This document shows, one piece after another, positions 1 through 43,048 of a stretch of 43,048 nucleotides of DNA (position 1 is the first letter of the stretch; each line of letters opens with the position of its first letter). A program made the position numbers and the translations under genes. The DNA is taken from IMG/VR virus record IMGVR_UViG_3300032157_000023, positions 1-43,048 of that record; one strand, given 5' to 3'. A model generated the notes under the pieces. The model saw nothing but the letters and a program-made list of their open reading frames with translations. It searched no databases and was not told where the DNA came from. Source of the stretch: a virus.

Positions 1-167
1 CGGCGCAGGTTCTCGGCCTCGGCTTCGCGCGCGAGCTCGGTGTTGTGTAGCAAGTCCTGATCGGCTTGCGCGGCCTCGCCCTGTTGGCGCTGGGCCACGT
101 CCGTCGGCAGAGCTCCGGAGCGCTGCGCGGGACTGTAGCCCGCAGCTCGCCCCGGCACGTACTTGGG
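1..167. repeat. Left copy of the terminal repeat
   Basis: These bases match 42882-43048 with only two differences: c/a at 14 versus 42895, and t/g at 41 versus 42922. A long direct repeat at the exact ends of a sequence is what a circular or circularly permuted phage genome gives when assembly runs past its own start. The mismatches are either strain variation or sequencing errors. A true short terminal repeat of a linear molecule is less likely because the repeat lies in the middle of a gene. Confidence 0.9.
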
Positions 168-638
168 CTGCAGAGCCTCAGCAGCGGCAACGTCATACAT
201 ATCGGTTGACGTTGGTTCTGGGGGCACGCTGGGCGCCGCCTGTGGAGTGGCAGCGGCGCGCACGGGCTGCGCGCTCGGGGCCGGAGCCGCCGCTGACGGG
301 GCCGGCGGAGGGATATCCGCGGGAAGCGTCGCGGAAGGCAGCGGGGACATGCCCGCGCCGTGAGTGTTCAGAGCATCCACGACCGCGGTCGCTCCGGGGG
401 TGGCCGCGTTCAAGCCAGCGGTGCGCTCGTCGGCACCCAGTGCGCCACTGCCGCGCATCTCGGCGGGGCTCGAGAATTGGGCGATCTCGGGGTGGTCTTG
501 GTACTGTGATAGCAGCGCTGCGAGCTCCGGATCCTGCGTGAAGCGGCTCGAGCCGTCGTCGTAGATCACGCTGCCGATGCCTTGCGAAGGGTCGGTGCCG
601 GGCTCGGGCTCGAAGCGTATGGGAGTAGGGAACGGCAT
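1..638 (-). CDS. Ejection-type internal virion protein, N-terminal part (gene crosses the genome join)
   Basis: The ATG at 638 overlaps the TAA stop of the upstream gene (TAATG), which fixes the start. The frame stays open to base 1 and continues at the right end down to 41861, giving a protein of about 552 residues once the circle is closed. This part holds an acidic N-terminus (MPFPTPIRFEPEP), a Pro/Ala-rich linker at about residues 95-145, and the beginning of a long Gln/Glu/Ala coiled-coil region. Its place between two other Ala-rich proteins and the tail genes fits the internal core or DNA-ejection proteins of short-tailed phages. That role is inferred from composition and position only. 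The frame at 193-1374 is its antisense-frame neighbour on the same strand and is not coding. Confidence 0.8.
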   Translation of the reverse strand, partial: MPFPTPIRFEPEPGTDPSQGIGSVIYDDGSSRFTQDPELAALLSQYQDHPEIAQFSSPAEMRGSGALGADERTAGLNAATPGATAVVDALNTHGAGMSPLPSATLPADIPPPAPSAAAPAPSAQPVRAAATPQAAPSVPPEPTSTDMYDVAAAEALQPKYVPGRAAGYSPAQRSGALPTDVAQRQQGEAAQADQDLLHNTELAREAEAENLR

Positions 639-2074
639 TAGACTCCTGGCCCCCCTCGGGGACCCGCGGCGACATTGTTGTAGGGATTGGCGCCGCCCGA
701 GATGGCGTTCCCGGCGGCGTTGCCCGCGGCGGCGCCACCCGGGCCGCCCAGCGCCATGCCGGCGCCGGTGAGTCCGAGCGTCGCGAAGCCGAACACCTGG
801 TTCTGAAAGGCCATCTTCGCCTGCGCGTTGTTCCAGTCGACGCCGGCCTGGATCGCCTGCATCTGGAGCTGCGCCTGCTGCTCGGTGGTGAGCATGTTCC
901 ACGCGAGCTGCGTGTACGCAAAGGCGGCCTGCTCCGCAGCGATCTGCGCGTTGAGTCCCTGCGCCTGCGCTTGGAGCGAAGCGTCGATGCTCGCCTGGCG
1001 CGCGCGCTCCCCGAGGTCGCTGAAGAACCGCACCTGCGTGTCGTTAAGCCCCATCGTCTGGAGCTCGGCGCCGAGGTTCTCGCGCGCGACGTCGATGTCT
1101 TGGCTGCGAGTCCCCGTGATGAGGCTACCCTCCTGGGTGAGCGCCCCGAGACGCGTCTGGTCCGCAGCCTGCTCGCCGCTCGCAACGGCCGTGAGCGCAC
1201 CGAGTTTCTCGCCGCGGCGCTGAGCATCCTCGGTGGCACGCACGATCGCGCTCTGGCCGCGCGTCTCCGCCGAGATGGCGGCGCCTTCGGCTTGGGCGAC
1301 CTGGAGCGCCTGCGCCACGGCGCCAGGGCCGCCTCGCGCGCTACGGGCCAGGGACAGCGCCGCGCGGCGGTCACGCGCCGCTTGCATGCGCAGTTGGGCT
1401 TCGGCGACAGAAGGGCCCGCGGGCTCCGCTGCGAAGGCGCGCAGAGCGCTCAGCCCCGAGGTTTGGGGGTTGAAGCCGCGCAGGCGCGCGAGCGTGTCCT
1501 GCTGCTGCTGGCGCGCGAGGTCGGCTTGGGTGGTGTTGATGGTCGGCGCGACGCGACCCGCAGCGGCCTCGGCGTCCGCGCCGGCCTTCTTGAACACCCC
1601 CTGCCCCTGCTCGTAAGCCAGGGCCCCTGTCTGCACGATGCCCGTGCCAGCGTTGAGGATGTTCTCGCGGATGTCATCGCCAGCCTGGTCAGCCTCGCCC
1701 ACGCGGCGCCCGAGCTCCGTCTGGATCGTCTCGGGCGGCGCCGGACCGAGCGCGTCGATCTGCGCCTGGACGCGGTTCATCCAGGCCGCCTTCTGCTCGG
1801 GCGTCATCCAGGGTTCGGTGCGCTGCTGGTTCGCGATGAGCTGGGCGCGCTTGCGCTGCCACTCCGCGAAGGCGGGGTTCGGCTGCGAAGTGGTGGCGCC
1901 GAGCTGGGCGTTAGTGAAGTTGGGGTCCGGCACCGTTTGCGGCCCGATGCCGAGCGTGTCGAACGTCTTCTTTAGACCCTTGCCAGCAAAGGGCCCGCTC
2001 ACGCCCGGGAGGAGAGTTTCGCTCGCGCCGCCGGTGAGGACGGCCGCGCCTACTCGGAAAGGATCGAGGCCCAT
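638..2074 (-). CDS. Putative internal virion / DNA-ejection protein
   Basis: This 478-residue protein is rich in Ala, Gln and Arg. It has a long predicted helical, coiled-coil middle (about residues 70-420) and a hydrophobic Gly/Ala C-terminus (FGFATLGLTGAGMALGG near residues 425-445) that could enter a membrane. The pattern of helical body plus glycine-zipper-like hydrophobic tail resembles T7 gp14-like and P22-like ejection proteins, which leave the virion and help the DNA cross the cell envelope. It is the first of four consecutive genes of this kind, running across the genome join to 38502. ATG 2074 overlaps the stop of the HNH gene (TAATG). No enzymatic motif is visible, so the role is inference from context. 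Confidence 0.75.
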   Translation of the reverse strand: MGLDPFRVGAAVLTGGASETLLPGVSGPFAGKGLKKTFDTLGIGPQTVPDPNFTNAQLGATTSQPNPAFAEWQRKRAQLIANQQRTEPWMTPEQKAAWMNRVQAQIDALGPAPPETIQTELGRRVGEADQAGDDIRENILNAGTGIVQTGALAYEQGQGVFKKAGADAEAAAGRVAPTINTTQADLARQQQQDTLARLRGFNPQTSGLSALRAFAAEPAGPSVAEAQLRMQAARDRRAALSLARSARGGPGAVAQALQVAQAEGAAISAETRGQSAIVRATEDAQRRGEKLGALTAVASGEQAADQTRLGALTQEGSLITGTRSQDIDVARENLGAELQTMGLNDTQVRFFSDLGERARQASIDASLQAQAQGLNAQIAAEQAAFAYTQLAWNMLTTEQQAQLQMQAIQAGVDWNNAQAKMAFQNQVFGFATLGLTGAGMALGGPGGAAAGNAAGNAISGGANPYNNVAAGPRGGPGV

Positions 2075-2523
2075 TAGTGTTCTCCCAGGTGAGTGCGGCG
2101 TTCCCTGCTGAGCAGCTTGTGCACATACCGTCGGCCGACGCCAAAGTGTTCGGCCAGTTCAATATAGCTCTTCGAGGCGCTCATCTTCAGCAGAAGAGCA
2201 ACGTCCTCGTCCGTCAGTTTCACGTTGCCGTGGCGCTTTTGGTCACGGTCCTTGAGGTTCTCCGTCTGCGTGCCCAAGAACAGATGCGCCGGGTTTACGC
2301 AACGCTTGTTGTCGCACCGGTGACACACACAAGTGCCGTGCCAGCCGGGGCCGCTGGGAATGGGCCCATTGACTAGTTCCCATGCAACACGGTGGGCCGC
2401 GCGAGCCTTGCTTCGGGCAACGGAAAAATTCCCATAGCCGCCCGCTTTGATCGCAGCCGTCCAAAGCCAGCACCCGTCGGGGCCAGCGCTCTTGTCGACC
2501 TTAGACCAAAACCGATCGTTCAA
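2074..2523 (-). CDS. HNH homing endonuclease with C-terminal HTH
   Basis: This 149-residue protein carries an HNH_3-type nuclease. The visible motifs are FWSKVD at the N-terminus, CWLW, GGYGNF, AHRVAWEL, and the core CHRCDNKRCVNPAHLFLGT, which holds the Cys pairs, Asn and His. It then has a short link (HGNVKLTDEDV) and a helix-turn-helix at about residues 105-145. Free-standing phage nucleases of this sort usually cut alleles lacking them and so spread. The start is TTG at 2523, overlapping the stop of the nozzle gene (TTGA), so the nuclease is co-translated with the tail and ejection genes rather than interrupting one. It is a paralogue of the genes at 28529 and 38032. Confidence 0.9.
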   Translation of the reverse strand: MNDRFWSKVDKSAGPDGCWLWTAAIKAGGYGNFSVARSKARAAHRVAWELVNGPIPSGPGWHGTCVCHRCDNKRCVNPAHLFLGTQTENLKDRDQKRHGNVKLTDEDVALLLKMSASKSYIELAEHFGVGRRYVHKLLSRERRTHLGEH

Positions 2524-5500
2524 TGCTGCTCCAGCGGATCTAGGAGCGAAGGTATGCCTTCGCTCTCGTCAGATATACCCCAGAAGTGCCACTCGAGTCC
2601 CTCGCTCGCGGCGACGTCGAGGAACTCTTCGAGGAAGTCCACGCGCACGCGGTCGCATTCCTTGCGTTCGCAGTGGAAGCCGGCGCGATAGGTCTGCCCA
2701 ACCGTGAGCCCCAGCGCTGCGCCGTCGATGTTCACGACGAACGCTTCGGAGGTCTTGCCGTCGTCGAAGCTCACAGTGCAGGTTAGCTTCGAGTTACCGC
2801 GGTAGGTCCCGAAAAAGTAGATGCGGTCCACCCACCCCTGCTCACCCGGATCGAAGGGGTGAACCGTCGCTCCATTCCACTCCCTGCTGATGAACGCCGC
2901 CGGCGTCTGCGAGGCCGACTGCAACTGGACGACGCCACCCCGAATAATCGCGAGGCGGCCCTGGTACTCCGCCATCGCGGTGATAGCCGAGTTGAAGGGG
3001 CCGTCCACGTACCACTGATTGAGCTCGCAATCGTAAACGAGGATCACCGCTTCGTTGCCCGCGTTGTTGTTGCAGGCAAAGCACACCGTCTGATCGTCCT
3101 GCAAGTACACCGCGGCCGATACGTTCGGGTACGCCGCGAGCGTGTCCTCGACATTGCGACCCACCCATTCGGGCGAGCCGCCGCCGCGCGCGATGCGGTA
3201 AATCTTGGTCGGGCGGCCCTGGAACATCACGCCGCCGCGGTACTCCACGAGGCTCTGCCACGTGAGCAAGCCGTCATCGCTCGAGAGTTTGGCGGGTTTG
3301 CCGAGGTCGCCGAAGCCGTTGTCGTCGAGGCCATCGCCGCGCATCTCGCGGAGCTCCGTCGAGGTAAATGCGATCCGCCGCTCGTCGAGTCGGATCACGC
3401 CCTTCACGTCGCCGGTGAGCGCCTTGAACGCGCCGATCTGATTGGTCCACGTTGAGGGCTCACCAGGGAAGAGCGGGCGGCTCTCCTGTACCTGTTCGCG
3501 GTGCGGCAAGCCGCCGGTGAGCAAGGCATCCGCGCTCGCCTCGATGTACTCCGCCGGCAGCGGTGCGTCGAACGGCAGTGGCCCCGAGAGCGCTCCGCGC
3601 TGGCCCTGGGTGTACAAGACCTCGGCCTCCTCGCGCGTCTCGTCGTTGTTTATGATGTGCAGCGTCGCGCTCGCCGCCACGCTGAAGCCCGCCGACACAA
3701 GCGACTCCACGTCGCGGAACAGCGTGAAGTCACCGCCGTTCACCTGCGTGTCGGTGCTGCAGAAGATGACCAGCCGCACCGCTTGCCCGTACTCGTCGTT
3801 GCTGGCGTTACGCCGCGAACTCGCGGGCAGGGTCGCCGTCACGTCGATCTGATTGTGGGTGGGGCCACCCATGGTGACCTCGACCACCGGGGAAGGCTTC
3901 GAGCGCTCGAGCTTGCCTTCGCTGTCGCGCCACTCCCAGCACGCGGCGAGCTGGTAGATGGCGGGCGTCGAACTGCCGAGGGCGACCTGCCCATTGACGA
4001 ACCCGAGGATCGGAAACACCGCCGTGCCAAGCGTGTCGAACACAAGAAGCTTGGAGGCCGGTCCCGTCGTGTTGCTGGTGATGCGCACGGTGGTGCCGAC
4101 CACGGTCGCGGTGATGCCCGTTGTCGCCGCGTCGATGGTCGCAGCGATGGCCGTCGCCGTCGTGTCGCCCGCGCCGAACGTGACCGTCTGGTAGGCGCCG
4201 GAGTCGACCGAGATCAGAAAACTCAGGCCGTTGAGCGAGCCTGCGGGAGGCGTGACCGGCTGCGTCGTAAGCGTGGCCGCGACGAGTGTGCCCGGCGATA
4301 CGCTGCCCGAGTCCGCCGAGCTCGACGCGGTAAGAATCTCTGGCGTCTCTTGGAACGCGCATTCGACGACCTGACGCCCGTCGCAGCGCTGCACCGTGCC
4401 GCCCGCGATGTACAGGTCAGATCCGAGCTCGGCCGTCTGGCGCCGATCCGTGCTCATCAGCTTGAGCTCGGTCACCACCGGGCGGGCGCCAGCTTCGGCC
4501 GTCTCGCGCACGGAGTTGGGCCAGTAGTAGCGGCCCGTCGAGGAATCGAAGGCGACCTGCGGCATGTGCTCCTGGTCGAGGTCGACGCCGACGTCTTTGT
4601 CCTTGCAGATCGCGAGGAGCTCTTGTGAGTACGCGAGCAGCTGGTTGCTGCGCGTGAGCACGCCCACCGTTTGCGTGTGCGATGCGAGCACCAGGTTCCC
4701 GTCCGCGTAACGCTGCGGCTTGCTCTGCATCACCATACCGAGCCACGTTTGCGAGCCGCCGTTGGCGTGCCCAGCCTCCGCGCGAATGTCACTCAGGATC
4801 GATAGCGCCGTGCTGCCCATCGTCACCACTATCTGCGTCGATGAGTGGCGCGCGATGCCCGGTTGCGTCTGCGTCGTCGCCGAGGAGAACAGCGTGGTCG
4901 GCCCCGACTGCAGCGCGCCGCCCGCGATGGCGTAGGTGTTCAAGATTACGGTGTTGCCCGAGCTCAGCTTGGTCGCAACGTGCACCCGTGTCGTCCCGTC
5001 GCTGAACACCGCGACCCGATCGGCGGCCGTCGTTGAGCCGGTGATGGTCTGGACGGAAGTCCCCGAGGAGTTGAAACGCGCGATCGTGGTTGTCGGCGTG
5101 TTGCGGCACAGCGCCACCGCGAAGCCGGTCCCCGTCTCTTCGGCGCGCAGGTCATAGGCCGTGATCGCGTTGCCGGCGCCGAACGCGGCCGTGAGCGTGG
5201 CCAGCGTCTCGTCGCTCGCCGGGTTGAAGCGGCGAAGGATGATCGAGGTCGTGTTGACGCCTGTGATGAAGAACACGCCACCGACCGCGCACACGCGCGG
5301 GCGCGAGCAAACCACCTGCTCGATCAGGACGGTTGCGTCGTCTGAGGCCCGGAAGATGTGCACGACGCTCGTGCCGCTCGTCCCGATCTCCGCGACCAGG
5401 CACACGAGCCCGTTCGCTGCCGCCACGTCGATGCGAATGCACGCAGCCGTCTGCGTGGGCAGCGCCCCGATGTCGCGCACACCCGTCGCTGGGCACAGGC

Positions 5501-5828
5501 GCTGCTGCCCCTGGCTGTCCGTGCTCCGCCACTTGAAGGTGGCGAGGTTCACGTACTCGTACAAGTCTGCGGGCCCTGCCGTTGTCGTGCCCGGGATGCG
5601 GCCGCCGATCGCGAATAGGCGATCGCCCAGCTTGCACAGGTCCTGCGCCACCAGGTCGAAGGCCAGGTTGCTGGTCATCGCCACGGCGGCGAAGTCCCGC
5701 CGCACAGCGAGACGACCGCCCTTCACTGGGCGCAGGTTCCGGATCCGACGCGGCGTGCCGGGCTCCTGCATCTTGGGGTCGTCCCCCTCGCGGAGCCCGT
5801 TGCCGAAGGCGTAGAAGGTGGTCTTCAA
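2520..5828 (-). CDS. Large tail nozzle-like structural protein
   Basis: This is a protein of about 1,102 residues, predominantly beta-strand. It opens with a typical tail-protein start (TFYAFGNGLREGDDPK, then RRIRNLRPVKGGRLAVRR). Its C-terminal third contains repeated strand motifs such as LVYDCELNQWYVDGPF and LAIIRGGVVQLQS, as in beta-propeller nozzle proteins (T7 gp12-like tail tubular B) and related stabilization proteins. A serine/threonine-rich module at about residues 520-620 looks like an inserted Ig-like or fibre domain. I chose TTG 5828 as the start because GAGG lies six bases before it and the amidase stop lies seven bases upstream. A longer frame to 5948 would run back into the amidase gene. 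Being longer than T7 gp12 (about 800 residues), it may include extra domains. Confidence 0.75.
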   Translation of the reverse strand: MKTTFYAFGNGLREGDDPKMQEPGTPRRIRNLRPVKGGRLAVRRDFAAVAMTSNLAFDLVAQDLCKLGDRLFAIGGRIPGTTTAGPADLYEYVNLATFKWRSTDSQGQQRLCPATGVRDIGALPTQTAACIRIDVAAANGLVCLVAEIGTSGTSVVHIFRASDDATVLIEQVVCSRPRVCAVGGVFFITGVNTTSIILRRFNPASDETLATLTAAFGAGNAITAYDLRAEETGTGFAVALCRNTPTTTIARFNSSGTSVQTITGSTTAADRVAVFSDGTTRVHVATKLSSGNTVILNTYAIAGGALQSGPTTLFSSATTQTQPGIARHSSTQIVVTMGSTALSILSDIRAEAGHANGGSQTWLGMVMQSKPQRYADGNLVLASHTQTVGVLTRSNQLLAYSQELLAICKDKDVGVDLDQEHMPQVAFDSSTGRYYWPNSVRETAEAGARPVVTELKLMSTDRRQTAELGSDLYIAGGTVQRCDGRQVVECAFQETPEILTASSSADSGSVSPGTLVAATLTTQPVTPPAGSLNGLSFLISVDSGAYQTVTFGAGDTTATAIAATIDAATTGITATVVGTTVRITSNTTGPASKLLVFDTLGTAVFPILGFVNGQVALGSSTPAIYQLAACWEWRDSEGKLERSKPSPVVEVTMGGPTHNQIDVTATLPASSRRNASNDEYGQAVRLVIFCSTDTQVNGGDFTLFRDVESLVSAGFSVAASATLHIINNDETREEAEVLYTQGQRGALSGPLPFDAPLPAEYIEASADALLTGGLPHREQVQESRPLFPGEPSTWTNQIGAFKALTGDVKGVIRLDERRIAFTSTELREMRGDGLDDNGFGDLGKPAKLSSDDGLLTWQSLVEYRGGVMFQGRPTKIYRIARGGGSPEWVGRNVEDTLAAYPNVSAAVYLQDDQTVCFACNNNAGNEAVILVYDCELNQWYVDGPFNSAITAMAEYQGRLAIIRGGVVQLQSASQTPAAFISREWNGATVHPFDPGEQGWVDRIYFFGTYRGNSKLTCTVSFDDGKTSEAFVVNIDGAALGLTVGQTYRAGFHCERKECDRVRVDFLEEFLDVAASEGLEWHFWGISDESEGIPSLLDPLEQH

Positions 5829-5835
5829 GTGTGCC

Positions 5836-6369
5836 TCAGATGCGCCAGTTGGGCGCCGCCCGATCCAGGTAGCGTTCAATGGCAGCCAGTCGCTCGTCGA
5901 TGAACACCGTGGGTGGTTTTGAGCCCTGAGCGAGCTCGCGCTCCACATCCGCGCGCAGCAGGGCCATGTTGACCTTGAGGCCCGGGCAGGTCTTGTCCGC
6001 GCCGAGCTCGCGGTGCCCCACGACTGCCGCAGCCCCGAGCTTGTAGAGCCTGCACCAGGCCACGCAGCGGTCGATCAGGGTCTTGCGCTGCATCGGCAGG
6101 AAGTCAGCGAAGTCACCGTGGCCCGAGACGCACACGCCGAGCGTCGTGTCGTTCTTGCCCTGGACGTGCGCGCCCACTTCCTCGTCAGGACGGCAGATGT
6201 CGCGCCGCTCACGCCCGTCCTTCTCGATGAACGAGTGGTAGCCGATGCGCTTCCAGCCGTTGTGCTCGCGGTGGTAGCGGTCGACCTCCTCGGCGGTCTG
6301 GTACACCGGCTGCCCCTGCGCGTTGGCAGCAGCAGCCGTGTGGACCACGATGTGCGTGATCGGCCGCAT
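5836..6369 (-). CDS. N-acetylmuramoyl-L-alanine amidase endolysin (Amidase_2/PGRP fold)
   Basis: This 177-residue zinc amidase cuts the bond between N-acetylmuramic acid and L-Ala in peptidoglycan at the end of infection. The zinc ligands are visible as H10 (HIVVHT), H119 (VVGHRELG) and C128 (KTCPG). GYHSFI at 42-47 supplies the conserved Tyr and DTTLGVCVSG follows the T7-lysozyme pattern. It has no signal peptide or wall-binding domain, so it needs the adjacent holin. The length is that of a single catalytic domain. ATG 6369 overlaps the preceding frame's stop (ATGA), and the nozzle gene follows seven bases downstream. Confidence 0.92.
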   Translation of the reverse strand: MRPITHIVVHTAAAANAQGQPVYQTAEEVDRYHREHNGWKRIGYHSFIEKDGRERRDICRPDEEVGAHVQGKNDTTLGVCVSGHGDFADFLPMQRKTLIDRCVAWCRLYKLGAAAVVGHRELGADKTCPGLKVNMALLRADVERELAQGSKPPTVFIDERLAAIERYLDRAAPNWRI

Positions 6370-6665
6370 CAGCTGTCCCCGCGGATCAGACGTAGGCGCT
6401 CACGCGCACACGCAACCTGAACGGAAGGCGATGGCGGTTGGTAGCTCTCGCGCAGAGCGGCCTTCAATCGCTCGAGCTCCTGCCTTTGGTCAGCGTGTCC
6501 ATTAGGTACTTTATGAACTCGTTCCGCTCCGTCTCCCGAGCTTTTCGCTCCGAAGCCCAGGCGAGCCATAAGGCGACCAAACCAGCCGCCAGAACGATCG
6601 CGAGCGGACCCGATGCTTTGATTGCTTCCCATGTGTCTATTCCTTGTTGCGCTTGTTCCATGCAC
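6369..6665 (-). CDS. Possible spanin-like or lysis-associated protein overlapping the holin
   Basis: This frame stays open for up to 98 codons (GTG at 6665, internal ATG at 6569). It ends in an ATGA overlap with the amidase start, which is the coupling used by the other genes here. Much of it overlaps the holin in another frame, an arrangement known for lysis genes. The C-terminal half (ELERLKAALRESYQPP) is helical and charged. There is no clear membrane segment or lipobox and no strong ribosome site before 6569, so either this is a small real lysis accessory or the overlap is chance. Confidence 0.35.
   Translation of the reverse strand: MHGTSATRNRHMGSNQSIGSARDRSGGWFGRLMARLGFGAKSSGDGAERVHKVPNGHADQRQELERLKAALRESYQPPSPSVQVACARERLRLIRGDS
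6464..6661 (-). CDS. Single-span holin-like membrane protein
   Basis: This 65-residue protein has a short N-terminal arm (MEQAQQGIDTWEAIKASG), one hydrophobic segment at about residues 18-38 (PLAIVLAAGLVALWLAW) and a charged helical C-terminus. That is the layout of T7-like class II/III holins or of an inner-membrane spanin. AGGAG lies just before ATG 6661. It sits between the fibre gene and the amidase, where short-tailed phages keep lysis genes. Holin is the favoured call because the amidase has no export signal. Confidence 0.75.
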   Translation of the reverse strand: MEQAQQGIDTWEAIKASGPLAIVLAAGLVALWLAWASERKARETERNEFIKYLMDTLTKGRSSSD

Positions 6666-6672
6666 TCCTCAC

Positions 6673-9489
6673 TCACGTGATGTTCGAAAGTGTTGGCACC
6701 GGTCCCGAGTAGAACTCGACGACCATCCAGCCGTCGCCGCCCGTGCCGCCAATGGCACCAGTAGCCGCGCCTGTCGCGATGCGCGCGCCGCCGCCGCCGC
6801 CGCAACCGTTGCGGCCATTTTGGCCATTACCCGTCGCCGCCGCGTTTACGGCAATGCCACCTTGGCCACCACCACCGCCACCGCCACCGTTACCGCCAGA
6901 AGCGGCGGCGTTGGCTTCCGTAGCCGCGTTGCCCCACATGAAGCCGTTCTGGCCAGCTGCGCCCGACAGCTCACGTCTGAATATGAAGGATGCCGCAGTG
7001 GTAAAGCTTGTGCCGCCAAGGCCGCCGCTAGTGGCCTTGGCATTCGTCGCGGCAGCTCCGGCGCCTACCGCGGTTCCTATGCCCCCAAACCCAGACGGAG
7101 GTGTGGACGTTTGCCCGTTGTAGACGAGTGACGTCGTGCCGCCGGCGCCGCCGTTGCCGCCAGTGTTGGTCCCCGCGGTGCCGCCCGCACCGATAGAGCC
7201 CGTGATGTTGCCGCTCACTATGGCGACCCAGAGCTCTGTCTCGCCGGCCTCTCCGCCGCCGCCGCCAGCACACGTCTCGCCGTCGGTATCGGCATCCGCG
7301 CCACCGCCACCACCACCGCCAGACTTGAACCGCGCCTTGAACCAAGTCGCCCCAGCCGGCGGCGTGATCGTGATGCTCGCGTCTGCCGCGTAAGCCATGT
7401 CGACGCGGAGGCAGGCCGGCGGCGCCGCCCACGTCGCGTCCGCGCGCAAGAAGTTCGTGGTGCCGCCGCCACTCGCCGGAACTCCGCCAGCCCGCGTGGA
7501 CGTGAAGAGCCGTCCTGCGGGCGTGAAGTACCAGCGCTGGCCTGCGTAGATGAGAAGCCCGCCCAGATGCGCGGTGGCACTGTTACCCCACGTATACGCG
7601 GTGTCCAGCGTGTAGCGCATTTGGTCGGTCGCCGCTGCGGCCGCATCATCGAAGCTCAGCGTTGTTAGCGAGCCGCCTCCAGCAGTATGAAACAACCAAA
7701 GGACGCGTCCCGGAGTGCCGCCGGTGATACCCTGGATGGTGCCTGTGCCACTGAAGGTAAGAACGGTGGTGTCCGCGTTCAGCGTCACGGTGCCCGTGGT
7801 GCTTGGGGCTACCACTTGGACTGTGTTCCACCGCAGCAGCTCAGCTACCTCCGCACCGGTGAGATCTACAGGGTCGCCCGTGCCTGCATCAATCTGGCGG
7901 CCCTTCACTGCGCCCGCGATCATCTGCGCCAGGTTGTTGTTAAACACCTGGTTTACGCCGGGACCCGACGCAGCGACTACTTCGAAGTATCCGAACTGGT
8001 CGTAGCGTACCCGAATGCGTTGCCCAACACGGAACGCGCACTGGATAAAGCGATCGTTGCTGAACCTGTTGCCGAGCGTCGAGCCAGCATTGTCGTGCGG
8101 CAGGGTCAACGTGAAGTTGCCGGCGATAATCTGTAGCTCGAGCTCTTTGCCGTGAACGTCCTGGAAGACCGACGCGTCCATGCCCGTGAGCGTGCAGTCT
8201 GCGGAAAGCGTGATAGCCAGCACCGTCACGGTGCCGTTGGACCACCCCGGCACGGCGACATTGTCTAGGTTATTGACGGTGCCGCTGAGAGTCACGCTCA
8301 GCACCGTGGAGGGCCGAACGTTCTGCGCCTGCTGAGCTCCAGTGAGGTCTACCGGTGCGCCAGTACCACTCTTGGTGATGCGCCCCTTCGAGGTTCCTTG
8401 CGCCATGTCGGCGAGCCCGGCGTTCACCAGGCGCTCATATGCCGGATCTGCGCCGCCGCCGTTGCTCACGAGCGGGAAGTCGGTGGTGCCCGGCGCAACG
8501 ATCTGCCAGCCCGACGCGCCGCGCTCCAAGATGGCTCCGCGCGTCGAGCCCAGGCAGGCATCAATGATGGCGGAGAGACCGTTCCAGCTGGGGAACTGCG
8601 TGCCGCCGCTGATGTTCGAAGCGATCGTCAGGTTTGCTGAGCGCTGAAGCCCAGCCGTGATCTCATCCTCATCGTTCGCAGCGTCGTCCGTGGTCGCGAT
8701 CACGACATCGCAAAAGGTTGCGGGCGAGGCCGGGTCGATGAAGTTCAGGAACCGTCGTGTGCCCGTGAGGATGCCGTTGCGGCGCACGCCGAGACCATCC
8801 CAGTCGAACTCGTTAGCTGCACCGTCCCAGCTTATGCCGGCGCCAGCGAGCGTGCTCAGCCCGATCGCCGCGGGGCTTGCGGGAGCCCCGCTCACGTTGC
8901 CGATGAACGTCTCGTCCGCGATGTTGCGCAGGCGCGTCAGAGCCACCGAGTTGTTCCGAAGCGAGAGCGACACAAAGCCACTCAGGAACACCCACTCGAT
9001 CTCCGTAGAGGTGAGCCCCACGAATGCGTTCGGTAGGCGCTCGTCGGCAGCCTGAAGCAGGTACGTCGCATCCGTCGGCGCAGCGCTGGCCTCGCCGGAG
9101 CCTACGCTGTGCTCGCTCACCCAGGCGCCGGCACCGTTGCTCACGAGTTCCACGAGGCCGACGGCCTCGAAGGTCACCGCGCGCGCATTGTTAACGAGGC
9201 TAGCGACCGCGGACGCGCGCACGATGCCGGGCGTTTCGATGAGCAGGGAAATACGCCCGGTAGCGTTCTCGGGCACGGCCGCCGGCAGAAGCACGCTCAT
9301 CCCGTTCGCCGGGGGCGCGCACCGCACGAGCTCGCCGACGCGTGCCGTGTACGCCGAGCGCTGGAGCGTGGTGACCACGGGGCGCTTCGAGAGTTCCTCG
9401 AAGGCGACCTGTGCCTGCTGTAGAACAGCTAGGAGCGAGCGCTCGGCTTCACCCTCGAGCCCTGCCAGCTTCTTCGGAGCGGTGAACAT
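6673..9489 (-). CDS. Tail fibre / receptor-binding protein with Gly-rich tip domain
   Basis: This is a 938-residue fibre. Residues 1-45 form a helical attachment region. A long beta-rich shaft follows and contains two related modules (around residues 365-505 and 525-690), each opening with G-x-GxPVDLTGA (SGTGAPVDLTGA and AGTGDPVDLTGA). The last 240 residues or so are extremely glycine-rich, with runs of 5-8 Gly alternating with short strands. This recalls the poly-Gly sandwich of phage adhesin tips such as S16 gp38, and the Gly-rich fibre-end domain family. It probably sets host range. Its TAG-ATG junction with the adaptor gene and the lysis genes downstream fit a tail module. Confidence 0.85.
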   Translation of the reverse strand: MFTAPKKLAGLEGEAERSLLAVLQQAQVAFEELSKRPVVTTLQRSAYTARVGELVRCAPPANGMSVLLPAAVPENATGRISLLIETPGIVRASAVASLVNNARAVTFEAVGLVELVSNGAGAWVSEHSVGSGEASAAPTDATYLLQAADERLPNAFVGLTSTEIEWVFLSGFVSLSLRNNSVALTRLRNIADETFIGNVSGAPASPAAIGLSTLAGAGISWDGAANEFDWDGLGVRRNGILTGTRRFLNFIDPASPATFCDVVIATTDDAANDEDEITAGLQRSANLTIASNISGGTQFPSWNGLSAIIDACLGSTRGAILERGASGWQIVAPGTTDFPLVSNGGGADPAYERLVNAGLADMAQGTSKGRITKSGTGAPVDLTGAQQAQNVRPSTVLSVTLSGTVNNLDNVAVPGWSNGTVTVLAITLSADCTLTGMDASVFQDVHGKELELQIIAGNFTLTLPHDNAGSTLGNRFSNDRFIQCAFRVGQRIRVRYDQFGYFEVVAASGPGVNQVFNNNLAQMIAGAVKGRQIDAGTGDPVDLTGAEVAELLRWNTVQVVAPSTTGTVTLNADTTVLTFSGTGTIQGITGGTPGRVLWLFHTAGGGSLTTLSFDDAAAAATDQMRYTLDTAYTWGNSATAHLGGLLIYAGQRWYFTPAGRLFTSTRAGGVPASGGGTTNFLRADATWAAPPACLRVDMAYAADASITITPPAGATWFKARFKSGGGGGGGADADTDGETCAGGGGGEAGETELWVAIVSGNITGSIGAGGTAGTNTGGNGGAGGTTSLVYNGQTSTPPSGFGGIGTAVGAGAAATNAKATSGGLGGTSFTTAASFIFRRELSGAAGQNGFMWGNAATEANAAASGGNGGGGGGGGQGGIAVNAAATGNGQNGRNGCGGGGGARIATGAATGAIGGTGGDGWMVVEFYSGPVPTLSNIT

Positions 9490-10251
9490 CTACCACTCCT
9501 CGCCCCAGAAGTAGTCGTCGTCCTCCCCGTCACCGCGCGCGTCCCGAGGCTCTTCGGACATGCCGCTGTCGAGCGCCTGCGCACGGGCCTCGATCTGCGC
9601 CTCGAGCTTGCCGCGCTCGCGGTCCGCGATCTCGTAGAAGCGCGTCTTCTTCTGGTCTGCGCCCATCATCTTGATGCACGTGTGCCAGAGCGCCCACTCC
9701 ACCCACGAGGCGTGGCCGCCGAACTTGTCAGCGTCCTGGACCTGCGGCGCCCAGGCCTTGAGGTACCAGAGCCGATACACGCCGCCCGTGGGCACCGGCG
9801 CGATCATTACCTTGCCTACGACCTCGGCGGGCCCCGGCGCGGCGGGAGCGCCCGTCGCGACCTTGCGCGAGTGGTACACGCGCGGGCCGCGGTTCGTTCG
9901 GCACTGGAAGTCGTGGATCGCCGCGAAGCCGATGCGCTTCAGCGGGCGGTAACGCGTTGATCCGGGGAGCAGAACGCGCACGCCGTATGCCGCGACCACG
10001 TCCACGGGAAGGTCGACCTCAGCATAAGCCTCACCGGTGACCGCGGCCGCCGTCGGCAGGGGCGCAGGGTCGGAGGCCTCCAGGAACGCGCCGTCGTTGA
10101 GCAGCGAGACCTTCTCGCGAAGCTCACCCCAGCTCACGTTGTAGAGCTGGCGGATGCGCGTGCCCGGATGCCTCAGCGTCATGCCGGCGGCCGAGAAACG
10201 ATGCTGAACATCGCCCTCGATCTCGAGCATCGTGCGGAAGCCGAAAGACAT
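9490..10251 (-). CDS. Putative tail tubular / head-tail adaptor protein
   Basis: This 253-residue protein lies between the capsid-side genes and the fibre. It has a helical first half with RIRQLYNVSWGELREKV, a beta-rich middle (YRLWYLKAW near residue 160) and a helical segment (WVEWALWHTCIKMMG) before an acidic, Gly/Asp-rich tail ending DDDYFWGEEW. Length and placement suit the tubular adaptor (T7 gp11 or P22 gp4-like) that joins portal and nozzle in short-tailed phages. No diagnostic motif proves this; another connector role is possible. Confidence 0.6.
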   Translation of the reverse strand: MSFGFRTMLEIEGDVQHRFSAAGMTLRHPGTRIRQLYNVSWGELREKVSLLNDGAFLEASDPAPLPTAAAVTGEAYAEVDLPVDVVAAYGVRVLLPGSTRYRPLKRIGFAAIHDFQCRTNRGPRVYHSRKVATGAPAAPGPAEVVGKVMIAPVPTGGVYRLWYLKAWAPQVQDADKFGGHASWVEWALWHTCIKMMGADQKKTRFYEIADRERGKLEAQIEARAQALDSGMSEEPRDARGDGEDDDYFWGEEW

Positions 10252-10254
10252 CGC

Positions 10255-10824
10255 TTACATCTTGGGCACTTCAAGGCCCACAAACAGCTGGATGGTTTGC
10301 GTCGACGCGATTGCTCGCGTTGCACGGACGATGAGGCCTTCGTTGGCCGCGAGCACCGTGGGCAGGCCGTCGCGCGGCTCCCACTTGCCTTCGGCGCTCG
10401 GTGTGGTGCTGCCGGGGCCCGTGAACACCTCCATGGGCTCGTCGGCGTCCGGTGCTGCATATGTACCCGGCGTAAGCGCGCCCGTGTTGGATACGACGCA
10501 CGCGTAGTCGGCGGCGGCGAGCGCGGTCATGCCCGTGGTTTTGCGCAGGGTCGGCACGACGATGGTCTTGCCGCCCGAACCGATCGCGGAGAAGGTGCCC
10601 ACCTTGTGCAGCTGGAACGCCATCCCTAGGGCGGCGCTGTGAGGGGTGACGGTGTACGCCGCAAAGCGCACCGCCGAAATTGGCAGGTCGCGCGCGGCGC
10701 TGATCCACCGGAACTCGAAGACGTCATCGCCGGCAGACAGCGCTGTGATGACACCGCTGAGCGCGCCCACGATGTGGCCTTGGGCGTGGACGAGATTCCC
10801 GGGCTCTAGCAGCATGTTCTTCAT
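10255..10824 (-). CDS. Hypothetical virion protein
   Basis: This 189-residue protein is mostly beta-strand, Ala/Thr/Gly-rich and without a signal peptide. Its position between the minor capsid-side genes and the adaptor, and its composition, are typical of a decoration protein, head fibre or capsid-associated structural protein. A 9-bp hairpin lies just upstream of its start. No family was recognised with certainty. A structural role is inferred from context. Confidence 0.65.
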   Translation of the reverse strand: MKNMLLEPGNLVHAQGHIVGALSGVITALSAGDDVFEFRWISAARDLPISAVRFAAYTVTPHSAALGMAFQLHKVGTFSAIGSGGKTIVVPTLRKTTGMTALAAADYACVVSNTGALTPGTYAAPDADEPMEVFTGPGSTTPSAEGKWEPRDGLPTVLAANEGLIVRATRAIASTQTIQLFVGLEVPKM

Positions 10825-10849
10825 GGTGATGCTTTCAAATTCGCGGGGC

Positions 10850-10876
10850 CGCCTGAGGGAGGCGGGACCTCAGGCG
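10850..10876 (-). other. Perfect 9-bp hairpin in the leader of the 189-residue virion gene
   Basis: CGCCTGAGG at 10850-10858 pairs exactly with CCTCAGGCG at 10868-10876 around a 9-base loop. It occupies a 63-base gap, one of the few gaps in a string of overlapping genes. There is no T-run after it in the transcript direction, so it is not a clear intrinsic terminator. An mRNA processing or stability element for the downstream virion gene is equally possible. Confidence 0.6.
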
Positions 10877-10887
10877 ACCCCGACGTC

Positions 10888-11115
10888 TTACAAAACCTTG
10901 TTTCCGTACCCGGGAGGCGGCGCCGCGCCGACGTCGCCCTTGTCGAGCGCGGCATGGGCAGGCACGAGCGCCGCACGCGTCTCGCACACGATGCCGAGCG
11001 CATCGTTGATCGGGCCGATGATGCCGGGCAGGTCAGCGCACCCGAGCGCGAGCGCGGGGATGAGAATGGTGAAGAGCCGGCGCACGCGCCGGAACAGCTC
11101 AGTAGCCTTTGCCAC
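10888..11115 (-). CDS. Small predicted lipoprotein
   Basis: This protein has 75 residues if GTG 11115 is the start. The N-terminus RRVRRLFTILIPALALGC is a basic stretch, a hydrophobic stretch and a lipobox with Cys at residue 26, so export and lipid attachment are predicted. The mature part (CADLPGIIGPINDALGIV) has no known domain. A GTG at 11196 would add 27 basic residues ahead of the signal and is less likely. It overlaps the end of the 55-residue gene by 17 bases. Possible roles are envelope modification or superinfection exclusion, but nothing in the sequence proves this. Confidence 0.6.
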   Translation of the reverse strand: MAKATELFRRVRRLFTILIPALALGCADLPGIIGPINDALGIVCETRAALVPAHAALDKGDVGAAPPPGYGNKVL

Positions 11116-11266
11116 GCTTGCCGCCCTTTGGCTTGGTGGGCTTCGTCTTCTTGCTGGCCATCTGCTTTTCCTTCCATGCTTGGTGAGCGAACTCACCGAG
11201 GGTTCTGCACGCGAGCCAGACGGCCTTGCCGATCCAGACCGCGTCCGAGGGTCTCAGGCGCCGCAT
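11099..11266 (-). CDS. Small 55-residue basic protein
   Basis: This is a short frame from ATG 11266, inside the last codons of the glycosyltransferase gene, to TGA 11099. The N-terminal half reads like a normal helical protein (DAVWIGKAVWLACRTLGEF). The last 20 residues are almost entirely Lys, Gly, Pro and Thr (MASKKTKPTKPKGGKRGKGY). It exactly fills the gap between two genes, supporting coding. The function is unknown; the tail suggests nucleic-acid or phospholipid contact. An internal ATG at 11161 with GGAA upstream could make only the basic 20-residue tail. Confidence 0.5.
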   Translation of the reverse strand: MRRLRPSDAVWIGKAVWLACRTLGEFAHQAWKEKQMASKKTKPTKPKGGKRGKGY

Positions 11267-12210
11267 GCCTCCTGGTGGACCGCAAGAATCTGCTCACAGC
11301 CTGAGCGCCACGATGCCGATCGCTGGCCGCCACAAACCTGCATGGGCGCAGCGAGCGCGTACTCTGCCCACAGGCAAGCCTCCTGAAAGCGCCCGCGCAT
11401 CCGGTGGCAGTGAGCGAGGATGTACCCGAACTCTTGTATGCGCCGCGGGTAGGCCGCCAGCGCCTGGCTAGCGCGCATGAAGGCGCGGTCCACGTTCTCG
11501 GCGACGAGGTCTAGTTCGCAGATGCGATAATGAGACCACGCGCGCTCATCGTCGATAGCGTCGGGCGCCTCGGACACCAGCGCGAACTGCTCCGCCGCGC
11601 GCTCGCGCTCGCCGAGGCCAAGCAAGCAATCCGCGTAGTGCCGGCGCCACGCGAGGGTTTCTAGGACCAGCGGTTGCTCGGCGACCCAAGCGACGAATCG
11701 CTCCCACACGAGCCGGCGGGAGTTATCGCTCTTCGGCAGCTCCCAAAAATGCCCAGGGGCGATCGAGTGCGGCTTGCGCTCGCCGCGCAGGAGTTCGTGC
11801 GCGCGCCCTTCCCAGGTGATGCCTGGGCGGCAGCGGATGTACCGCGGCTTATGGTAGTCGACATCGCGATCGGCAACGCTGATGACGTCGACGCCCGGGT
11901 CCGCGAGCTTGTCCGTTGGTGCAACGAAGGCCAGTCGCTCGTCGGTATCAAGCGTCAGGGCCCAGGTGGCGCCGAGTTCTCGCGCGTGCTCCAGTGCCCA
12001 AGTGCGCGCGTGCCCGTAGTCGCCGCGCCACCCGTAAGAGCCGATCGCCAACCGATCTGCTCCGACCGTTTCGCGCGCAGCGCGGAGCGCGTCCGGTCCT
12101 CCGCCACCGTCGATGACCAAGTAACGGCCAACGAGTCCTTCCGCGCTCCTGAGTGCATCTGCGATGATGTCCGACGCCCCAGGGCCCGCCAGCGTCGTGG
12201 AGATGATCAT
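11254..12210 (-). CDS. GT-A glycosyltransferase (family 2-like) with TPR-like C-terminus
   Basis: This 318-residue protein starts as a GT-A fold (MIISTTLAGPGASDIIADAL), with the DxD metal/sugar-nucleotide motif in TLDTDERL near residue 90 and W-E-G-R-AHELLR following. The second half (about residues 170-318) is Ala/Leu/Arg helices with a TPR-like spacing (RAAEQFALVSEAPDAI, RGRFQEACLWAEYAL). Such two-domain transferases are usually annotated as TPR glycosyltransferases. Sitting among virion genes, it might decorate capsid or fibre proteins, or alter the host surface after infection. The sugar and acceptor are unknown. ATG 12210 overlaps the upstream stop. Confidence 0.75.
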   Translation of the reverse strand: MIISTTLAGPGASDIIADALRSAEGLVGRYLVIDGGGGPDALRAARETVGADRLAIGSYGWRGDYGHARTWALEHARELGATWALTLDTDERLAFVAPTDKLADPGVDVISVADRDVDYHKPRYIRCRPGITWEGRAHELLRGERKPHSIAPGHFWELPKSDNSRRLVWERFVAWVAEQPLVLETLAWRRHYADCLLGLGERERAAEQFALVSEAPDAIDDERAWSHYRICELDLVAENVDRAFMRASQALAAYPRRIQEFGYILAHCHRMRGRFQEACLWAEYALAAPMQVCGGQRSASWRSGCEQILAVHQEACGA

Positions 12211-12827
12211 GCAGGTGGTGCCGTGAGTGCGACCAGGGGCTCGACGAACACGTCGACCTTCCAGCGCAAGCTGTTGCCGCCCTGGAGCGCGGCTGGCGCG
12301 CTCACGCGGACATAGACCTCGTCGGGCGTGGGGGTCGTCGCGATCGCTACCTCGGCGAATGGGTAAGCCGGCGTGGCGGCGCTGCCCACGGGAACAGCCG
12401 CGACGATGCGGCCGTCACCGAGCCACGTATTCACCGCGAGCAACCCGGTACCCGATGGGGAGTGCGTGATGTTCGTGGGTACGATGGCCAGCGTCGGGTT
12501 GGTGCCGCCGTTGACCGTGAAGACGCGCTCGGAATAACCGAGCTTTCCCGTGGTCTCCTGACGGAACCAGGCCTTCACGCGGATGTTGCGCATCGAGTCC
12601 GCGGGGAACGGCACGCCCTTCGTGCTCAGGTTCACGCCCGCGCTCGCGAAGGCCGCGCCCTCGGAAACGGTCGTGGTCGTGGCCGTGAACGTGAAGTCGG
12701 CCATGCCGTTGCGGCGCCGCTGCGCCTGCGGCACGCGGTTGTCCTCGGCTGCCTTCAGCACATCGGGGCCACCGTCGACGAGGTTGGGGTCGAAGGTTTC
12801 GGTGGATGCGGAAACTGTTACGGTCAT
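12207..12827 (-). CDS. Hypothetical virion protein
   Basis: This 206-residue, Thr/Val/Ala-rich, beta-strand-dominated protein is fixed at ATG 12827 by an ATGA overlap with the lipoprotein gene. The ORF continues upstream to 12917 but that part is out of character. Repeated strand-turn patterns (FTATTTTVSEGAAF, SERVFTVNGGTNPTL) suggest an Ig-like or jelly-roll structural protein such as a capsid decoration or tail component. No family was recognised. Confidence 0.65.
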   Translation of the reverse strand: MTVTVSASTETFDPNLVDGGPDVLKAAEDNRVPQAQRRRNGMADFTFTATTTTVSEGAAFASAGVNLSTKGVPFPADSMRNIRVKAWFRQETTGKLGYSERVFTVNGGTNPTLAIVPTNITHSPSGTGLLAVNTWLGDGRIVAAVPVGSAATPAYPFAEVAIATTPTPDEVYVRVSAPAALQGGNSLRWKVDVFVEPLVALTAPPA

Positions 12828-13264
12828 GGGGTAGCTCCGAAGGCCTCGAGGTTGAAGCCGGTGCAGTCGATCGCTAGGTCGTCGATGGTGGGCGATGGAC
12901 AGCCGCTGCATCCGCAATCGGATCCCTGCACCGTCAGTTCGCCGGAATTGAGCGACAGCGTCGCCCCTTGAATGGACAGCGCGGCGGTATCCGCGCCAGC
13001 CTCATCGCGACCGTAAAACCGAGTCGCGGCGTATTGGGCATCCCAGGTGCTGACCGTCGCAATCAAGGAGCCATCAACCAAGCGATGGGCCACGAATGCA
13101 TACGTCTGCGCGCTCGGGCACCCCGGGTCATAGGTGCCCGAGCACTCGACTCGGCCGGCCACGACGCCATGGGCGAGAATGTCGAGCACCTTCGTCTCGA
13201 CATCGCCGTCATCACAGCCAACGAGCGCCAGCGCGCTCACGAGCAGCAGAAGAAAGTTCTTCAT
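12824..13264 (-). CDS. Predicted lipoprotein inside the virion gene cluster
   Basis: MKNFLLLLVSALALVGC is a textbook lipoprotein signal with Cys at residue 17, followed by an acidic DDGDVETKV. The mature protein, about 130 residues, is beta-rich with six further Cys, including CGCSGC near residue 120. Both ends are locked into ATGA overlaps with virion genes, so it is expressed late with them. An envelope protein made at that time may act in superinfection exclusion or lysis timing. The function is not known. Confidence 0.8.
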   Translation of the reverse strand: MKNFLLLLVSALALVGCDDGDVETKVLDILAHGVVAGRVECSGTYDPGCPSAQTYAFVAHRLVDGSLIATVSTWDAQYAATRFYGRDEAGADTAALSIQGATLSLNSGELTVQGSDCGCSGCPSPTIDDLAIDCTGFNLEAFGATP

Positions 13265-13668
13265 CCTAGGTCAATCCAAAAGAGGACATCCACGGTTGAG
13301 CCGTTTTCGGGGGACGAGAGAGCGCCGCCGTTTGCAGCGATCGAGCGGAAGTCGAGCGTGCCGCTCAACGGCACGGCCTGGTCCGGGCGAATGTGGCGAT
13401 GGTTGCTCGCGGTTCCCGGAGTGGCCGGCGACACGGTGCCGCTCACCCACTTGAACTTCCGGCACTTCGGAAAGGTCATGTGGTAGAGCCCGTCCGTGCT
13501 GCCGTCTTCGGTAACGGAGACGCCGGGCGACGTCTCCGTTGCTACGACCGAGGGCACGCCGGTGCTGGCCGTGGTGAAACGCAGACTGCACAGGGCCGGG
13601 CGAATCCACCCCGGAAAGCTGGTGACCTCGTTGACGAGGCCCTGTGCAAGGATGAGTGCGCCGCTCAT
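13261..13668 (-). CDS. Capsid-adjacent hypothetical structural protein
   Basis: This 135-residue protein starts at ATG 13668 (MSGALILAQGLVNEV) just after the capsid gene's stop. The longer frame back to 14223 overlaps the capsid gene and is not coding. It is beta-rich without signal or membrane segments. A small gene directly after the major capsid gene is often a head decoration or head-completion protein. The role is inferred from position only. Confidence 0.7.
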   Translation of the reverse strand: MSGALILAQGLVNEVTSFPGWIRPALCSLRFTTASTGVPSVVATETSPGVSVTEDGSTDGLYHMTFPKCRKFKWVSGTVSPATPGTASNHRHIRPDQAVPLSGTLDFRSIAANGGALSSPENGSTVDVLFWIDLG

Positions 13669-13670
13669 GG

Positions 13671-15029
13671 TTACAACGCCAGGAACGAGATGTCGATGCG
13701 CCCGTTCATGTTGATGTAGCGCACGCCGAAGTGGAAGAAGCTGAGAGTACGGTACTCGTAGGAGTCGTCCGCGTTGAGGCGCAGCATCTTCATGCCGTCG
13801 TTGCTCATGACGCGCGGCCAGCCGCCACCGAGCGAGCGCACGCACCAGCCGTCGTCGTCCATCTTCAGGAAGAAGAGGTCGTCCGCGCTCATGCTGGGCA
13901 CGGAGACGAGCTCGGCGCGCATGTTGCCATGCACGATCTCGACCGCCTTGTAGCCCATCTGCGCCGTGCCGCCGTCGATGATGCGATACCCGCGGTTCTT
14001 CGCGATCTGCAGGTACTGCGTCCAGCGTCGTGGCGCGCAGAGCACGGTGTACGTGCCGGAGACGCCGAACAACGCGAACGCGCGCTCGAGCGCCAGGTCG
14101 ATGATGGTGTCGAGCTGCATGCCCGCGAGCGCGGGGAAGTTCGTGGTGTTGAGGCGCCAGCCGGCGAGACGCGAGTCGCGACCGCGAGCCACGCCGCCGA
14201 GCGACGCAATCGCGGAGCTCCACGTCGAGGGAATGAAGTCCTGCAACCCCGGCGGCATGACGTTCGGCGTGTAGCCGCTCGTGCCCTGGAAGTCGGAGTA
14301 GTTGAACAGGTAGACCTGGTTCACGCCCGCAGCGATGTTCATCGCCGCATGGCCCGCGGCGCCACCGCTGGAGCTCGACACGAGCAGTTGGCCCGAGTCC
14401 ATGTCGAGGCCGACCACGTAGATCTTTTGGTCGCTGCCGACGCCGAGCAGGGCGTGTGCGCCCGAGCCGTCGTTGACGGAAGCGTTCAGGATCATCGCGT
14501 GCCGGAAGGCCCCGATCTGCATCGGGTCCGTGAGCTGCACGACACCGGTGCCGAAGTTCGTGGTGCCGCCGTTCGCGGTGCTGCGCGCCAGGCTCTTGCC
14601 GGGGCGACCGAGGAAGTAGCGCTCCTGGCGCTGACCGAACTCGCGACCCGACTCGCGGAGCTTGATCGCGAAGTTCTCCATGTACGCGCCGTCGGGTACG
14701 CCACTCGGGCCACCCGTGAGCGCCATGTCGAACTCGCTGATCATGAACCCGCCCTTGTATCCAGGCGGGAAGTAGCCGAGCGTGAACTCCTCGCCGTCGA
14801 ACCCGGCGACGTCGCTGGCTTGCTGTGCCTGCTCCTGCACTGCGGCGCGGGTCGTGCCCTGCGCGATCGCGGCCTGGAGAAGACAGGGGTAGCCCCAGGT
14901 GCGGCCCGAGACGGTGTGAGTCCGCTGCTCTAGCTTGGCGAGCACGGGACGGTCTACGAAGCTGAATGCTTGCAACGACCTTTCGTCAGGAAAGATGTCG
15001 TGCGCAAAGGCGTCGAGGTGTGTGGACAA
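13671..15029 (-). CDS. Major capsid protein
   Basis: This 452-residue protein follows portal, scaffold and the protease candidate in the standard head order. It begins MSTHLDAFAHDIFPDER, has an N-terminal helical arm, then a mixed alpha/beta body compatible with the HK97 fold. Features include a Gly-rich loop (QERYFLGRPGKS), a long helix near residue 300 (MQLDTIIDLALERAFALFG) and a C-terminal beta region (FHFGVRYINMNGRIDISF). The dedicated 260-base leader with a promoter-like element suits a highly expressed protein. I infer the identity from order, size and fold pattern, not from a specific motif. Confidence 0.8.
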   Translation of the reverse strand: MSTHLDAFAHDIFPDERSLQAFSFVDRPVLAKLEQRTHTVSGRTWGYPCLLQAAIAQGTTRAAVQEQAQQASDVAGFDGEEFTLGYFPPGYKGGFMISEFDMALTGGPSGVPDGAYMENFAIKLRESGREFGQRQERYFLGRPGKSLARSTANGGTTNFGTGVVQLTDPMQIGAFRHAMILNASVNDGSGAHALLGVGSDQKIYVVGLDMDSGQLLVSSSSGGAAGHAAMNIAAGVNQVYLFNYSDFQGTSGYTPNVMPPGLQDFIPSTWSSAIASLGGVARGRDSRLAGWRLNTTNFPALAGMQLDTIIDLALERAFALFGVSGTYTVLCAPRRWTQYLQIAKNRGYRIIDGGTAQMGYKAVEIVHGNMRAELVSVPSMSADDLFFLKMDDDGWCVRSLGGGWPRVMSNDGMKMLRLNADDSYEYRTLSFFHFGVRYINMNGRIDISFLAL

Positions 15030-15241
15030 CTGAGACTCCAGCAGGAACGAGGTTCGGACCGCACCGCGCCGGTCTTCGCGCTCGCCGTTCTGCTGGGCGT
15101 CAGCTCCAAGATTGCTGCTGCTTGGTCAGCTCCGGATTCAGCCCCGGTGGCTTGCTATTCCCGCCCCAGCCGTTGCGCCCCATGGTGAGGGCCATGCGCC
15201 TGCTTGGTGTCCTGGCAGCGGGTCTAGCTTGCACGAGAAGC

Positions 15242-15292
15242 CTGATAGGCCGCGCGCGCGTTGTCAAGTCCTTTGATAGCTACAGGCTATCA
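15242..15292 (-). promoter_or_regulatory. Candidate capsid-gene promoter with inverted repeat
   Basis: Read on the minus strand, GCTATCA (15280-15274) lies six bases before TTGACA (15267-15262), followed by CTATCAG. The TTGACA-to-TATCAG gap is only 14 bases, short for sigma70. TGATAGC and GCTATCA also form a perfect 7-bp inverted repeat around TACAG (15274-15292). The same CTATCA-TTGAC arrangement lies before the portal and before the HNH gene at 38032. The rest of the 15030-15289 gap holds only an unconvincing 31-codon frame. Confidence 0.5.
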
Positions 15293-15574
15293 GAGTAGCC
15301 CGACCAGGACGCGGTTATGCTGGCGATCCACCTGTTCGACCACCGCTTCAGCTTTGTCTATGCCGCACGCCTGCCAAGCGCCCCGCTCCCTGCGCACATA
15401 GGCACCAGGGTGCCACTCTTCGCCCTCAAAAGTATCGTACCAGGCTCGGGTTTTGGTGCGCGGCGGGTCGAGCACAACCAGTAAGCCACGAAGAAACTCG
15501 CGTTCGCTGTCGCACGGCGCCCTGCTGGTGAGTCGGGCGCGTACCGCATCTGCCGCTTCCTTTGGGTCGCTCAC
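15290..15574 (-). CDS. Hypothetical head-module protein
   Basis: This 94-residue protein starts at GTG 15574, overlapping the previous stop (GTGA). The N-terminus (SDPKEAADAVRARLTSRAP) is helical. The middle has WYDTFEGEEWHPGAYVRR and a Trp-rich strand region. No known domain. Being the last gene before the capsid leader, it may act in head assembly, but this is not demonstrable. Confidence 0.65.
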   Translation of the reverse strand: MSDPKEAADAVRARLTSRAPCDSEREFLRGLLVVLDPPRTKTRAWYDTFEGEEWHPGAYVRRERGAWQACGIDKAEAVVEQVDRQHNRVLVGLL

Positions 15575-16293
15575 GACGCGCGCACCGTTGCGGGCGGCAT
15601 CTCGTCCGGAATGCCCGCGCCTTCGGTGTTGCGGGGGATACGCCGCTGCACCTCTTGCTCGATAAAGCTGCGAATCTCGTTGCTTAGTGACGCCTGCACG
15701 GCGCGCACGAGCGTGGTCCGCAGCTCCGGCAGCTTGCTGATGTGGCGCCCGATGTACTCGGCGAGCTGGTGCAGCACGTTCATGTCCCCGAGGCCCTCGA
15801 CGAGCGTGGCCATGACGTAGTCCTGTGTGCGCTTCTTCCACTCCACGCGCGCGTTCTCGAGGTCGCCGGTCAGGAGCAGCTTGTGCTCGGCGATGAGCGA
15901 CTCGATCTTGGTGACGACCCGGTTGATAGCCTCCTCGTCGATGGTGCGCACGGTCTGCGCCGCCGAGTACGCCTTCAGCTCCTCGTGGATGTACTGCTTG
16001 CAGTTTCCGTTCAGCACCGTGAGCGACTCGACCAGATCCGCGTGCATCTCGCGCAGCTGGTTCAGCTTGCCCTCGTTGCCGGGGTCGAACAGGCCCGCGA
16101 CGCTCACGCGCACAGCCTCGCGCGTGGCCAGCACTTCTTTCACCGCCGACGCGAACGGTCGGAGCTCCGTCGCGAGCTCTTGAAACTCTTCGAGCCCGCG
16201 CCGCAGCTGGTTGCCGAGTCGCTCGACCTTGCCGCGCACCTCGATGGCCTCGGGCCACTGCGCCTGTCCTGTCACTTCGTTGGATTCCGCCAT
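15571..16293 (-). CDS. Coiled-coil hypothetical protein of the head module
   Basis: This protein has 240 residues from ATG 16293 (MAESNEVTGQAQWPEAIEV). It is almost wholly helical, with heptad-like Leu/Val spacing (VRGKVERLGNQLRRGLEEF and later QTVRTIDEEAINRVVTKIE). There is no signal, membrane segment or enzyme motif. Such proteins between scaffold and capsid may be assembly factors or core proteins. It overlaps the preceding small gene by 22 bases and hands over to the next by GTGA. Confidence 0.65.
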   Translation of the reverse strand: MAESNEVTGQAQWPEAIEVRGKVERLGNQLRRGLEEFQELATELRPFASAVKEVLATREAVRVSVAGLFDPGNEGKLNQLREMHADLVESLTVLNGNCKQYIHEELKAYSAAQTVRTIDEEAINRVVTKIESLIAEHKLLLTGDLENARVEWKKRTQDYVMATLVEGLGDMNVLHQLAEYIGRHISKLPELRTTLVRAVQASLSNEIRSFIEQEVQRRIPRNTEGAGIPDEMPPATVRAS

Positions 16294-16502
16294 GTTCCTC
16301 GCCTTTTCTGTTTGCGCGCCTCTTCGAGCAGGCGCCGTCGTTTCTTGGGGTCGCCGGGCCACTTTGCTTGGGCGACGCCCGCGCGTCGCTCGCGCCGGTT
16401 GCCTGCCTGGTGTTGCACAACGAACCCGTCCGCTACGGTGCGGTCGAGTCCGAGCGTGTCGCCCTCGGCGTTGAAGCCGCCGATGTCCTTGACGCGGATC
16501 AC
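16272..16502 (-). CDS. Small basic hypothetical protein
   Basis: This protein has 76 residues from GTG 16502, fixed by a GTGA overlap with the Ntn-hydrolase gene. It starts IRVKDIGGFNAEGDT and ends in a strongly basic helix (PKKRRRLLEEARKQKRR). It may bind nucleic acid or capsid proteins. No family recognised. Confidence 0.6.
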   Translation of the reverse strand: MIRVKDIGGFNAEGDTLGLDRTVADGFVVQHQAGNRRERRAGVAQAKWPGDPKKRRRLLEEARKQKRRGTWRNPTK

Positions 16503-17023
16503 TGTGCATCCTCCACCAACAGGCGCACTTCGCCGCCACAGCCCACGGACCAGCGAATCGCGGCCTGTACCGCGGCGCGCACGTGAGACTCGTCGAGGCT
16601 GGAAGCGTGCGCGAGGCAAGCGTCAAGGTAGCCGATCGCAATCTCCTGACCCGAGCCTGCGCCCATGATTGGAGTGTGTATTGCGTTGAGGCCGAAGCCG
16701 TCACCGATGCGCCAAATCTGCGAGCCGCGCACCAGGAGCGCCGTCGCCTCCCACCGGTCCTTATCGCGGTCGCACAACTTCTCGAGCTCGTCCCTCACGG
16801 CGGCAGGGGTGGGGACCACATCTATGGTACTCTTCTCGGCGTTCAGAATGGCTTCTTGCAGGATAGGGTTCGCGCGCTCCTGGCCGGCGCAACCCCACAG
16901 AATCCCGCACGTGTGCCCGATCTTCTGTCGGTTGCCGAACTTCAGGTAGCGGTCTTCGCCGTATGTGTCGGCCGCGATGCAACGGCGCCCGCCGGAGAGA
17001 ATGGCTGCTGCTATGCAGGTCAC
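16499..17023 (-). CDS. HslV/proteasome-beta-like Ntn threonine hydrolase, candidate prohead protease
   Basis: This 174-residue protein has almost exactly the length of bacterial HslV. The GTG at 17023, overlapping the prior stop (GTGA), makes Thr the second residue, so Met removal would expose a catalytic Thr1. Family features are TCIAAAI at the N-terminus, GRRCIAADT with the Asp near position 18, a Lys at position 33 (GNRQKIGH), and GAGSGQEIAIGYLDA near residue 125, the Gly-rich turn and helix of the proteasome fold. Sitting between scaffold and capsid where phages keep the maturation protease, it probably trims scaffold or capsid. No HslU-like ATPase is present. Fold assignment is from motifs; the substrate is inference. 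Confidence 0.72.
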   Translation of the reverse strand: MTCIAAAILSGGRRCIAADTYGEDRYLKFGNRQKIGHTCGILWGCAGQERANPILQEAILNAEKSTIDVVPTPAAVRDELEKLCDRDKDRWEATALLVRGSQIWRIGDGFGLNAIHTPIMGAGSGQEIAIGYLDACLAHASSLDESHVRAAVQAAIRWSVGCGGEVRLLVEDAQ

Positions 17024-17238
17024 CCGTACCCCTCCAGAATCCGCTTCTTCAGGAACTCGAACCAGAAGATCACCATGCTGTCGTTGAAGCCGTGCCGGCT
17101 GTGCCCCATCCTGCCGTCGATCTCGACGAACAGGTGGAAGCCGGCGACCTTGCCTTTGCGGGCCTCGGCCAGCACGCGCTCGAGCTCCTTCACCAAGGTC
17201 TCGGACTCGGTCGTCTTGAGCGGCGTGACGTTCTCCAT
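17020..17238 (-). CDS. Small hypothetical protein
   Basis: This protein has 72 residues from ATG 17238, overlapping the scaffold stop by one base (TGATG). It is helical first (ESETLVKELERVLAEARKG), then a strand region with GFHLFVEIDGRMGHS and aromatic MVIFWFEFLKKR. No known domain; it is cotranslated with the scaffold and the Ntn hydrolase. Confidence 0.65.
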   Translation of the reverse strand: MENVTPLKTTESETLVKELERVLAEARKGKVAGFHLFVEIDGRMGHSRHGFNDSMVIFWFEFLKKRILEGYG

Positions 17239-18596
17239 CACGCGCCCCCCTGCATGCGTCGCGTCGCCCGCTCGAGCGCCCACCGGGTGCGCCCATCGGG
17301 GTCCTTCACCGGATCGGGGCCCTCGTCGTCGTCGCGCCCGTTGCTCTTGGGCCGCGAGTTCTGGAGTTGGGCCATCTCCTCGGCGGTCGTCGGGTTGCGT
17401 CGGCGCGTGCGCTGAGGTTCGGCGGGTGCCTGTTGCCGCGACGGGCGCTGCGTGCGCGCAGGTGCCGCCGGCGCAAGCTTGGCGCGCGACTCCTCGAGCA
17501 CCTGGTCTGCGGCGTCCTCGAGCGTCATCTCCTCGTCCGTGCCGAGCGCGGCGAGGATGCGCTTGTCCCAGTCCCGGAGCTCACGCGCGGGATGGTCGGC
17601 GGCGAGCGTTGAGGCGACCCAGGCGAGGTCGGATGCCTTGGTGGCCGCGGGTGCCGGGGTTGCTGGCGCCTGTTCGATGGGCGGCGCTGCCGGCGCACCG
17701 TTGGCCTTGAGCGCGTCACGCTCCTTGCGCAGGCGCTCGTTCTCGAGACGCAGCGCGCGGTCTTGAGGCGACACCTTCAGGCCCTGGCGTGCTCGAGCTC
17801 GGGCGTAGTCGTCGAACGAGATGCCGTGCACGTGCTCGAACAGGTCGTCTGTGGCTCCGAAGTCCACGCCCGTGAAGTCTGCCGCCTGGAAGTTACCCGC
17901 GGCCGCATCGAGCGCCGCCTTGATGGTCTTCGCGCTCTGCTGTCCGATCGACACGAGGTCCATCACCGGCTGAACCGCGGCGTTCTGCTCGTCGATCAGC
18001 TTCTGAATCGACTTCTGCCCATCCTCGGTGGCCTTGCGTGCGGCCTCGAGCTCGGCCTGCTTGGTCGACTGCTCCTCGTAGAACTTGCGCTCGCGGTTCT
18101 GGAGCTTGATGTAGGCGTTCGCGTCGGCCCTCGAGAGGTTCATCACCTCGGCGGCCTTCTCGGGGTTGTTGCGCGCCCAGGCCTTGAAGCTGTCGGAGTC
18201 GTAGCGGGGCTGGGGCTTCGCGCGCTCACCGCCTTCGCCGGCAGCGGTAGCACCGGAAGAAGCAGAGGCCGCCGTGCCAGGTGACGCGGGAGTACTCGCA
18301 GCCGCAGTGGCGGCAACCGATGCTTTTGTGTCTGCCGCAGCCACCTCCGCGCTCTGCACCTCGCTCACGGCGCGCGTGTGCTGCAGCCTGGCGATCGACG
18401 CGCGCTGGCGCTCGTTGAGCTCCTTCACCGGGTCAGGTGGCGGTGGCCCCGCGGGCGCTGCCGGAACCTGGACGTACCGGACCTCGGTCTTAGGCGAGGC
18501 CGGGGACGGCTGCGCCGCCGGCGAGGCCTGCGAGGGGGTCTGCCCCTGGGGTGGGCGCGCCGCCGAGGGCGCCGCCTTGGGTTGCTTCTCCGCCAT
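17238..18596 (-). CDS. Scaffolding protein
   Basis: This 452-residue protein has low complexity at both ends: Pro/Ala/Ser-rich residues 1-130 and basic, Gln/Arg/Pro-rich residues 370-452. The middle is a long coiled coil (IKLQNRERKFYEEQSTKQ, RALRLENERLRKERDALK). That composition, and its place right after the portal and before the capsid, are the signature of podophage scaffolds that guide procapsid assembly and then leave or are cleaved. Its 5' end overlaps the portal's last 107 bases in a different frame. Confidence 0.8.
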   Translation of the reverse strand: MAEKQPKAAPSAARPPQGQTPSQASPAAQPSPASPKTEVRYVQVPAAPAGPPPPDPVKELNERQRASIARLQHTRAVSEVQSAEVAAADTKASVAATAAASTPASPGTAASASSGATAAGEGGERAKPQPRYDSDSFKAWARNNPEKAAEVMNLSRADANAYIKLQNRERKFYEEQSTKQAELEAARKATEDGQKSIQKLIDEQNAAVQPVMDLVSIGQQSAKTIKAALDAAAGNFQAADFTGVDFGATDDLFEHVHGISFDDYARARARQGLKVSPQDRALRLENERLRKERDALKANGAPAAPPIEQAPATPAPAATKASDLAWVASTLAADHPARELRDWDKRILAALGTDEEMTLEDAADQVLEESRAKLAPAAPARTQRPSRQQAPAEPQRTRRRNPTTAEEMAQLQNSRPKSNGRDDDEGPDPVKDPDGRTRWALERATRRMQGGA

Positions 18597-20544
18597 CTAC
18601 CGCCATTCCTTCTGGTGCTGGTGCACCGCCAAATGCATCCATGCCGGCCTTCACCTGGATGTCCGCCTCAGAGAGCGCGGTCTGCTTCGAGGCCTGCATG
18701 GCCAGCTGCTGCTCGAGCATGTCGATATCTTCGAGGAAGCGCCGCAGCAGCCGGCGCCGATTCTGGGGCAGGCCGTCGATATCCGCCTGCACGTACGCGA
18801 TGAGCGCCTGCGCCTTCATGGTCGGCGGGTCGAGCCAGGGCATGGGCTGCATGTACGTCTCGCCCATGAACGCGGCCTCGTCCTCGACCACGCTCTCCTC
18901 ACTGTCGAGGATGAGCGAGATGTTCTTGGCGACCCAACGGCGCTGGACCGTGCTGCCCTTGGTCTCCGCCGGCGTGTCGAGCAAGCCGCCGAGAATGACC
19001 TGGAGCTGTTCCTCGGTAATCTCGCCGCGGTTGTACATCTCCTCGGCAGTCGCCGCGCGGTCCGCCGGCGTGTTCTTCTGCTCGGAAACGACGTAGGGCC
19101 GCATGGTGTAGACCTTGTCGTCGATATCGAGCGCCTTGACCGGCACCTTGGCCTCGAAGTCCTGGCCCGGCCAATTCACTTGCCAATCGGGGTCGTGCTC
19201 ACCGACTTGGCGCGCGGCGCGCAGGTACAGCTGCGCCGTGTCGACCGCGACCCAGTGGCGCCAAGCGCGCTGGATCTCGCTGAAGCGCTCGGAGAAGAGC
19301 GAGGCCACGAGGCGTACGCCCTTGCCGCTGTTGATGCCCTCGGGGCGCTGCCCCGCCGTGTGCATCTGGTCGACGCCGAGGATCTCGTGGAGCCCGCTCA
19401 CGAGCTCACGGAACACGTTCCAATAGCTGTCGTTGATGGGCGGGGGCTGGATGACGCTCAGCGGGTTGCTGGTCTTGCTACCGTCGTAGTCGAGGAAGTT
19501 GACGTCCTTCGCGTTGAGCGCTGCAGCCTTGCTCGGCATGCCCCGGATGTCGCGCACCACGTACGTCTGACTCAGCTTCCGGATCGCCTCGTCCACGCTG
19601 CGCAAGATGTCGTTCGCAGTGAACAGCGCGTCGTAGCAATCCTCGATGAAGTTCTCGCTCCAGAACGTGTCCCCGAGCGTGCGCTGCATGCGGAAGAACG
19701 AGATGGGCGGCTCGTTGAACTCCCAGTCGTCCCAGAGGATGGCCTTGCCACCGACCACGCGCGCGTTCCGCCCCTTGAAGCTGCCGAAGGGCATCCGCCA
19801 CGCGGAGACGACCTTGACCATCGGGGTCCGGAAGTCGACGTCATCACGCAGGGCCATGTGCGGCGCGGGCTGCGCGCTCGCCATGATGTGCGCCGCGTGC
19901 TTCTTCCAGCGCGGGTCCTCGGCGAGGTATTCGGGGTTCTCCCACGTCACGTCGATGGTCGTGAGCGGGCGCCCATCAGCCCAATCGCTCGGGTCGATGA
20001 ACGTGCACATGGTGCTGCGCAGTTGTGCCCGCACGCGCTTCGTCACGAAGTCGGGTTCAACACGCGCGCCCACGGTGCCCGTCGCGGCGCCACTCACGAG
20101 GAAGCCGTGCCGCGCCAGGTCCCAAGCATTCTGGAATGTGCCCTGCGGCAAGTGCTGCGTGCCTTCGATGAAGCGGTCCGCCCACACGCCCTGCCGCAGC
20201 TCTTCCCACGTGCAGTCGGTGCCGACCATCTGGGTCTTGGGCTCGTCGAGGCCGGTGATCTTGCTGCGCAGCGTGCGCACGATGGCCTTCGCGAAGTTGA
20301 GCTTCAGCTTGGACGGCGGCCGCTTGGAGCGCGAGCTCGACTTGGGCCGCGTCCACAGGTCGCTGTACATGCCCTCGAACAAGTCGCCGTAGCCGAGGCT
20401 CGAGTACACGCCGGCGCCCGTCGAGGCCATGCGGTGGCGCCAGCTCGGCGAGCGCTCGGCTTGCTCCGCCATCGCAGCGATGCGCGCGGCCCCCTTGACC
20501 TCGGTCATCTTGGACCACGACTGATAGGGCTCGGGGGTGGGCAT
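18490..20544 (-). CDS. Portal protein
   Basis: This 684-residue protein is of normal size for a short-tailed phage portal. The N-terminal clip/wing region contains KLNFAKAIVRTLRSKITG, the stem-crown region has WNVFRELVSGLHEILGVDQ and SGKGVRLVASLFSERFSEI, and a Gly/Ala/Pro-rich tail ends the protein. Portals form the dodecameric DNA gate at one capsid vertex and dock the terminase. It is the first gene of the late minus-strand series, with a promoter just upstream of ATG 20544. TerL is divergent from it. Confidence 0.85.
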   Translation of the reverse strand: MPTPEPYQSWSKMTEVKGAARIAAMAEQAERSPSWRHRMASTGAGVYSSLGYGDLFEGMYSDLWTRPKSSSRSKRPPSKLKLNFAKAIVRTLRSKITGLDEPKTQMVGTDCTWEELRQGVWADRFIEGTQHLPQGTFQNAWDLARHGFLVSGAATGTVGARVEPDFVTKRVRAQLRSTMCTFIDPSDWADGRPLTTIDVTWENPEYLAEDPRWKKHAAHIMASAQPAPHMALRDDVDFRTPMVKVVSAWRMPFGSFKGRNARVVGGKAILWDDWEFNEPPISFFRMQRTLGDTFWSENFIEDCYDALFTANDILRSVDEAIRKLSQTYVVRDIRGMPSKAAALNAKDVNFLDYDGSKTSNPLSVIQPPPINDSYWNVFRELVSGLHEILGVDQMHTAGQRPEGINSGKGVRLVASLFSERFSEIQRAWRHWVAVDTAQLYLRAARQVGEHDPDWQVNWPGQDFEAKVPVKALDIDDKVYTMRPYVVSEQKNTPADRAATAEEMYNRGEITEEQLQVILGGLLDTPAETKGSTVQRRWVAKNISLILDSEESVVEDEAAFMGETYMQPMPWLDPPTMKAQALIAYVQADIDGLPQNRRRLLRRFLEDIDMLEQQLAMQASKQTALSEADIQVKAGMDAFGGAPAPEGMAVDGGEATQGGALGGAPTPGADPLAGLAGGAAVPGLA

Positions 20545-20557
20545 CCGCCTGCCTTGG

Positions 20558-20598
20558 CTGATAGCACCCGCCTATCACTCGGTCAATCTGTGATAGCC
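20558..20598 (-). promoter_or_regulatory. Late promoter candidate before the portal
   Basis: On the minus strand, TTGACC (20586-20581), a 17-base spacer and TATCAG (20563-20558) make a good sigma70-type promoter. CTATCA (20596-20591) lies four bases before the -35. The predicted start near 20551 leaves about seven bases before the portal ATG, so the mRNA would be nearly leaderless. GATAG/CTATC words occur several times in this 78-base divergent gap, suggesting operator sites that may also control terL. Confidence 0.6.
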
Positions 20599-20622
20599 TA
20601 GGCCCATGAGGCACGGCGGCGC

Positions 20623-22188
20623 TTGGCGGACCCCCGGGTAGGCGGGCTCATACGCCTTGGGCACGGGCGCATGGGCGGAGTCGACGTGCCCCAGTGGGCC
20701 GCTATCCTGGCGAGCTTCCACCCGAATGCGCGCGCTTACGCGAACGACCGCCGGCAGGGGGTGGCTGCCTGCTGCGGCCGCGCCTGGTCCAAGAGCTACG
20801 CCGCGGCCGCCAAGTTCCACCGCCCGAGCGCGGCACACCCTCGCATGTCCAGCGTGTTCGTCACGCAGAGCGCCACGCGATCCCGTGACATCCTGCTCCC
20901 CGCGCTCACCGAGCTCAGCGAGAAGTTCAAGCTCGGCCTGCGCTACAAGGGCGGCGACGACAACTGCGTCTTCTGGCCCAACGGCTACCGCGTGCTGTTC
21001 CGCGGCTGCAAGGATCGCAACGAGGCCAACAAGCGCCGCGGCACGCCCTGGGTCGTGGCCCTCTGGGACGAGGCCGACGCCATCCCTGGGCCGCTGCTCG
21101 AGTACGACATCCACGAGTGTGTCGAGCCGCGCCTGGTCGACGTCAACGGCATCTGGGGCGTGTCCGGCACGCCGGGCGCGGTGCCTGATGGCTACTGGTA
21201 CAAGCTGAGCTCAGGCCTCGACCCCGAGCGCCCGCTCTACACCGGCGACGCGCGCGAGAACACGTACATCCCGAACGCGCTGAAGTTCTGGATCGGGGCG
21301 CTCAAGCGTATGGGCGCCGACTCGGCGCACGCCAAGAGCAAGTGGCCGCCCGGCATCACGAGCCTCGAGCAGATTCTCGCCAACCCCGCGCTCTGGAGCC
21401 TGCTGCCCGCGAAGTTCGTCCGCGAGTACCTCGGGCAATGGGTGGCCGACGTCGAGGCGCTCATCTACCAGGTGACGCAGGCCAACACGTACGTCGGCGC
21501 CATCCCGAACCCGGACCGCGTCACCATCGGCCTCGACCTCGGCGGCGCCACCAAGGACAAGCCGACGCTCGACCGCTGCGCGATCACCGTGGCCCAGAGC
21601 TGCTCGAACAGCCCGCTCGTGTGGGTGCCCGAGAGCTACTCGATGAGCGATGCCACGCCGCAGAAGCTCGCCACGACCGTGATGCAGATGCTGCAGCGCT
21701 ACCCCGATGCCGTCGTGTACGTGGACAGCGCGAGCGCCGGCACCATCATCCTGAACGGCTTCCGCGCCATGGGCCTGCCCGTGATGGAAGCGGTGAAGGG
21801 CCCGAAGCTCCGCCGCATCCAGCTCGTGCAGGGCATGCTGCGCAACGGGGACATGCAGCTCTCGCGCATGTGGAACAAGGAGCGCGGGCTCGCGGCGTGC
21901 CAAGACCTGCTCGAGGAAGCCACGGCCCTCGTGTGGGCCGACAATCGCAAGGACCATCACCCGCGCTGCAAGGACGATTGCTGGGACAGCCTGCTCTACG
22001 CGGTCATCCCGCACCTCGGGGACTACGAAGCCGAGTACGAGCCGCCGCGCGAGGGGTCAGCCGAGGCCATCAAGGCCGAGGAGGAAGCCGAGTTCGAGGC
22101 GGCGCTCAGGGAAGCGGAGGAGACGGAGGGGCGGCTGGTTCAGCTGTATCCGGCGCGGATGCTGGAGGCGCTGCGGATGGCAGCGTGA
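20623..22188 (+). CDS. terL: Terminase large subunit
   Basis: This is the packaging motor ATPase and headful nuclease, about 521 residues from TTG 20623. An in-frame ATG at 20671 is the alternative start. The Walker A region is deviant: GRAWSKS at residues 52-58 keeps the Lys. Walker B with the catalytic Glu is ALWDEAD (D149-E150). The nuclease acidic triad is visible as D305 (TIGLDLGG), D368 (VVYVDSAS) and D455 (DCWDSLLYAV), matching RNase-H-fold terminases. It is one of only two genes on the plus strand, divergent from the portal and convergent with the small-terminase candidate; its last 83 bases overlap the gene at 22106. Confidence 0.9.
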   Translation: MADPRVGGLIRLGHGRMGGVDVPQWAAILASFHPNARAYANDRRQGVAACCGRAWSKSYAAAAKFHRPSAAHPRMSSVFVTQSATRSRDILLPALTELSEKFKLGLRYKGGDDNCVFWPNGYRVLFRGCKDRNEANKRRGTPWVVALWDEADAIPGPLLEYDIHECVEPRLVDVNGIWGVSGTPGAVPDGYWYKLSSGLDPERPLYTGDARENTYIPNALKFWIGALKRMGADSAHAKSKWPPGITSLEQILANPALWSLLPAKFVREYLGQWVADVEALIYQVTQANTYVGAIPNPDRVTIGLDLGGATKDKPTLDRCAITVAQSCSNSPLVWVPESYSMSDATPQKLATTVMQMLQRYPDAVVYVDSASAGTIILNGFRAMGLPVMEAVKGPKLRRIQLVQGMLRNGDMQLSRMWNKERGLAACQDLLEEATALVWADNRKDHHPRCKDDCWDSLLYAVIPHLGDYEAEYEPPREGSAEAIKAEEEAEFEAALREAEETEGRLVQLYPARMLEALRMAA

Positions 22189-22510
22189 GCGCCGTAATGG
22201 CATCCATCCGTGGCATGATCGGCGTAACCGCGTACAGCTGCCCATCGGTGTCCAGCAGGCGCGGCTTCACCACTTCTTCGAGAAGATACTCGAGCGCTTC
22301 CCGAGGGGCTTCCGCCACGGCGCTCGGGTAGACATACGCGGCATGCAGGGTAACGCCGCGCAAGCGGTCGGCTTGCTCGCGCCGCTCTAGGCGCAACACG
22401 ATCGCGAGTTCGGTGTTGATGGTATCGACAGGGCGCTCGTCGCCGTTCTTGCCCAAGACATGCAGCACACGGCCCAGCGCGCGCTCAGATTTGACAGGCA
22501 TCGTTCCCAT
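22106..22510 (-). CDS. Hypothetical protein convergent with terL
   Basis: This is a 134-residue protein (ATG 22510, or 22501). It has a helix/strand body (ERALGRVLHVLGKNGDERP, NTELAIVLRLERREQADR) and a Pro/Ala-rich tail encoded antisense to the end of terL. The gene follows the small-terminase candidate after three bases. Coding of the body is likely. The tail overlapping terL antisense is odd but the frame has no earlier stop. Confidence 0.55.
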   Translation of the reverse strand: MGTMPVKSERALGRVLHVLGKNGDERPVDTINTELAIVLRLERREQADRLRGVTLHAAYVYPSAVAEAPREALEYLLEEVVKPRLLDTDGQLYAVTPIMPRMDAITALTLPSAAPPASAPDTAEPAAPPSPPLP

Positions 22511-22513
22511 ACT

Positions 22514-23332
22514 TTACTGTGTCCCACCTTGCTGACCTGATGCGTGTGGGAGGATAGCTCGTAGCGCCTCGGCTGTCGCGGCATCAGGCCTCCAGCCCTC
22601 AGCGAGCTCGCGGCGCAGGACGGCCCCCAGCGTCTCCAGCTGAGGACCGCGAACCTCCTCGGGCGGGTCGAGCAGCATCTCGGTGATCTGCGCGTGCGTG
22701 AGCGGGTGCTGCTCGAGCCATTCGGCACCGGTGAGCTCGGCCTCGGGCTTGCGGTGCTTCGAGACGCCGAAGTCCTCGGGGTACCGGCGCTCCTTCAGGC
22801 GGGACAGCCACTCGAAGTCCGCCACGTTCGGGTGAGGCGGGGGCGTCGACCAGGCGAGCATGGCGTCACCCCAGCGCGCGGTCTCCACGGCGTGGGCGGC
22901 CTGCTCGGCGGCGTAAGCGGCCTTCTCCTCGGGGGAAGCTTTCTTACCCGGCTTCTTGGTGCAGGGCGCCACGGGTTTCGGTGGCGGTGGCCCTCGGTCG
23001 AGCCACTGCATGTACGCCTGCATCTGCTCGGCCATCAGCTGGACGCGCATGGCCTCGGTGCCTGAGGCGGCACACTCGAGGCCTCGCTCGGCAGCCAGGT
23101 AGTCACGCGCGAAGCTGCCGTACGGCTCGACGTTGGGCTCTGCGCGGCCTCGGCTCAGCCACTCAATGAGGGCAGGCGCGTGGCCTGCGGCAGCCACACC
23201 GCGGCGGCTCATGCCGGTGGACGCCATCGACACGAGGCGGCTTCGGAACACGGGGTCCTCGAGATGCGGCACAGGGCCTCCGCGCCGAGGCCGTGAGCGC
23301 GCTAGCGGGTATGTCGGCCGGGCGTCTGGCAC
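22514..23332 (-). CDS. Putative terminase small subunit
   Basis: This protein has up to 272 residues (GTG 23332; a GTG at 23272 has a good GGAGG site and would give 252). The N-terminal part contains a helix-turn-helix of the sort found in phage small terminases: FRSRLVSMASTGMSRRGVAA, then APALIEWLSRGRAE and YGSFARDYLAAE. A Lys/Pro linker and Glu/Ala-rich coiled segment follow (KKASPEEKAAYAAEQAA), then acidic C-terminal helices. Small terminases bind pac/cos DNA and load TerL. The oddity is that it lies on the strand opposite terL, pointing towards it. Confidence 0.65.
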   Translation of the reverse strand: MPDARPTYPLARSRPRRGGPVPHLEDPVFRSRLVSMASTGMSRRGVAAAGHAPALIEWLSRGRAEPNVEPYGSFARDYLAAERGLECAASGTEAMRVQLMAEQMQAYMQWLDRGPPPPKPVAPCTKKPGKKASPEEKAAYAAEQAAHAVETARWGDAMLAWSTPPPHPNVADFEWLSRLKERRYPEDFGVSKHRKPEAELTGAEWLEQHPLTHAQITEMLLDPPEEVRGPQLETLGAVLRRELAEGWRPDAATAEALRAILPHASGQQGGTQ

Positions 23333-23338
23333 CGCTAG

Positions 23339-23590
23339 CTATCTTACCACAGGGCCGGTTAGCTGCTCTGCGGCGGCGCGCTTCTCGAGGGAGGCGAAGC
23401 GCAGGCGTGCCGCGATATCGGCCTCTGGCCACCTGCCTTCGAAGCGCTGCCGCAAATCGATCACCAGCAGCAGCACTGAACCGTGCTCGAGCAGCAGCCG
23501 GATGTAGCGCTTCTCTTCGCGCATCCAGCCTACGCAATCACCGAGGTCCAGCTCGCGCTCTAGCTCTTCACACACTTCGACCAGCGTCAT
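23339..23590 (-). CDS. Small hypothetical protein
   Basis: This 83-residue protein is helical and charged (MTLVEVCEELERELDLGD, EKRYIRLLLEHGSVLLLV). There is no signal or known motif. It begins 14 bases after a strong hairpin and directly precedes the small-terminase candidate, so it may open the packaging operon. Confidence 0.6.
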   Translation of the reverse strand: MTLVEVCEELERELDLGDCVGWMREEKRYIRLLLEHGSVLLLVIDLRQRFEGRWPEADIAARLRFASLEKRAAAEQLTGPVVR

Positions 23591-23603
23591 CGCTTCACCT
23601 CAG

Positions 23604-23634
23604 CGCCGGGCAAACCGTCATGGCTTGCCCGGCG
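23604..23634 (-). terminator. Strong hairpin, likely operon boundary
   Basis: CGCCGGGCAA (23604-23613) pairs perfectly with TTGCCCGGCG (23625-23634) around an 11-base loop. It lies in the 53-base gap between the small lipoprotein and the packaging genes. No U-run follows on the minus strand, so it is not a classical intrinsic terminator; it may pause or terminate in a GC-rich host, or protect the mRNA end. Confidence 0.5.
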
Positions 23635-23643
23635 TCGTAATGA

Positions 23644-23772
23644 CTATTGCGCTTCGTCGCACTGCTCTGGCTGCGTGCCGGCGTCACCAACGCACGCGGG
23701 TTGATCTATCGGCTTATCCAGGGTGTCTGAGCATGCCGACAAGAGCAGCGCGATCACGATGAGCTTTTTCAT
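23644..23772 (-). CDS. 42-residue lipoprotein
   Basis: ATG 23772 is preceded by GGAGG. The product begins MKKLIVIALLLSACS, a complete lipoprotein signal with Cys at residue 14, and has a mature part of under 30 residues with two further Cys. It starts 21 bases after the metalloprotease lipoprotein gene and is likely co-expressed with it. Very short phage lipoproteins are known as superinfection-exclusion factors and spanins, but no specific role can be read here. Confidence 0.75.
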   Translation of the reverse strand: MKKLIVIALLLSACSDTLDKPIDQPACVGDAGTQPEQCDEAQ

Positions 23773-23793
23773 TCCGCCTCCCGGGTGCTGGCT

Positions 23794-24561
23794 TCAGTAC
23801 CAGTCGTAGACTGATAGCATATGTTTTTCGTGCGCCGTTAGAGTGAAGGTCGTCAGGTTGTTGCACCCGGTGCCGGTGTACATAACGGTGTGGTTCCCAC
23901 CGTCTGGGAAGGTGTCGTTGTGTCCCAAGCCAAGCGCGTGCCCGAGTTCGTGCGCGGTCACGTGCTTGATGATGTTGGCGTAGAGCAGGTCGCTTGCGAC
24001 CAGGCCACACGCCTGCCGCGCGGCCGGATAGAACGTGCGTATCCGACCGACGTCGATCTTAGACCGGCACTTGCCGTATTGCCGCGTGCTGCCCTGCGTG
24101 CAAAAGGGGCCGCAGCTCACGGGGCATACAGTCCGCCCTAGCACGCCCGAGGGAAGTTCGTTTTCTACCACATCGATCACGACCGTCGCTGTTGACTCGC
24201 TCGCCTCGGGACCCCACCAGAAGTTGGGGTAAGCGTCGTTGGCTAGCGCGGTCCAGCCGTCGAGGATGGCCTGCTTTTCGAAAGGGGTGCTCTCCGCGCC
24301 CCACGCCAGGTTCCAAGTGATGCCTTCCTTGAATTTCGGCACGATGCAGTATGTGGAGCCGAAGTTACTCGGCGTGCGGTTGCACCTCTGATCGTCGGAG
24401 TACCGGGCGCCATAGTCGCTATCGAGGACGAACGTGAGCGGCTGCTCCGCTGTGCCTGTCTCGACGACTTCGACCTGCTCGTCTTGCGCCTCTGCGCCGC
24501 ACCCCACCAACGCTATCAACCATATGAGGGCCAGCGTGGCCCAGTTGCTTCGATGAATCAT
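23794..24561 (-). CDS. Matrixin-like zinc metalloprotease lipoprotein
   Basis: This 255-residue protein has a lipoprotein signal (ALIWLIALVGC, Cys21), an acidic linker (EQVEVVETGTAEQ), then a catalytic domain. The extended zinc motif HELGHALGLGH occupies 204-214, giving three His ligands and the catalytic Glu205. A Met-turn candidate follows (TVMYTG, Met227). This is the metzincin signature, closest to matrixin/astacin-like secreted peptidases. About ten Cys outside the lipobox suggest disulphides in the periplasm or on the surface. Secreted metzincins are common in predatory and GC-rich bacteria and unexpected in a phage. Possible uses are cleaving a receptor, envelope protein or competitor, or altering the lysogen. 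The ATGA junction at 24561 ties it to phage genes, so it is not a chromosomal contaminant. Confidence 0.85.
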   Translation of the reverse strand: MIHRSNWATLALIWLIALVGCGAEAQDEQVEVVETGTAEQPLTFVLDSDYGARYSDDQRCNRTPSNFGSTYCIVPKFKEGITWNLAWGAESTPFEKQAILDGWTALANDAYPNFWWGPEASESTATVVIDVVENELPSGVLGRTVCPVSCGPFCTQGSTRQYGKCRSKIDVGRIRTFYPAARQACGLVASDLLYANIIKHVTAHELGHALGLGHNDTFPDGGNHTVMYTGTGCNNLTTFTLTAHEKHMLSVYDWY

Positions 24562-24779
24562 TCTGTCTCTCTTTCTTGCCGCTCGTGCGGCAGTTCAACT
24601 TTCACGAGGCCTGCGCGACGGCCCCACTCGTCCTCTGCCGCCTCGCGCGCTGGCGTGTGATACGTGGGCTGCTCACCGGTCGAGAGCCGCGCGGCGCGCC
24701 ACTGATCGACGGTTTGCCAAGGCGGAAACCAGTCGAGCGGGCTCACGTAGACGACGGGCGGAACGCGCTTAGACGCCAT
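24558..24779 (-). CDS. Small hypothetical protein
   Basis: This 73-residue protein is Trp/Pro-rich at the N-terminus (VYVSPLDWFPPWQTVDQW) with a charged C-terminus. Both ends overlap neighbours, at the stop by ATGA. No domain recognised. Confidence 0.65.
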   Translation of the reverse strand: MASKRVPPVVYVSPLDWFPPWQTVDQWRAARLSTGEQPTYHTPAREAAEDEWGRRAGLVKVELPHERQERETE

Positions 24780-24981
24780 GAAGCTCGTTCACGAGCCACG
24801 GCGTCAGCTCCGCATCGAGCTCGTCCATGGTCCGCACCACTTCGTACGGGCTCAAGTCGAGCGTGTTCTCCTCGGTGAGATCGTCCTCGTCCGCCGGCAC
24901 GCTCGGCGCCTGCTCGTCGATGAGCACCACCATCTTGTGAATGGTGACCATGTCCTCGTTCCGCTTCTTCGCTTCGTTCAT
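24769..24981 (-). CDS. Small acidic hypothetical protein
   Basis: This protein has 70 residues from ATG 24981, with AAGGGG upstream. A basic start (MNEAKKRNEDMVTIHK) is followed by an acidic second half (ADEDDLTEENTLDLS). The acidic character would suit a DNA-mimic or protein-binding role, but there is no proof. Confidence 0.6.
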   Translation of the reverse strand: MNEAKKRNEDMVTIHKMVVLIDEQAPSVPADEDDLTEENTLDLSPYEVVRTMDELDAELTPWLVNELHGV

Positions 24982-25187
24982 ACCAATCCCCTTGTGATGA
25001 GGTACTCGTGCGCTTTGCGCGCCCACTTGCGCGCGATAGGCCTCGGCACTCCCGCTTCGCGCAGCAGCCGATAGCCCTCCATCTGCTTGCAGGCGTCGCG
25101 AGCTCGCGCGGCGCGGCCCTTGTCCGTCGCGTCGTAGCGACGCTTGCGCTCGGTGCCCTTGATGCGATCAATTGCGTCCTCGGTCAC
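24978..25187 (-). CDS. Small basic hypothetical protein
   Basis: This protein has 69 residues from GTG 25187 (GTGA overlap with the methyltransferase stop). It is Arg/Lys-rich and helical (IKGTERKRRYDATDKG, PRPIARKWARKAHEY). It is probably nucleic-acid-binding. It follows the adenine methyltransferase directly and could be a partner, but this is inference. Confidence 0.6.
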   Translation of the reverse strand: MTEDAIDRIKGTERKRRYDATDKGRAARARDACKQMEGYRLLREAGVPRPIARKWARKAHEYLITRGLV

Positions 25188-25780
25188 GTGCCCATCCCCG
25201 GCGCCGAACGCCTGTCCCAGATCACAACCACCACGCCGAAGGGCGGCGCCTTGCTCGTGCTGTTGCCGATGCGCTCGCCGTGGTGCATGAACGAGCGCCG
25301 ACCCGCGAGGAAGCGCGTGCTCACAACACCAAGCCGCTTGTCTCGATAGGGCTCGACGTACCGCTGCCACCACGGCTGCTCGGTGCGGTTCGCCGGCAGC
25401 AGCATCACCACCGTGCACGCCGACTCGTGCGCCTTCTGCACCCACGGCGCGATGTCGCTGAACGGCGGATTGCACCACACGATCTCGTTGCGCGCCCACT
25501 CGTACGAGAGCCCGTCGAAGCCCAGCGCTCCGAGCTCGGCCATCTTCGCTTGCCACAGCGCACCCTGCGCGCGCGTGAACACCGTCTCCTCGGGGCTCTT
25601 CGCGTAGAAGCGCGCGCACTTCGCGTTCTGCTTCGAGGCCGCCACGTCGAGCGTGAACCGGAACTCCGCGTTCAACGGGTCGAACACATCCGGCGGCGTC
25701 TCGCGGTCATCGACGCTATCGAGCGCGCCGCGCGTCGCTTGCTGGTGCGGATGGTTCTGGGGCTTGAAGCCGGGGAACAT
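25184..25780 (-). CDS. Phage DNA N6-adenine methyltransferase (Dam-type)
   Basis: This protein has 198 residues from ATG 25780 (TGATG junction). The pattern is that of the phage N-6-adenine-methyltransferase family: TPPDVFDPLNAEFRFTLDVA at the start (entry to the SAM site), then the catalytic NPPF in IVWCNPPFSDIAPW, LLPANRTEQPWW, and RRSFMHHGERIGNSTS before VVVVIWD. It methylates adenine in DNA, probably to evade host restriction. The target site cannot be read. Its partner upstream is another methylase-like protein. Confidence 0.85.
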   Translation of the reverse strand: MFPGFKPQNHPHQQATRGALDSVDDRETPPDVFDPLNAEFRFTLDVAASKQNAKCARFYAKSPEETVFTRAQGALWQAKMAELGALGFDGLSYEWARNEIVWCNPPFSDIAPWVQKAHESACTVVMLLPANRTEQPWWQRYVEPYRDKRLGVVSTRFLAGRRSFMHHGERIGNSTSKAPPFGVVVVIWDRRSAPGMGT

Positions 25781-26364
25781 CAGCCCGCGTGCTCCACCGG
25801 TGAGACGTTGTTGCACCATGCAGCGCGCGCCAAAGAGACCAGGAACTCGGCGAAGAGCGGGGGCGTGATGTGGCGCTCCGTCTTCTTCATCTCGGGCAGG
25901 CGACGCCCGCGCGTTCGGCGCGACGTCGTCACCACATGCGTGGGCGCGCGCCGCGGCATGCGCGGATAGGCTTCGGGCCGTACGCCAACCAGGTAGAGCC
26001 AGGTCCCCTTTTGGGCGACGTGCTCCCAGTCGCACTGGTTCACGTCGAGACTTATGCCGCCGTGAGCGTCCGGAAGATGCCCGGGTAGCGCCATGCCGCA
26101 GAGCTCCCAGAGCACGGAGCCTCGCGGATGCTCGAGCACGCCGCCGAAGCGCCGCACTTGTTCGACGGCCAGCGGCGCACAATCGGCGTCGTCCTTAGTC
26201 GCGAGGTGGCGCAGGCGCCCGTAGTGAGCACACGGCGGATGCGCCACCACCGGATGCGGCCCGGCGTAGAGCCGCGCGTCCCGTGCCTCGTCCCAGCAAT
26301 CGACGCCGGGCATACGAGGGTAGGGACCACGCGGATCCACGTAGAGGGCCGCGACCGTTCTCAA
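25780..26364 (-). CDS. Cytosine-C5-methylase-like phage protein, probably degenerate
   Basis: This protein has 194 residues. VVAHPPCAHYGRLRHLA resembles the PPC catalytic loop and GGVLEHPRGSVLW resembles the ENP-like motif of C5 cytosine methylases, but the SAM-binding FxGxG start and the C-terminal target-recognition region are missing. A common phage family of this shape is usually left unnamed. It lies just before the adenine methyltransferase with stop and start overlapping. DNA modification is likely; direct catalysis is uncertain. Confidence 0.55.
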   Translation of the reverse strand: MRTVAALYVDPRGPYPRMPGVDCWDEARDARLYAGPHPVVAHPPCAHYGRLRHLATKDDADCAPLAVEQVRRFGGVLEHPRGSVLWELCGMALPGHLPDAHGGISLDVNQCDWEHVAQKGTWLYLVGVRPEAYPRMPRRAPTHVVTTSRRTRGRRLPEMKKTERHITPPLFAEFLVSLARAAWCNNVSPVEHAG

Positions 26365-26579
26365 CGGCCAGCCCTCCGAAGCGCCTCGTACACGCGCAGG
26401 CTCCGCGCAGCTCTTTCGAGGTACTCAGCGCTCTGCGCTGTCTCCGCGACGCACGGGTCCCGAGGCGTCGCGCTGCGCTGGCGGACCACTTCGGCCTGAA
26501 GCGCGGCGATGGTGTCGTCGGCGGGCTCGAGCAGGGCGTCGTGGTAGGCCTGATCGGCGGCAACGGACGCGGCGTTCAC
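26361..26579 (-). CDS. Small helical hypothetical protein
   Basis: This 72-residue protein is Ala/Arg/Glu-rich and helical (EPADDTIAALQAEVVRQR, AEYLERAARSLRVYEALR). ATGA overlaps occur at both ends, with the recombinase and with the methylase-like gene. No family recognised. Confidence 0.65.
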   Translation of the reverse strand: MNAASVAADQAYHDALLEPADDTIAALQAEVVRQRSATPRDPCVAETAQSAEYLERAARSLRVYEALRRAGR

Positions 26580-28120
26580 GCGGCCTCCATCTCGTCAGGG
26601 TCGTACAGACCCATCGTTCCGCCGGGGTCGACGATGCGAGCCAGCTTCGCGCCGGCCGTCTTGATGAGCATGTCCTTCGGGCGCTTCACCCAATTGCTGG
26701 GCTCACCCGTGCGCTTGCTCGGCTTGGTTAAGCCGGCTGCCTCTGCGTCCTTGATCGTGTACGTGTACGTTACCGGCCTCTCGCGCCCCACGAGCTTCGC
26801 TTCCCACGTCGCCTGCTCGTTGGTGACCTCGACTAGCGTCATGTACTCGACGCGCTTGCTGCGTTGAGCTAGCGCAATGATGAGCTGCGCCGAGGCGCAC
26901 GGCTTACCCTCCACCAGGTGGAATGAGTCGAGCGCGGTCATCGCGCCGAGACCGAGCTCCTTGCCGCGCATGATGATGGTGAAGATAGCCTCGGGGTTGT
27001 TGAACTTCTCGTAGAGCCGCGAGTCATGGACCCACAGCGCGATGTTGCGCGCGGCCTTCAAGTCCTGCGGCTGCAAGTCTGCGGTTACCAAACCGTGACC
27101 GTTCGAAGCGCGAACGATCGCCTCCTGTTCCTTGCGAGGCTCAGGCTCCTTTCGCGTTTCCGGTTTGGGCGGCAACGGAGTGAGGCGCGTCACGCCCGGC
27201 GGCGGGCTGATCGGAACGTCGTCCGCTTGTTGCTTCGGCTTCTCTTCAAACTCGGCCTCTTCCACAGCTTGCATGCGTCCTCCCGATATGGGCTTCACCT
27301 CTTTGCGCTGAAGCAGCGCGGTCACGTCGAGCGGCACATCTGTGCGCAGCGTTGTGAGCTCTGCGTCACGGAACACCTGTGCCTTGCCGATGCGCAGCGC
27401 GCTGATCAGCTTCTCGTTCAGGTCACACTTCAGGTCCCGATCGCTGTCGCTCTCGAGGTCCGCGTACATCGCGGCGAGGGTGCCGTAGGCCTGGAGAATC
27501 TTCGCGGCGCCCTTCGGCCCGATACCTTTGACGCCCGGGATGTTGTCACCGGTGTCACCGACGAGCGCCTGGTACTCCGCCATCTGCTGCGGGAACACGC
27601 CGAACTTCTCGGTCACCTGCGCTGGGCCCATGACGACCTCTGGTCGGTCGCCTATCGCTGGCACGAATTGCCGGATCGCTCCGCCCACGCATTGCGATAG
27701 GTCCTTGTCGGAGCCCACCATGCGGATGTCTTGGCAACCCAGCTCGAACAGCTTATCGGCGAGCGTGGCGATCACATCGTCGGCCTCGAAGGTCTCGGCC
27801 TTGGCCACTTGGTAGCCGTCGCGATCGATGCGCTCCTTCAGCCACGCCATCGCGGCTTTCATGCCGTCGCTCGGCGCTTCGCGCTGTGCCTTGTACTCGG
27901 GGTACAGCTTCTTGCGAAAGTAGGGCGGGCTGTCGCAGCAGACGATGACGTGCTCCACCGCGTCTCGAGTGCGAGCCAGTTCTTCGAGCACGCGCTTCGG
28001 CGCGTCGTTGATCTCGGCGTCTGCTGCTTGAGCGTGCCAGTGGCGCCGGAATGAATACGAGAGATCGAAGAGCGCCACTGAGCGCGGCGCTGCAACTTGA
28101 ATGTGTTCTGCCTGAGCCAT
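26576..28120 (-). CDS. Fusion of a 5'-3' exonuclease (FEN/PolA type) and a RecT-like annealing domain
   Basis: This protein has 514 residues from ATG 28120, with GGGAGG upstream. Residues 15-270 are a full 5'-nuclease of the DNA polymerase I N-terminal type: Asp19 (ALFDLSYSF), SPPYFRKKLYPEYKAQRE, TFEADDVIATLAD, VGSDKDLSQ, and the GDTGDNIPGVKGIGPKGAA helix-hairpin-helix with its metal-binding Asps. A Pro/Lys/Glu linker (about 275-345) leads to residues 350-514, which follow the RecT single-strand annealing pattern: NPEAIFTIIMRGKELGLG, SFHLVEGKPCASAQLII, KDAEAAGLTKP, NWVKRPKDMLIKTAGAKLAR and a GLYDPDEM end. The phage thus appears to hold resection and annealing in one chain. The annealing assignment is by pattern. 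Confidence 0.85.
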   Translation of the reverse strand: MAQAEHIQVAAPRSVALFDLSYSFRRHWHAQAADAEINDAPKRVLEELARTRDAVEHVIVCCDSPPYFRKKLYPEYKAQREAPSDGMKAAMAWLKERIDRDGYQVAKAETFEADDVIATLADKLFELGCQDIRMVGSDKDLSQCVGGAIRQFVPAIGDRPEVVMGPAQVTEKFGVFPQQMAEYQALVGDTGDNIPGVKGIGPKGAAKILQAYGTLAAMYADLESDSDRDLKCDLNEKLISALRIGKAQVFRDAELTTLRTDVPLDVTALLQRKEVKPISGGRMQAVEEAEFEEKPKQQADDVPISPPPGVTRLTPLPPKPETRKEPEPRKEQEAIVRASNGHGLVTADLQPQDLKAARNIALWVHDSRLYEKFNNPEAIFTIIMRGKELGLGAMTALDSFHLVEGKPCASAQLIIALAQRSKRVEYMTLVEVTNEQATWEAKLVGRERPVTYTYTIKDAEAAGLTKPSKRTGEPSNWVKRPKDMLIKTAGAKLARIVDPGGTMGLYDPDEMEAA

Positions 28121-28151
28121 TGAATCGCCTCCCAATCCCCCCTCGTTGGTT

Positions 28152-28532
28152 TCAGTCCTGGACCGCCCGCTCCCAGCCTTCCGGGCTGAGCTCGCGCTGT
28201 CGATTCACCTGGTACGTCCCCGGCATCAGCCGGAACGTCGCGTGTACGTGCGGACCCGCCTTCGCGTGCTCGAGCAGCACGCCTTCGGCGGCGATGTCGG
28301 CCACCTGCAGGTAAGCAACGAGCGGATCGCCAGACTCGTAGTGCGCAACGTCGAGCGCATCGATCTGGTGGTGGTGACCGGTCTCGGAATGCCCGATGAT
28401 GGCGGGGCCATTGCGCGGCATCAGGCGCGCGTCTTCCGGCAGCTTGGCGATGCGCGTGATGATGAGCTCGCCTTGGGCGGCCTGGCGCTGGATGGTGTGA
28501 ATCTCTCCGTGCTGAACTTGCTTGGTCGTCAT
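28152..28532 (-). CDS. Conserved phage protein with HSETGHHH motif
   Basis: This protein has 126 residues from ATG 28532 (ATGA with the HNH stop). Two His-rich strings (GHSETGHHHQI and LLEHAKAGPHVHATF) alternate with strands, and the end reads GTYQVNRQRELSPEGWERAV. Families with this GHSETGHHH/RQRE pattern occur in phages and GC-rich bacteria without known function. The spacing suggests a cupin-like, metal-binding beta-barrel. It lies upstream of the exonuclease-RecT gene. Confidence 0.7.
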   Translation of the reverse strand: MTTKQVQHGEIHTIQRQAAQGELIITRIAKLPEDARLMPRNGPAIIGHSETGHHHQIDALDVAHYESGDPLVAYLQVADIAAEGVLLEHAKAGPHVHATFRLMPGTYQVNRQRELSPEGWERAVQD

Positions 28533-28987
28533 GGGTGCATCTCCTGTCGGTACTGGTTCTTCAGCAGCATGCTGATGTATCGCGGGGTCACACCAAACCG
28601 CGCAGCGAGCGCTACTTGGGTGACCCTGCACAGTGCGAAGTTGGCGCGTATGTCCAGAACCTCACGATCACTGAGCTTCGCGGTTCCGTGATGCGCGCCG
28701 CGCGGCTGGCGCTTCTTGGCGTCGCGGTCAGCCATGTTCTCGGCGTTGGTGCCTAGGAACAAGTGGGTCGGGTTACAGCACGCTCTGTTGTCGCAACGGT
28801 GGCAGACACAGAGACCTTGCGGAATCTCCGATCGGCTGAGAGTCCACGCGATTCTGTGCGCTGCCCAATGGCGCCCCCTGAAGCGCATCAGCCCATAACC
28901 GCGTCCGTTGTTAGATCTGGAGATCCAGTTCCAACAATCGTCCGTGCCGCGCACGTCCACCTTGGACCAAAAGAGTTGGGCCCTCAC
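28529..28987 (-). CDS. HNH homing endonuclease with C-terminal HTH
   Basis: This protein has 152 residues from GTG 28987, overlapping the previous stop (GTGA); the ORF opens further upstream but without support. The motifs parallel the 2074 copy: FWSKVD, CWNWISRS, GRGYGLMRF, AHRIAWTL, CHRCDNRACCNPTHLFLGT. It then has GTAKLSDREVLDIR and a helix-turn-helix (ALAARFGVTPRYISMLL). It sits between the repeat-protein gene and the HSETGHHH gene, in frame with operon translation. Confidence 0.9.
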   Translation of the reverse strand: MRAQLFWSKVDVRGTDDCWNWISRSNNGRGYGLMRFRGRHWAAHRIAWTLSRSEIPQGLCVCHRCDNRACCNPTHLFLGTNAENMADRDAKKRQPRGAHHGTAKLSDREVLDIRANFALCRVTQVALAARFGVTPRYISMLLKNQYRQEMHP

Positions 28988-30171
28988 CCGCGTGCCTCTG
29001 GTTGGTAGAACTCCAGACGCGGACCCCCTACCCAGAGCTGGGCATCGAGCGCCGTCTGGCACGTCTTCGGAACGATGAGCGCGAAGTCGCGCTTGGTCGG
29101 GCAGCGCACGCGCAGGAACCGCGTCGCTGGTGAATCGGGCAGGTCGACGTCGATGAGCATCCCGACGAGAGGGTCCGCGTCAGAGTCGATTACTCGGTGC
29201 GGTAGCTTGGCAATGACGTTGGGCCAGCCGATGATTTCGGCGGCGGCGCGACGCTGCTCGATGTTCTGCCAGGTCAGCGCGGTCTCGGGCGCGAGCTGGT
29301 ACCGCTGCTCGATCCACTCCGCGGGCACCTGCGTGCCATGCCACGCGTAGACCTTGTAGCCGTCACGGCAGTCGATGGCGGGGCCCGTCTCATTGTGCAG
29401 CACGCGTTCCGCGTCGAACGAGATCGCGCGGTGGCGCTCGGCGCACAGCACAATCCCTTCGAACGGGAACCACCAACCACACGCACGTTGAAGCCGGTCC
29501 CACTCATTCAACAGGGTCCGGTCGCCTTCGGCGTACCTAACTCCAGCGCGTTCGGCACCGACGTAGTACGCGACCCAGTACAGCCACTCTCCTCCCGCAT
29601 AATAGTAGGGGAATTCAAGCTTCTGCGACTCGAGCTGCGACCTGAGCTGCGACCCGAGCTGCGACCCGAGCTGCGACCCGAGCTGCGACCCGAGCTGCGA
29701 CCCGAGCTGCGACCTGAGCTGCGACCTGAGCTGCGACCCGAGCTGCGACCTGAGCTGCGACCCGAGCTGCGACTCGAGCTGCGACTCGAGCTGCGACCAG
29801 AGCTGCGACCCGAGCTGCGACCCGAGCTGCGACCAGAGCTGCGACCTGAGCTGCGACTCGAGCTGCGACCCGAGCTGCGACCCGAGCTGCGACCCGAGCT
29901 GCGACTCGAGCTGCGACCTGAGCTGCGACAGATCCGCCCCAAGTTTCTTCAGCATGTTGTACGCGAGCACGCACGACGCGGGCCCATCGAACCACATGAA
30001 CGCCGGCGCCGGTTTGCCGATGCGCGCGTAGAAGCCGGTGATAACAGCTTGTGTGGCCTCACGATCGGCGGGCGCCGTGCTTAACCCAGCCGCTCGGTAT
30101 TCTTCGCGCAGAGCGTAGATCTCCGCCCACTGCGACTCAGACAACTTGGTCTTGCGCTTGGTCATGTTCAT
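28984..30171 (-). CDS. DUF6745-like protein with 25 tandem SQLx repeats
   Basis: This 395-residue protein starts at ATG 30171 after GGGAGGAGA. The N-terminal 80 residues are helical ([18 protein letters not shown]). Residues about 81-183 are 25 copies of Ser-Gln-Leu-x, with x only Gly, Arg, Glu or Trp. The C-terminal 210 residues ([45 protein letters not shown]) follow the DUF6745 type found in GC-rich bacteria with similar short repeats. The function is not known; the repeat would form a helical or solenoid spacer. It lies in the accessory segment between integrase and recombinase. Confidence 0.75.
29624..29930 (-). repeat. 12-bp tandem repeat array inside a coding gene
   Basis: About 25 units of consensus GAGCTGCGACCC (plus strand) run without interruption. 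On the coding strand each is CAG CTC NGG/GAG TCG, and only the third codon varies: GGG, AGG, TGG or GAG, one base from each other. The unit is a multiple of three, so copy-number change keeps the frame. It is prone to slippage. Confidence 0.95.
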
Positions 30172-30488
30172 TCTCCTCCCTTGACGAGACGCAACGTCGG
30201 CTTGCCGATCCGCTGCGCCACCGTGCTTTGCGTGCGCCGCTCGTGGCGCACCTTGTTAGCGAGCAGCTGCTCAATCTGCGTGCGGTACTGCGACAGCTGC
30301 AGCAGCTTCGCCCGTCGGTAGATGTTCGACGTGCACGCGAGCAGCGACTGCTCAGCGGCGTCGTACAGGATGTCTGCAAGCACCTCGTTAGGCACCGGGC
30401 GCTTGAGCTCGTTGATGAGAGCCGTGATGGCTTGCTCGGCGAGAATCGTGAGCTGAGCCTCGCGGTACTGCTTGGGCGAGTGGCTCAC
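30168..30488 (-). CDS. Helical hypothetical protein
   Basis: This protein has 106 residues from GTG 30488 (GTGA overlap). It is all-helical with Leu/Ala/Gln (YREAQLTILAEQAITALI, LLQLSQYRTQIEQLLANK) and a basic C-terminus (ERRTQSTVAQRIGKPTLR). No family recognised. The stop overlaps the repeat-protein start. Confidence 0.65.
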   Translation of the reverse strand: MSHSPKQYREAQLTILAEQAITALINELKRPVPNEVLADILYDAAEQSLLACTSNIYRRAKLLQLSQYRTQIEQLLANKVRHERRTQSTVAQRIGKPTLRLVKGGE

Positions 30489-30949
30489 GGCGCCACCTCC
30501 CTGCGGTACGCGACCGCGTACCAACAGCCGTCGTCGCGCAGCGTCGCGCCCTCGCAACGCTCGACCGGGTGCTCGCTGGCGTCGCATCTAACCTGGCCCG
30601 GCTGACCGTTGATGGTCCAGTCGCAAGCGCCGACCTCGCGCCCATCGTCGTGCACCACGAGGCTCTCGCCGCATGCGGGGTCCGTCGGCGTAAGCGTGAG
30701 CGTGTAGTTGCCGGCGTAGTCGCAGGTCCCAGCGAAGGAGTCCGCGAAACGCTCGAGTGGTCCTAAGCCTTCTGCGGGCGACGCGCAGCCGTTAAGGAAC
30801 AGCGCCACAAGCGCGCCGAGACCGATGCCGAACACGAGCCACGCTGCGCGCTCGCGCAGAAGTTCCCAGCGCGTGAACCCCGTCAGCTGGTGTTGGCGCA
30901 CGACACGCCGCAACGGGATGGGCGTGATCCGACTGCGCAGCGTGTTCAT
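30485..30949 (-). CDS. Membrane-anchored protein or lipoprotein
   Basis: This protein has 154 residues from ATG 30949. A long basic N-terminus (about 35 residues) precedes a hydrophobic span ending WLVFGIGLGALVALFLNGC, so either Cys becomes lipidated or the segment is a simple anchor. The exported part (about 95 residues) has six Cys and short beta-strands (NYTLTLTPTDPACGES). Its neighbour is another lipoprotein. The function is unknown; an envelope conversion or exclusion role is possible. Confidence 0.65.
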   Translation of the reverse strand: MNTLRSRITPIPLRRVVRQHQLTGFTRWELLRERAAWLVFGIGLGALVALFLNGCASPAEGLGPLERFADSFAGTCDYAGNYTLTLTPTDPACGESLVVHDDGREVGACDWTINGQPGQVRCDASEHPVERCEGATLRDDGCWYAVAYRREVAP

Positions 30950-31611
30950 GGCGCCACCTGCTCCCATGTGACCCGCACGACGCATTCGTCACCGAGCGTG
31001 CTTTCGAACTCGCACCACGGCGAAGGATCGCCGGGCTCGCACTTGGCACAGTCGACGGCGCGTTCCTTCTGCACCGCTTGAAACGTCTGGCTCGGGGCGC
31101 AACCGGTGGGCGCGATCTGCGAGACGAGGTAGAGCCCATCGAGCACGCACACGGGTGCGGGCTCTTCGGTGACGTCGATCTCTGGCGCGGGCGCGTCGAC
31201 CGCTGCGCCGCAGCCGGCGAGCAGAACGATCATCGTGTATAACCAGCCGCGCCCCCGCATGACGACCTCCTGGGTTAGAAACGTCCCGCGCTCGAAGGCG
31301 TCGAGCGTTGCTCGAACACACGCCTGTGCGTCGCGGGTTTGAATCGGCATCTCGTCGAGCGGCACGCAGTGGCTCAGGTGCCAGCTTCCGCGCCATGCCC
31401 AGTCGCCGGGATGCAGCGGGCCGCCGAAGTCGTCGCAGTTGACGACCTCATCCGAGAACTCGTCTGCGCCGAGCGCGCGCCGGATCTCGCCGGTGGCGTA
31501 GCGGTACTTTTCGGCCGTCGAGTCGTGGTCCTCGTACTCGGCGGGGTGCGCGACGTGGAGCATCTCCACCTCGTCGCCGTCGACGCTCGCGTTGTAGAGC
31601 GTGTACATCAC
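30946..31611 (-). CDS. Soluble acidic protein joined in frame to a lipoprotein
   Basis: This is a continuous 221-codon frame. Residues 1-117 form a soluble acidic domain (GEIRRALGADEFSDEVV, GDWAWRGSWHLSHCV). Residue 118 is Met, preceded by a perfect AGGAGG site (31269-31274), and begins MRGRGWLYTMIVLLAGC, a complete lipoprotein signal. The 104-residue product from 31260 would be a separate lipoprotein with an acidic linker and eight Cys. Either two genes have fused by loss of a stop, or two products are made from one frame. A signal peptide in the middle of a protein would not work as a secretion signal. Confidence 0.7.
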   Translation of the reverse strand: MMYTLYNASVDGDEVEMLHVAHPAEYEDHDSTAEKYRYATGEIRRALGADEFSDEVVNCDDFGGPLHPGDWAWRGSWHLSHCVPLDEMPIQTRDAQACVRATLDAFERGTFLTQEVVMRGRGWLYTMIVLLAGCGAAVDAPAPEIDVTEEPAPVCVLDGLYLVSQIAPTGCAPSQTFQAVQKERAVDCAKCEPGDPSPWCEFESTLGDECVVRVTWEQVAP

Positions 31612-31895
31612 GCCACCTCCACGCGCGCTACCGCGCCGAAGCCGTGGAACACCGGCGGGCGCACACGCGCCTTCAGCTGATCGGGGCTATCGCTGAGCCC
31701 GTAGTCCGCGATCACCTCCGCGCAGAGCTGACGGAGCTCAGCATCGGTGAGACCCTGCGCGCGGGTGCGCAGGTAGGTGACGGCCTGGTCGAGGTCGCCT
31801 GCTGCCGCGCGGGCGCCGTCGGCGAGTCTGCCGTGTTCCGCGCAGAAGATGTCGCCGGCAACCGGCGTCTTGTCGCACCAGCCGCAGCGGTTCAA
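31608..31895 (-). CDS. Small zinc-knuckle protein
   Basis: This 95-residue protein begins MNRCGWCDKTPVAGDIFC, with CxxC then CxxH (FCAEH), a likely zinc site. A helical second half follows (DLDQAVTYLRTRAQGL, LRQLCAEVIADYGL). Coupled by ATGA on both sides. The gene at 35614 has the same CxxC..CxxH layout. Confidence 0.65.
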   Translation of the reverse strand: MNRCGWCDKTPVAGDIFCAEHGRLADGARAAAGDLDQAVTYLRTRAQGLTDAELRQLCAEVIADYGLSDSPDQLKARVRPPVFHGFGAVARVEVA

Positions 31896-32152
31896 AGGCC
31901 CTCCTTCGGACCGCGAACGTCCAGGTCGAGGATCGTCAGCTTCAGAGCGCTGTAGGCGTCAGCTTGGCCGGCGGCGCTGGTTTGGCGGCGGTAGACGTAC
32001 GTCAGCGCCCGCCGCTCGACGCGCTCGAGGTACTCAAGCCGAGCCCGGATGGCCCTCAGATCGCCGTAGTCCAGGACGATGCACGGCTCGCCATCTGGCA
32101 GGGTGTGGGCACAGGCCTCGTGGAGCTTCTCGATCGGCGAGGGGTGCTTCAC
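31892..32152 (-). CDS. Small hypothetical protein
   Basis: This protein has 86 residues from GTG 32152, fixed by GTGA overlap with the HNH stop. KHPSPIEKLHEACAHTL is followed by a helical charged stretch (YGDLRAIRARLEYLERVE). No known domain. Confidence 0.6.
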   Translation of the reverse strand: MKHPSPIEKLHEACAHTLPDGEPCIVLDYGDLRAIRARLEYLERVERRALTYVYRRQTSAAGQADAYSALKLTILDLDVRGPKEGL

Positions 32153-32631
32153 GACGCCACCTCCGCGCGGCACAGACCCTTTGCCAGACGGCGCGCGTGC
32201 TGCGACGTGATGCCGAAGCGCCTAGCGAGATCGACGCCGTCGCCGTGGCGAAGCGGGCCGTAAGCGCGCAGCTCCCGTACTTGAGCGTCGGTGAGCTTTG
32301 CCGTGGGAGCGTGCTCGCCGGTCGGAACGCGGCGGTTCTTCGCTTGCTCCGAGCGGGTTGCCCAGCGGCAGTTCCCGGGCTCGTAGCCGCGGTTGTTGTC
32401 GATGCGGTCGAGGGAGTGCTCCGGGCTCGGCTTGGGCCCCATGTCGCGCAGAAAGGTCTCGAAGCTTTCGAGCCAGGCCGGACAGACGGTGATGCCGCGT
32501 CCGCCGTACCGGCGGAACCACGCGTTGTGCGGGTTCAGGCAGCGCTGCTTCATGCTGCCCCAAGCGCGGTACTCCGGCGTCCGCAACTCGTCGCTGCGAG
32601 CGCAGCCGTGCTTGCTGGATCGGCGCCTCAC
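32149..32631 (-). CDS. HNH endonuclease of a second type with C-terminal HTH
   Basis: This protein has 160 residues from GTG 32631, overlapping the integrase stop (GTGA). The nuclease head differs from the other three: EYRAWGSMKQRCLNPH, RYGGRGITVCPAWLESFE, SLDRIDNNRGYEPGNCRWAT, RSEQAKNRR, the pattern of HNH/AP2-associated phage nucleases. The tail again has TAKLTDAQVRELR and a helix-turn-helix (DLARRFGITSQHARRLA), as in the paralogues. It sits immediately downstream of attP and the integrase stop. Confidence 0.85.
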   Translation of the reverse strand: MRRRSSKHGCARSDELRTPEYRAWGSMKQRCLNPHNAWFRRYGGRGITVCPAWLESFETFLRDMGPKPSPEHSLDRIDNNRGYEPGNCRWATRSEQAKNRRVPTGEHAPTAKLTDAQVRELRAYGPLRHGDGVDLARRFGITSQHARRLAKGLCRAEVAS

Positions 32632-34175
32632 GACGCACCTCTCGTGCGAGACAGCGCGCGCGAAAGTGGCGCTAAACATGCCGCCTGACCACCGCGGTCG
32701 ATGGCCCGGAGAGCGAGCGTTAGCCCGATCAGCTCCCCGTTAACCGTTTCCGATGACTGTTCGGAGGTCTCAGCCGTGTTTATGACGGCCGGCGACGGGT
32801 CGTAACCCGTCGTAATGGCTTGAATCTGATCGCGCGCCCGGCAGGATTCGAACCTGCGAACCTTCGGCTCCGGAGAGCGTTGACTATCTTGCGTAAGTCT
32901 CATCATTACCCCGCTGTTCCTCGTCATGACGACGTTTGGGTCGCTATTGATGACTTCCCTAACGGTCGTCGTCAGTGACTCTTTAGCTTGTATACTCGTC
33001 GTATACCCACCCGTCAAGCTCTCGACGTCGAAATTAGCGAGCGCGCCAGCGGGCGCCTCGAGCACTTCGGAACTCCTCCGGTAGCCCATGTGGGTGGGCA
33101 TGTCGGTGTGGCCCATCAGATCCATCATCGAGCCGACGGGCACCCCGGCGGCATGGCCCTGGATGACTGCGCGCCGGCGGAGGGAGTGGAAGTCCGCACG
33201 TCGGCTCGTGGCCGTGTCGACTTGCAGCGCGCACCGTCCGTCGGGCAGCGTCCGCTTGACGCCAGCGAGCTGAAAGGCGCGACGCAGCCGCTTGCTCCAG
33301 GTGTTGCCGCGCGCCTTGGCCTCGCCCTCTCGCTTGCCGCTGCGCACCGGGAAGATGGGCCCGTCCGGCGGGCAGCCGAGGTCGTGCCACCAGGACTCGA
33401 GAGCGCGCGCCACGTGCTGCGGCAGCGCCAGGGTTGACCAGCTGTCCGTCTTCGGCCGGTGGATGCGCGCGGTTAGCCACTGCAGCGTATCCACGTATTC
33501 CCACCGCCCAGCAAGCAGATCGCTCGTGCGCTGCCCGCCACCGTCGCGGCCGAACACGATCGCAACCCGGAGCTCTTTGTCCACGCGCGCGCAGGACACG
33601 ACCTTGGCGAGCTCGTGATCGGTGGGCACCGTGCGTGGCCGGCGGTCGACCTTGGCGTCCGAAGGTAGCTCCACCTTGGCGCGCGGGTTCTCCTTGAGCA
33701 CGCCGTCCCGCCACAGGCGCTTTAGGACGGTTGAGCAATCGTCGAGCACGTGCTTGATCGTTGAGCGGCTCTTGCCGGCAGCGACCATGGCCTCGAGCAC
33801 CTCATCGAGATGCGACGGCGAGATCGTGTCGACGCGCAGATGTCCCAGGTGAGGGAAGGCCCACTTTCCGACTCGGCGCAGGCGCTCGTCCCTGTGCTTG
33901 AGGCGCTGCGTTGCGACGATGCGCTGCGTTGCTTCGGCAAATGTCTCCACCGCCTTCGCAGCCACGGGCTCTGCCGGCCGCTCGCCGACACGAATCTGCT
34001 CGGCCTTACCGCGCGCAACGGGGACCATGTTGGTGCCGAGCGCGATGTGCTTGCGTACCCTGATACCGTCAACCACGAGCCAGCCGTGCCACGCCCATTG
34101 CTGCGTGGGCTCTAACCACTCGAGCGAACCTTTACCGTAGCCGAGCGGGATTCTCTTGGCGGCGCGCCTGGTCAT
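32628..34175 (-). CDS. int: Tyrosine integrase carrying attP in its own reading frame
   Basis: This 515-residue protein has an N-terminal arm/SAM-like core-binding domain (residues 1-190: DTISPSHLDEVLEAMVAAG, STIKHVLDDCSTVLKRLW) and a catalytic domain (about 190-370). The catalytic pattern includes Arg in ATSRRADFHSLRRR, His in LMGHTD and Tyr near residue 364 (THMGYRR), with an early Arg in FGRDGGGQRTSDLL. The enzyme joins attP to attB. After the Tyr, about 150 further residues follow, and codons about 434-448 are the 3' half of a tRNA-Arg gene, so recombination there would replace the last 70 or so residues. ATGA at 34175 links it to the RHH gene. Confidence 0.9.
   Translation of the reverse strand: MTRRAAKRIPLGYGKGSLEWLEPTQQWAWHGWLVVDGIRVRKHIALGTNMVPVARGKAEQIRVGERPAEPVAAKAVETFAEATQRIVATQRLKHRDERLRRVGKWAFPHLGHLRVDTISPSHLDEVLEAMVAAGKSRSTIKHVLDDCSTVLKRLWRDGVLKENPRAKVELPSDAKVDRRPRTVPTDHELAKVVSCARVDKELRVAIVFGRDGGGQRTSDLLAGRWEYVDTLQWLTARIHRPKTDSWSTLALPQHVARALESWWHDLGCPPDGPIFPVRSGKREGEAKARGNTWSKRLRRAFQLAGVKRTLPDGRCALQVDTATSRRADFHSLRRRAVIQGHAAGVPVGSMMDLMGHTDMPTHMGYRRSSEVLEAPAGALANFDVESLTGGYTTSIQAKESLTTTVREVINSDPNVVMTRNSGVMMRLTQDSQRSPEPKVRRFESCRARDQIQAITTGYDPSPAVINTAETSEQSSETVNGELIGLTLALRAIDRGGQAACLAPLSRALSRTRGAS
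32833..32875 (-). other. attP core: 3' half of a tRNA-Arg (CCG) gene
   Basis: On the minus strand the segment reads anticodon loop CTCCGGA (anticodon CCG), anticodon 3' stem GCCGA, variable region, T-stem/loop GCAGG-TTCGAAT-CCTGC, acceptor 3' strand CGGGCGC and a discriminator. The D-arm, acceptor 5' strand and anticodon 5' stem are absent. A lone tRNA 3' half next to an integrase is the usual attP of phages integrating into a tRNA gene, here restoring the host gene. It is unusual in lying inside the integrase ORF. The variable region has six bases, one more than usual. Confidence 0.82.
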
Positions 34176-34378
34176 CGCTTGCCCTTTTGCAGCTTCCTGT
34201 GTTCGGCCACGACGTGGCTCCTAACCCAGGCTGAGCCGTTCAGGTGGGCAGCCGCTGCGAGCTCGTTCAGCATGCGCAGTTCGTCTTCTGTGAACCGGAT
34301 GTGTTTCAGTTTTGTCTTGTTGATTGGAGGCTTGGCCTTCATGGCGCCGTAAGTATACATCGCGTCACACCCCGTCAA
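34172..34378 (-). CDS. Ribbon-helix-helix-type small regulator
   Basis: This protein has up to 68 residues (ATG 34378 by ATGA overlap; ATG 34342 is an alternative). The middle (KHIRFTEDELRMLNELAAAA, then SAWVRSHVVAEH) has the strand-helix-helix pattern of RHH/MobC-like DNA-binding proteins. Between excisionase-like gene and integrase it may act as a recombination directionality or control factor. Confidence 0.6.
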   Translation of the reverse strand: MTGCDAMYTYGAMKAKPPINKTKLKHIRFTEDELRMLNELAAAAHLNGSAWVRSHVVAEHRKLQKGKR

Positions 34379-34626
34379 TCAGTGATGTTTTGCTCGTGCC
34401 ACGCTTTGCAGTCCGCGAACACGAACCGGTGCCCCGGCTTTGTTGGCATGCCCAATTTCTTCCACCTATCAATAGTGGCAAGCGACACGCCGAAGCGTGC
34501 TGCCAGTTGCTTTCGCTTGAGCAGCAGCGGTTCCGGCTTGGCGCCACGTCCGGCCAATACTTTATCCACAACCCGCTCGAGCGTCTGCTCTAGCTCATCG
34601 AGAGGGACCACCACGACCTTCGTCAT
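34375..34626 (-). CDS. Excisionase-like HTH protein
   Basis: This protein has 83 residues from ATG 34626 (ATGA overlap). A helical N-terminus (LDELEQTLERVVDKVL) precedes a MerR/HTH_17-type winged helix: LKRKQLAARFGVSLATIDRW, KKLGMPTK, GHRFVFADCKAW. AlpA/Xis proteins have this form and bend attachment-site DNA to favour excision. Position just before the integrase supports the call. Confidence 0.75.
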   Translation of the reverse strand: MTKVVVVPLDELEQTLERVVDKVLAGRGAKPEPLLLKRKQLAARFGVSLATIDRWKKLGMPTKPGHRFVFADCKAWHEQNITD

Positions 34627-34985
34627 AACCAACCCCAGTCCCCCCGAAAGCAAACCCGGACTGTACCACCGTGCAACGCTTCGGGAAGGCCTTGCGAAAG
34701 AATCTCACGAAGCGCGCTTAAGACGCGACCTTGCGCTGCCGTTCGCGTCAACGCGAGGGCGACGTGCGCATTCGTAACGGTGTCTCGTCCCAACCTCCGC
34801 GCCTTCTCGAGCGCCGCCAGTTGCGCTACGTCCTCGTTGTTGAGCCACATGCACTGGTTGCCGCCCTCGATGGTACGCCGTGCAAGGTTCGCGCCGCTGA
34901 GCACTTTCAACATCGCGCGCTGAATAGCCGCACGCCGCGCTCGCCGCGCCTTCAGTTGTGTTGGTGTATGCTTGCGCGCCATCAC
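34623..34985 (-). CDS. Hypothetical basic/helical protein
   Basis: This protein has about 120 residues (GTG 34985 or ATG 34982). The first 30 are very basic (KARRARRAAIQRAM); the rest is helical (LNNEDVAQLAALEKARRL, VTNAHVALALTRTAAQGR). Overlaps at both ends. It may bind DNA. No family recognised. Confidence 0.6.
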   Translation of the reverse strand: MMARKHTPTQLKARRARRAAIQRAMLKVLSGANLARRTIEGGNQCMWLNNEDVAQLAALEKARRLGRDTVTNAHVALALTRTAAQGRVLSALREILSQGLPEALHGGTVRVCFRGDWGWL

Positions 34986-35617
34986 CCCACCTCCGTGGCC
35001 AGCGCCTGGCCGGCGCCACCCATGCGCCGATCAGCGCGCGCCAGGTTCTTCAGCGCCTTGGCTTCGCACTGCCGAGCTCGCTCGCGGGTGCGACCACCCA
35101 ACTTCTCAGCGACCTCAGAGAGCGTTGCCTCATGCCTACCGAAGCGCTCCTGCACCACGAACCGCAGCCGCGGGCTCAACGTGTTGAGCAGCGCCTGAAC
35201 GTTCTCCGCTATCTCGCTCTGGTGAATGGCCTCGACCGGATCGTCATCCACGCCGATGGTGTCGAGGATCGTACGGTCTTCGCCGTCAGCGTGAGTCAAC
35301 GGCGCGTCGAGGCTCAGCGTCGGCGGCGGTAACGGGATGCCGTCGCGCCGGTAACGCTCGTGCATGTTGCACGGGATGCGGATGTTGCGGCCGTGGTTCT
35401 GGGCCTCGCGGAGGATGGATTGCCAGACCCAGTAGGAAGCGTATGTCGAGAACGCGATGCCTCGCGACTCGTCGAACTTGTCCGCGGCTTTGAGCAAGCC
35501 GATGCTGCCGGCCTGGATCAGATCCTCGTATTCGAGCGCGCCCTTGCACCAAGCGAGGAACTTGCGCGCGGTGTGGTGTACGAGCCCTAGGTGTTGTGTT
35601 GGGTTGATGGTGTTCAT
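34982..35617 (-). CDS. Phage sigma70-family factor (regions 2 and 4)
   Basis: This protein has 211 residues from ATG 35617 (ATGA overlap). The longer ORF upstream is not supported. Region 2 is clear: LVHHTARKFLAWCKGALEYE, DLIQAGSIGLLKAADKFD, AFSTYASYWVWQSILREA and a basic RNIRIPCNMHER. Region 4 is LSPRLRFVVQERFGRHEATL, SEVAEKLGGRTRERARQCE, KALKNLAR. It should bind host core RNA polymerase and direct it to phage promoters. In a genome without its own polymerase it is the best candidate for turning on a later gene class. Confidence 0.85.
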   Translation of the reverse strand: MNTINPTQHLGLVHHTARKFLAWCKGALEYEDLIQAGSIGLLKAADKFDESRGIAFSTYASYWVWQSILREAQNHGRNIRIPCNMHERYRRDGIPLPPPTLSLDAPLTHADGEDRTILDTIGVDDDPVEAIHQSEIAENVQALLNTLSPRLRFVVQERFGRHEATLSEVAEKLGGRTRERARQCEAKALKNLARADRRMGGAGQALATEVG

Positions 35618-35868
35618 TGGTTCGCCTCGGGTTGGAAGACGCGACCCGACTCGATGTCGCGATGTCGGGCGCAAAGTGTGAGCGGGCGCGCGCCAGGAGT
35701 GCTGGCGTCGACGTACCGGACCTCGAGCGTGAGCGGATGCGCTACGACCCACGCGATCGGGTCGTTGCATCGGAGGCAGATCGCCACGTCGTTGACGAAA
35801 CGCATGACCTTCATGCGGCGCGCGAGAGCGAGCAGCTGTTCACCGGTGAGGGCTTCGAATTGGATCAC
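35614..35868 (-). CDS. Small zinc-knuckle protein
   Basis: This 84-residue protein has a CxxC near residue 32 (CLRCNDP) and a CxxH (LCARHRD) near residue 66, a treble-clef-like zinc site. N-terminal helix GEQLLALARRMKVMRF. It is flanked by ATGA overlaps with the initiator and sigma genes. A regulatory or replication accessory role is possible. Confidence 0.65.
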   Translation of the reverse strand: MIQFEALTGEQLLALARRMKVMRFVNDVAICLRCNDPIAWVVAHPLTLEVRYVDASTPGARPLTLCARHRDIESGRVFQPEANQ

Positions 35869-36785
35869 GCCGCCACACTCCCCAGGATCGGATCCGTCTC
35901 TCCACGGGAGAGCGCCATGAGTCGACGCCCGAAGCCCTCGTCGTTGTCCTTGGTGCTGCGCTGGTCAGGTAGGCCAGACTTGATGAAGAGCGCAGCGAGC
36001 TTCTCGAGGGGGAGGTTGTGCTGCTTGCAGAAGGCGCGATGCTTGGCGTTGGGTTCCCAGGTGGGGCCCGGCGCTTTGCCGCCGCGGGACGTCTGCGCCG
36101 CAGCGCGTGAGCGGTTCGAGATGGCCTTCTCGCGCGCGCGCTGCAGTAGCCAAGCATACAGGCGCTCGACGCCGTTGGGCGGCAACCCCTGGCCCCAGTA
36201 GTGCGCCCAGGTCGACTTTGCCTGATCGACGGGCGTGGCCTCGATGACTGCCTGCTCGAGGTAGTCCGCCGGCGGCTCCTCGCACGGCATCGAGTACGTG
36301 CGCGGCGTCGGCTCACGCCCCCCTGCACCCCCTGTTGGGGTTGGGAGTTGGGGTTGGGAGTTGGGAGTTGGGGTTGACGCCACTGAGTGGCCACTGAGTG
36401 GCGACTTTTTCTGACTTAAGGGAATTGGTTCAACCTCACCCTCAGGCGGTGGCGGAAGCTCGCTCGCGGGCTCTTTGTTATTTGGACGTTGGTGCTTGGC
36501 GAAGTTCCGGATGGCGCCGTACTTCCGACCGGCAACCACGTAGCAAGCGACCAGGCCCGCGCCTGCGAGCGCATCTAGCACCTCGGAGAAGTCGCCACTC
36601 CAGTAGGGGGCGATCTGACTCTTCAGCGGCAGAGGCTTCCACTCGAAGCGACCCTCGCGATCGGCGTGGCACCAGAGCCCCTGGAAGGCACGGAGGAGCG
36701 GCAAATGGGGGAAGGCTTGTTCGAGCATCCAGAACTCGTCGTCGATGAATAGATCGGGCTTCAGCTGGCGAATGCGTCCGCGCAC
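35865..36785 (-). CDS. Replication initiation protein (winged-helix, lambda O-like organisation)
   Basis: This protein has 306 residues from GTG 36785. Residues 1-105 form the winged helix common to phage initiators of the O/DnaD-type group: RIRQLKPDLFIDDEFWMLE, LRAFQGLWCHADREGRFEWK, PLKSQIAPYWSG, GLVACYVVAGRKYGAIRNFA, KHQRPNNKEP. A low-complexity Pro/Thr/Gln linker (about 130-155) is encoded by the iteron-like DNA. The C-terminal helices (YLEQAVIEATPVDQAK, KHRAFCKQHNLPLEKLAAL) could contact the host helicase loader. With no helicase, primase or polymerase in the genome, it probably recruits the host replisome. Confidence 0.8.
   Translation of the reverse strand: MRGRIRQLKPDLFIDDEFWMLEQAFPHLPLLRAFQGLWCHADREGRFEWKPLPLKSQIAPYWSGDFSEVLDALAGAGLVACYVVAGRKYGAIRNFAKHQRPNNKEPASELPPPPEGEVEPIPLSQKKSPLSGHSVASTPTPNSQPQLPTPTGGAGGREPTPRTYSMPCEEPPADYLEQAVIEATPVDQAKSTWAHYWGQGLPPNGVERLYAWLLQRAREKAISNRSRAAAQTSRGGKAPGPTWEPNAKHRAFCKQHNLPLEKLAALFIKSGLPDQRSTKDNDEGFGRRLMALSRGETDPILGSVAA
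36334..36430. other. Probable replication origin inside the initiator gene
   Basis: 36334-36376 holds overlapping copies of GTTGGGAGTTGGGG-type repeats (GTTGGG repeated five to six times). 36380-36401 holds two exact tandem copies of CCACTGAGTGG, each an inverted repeat around one base. Then 36403-36427 is the most A/T-rich stretch nearby (ACTTTTTCTGACTTAAGG). Iterons followed by an A/T-rich unwinding element inside the initiator gene is the lambda O/ori arrangement. The call is from DNA pattern; no direct proof. Confidence 0.65.
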
Positions 36786-36790
36786 AGGCG

Positions 36791-37363
36791 CTACCCCCCG
36801 AGGTCGACAATGTCCCTGAAGGATTCGTGTTTGCGAGACTTCGCCAGCACGCGCAGCGCGCGCGACTCGATCTGGCGAATGCGCTCACGGGAAAGACCCA
36901 ATTCCGTCGCGACCTCGTCCAACGTCTTTTCGTTGCCGTCGAACCCAAACCGCAGACGAACCACACGGGTCTCTTTTTTCGAAAGAAGCGCCATGGCCTC
37001 GTGCACCGCCACTCGATCCTCTTTTTCCTCAAGCAGGAGCGCAGCGTGCGCGGGTTCCCCGGTTAGTGCCTTGAGCTGGTAGCTATCCACCTTCAGGCTG
37101 CCCATCGTCTTACGAACACTAAGAACGTCCTCGGGGAAGAGTTCCTCGACCGGAACAGCGTGGTACTCCGCTAGCTTCAAGGCTATCGACGACCACCCTC
37201 TGGAGCCGCACGGTTTCTCGCGCATCGTCTCCAGTGCTGAATACTGAGAGCGGGCAATGCCCGCCGCATCAGCAAGAGCTGTGCTCGATAGCCCAAGCTC
37301 CTCTCTGCGTTCAACGAGTCGGTTGTTGCGGAGTCGTATGTCCACGCGAATGGTCTTCATCAT
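36791..37363 (-). CDS. XRE repressor-type HTH fused to sigma70 region 4
   Basis: This protein has 190 residues. Residues about 8-70 are a Cro/CI-type HTH (NNRLVERREELGLSSTALAD, AAGIARSQYSALETM, AEYHAVPVEELFPE). Residues about 125-180 are a clear sigma region 4 (LLSKKETRVVRLRFGFDG, KTLDEVATELGLSRERIRQI, ESRALRVLAKSR). Region 2, needed for -10 recognition, is absent, so it cannot act as a complete sigma factor. It may bind an operator and present a -35-reading module to RNA polymerase, as activator or appropriator. It is the second gene after the early operator region. Confidence 0.85.
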   Translation of the reverse strand: MMKTIRVDIRLRNNRLVERREELGLSSTALADAAGIARSQYSALETMREKPCGSRGWSSIALKLAEYHAVPVEELFPEDVLSVRKTMGSLKVDSYQLKALTGEPAHAALLLEEKEDRVAVHEAMALLSKKETRVVRLRFGFDGNEKTLDEVATELGLSRERIRQIESRALRVLAKSRKHESFRDIVDLGG

Positions 37364-37545
37364 CGCCCCCCTTCGGGCTGCGGCGGGGGCGGGAAACCAA
37401 GCTCGCGAGCGGCTTTGGCAATTCGAAGAACGGTTCCGTGGCGCGGCTTGTGCGGCGCCTTGTTGGGCTCATAAACGCGCGTAACTGTGCTGAGGCTACA
37501 GATCGCAGCCGCAGCAAGCTCGCGCACCTGCTGTGCGTTGAGCAT
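37360..37545 (-). CDS. Small HTH regulator (Cro-like candidate)
   Basis: This protein has 61 residues from ATG 37545 (GGGGAG six bases upstream). A helix-turn-helix reads LNAQQVRELAAAAICSLSTV, TRVYEPNKAPHKPRHGTVLR, IAKAARELGF. First gene after the operator/promoter region, overlapping the XRE-sigma4 gene. Size and place fit a Cro-like or small repressor, but no divergent partner gene exists. Confidence 0.7.
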   Translation of the reverse strand: MLNAQQVRELAAAAICSLSTVTRVYEPNKAPHKPRHGTVLRIAKAARELGFPPPPQPEGGR

Positions 37546-37564
37546 GATCACTCCCCGGCGCGCG

Positions 37565-37628
37565 TGGGTACTAAGCAGCGCCGTATGTCAAACCACTAAC
37601 AAGTGGTGATGCACGTTGTCCCACGTGC
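37565..37628 (-). promoter_or_regulatory. Early promoter with two operator-like palindromes
   Basis: On the minus strand, TTGACA (37591-37586) with TACCCA 15 bases on (37570-37565) is a -35 with a weak -10, 20 bases before the small HTH gene. Directly upstream lies ACCACT-AACA-AGTGGT (37592-37607), a perfect 6-bp inverted repeat whose CCACT/AGTGG arms also make up the origin palindromes. GCACGT-TGTCCC-ACGTGC (37611-37628) is a second perfect 6-bp inverted repeat. Confidence 0.55.
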
Positions 37629-37716
37629 AAAACTGCCACGCCAGACGCTGCCGTAGACGTGACGCCCAAAAACTCAATGGGCAGCTTTCACCTACACGCG
37701 CGCACAGGGACGAGGC

Positions 37717-37971
37717 TTACCGCGGCAGCACTTGCGTCAGACGCTTGTCGAGGCCTTCGAAGCGCGCTTGCTCGCGGCGAAAGTCGAGTTCGCGCTGCAG
37801 CGCGTCCTCGCGTTCCTTGAACGCTTTCGCGAGTTTCATCTCGCGCTCATCGGCAAGCTTCTCGGAGCGCAGCAGGATCACGATGGCCCCCACGACCACG
37901 ATGGCAGCGAAGAGCAGCGCTCCGCCGGCAGCCCACAGATAGGCTCTGGCTATCGAATTGGCCGCTTCCAC
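37717..37971 (-). CDS. Single-span membrane protein with coiled coil
   Basis: This 84-residue protein has an N-terminal amphipathic part, one membrane span at about 14-34 (AAGGALLFAAIVVVGAIVIL) and a highly charged coiled coil (KLADEREMKLAKAFKERE). No signal peptide. It heads the early minus-strand series, separated from the HTH gene by the 170-base control region. Possible roles are membrane-located regulation, exclusion or a spanin-like protein. Confidence 0.65.
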   Translation of the reverse strand: MEAANSIARAYLWAAGGALLFAAIVVVGAIVILLRSEKLADEREMKLAKAFKEREDALQRELDFRREQARFEGLDKRLTQVLPR

Positions 37972-37980
37972 GCAGCCAGC

Positions 37981-38024
37981 CTATCACGAATCGGGATTGA
38001 CGCTCACGGCGCGATCGATACACC
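37981..38024 (+). promoter_or_regulatory. Promoter candidate for the plus-strand HNH gene
   Basis: CTATCA at 37981-37986, then TTGACG (37997-38002), a 16-base spacer and TACACC (38019-38024). The start expected about seven bases further coincides with the GTG start of the HNH gene at 38032, so its mRNA may be leaderless. CTATCA also stands just upstream of TTGAC before the portal and capsid genes. Confidence 0.45.
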
Positions 38025-38031
38025 ACCGTAG

Positions 38032-38505
38032 GTGGCGGACCTGTTTTGGGCGAAGGTCGACAAGAACGGTCCGGTGCCAGCGCACAGGGCGGAGCTGGGC
38101 AACTGCTGGGAGTGGGCCGCGAGCACACTGAAGGGCGGGTACGGCTACTTCAAGTATGCTGGCAAAACAGCCGCGGCCCATCGGTTCTCGTGGCAACTGA
38201 GAAACGGTCAGCTCCCGGCGGGGGCGCATGTGTTGCACCATTGCGACAACCCACGCTGCGTGCGCCCGGAACATCTGTTCGTCGGCAACAACACGGACAA
38301 TGTGGCCGACAAGGTGTCGAAGGGCCGCACGAACCCACCAAGAGGTGACAACCACTACCGCGCTAAACTCTCAACCGCGGACGTCGTTCAGATACGGAGT
38401 TCGCTTGCTGCGGGCGTACCGCGGCGAGACTTGGCGGCGCGCTACGGTGTCAGCCGATCGATCGTGGATCGAATCGCAACACGCGAGACTTGGGCCTCGG
38501 TTTAG
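38032..38505 (+). CDS. HNH homing endonuclease with C-terminal HTH, plus strand
   Basis: This protein has 157 residues from GTG 38032. It carries the same HNH_3 layout: LFWAKVD, CWEWAAS, GGYGYFKY, AHRFSWQL, CDNPRCVRPEHLFVG. YRAKLSTADVVQIRSS and a helix-turn-helix (DLAARYGVSRSIVDRIA) follow. It is the only one of the four nucleases on the plus strand and the only one not overlapped into an upstream operon. It is convergent with the large ejection protein, the two stops overlapping by four bases. Confidence 0.9.
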   Translation: MADLFWAKVDKNGPVPAHRAELGNCWEWAASTLKGGYGYFKYAGKTAAAHRFSWQLRNGQLPAGAHVLHHCDNPRCVRPEHLFVGNNTDNVADKVSKGRTNPPRGDNHYRAKLSTADVVQIRSSLAAGVPRRDLAARYGVSRSIVDRIATRETWASV

Positions 38506-41500
38506 AGCGAGCCGTATGTTGGTCCGCGCTCTGCCACACTAGCGGGGCTCATCCTTTCGGCTGGACCACCCGTGCTCTTTGGTGCTGGCGCCTTGCCCTT
38601 GTTGGGGCTTTGCTTTAGCCCGCTACGCAGAGCGTACGCAGGGGAGAAGATGACGCTTCCAGCGCCGTCGAGTTCCCAGAGCCTATTTTGACGCATCAAG
38701 AATTGGTCGTCTAGGTCGTTAGCTCCCGCGATCTTCTCGAGCAGGGCGGCTTGAATAGCCTCGTATCGACGAGGGTAAAGCTCTCGCAAAACTTCCACCT
38801 GCTGAACAGTGATGTCGCCTCTTGAGAGCGAGCGCATAATGCTGTTGGGATCGGTCGCCGCGTTGACATAGATTGCCCAATCTTCGATCGCGTCGCGGCT
38901 CGGCGGGTAACCCTGCGGATTCAGCATCGAAACCGCCAGGTTCGCCGGCATGCGCTCGAGCAGGAATTGCCGGGTTTTCGCAGCGTGCGCGCTGATCGCC
39001 ATGACGGCCGCGGGCGAGTCGGCGGCGATGTCGCCGAACTGTTTCTCGAGACGCCCATAGAACGCCTCCTCGTCCATCATGTCGTTGCGCCACTTGTTGA
39101 ACGCGGCCTGTGGCGTCTCGTTCTCCTCGCCCATGAACGCGGCCATGGTGTGCGTGACACCTCGGCGCGTGGCGAGAGCGGCAACAGCGGCCGCTGCCGG
39201 CGGGAGCATGCGGGTGCGCTTGGGCGGAGTCGTGCCCCGAGGTAGGCGCCCGCGGCCGCGCAGCTTGCTCGTGCGGATCCAGTCGTCGACCGAGCGCTCC
39301 ACGATGCTGTCGCTGGCGCCGGCGAGCGTGCGGAGCTTGCTGCCGAGGTCACCGGTGAGTGCCGAGCGCGCGGCGCCACCGAGGAACGGCAGTGTGCCCG
39401 CGGCCTCGCCGAGCGCTTGCATGCGTCGGTTGGCGGCGGTCACCTCGTCGCCCAGGCTGAGCGTACGCTTTATGCGGTCGATGCGCTCGATCACGCCATC
39501 GACCTGTTCGCGCGTCGCCGCGCCGTACGTGAGCCGGGCCTCGGCGCCTTCCTTCATGGCGTCGAGCATCTGAACGACGTGGCGCCGATCCCCCGGGTCC
39601 GCGCCTTCGATGAGCGGTTTGAGCTTCGATTCCCAGGCCTCGCTGATGAGCTTCCCTTCGTAGTCGCGGCCGGTGACCTTCTGCGTCGCCTCGTTGAAGA
39701 CGCGCGACGCCGGGATGAACTTGTCATGCCACACGCGGTTGTACGCCGCCTGCATTTCGCCGACGCGCCCCCAGGTGGCCTGGTCTTCCGCGGAGCGCCG
39801 CAGCGTGTGCGCGAACTCCTCGACGCGCGGAATCAGCCGCTCGTAGGGGAGGCGGTCGGTGGCGTTCTTCGCGCCGGCCTCGAGCGAGAGCTTGTAGTCA
39901 TCGACCGTGCGTTTGAAGTTGTCGAGCGCCTCGAACATCTTTGGGCCCGCGCCCTTCGCCGCGAGCTGCTCAAGCTCCTTGCCGTGCTCCATCAGCGAGA
40001 CCACGAGCCGCTGATGCGTCGGCGTCGCGAACTTGGGTCGGAGCTTGCCGACCTTCCGTCCCTCGGCGGCGGCCACGTCCATAGCGAACTTCGAGGCCTC
40101 GGCGCGGAGCTGCCCCGCGAACTCGCCGGCACTGCGCGCGAGCTGGCGCACCTGCGACTGCTGCCCCGCCAGGTTGTCGCCGACGTTGCGCGCGATGTCC
40201 GCCGGCTTGGCCGTGGCGACGTCCGTGAGCGAGCGGTGCACCTTGCCGAGCTCGTCGAGGTCGCTTTTTACGGTCTTGGTGGCGGTGTCCAGGATCTCGT
40301 TCCGGTAGTCGTGCAGGCGCCGATCACGCGCGAAGCTCGGGGCCTCCCGCTCGAGCTCGCCGCCGGCGGCGCGCGCCACCACGTCGTCGGCCTCGCTCCC
40401 GGTCGCGTTCCGGACTGCACGCTCGAGCCCGTTGTCGGCGGTCTCCTCGATCACCTCGCGCACCGGCTCCGCCGCAGCTTTGCGCGCCGCACGCGTCTTT
40501 AGGCGGATCGGGGGTAGGCCGAGCCCAGCGGCCATCGAGATGTCGACGCCGGAAAGGTCAACTGGGGCGCGATCGGGTAGGTTCACTACCTGCCCGATCG
40601 CTGACGGGGCAGCGCTTGGTGCGCTCGTAGGGGCGCCCGGGTCGGCGCTCAGCGCGGGTACCTCTGGCGCAACAGCTGGCGGCGGCTCCGGAAGCGGCGG
40701 CAGCTTGCGCCGTCCGCCGCGAGCGGCACCAACGTCTATCGTGCGCATCGGGACGATCGACTCTGCTGCTGGCGAAAACGGTCCCGGCGCAGGCAGGGAT
40801 GCGGCTGGAGCGCCGGCCCCTACGGAGACCGTGGGTCTCGATGGGAGGATCACTTGGTCGGGCCCCGCGTCAACGAACGGATTCAGGACGTCCACCGTCC
40901 GCTGCGGCGCGAGCGGTGAGCCAGTGGGCGCGATGGCGACGTCCGGAGCCGCCACTTCACCGGGCATGGCGGTCTCCGGCGGCGCCGCCGCAATACCCAT
41001 CTGCTCCGCGCCAGCGCCCCGCCTGAGCGCCTTGGCCTCCGCGGCGTCTGCGACCGCTTCCACGGTCTCCGCAGCTGCCGCGGCGCCCTTTGCCGCCCTG
41101 GCGCCACGAAGCGCGCGCACGGCCGCAGGGGTCGCCGCCAGCGCCCCACCGAGCCCCGTCCAGATCGCGAGGTTTTCGACGTCTGCGCCGAGGTCCTCAT
41201 GGAGGAATGTGCGACCCTCCTCGAACGCCTGCTGCGATGCGGCTACGGCGCCGCCGGTGAGCGCTTCCGCCCCGAGCATGACTCCCGCGCGCGCGCCGGC
41301 ACGAAGCCCCAGGGCGGGCAATGCGGCGCCGCCCGTGGCAAGGACCCCTGCGGCCAGTGCCACATCAGGGGCAACGTCAGCGAGGGCGGAGATGAACGGG
41401 CTCTCGTGGCGGCTCACGTCTGCCCGCGTTCGGATCTCCTCCTCGGTGCCGAAGCCCGGTACCTGCCCCAGCGTCACGCCGCGGACAACGCGCTCCGTTT

Positions 41501-41684
41501 GGGCGAGGGCTTGCTGACCGGTGGTGCCGGCGGCGATGTCTCGGTCGCGCTTGGCCACGTCCTCGGGGGTCGCCGGGCGAAGGCCTCGAGTCTGGATGTG
41601 GTCCAGGGTGGCCTGGTCCAGGTCAGAGTCTGCGTAGTACTCGAGCCTTCCGGTGACCGGATCGAGGAATGGGGTAGAGCTCAT
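38502..41684 (-). CDS. Very large internal virion / ejection protein
   Basis: This 1,060-residue protein starts with a tail-tip-like LDPVTGRLEYYADSDLDQAT, then has a long Ala/Gly hydrophobic region (about 95-200, e.g. ALAAGVLATGGAALPALGLR), Pro/Ala linkers (about 220-385), a long coiled-coil region (about 450-760) and helical C-terminal segments. Length, composition and place after the other ejection proteins fit T7 gp15/gp16-like core proteins that build the trans-envelope channel. No lytic transglycosylase motif (such as ES-x-x-N) was found, so peptidoglycan cutting would be supplied elsewhere. Confidence 0.75.
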   Translation of the reverse strand: MSSTPFLDPVTGRLEYYADSDLDQATLDHIQTRGLRPATPEDVAKRDRDIAAGTTGQQALAQTERVVRGVTLGQVPGFGTEEEIRTRADVSRHESPFISALADVAPDVALAAGVLATGGAALPALGLRAGARAGVMLGAEALTGGAVAASQQAFEEGRTFLHEDLGADVENLAIWTGLGGALAATPAAVRALRGARAAKGAAAAAETVEAVADAAEAKALRRGAGAEQMGIAAAPPETAMPGEVAAPDVAIAPTGSPLAPQRTVDVLNPFVDAGPDQVILPSRPTVSVGAGAPAASLPAPGPFSPAAESIVPMRTIDVGAARGGRRKLPPLPEPPPAVAPEVPALSADPGAPTSAPSAAPSAIGQVVNLPDRAPVDLSGVDISMAAGLGLPPIRLKTRAARKAAAEPVREVIEETADNGLERAVRNATGSEADDVVARAAGGELEREAPSFARDRRLHDYRNEILDTATKTVKSDLDELGKVHRSLTDVATAKPADIARNVGDNLAGQQSQVRQLARSAGEFAGQLRAEASKFAMDVAAAEGRKVGKLRPKFATPTHQRLVVSLMEHGKELEQLAAKGAGPKMFEALDNFKRTVDDYKLSLEAGAKNATDRLPYERLIPRVEEFAHTLRRSAEDQATWGRVGEMQAAYNRVWHDKFIPASRVFNEATQKVTGRDYEGKLISEAWESKLKPLIEGADPGDRRHVVQMLDAMKEGAEARLTYGAATREQVDGVIERIDRIKRTLSLGDEVTAANRRMQALGEAAGTLPFLGGAARSALTGDLGSKLRTLAGASDSIVERSVDDWIRTSKLRGRGRLPRGTTPPKRTRMLPPAAAAVAALATRRGVTHTMAAFMGEENETPQAAFNKWRNDMMDEEAFYGRLEKQFGDIAADSPAAVMAISAHAAKTRQFLLERMPANLAVSMLNPQGYPPSRDAIEDWAIYVNAATDPNSIMRSLSRGDITVQQVEVLRELYPRRYEAIQAALLEKIAGANDLDDQFLMRQNRLWELDGAGSVIFSPAYALRSGLKQSPNKGKAPAPKSTGGPAERMSPASVAERGPTYGSL

Positions 41685-41860
41685 TTAGGTTTTTCTCGAC
41701 AAACGGGTGTTGTTTCGATGGGTTTCCCGGATTGCCGCCTGTACTCGTCCGTGACGCGAATCATCTCGGCTAGCGCTAGGCACCAGTCCTTGTTGACAAC
41801 CTCAGCAACCAGACGATCCGGAGCGCCAGAAACCGAAACCATAATCAGCAACCACTTCAT
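41681..41860 (-). CDS. Small hypothetical protein of the ejection operon
   Basis: This protein has 59 residues. ATG 41860 follows the previous stop directly (TGAATG) and the stop overlaps the 1,060-residue gene's ATG (ATGA), so both junctions support coding. MKWLLIMVSVSGAP resembles a short signal or membrane-contact start. The rest is charged (AEVVNKDWCLALAEMIRV) with two Cys. Possibly a small ejection or virion protein. Confidence 0.65.
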   Translation of the reverse strand: MKWLLIMVSVSGAPDRLVAEVVNKDWCLALAEMIRVTDEYRRQSGKPIETTPVCREKPK

Positions 41861-43048
41861 TCACTTAACAACGATCGGCTGGTTAGGTTTCGTAAGACCC
41901 CTCTCGCGCTCCGCAATCAGTTCGTCGAGGCGCCGCAGCATCACGGGAATGTCGCTGTCGTTGAGCGGAACACCTAGCATTTGCTGCATATTTTGCGCCT
42001 CGACGTTGTTGGCCTCGCGCTCAGAAAGGGCGAGGTTCATGACCTGCAACTCGTCGATCGCAGTGAGCTGTTCCTGTTGATCCGGCGGGAGGCCACCCAG
42101 GAACTTCTTCACGTCGTTGGGAGATGTGACCCCAAGGCCAAGCTTCTTCGCTTGCCAACCGGTAACGCTCGACAGCGAGCCAGCCTTTTCGCCGCGCCGC
42201 AGTGTGTCGCGGATGCGCCGCATCTGCGCGATCTGCTGCTGACGGTCCGGATCGCCCTTGGCCTCCTGCGTGGCCTTCGCGCGCGCGGCCCCGGACTTCT
42301 CGCCCTTCTCTTTGATCTCTGCGGCCTTGAGCATGTCACCGCGCACCACGCCGCCGGCGCGCGCCTGCTGGTAGACCTCGGTGGTCTTGCCCAGGCTCTG
42401 CGTCTCCGCCTCGTGCGCGGCCGCGAGCTGCTGACGCTTGAGGGCCGAGAGCACGAGCGGCGCTTGCTTGCCGGCGAGCTCGGCGCGGTTCGACTTCAGG
42501 TCGGCCGCGAGCTGATTCTGGAGCGCGCCGTAGTACTGCTCCTTCGCGTGCGCGATGGCCTGATCCTCGCTCCCGATCGCGTCGGCGAGGCGGCGAAGCT
42601 TCGAGTCCCGTTGCGCGAGCTGTCCGCGCACGTGGGTGTCGATGCGCTTGTCGATCATGCGCAGGCCGACGTCGTTGCCGATGAAGCCACCGAGAGCCGC
42701 CGCGAGCACACTGAACACGTTGCTGAGCGCACCTTCGTGGCGCAGGTCTGCGCGGATCTGCATGCCCTCGACGTCACGCCGCTCGGCCTCGAACCGCGCT
42801 TTCTTCGCCTGGGCCTCGCGCTGCGCCTGCTCGGCGTCGGCACGTTGCCCCGCGGCGCGCGCCTGCTCGAGCCCAGCCTCGCGGCGCAGGTTCTAGGCCT
42901 CGGCTTCGCGCGCGAGCTCGGGGTTGTGTAGCAAGTCCTGATCGGCTTGCGCGGCCTCGCCCTGTTGGCGCTGGGCCACGTCCGTCGGCAGAGCTCCGGA
43001 GCGCTGCGCGGGACTGTAGCCCGCAGCTCGCCCCGGCACGTACTTGGG
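41861..43048 (-). CDS. Ejection-type internal virion protein, C-terminal part (continues at 638)
   Basis: This is the continuation of the gene starting at 638. In the closed circle it gives about 552 residues. The frame holds a hydrophobic GALSNVFSVLAAALGGFIGN segment flanked by long coiled-coil stretches (KARFEAERRDVEGMQIR, DSKLRRLADAIGSEDQAI) and ends PNQPIVVK. In this terminal copy, base 42895 is a instead of c, changing a GAG (Glu) codon to TAG (42893-42895) and breaking the frame. The left copy has no such stop. That change is probably an error or a minor variant rather than gene inactivation. Confidence 0.8.
42882..43048. repeat. Right copy of the terminal repeat
   Basis: A 167-base copy of bases 1-167, with two substitutions. 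One makes an in-frame amber codon (see 42893-42895); the other changes Thr to Pro. Joining the copies gives a 42,881-bp circle. Confidence 0.9.

Follow-up and report, generated by a model that had tools for sequence, protein, structure and literature searches.

Integrase Gene and Its Neighbors

The stretch of DNA analyzed here, from an uncultured phage (43,048 nt, referred to as the window), carries on its minus strand a gene for a 515-residue tyrosine recombinase (int, 32628–34175), identified from its ORF, its Pfam matches, and its catalytic residues. Matches to Phage_int_M (PF22022) and Phage_integrase (PF00589) at or over the Pfam cutoff, together with a complete R-K-H-R-H-Y catalytic set (R216, K242, H330, R333, H356, and Y365), place the protein among the tyrosine recombinase phage integrases. 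The catalytic core extends to about residue 370 and is followed by an AT-richer linker that harbors arm-type repeats. Upstream of int, on the same strand, lie genes for a 68-residue ribbon-helix-helix (RHH)-like protein (34172–34378), which is NikA-like at a score below the cutoff, and a 92-residue helix-turn-helix (HTH) protein (34375–34653). The latter matches the excisionase/regulator PHROG 66 as well as PHROGs 57 and 668, making it a candidate directionality factor or excisionase. The HTH gene, the RHH gene, and int are joined by successive 4-nt overlaps, the stop codon of the RHH-like gene overlapping the start of int in the sequence ATGA. On the other side of int is an HNH endonuclease gene (32149–32679, minus strand). 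A sigma-70–family factor containing regions 2 and 4 is encoded at 34982–35770, just upstream of the HTH-RHH-int group.

Homologs of the integrase were absent from phages at a cutoff of 1e-5, searches of phages and plasmids with loose cutoffs returned generic weak matches only, and peptide patterns recovered no relatives in IMG/VR or GTDB. A search of Acidobacteriota yielded generic recombinases only, and searches for the integrase or a lysogen found nothing in 398 genomes of the phylum of the Nitrococcus genome or in 396 genomes of the phylum of the Actinomycetota MAG.

A tRNA-Arg 3′ Half Lies In Frame within the Integrase Gene

The preliminary description had located attP inside the integrase gene, and the sequence bears this out. 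A 43-nt tRNA-Arg(CCG) 3′ half, CTCCGGAGCCGAAGGTTCGCAGGTTCGAATCCTGCCGGGCGCG, is found at 32833–32875 on the minus strand, in the same sense as int, and is read in frame as int codons 434–448. When 84,980 species genomes were scanned with a pattern built from this half, which tolerated zero to two bases at the variable-loop indel, nine loci matched, and ARAGORN identified all of them (9/9) as tRNA-Arg(CCG). In each of the nine, identity between the phage and bacterial sequences begins at the anticodon loop and breaks immediately 5′ of it. The edge of the anticodon loop is the usual boundary of the core in tRNA-type attP sites. The likely crossover is the anticodon loop CTCCGGA (32869–32875, minus strand), which forms the 5′ start of the tRNA fragment. 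The phage fragment keeps the tRNA pairing positions intact, no CCA follows its discriminator base, and a hybrid of a host 5′ half and the phage 3′ half is called tRNA-Arg(CCG) by ARAGORN. The fragment therefore has the makeup of a tRNA-type attP, being a 3′-half copy that starts at the anticodon loop and can rebuild the tRNA, with one extra base in the variable loop. The exact 43-mer is absent from the viral contigs searched, and Rfam returned no tRNA match to the embedded fragment, only a sub-threshold chance match on the opposite strand.

The ends of the contig (1–167 and 42882–43048) overlap by 167 bp, of which 165 are identical and two are mismatched. The genome is circular or permuted, about 42.9 kb in length, and derives from a mixed population. 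Because this overlap shows the contig to be circular, the site is an intact attP and neither an attL nor an attR. The corresponding attB would be a host tRNA-Arg(CCG) gene. No integrated copy, attL, attR, or attB was found with peptide patterns in IMG/VR and GTDB, in Acidobacteriota, or in the 398- and 396-genome phylum sets.

Y365 precedes codon 434, and the entire catalytic core is therefore encoded upstream of attP. The catalytic tyrosine had been described as upstream, which is correct, at about residue 364, which is off by one. The integrase extends some 81 residues beyond the crossover point and 67 beyond the tRNA fragment (residues 449–515; 32628–32832, minus strand), such that a tail would indeed be lost upon integration, with these lengths in place of the earlier estimate of about 70 residues. 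A single-sequence AlphaFold model of the integrase is poor (pLDDT 34) and at most hints at two tail helices, predicted with low confidence at residues 475–493 and 501–511. Taken together, these features make it very likely that this phage carries its attP embedded in int.

Arm-Like DNA Flanks the Core

Between the catalytic core and the tRNA half, int codons 390–433 or thereabouts (32876–33010, minus strand) consist of arm-like DNA with low GC, a weakened codon-position signal, and GTCGT repeats. GC is 49% over these codons compared with about 68% in the core, and the codon-position GC signal is weak beyond residue 390. Both properties are as expected for DNA under binding-site constraint, which this segment may represent. 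GTCGT(A/C)(A/T) repeats flank the tRNA core on both sides, at 32799, 32809, 32927 (−), 32968 (+), and 32998 (+). The first two are paired GTCGTAA repeats and lie in what would be the other arm (32793–32832, int codons 449–461). These flanking GTCGT(A/C)A repeats look like putative arm sites. In a scan for clustered 8-mers over every 230-bp segment, the attP region, with five copies of CGTCGTAA, ranked 13th of 1,067 and was about the fourth distinct locus, behind a tandem-repeat gene and two others.

Comparison with Mx8 and Other Known Systems

The preliminary description likened this arrangement to mycobacteriophages whose attP lies in the repressor gene. The likeness is real in that, in the integration-dependent immunity of mycobacteriophage BPs, attP also resides in a lysogeny gene whose C terminus changes (PMC4557955), but there the attP-bearing gene encodes the repressor and here the recombinase. 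A closer precedent, which had been overlooked, is the Myxococcus phage Mx8, where attP is in the gene for the integrase itself (IntP/Int), as described by Tojo in 1996 and Magrini in 1999 and covered in later reviews. According to these reviews, integration exchanges a 112-residue tail for 13 residues (PMC4701971), and this C-terminal swap is reported to change the activity or specificity of the enzyme (PMC6070905, PMC4701971). In the Mx8 record (D86464), the recombination core (2387–2415) is inside intP (1154–2755), with six repeats annotated, and corresponds to codons 412–421 of 533, downstream of the catalytic Tyr 354. The geometry here is near to this, with Tyr 365, a core at codons 434–448, and 515 residues in all. 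As in Mx8, attP lies in frame, inside the ORF, and downstream of the catalytic tyrosine, which is well separated from it; repeats surround the core, and a long tail, lost on integration in Mx8, would be lost here as well. Moreover, Mx8 uoi overlaps int, and here small DNA-binding HTH/RHH genes overlap int upstream.

However, there are differences between the two phages. By our own reading of the Mx8 record, its tRNA 3′ end, which includes the CCA, is antisense to int, whereas the tRNA half is in the sense orientation here. Consequently, int of Mx8 remains adjacent to the tRNA gene once this is restored and continues into the 5′ half from the host, while the present gene would end in the displaced 3′ half and host flank. 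The two integrases share 25% identity over 110 residues (E of 2e-4, for a single comparison), which falls short of homology, and Mx8 is absent among the matches listed in the loose-cutoff phage search. Judged by sequence, the integrase is unrelated to Mx8 Int beyond the common fold. Islander specifically accommodates integrases that extend across attP, naming Mx8 and SSV (PMC4383910). The principle of attP within int is already known from Mx8, though rarely reported, and the present phage is a variant of it and not a separate category.

In the archaeal SSV-type (suicidal) integrases attP is also within the integrase gene (PMC8371274). In those enzymes the catalytic part is C-terminal and is severed by integration, which inactivates the gene; here Tyr365 comes before codon 434, so attP is not upstream of the catalytic residues and the catalytic core stays intact. 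The same review describes recombinases that disrupt their own gene as exclusively archaeal (PMC8371274). Streptococcal ICEs integrated in rumA likewise have an att site in the cognate integrase gene and two integrase lengths (PMC4701971), but their enzyme is a serine integrase with a non-tRNA target, in contrast to the tyrosine integrase and tRNA of this phage.

A Candidate Second Instance in Two Uncultured Phages

Two uncultured phages, IMGVR_UViG_3300031200_000002 (L012) and IMGVR_UViG_3300049452_000027 (L014), provide a further comparison. L012 has an exonuclease/RecT protein in common with the window (47% identity), and L014 is related to L012 through its integrase. In the window the exonuclease/RecT gene (26576–28135) is a single ORF with a 5′-3′ exonuclease N terminus and a RecT-like C terminus, an apparent fusion common with L012. 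The L012 (5878–7476) and L014 (2989–4584) integrases are 531–532 residues long and 77% identical to each other. The catalytic tyrosine of the L012 enzyme is residue 392, and in both phages the tyrosine is followed by an identical 44-bp block, at codons 437–451 or so, which in L012 is flanked on each side by TGGGCCA repeats. Synonymous divergence between the two genes is 0.07 in the block and 0.42–0.56 in the main body. Beyond the block dN/dS is 0.4–0.5, which indicates that constraint at the protein level resumes in the tail.

These phages thus resemble the window in that int, past the tyrosine, contains a block resembling attP together with arm repeats, but their core is no recognizable tRNA, unlike the tRNA-Arg(CCG) half in the window. 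They are a candidate second instance of attP within int with a conserved tail. The L012/L014 and window integrases show no significant BLASTP match. The window tail (LTLALRAIDRGG...) and the L012/L014 tails (LTLAIANATAAGK...) look alike by eye, but shuffles gave P values of 0.14–0.2 and homology is not claimed; across comparisons of the window tail with other integrase tails, homology was likewise not significant (P of 0.14–0.32).

Mx8 has long been a rare case, and there is now a second, and probably a third, unrelated phage lineage with a like layout. This suggests a recurring means by which one recombinase gene could yield two products, one in the free phage and one in the prophage, and the layout makes it easy to test whether direction or stability is governed by integrase tails. 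We raise as a tentative idea, one we think may well be wrong, that bacterial phages have repeatedly, perhaps convergently, adopted the strategy of placing attP within int so that integration exchanges a selected module at the C terminus; this phage would be a sense-oriented variant with a host-written tail.

Predicted Consequences of Integration

In the model suggested by this arrangement, the integrase would recombine the anticodon-loop core of the phage with the host tRNA-Arg(CCG) gene, rebuilding the host tRNA with the 3′ half from the phage. In the prophage, the HNH gene would adjoin the restored tRNA. The part of int encoding the core would end up at the far end of the prophage, where its frame would continue into the host tRNA 3′ half that had been displaced. 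As the tRNA half is in the sense orientation, the new tail would come from this displaced half and its flank: codons after about 433 would be exchanged for the host tRNA 3′ half (encoding SPEPKVAGSNPAGR with a canonical tRNA) followed by host flank. The preliminary description had the lost tail replaced by sequence beyond the host tRNA; the replacement would instead start with the host tRNA 3′ half itself. Predicted chimeras with the nine known tRNAs all have SPEPKVAGSNPAGR and then flank, with a stop at 452 residues in one and the others still open about 80 nt on. That integration would swap the C terminus of the integrase, as had been proposed, follows from the in-frame attP with the attB deduced above, and we regard it as likely.

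Under this model, the free phage would integrate by means of the full-length 515-residue form. In the prophage, excision would draw on the chimeric form, whose activity or stability would probably differ, as in Mx8, together with the adjacent HTH protein as the likely excisionase. By analogy with Mx8, we infer that the swap may control direction or stability; whether it has any regulatory consequence is close to evenly balanced, tipping slightly against.

Openness of the Tail and Alternative Explanations

The phage fragment has one additional nucleotide in the variable loop, AGGTTC compared with AGGTC in the nine bacterial tRNAs, and without it the int frame stops at residue 464. The extra base was not seen in the 84,980-genome scan, though the pattern would have accepted it, and no tRNA-Arg with a six-base variable loop occurs in 396 Acidobacteriota genomes. 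In dinucleotide shuffles the 67 codons after the tRNA are open by chance in about 25%, the 44 arm codons before it in 9%, and both in about 2%. The open tail after attP is only weakly non-random. Because the frame hangs on a one-base insertion and the later part is so often open by chance, a functional, selected tail is no more than plausible.

These same observations favor a passive read-through, in which the complete enzyme would extend only to about residue 390, where the codon-position signal fades, the frame is open by chance, and exchanging the tail alters neither activity nor stability. Against this stand the low joint chance of openness of the two parts, the protein-level constraint on the L012/L014 tail past the block (dN/dS about 0.45), and the altered enzyme produced by the swapped tail in Mx8, and we consider it unlikely, if deserving of attention. 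It is improbable that the extra base arose from faulty sequencing or assembly, or as a private mutation, in which case the integrase would truly end at residue 464, some 30 codons beyond the crossover, and only a short peptide would be swapped. The base is indeed missing from all nine matching bacterial genes and its removal exposes the stop, but it lies outside any long homopolymer run, it sets a frame that stays open through 67 codons, and the tRNA carrying it is still accepted by ARAGORN; even were it spurious, attP would be inside int. Finally, the deduced attB, the extra base, and the missing CCA might suggest that the fragment is only a remnant and that another site serves as attP. This is very improbable for a fragment that sits in an integrase gene, begins precisely with the anticodon loop, retains its pairing positions, and has arm-like repeats on both sides. 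A Mx8-like tyrosine integrase gene that runs through its own attP, with its tail swapped on integration, is on balance the probable reading of the locus.

Elsewhere in the window, a 12-bp tandem repeat, CTGCGACCCGAG, in 25.6 copies with a 93% match, occupies 29623–29929 inside a gene for a DUF6745 protein and gives a four-residue protein repeat, and a GTTGGG-type short tandem array is located within a coding region at 36334–36376.
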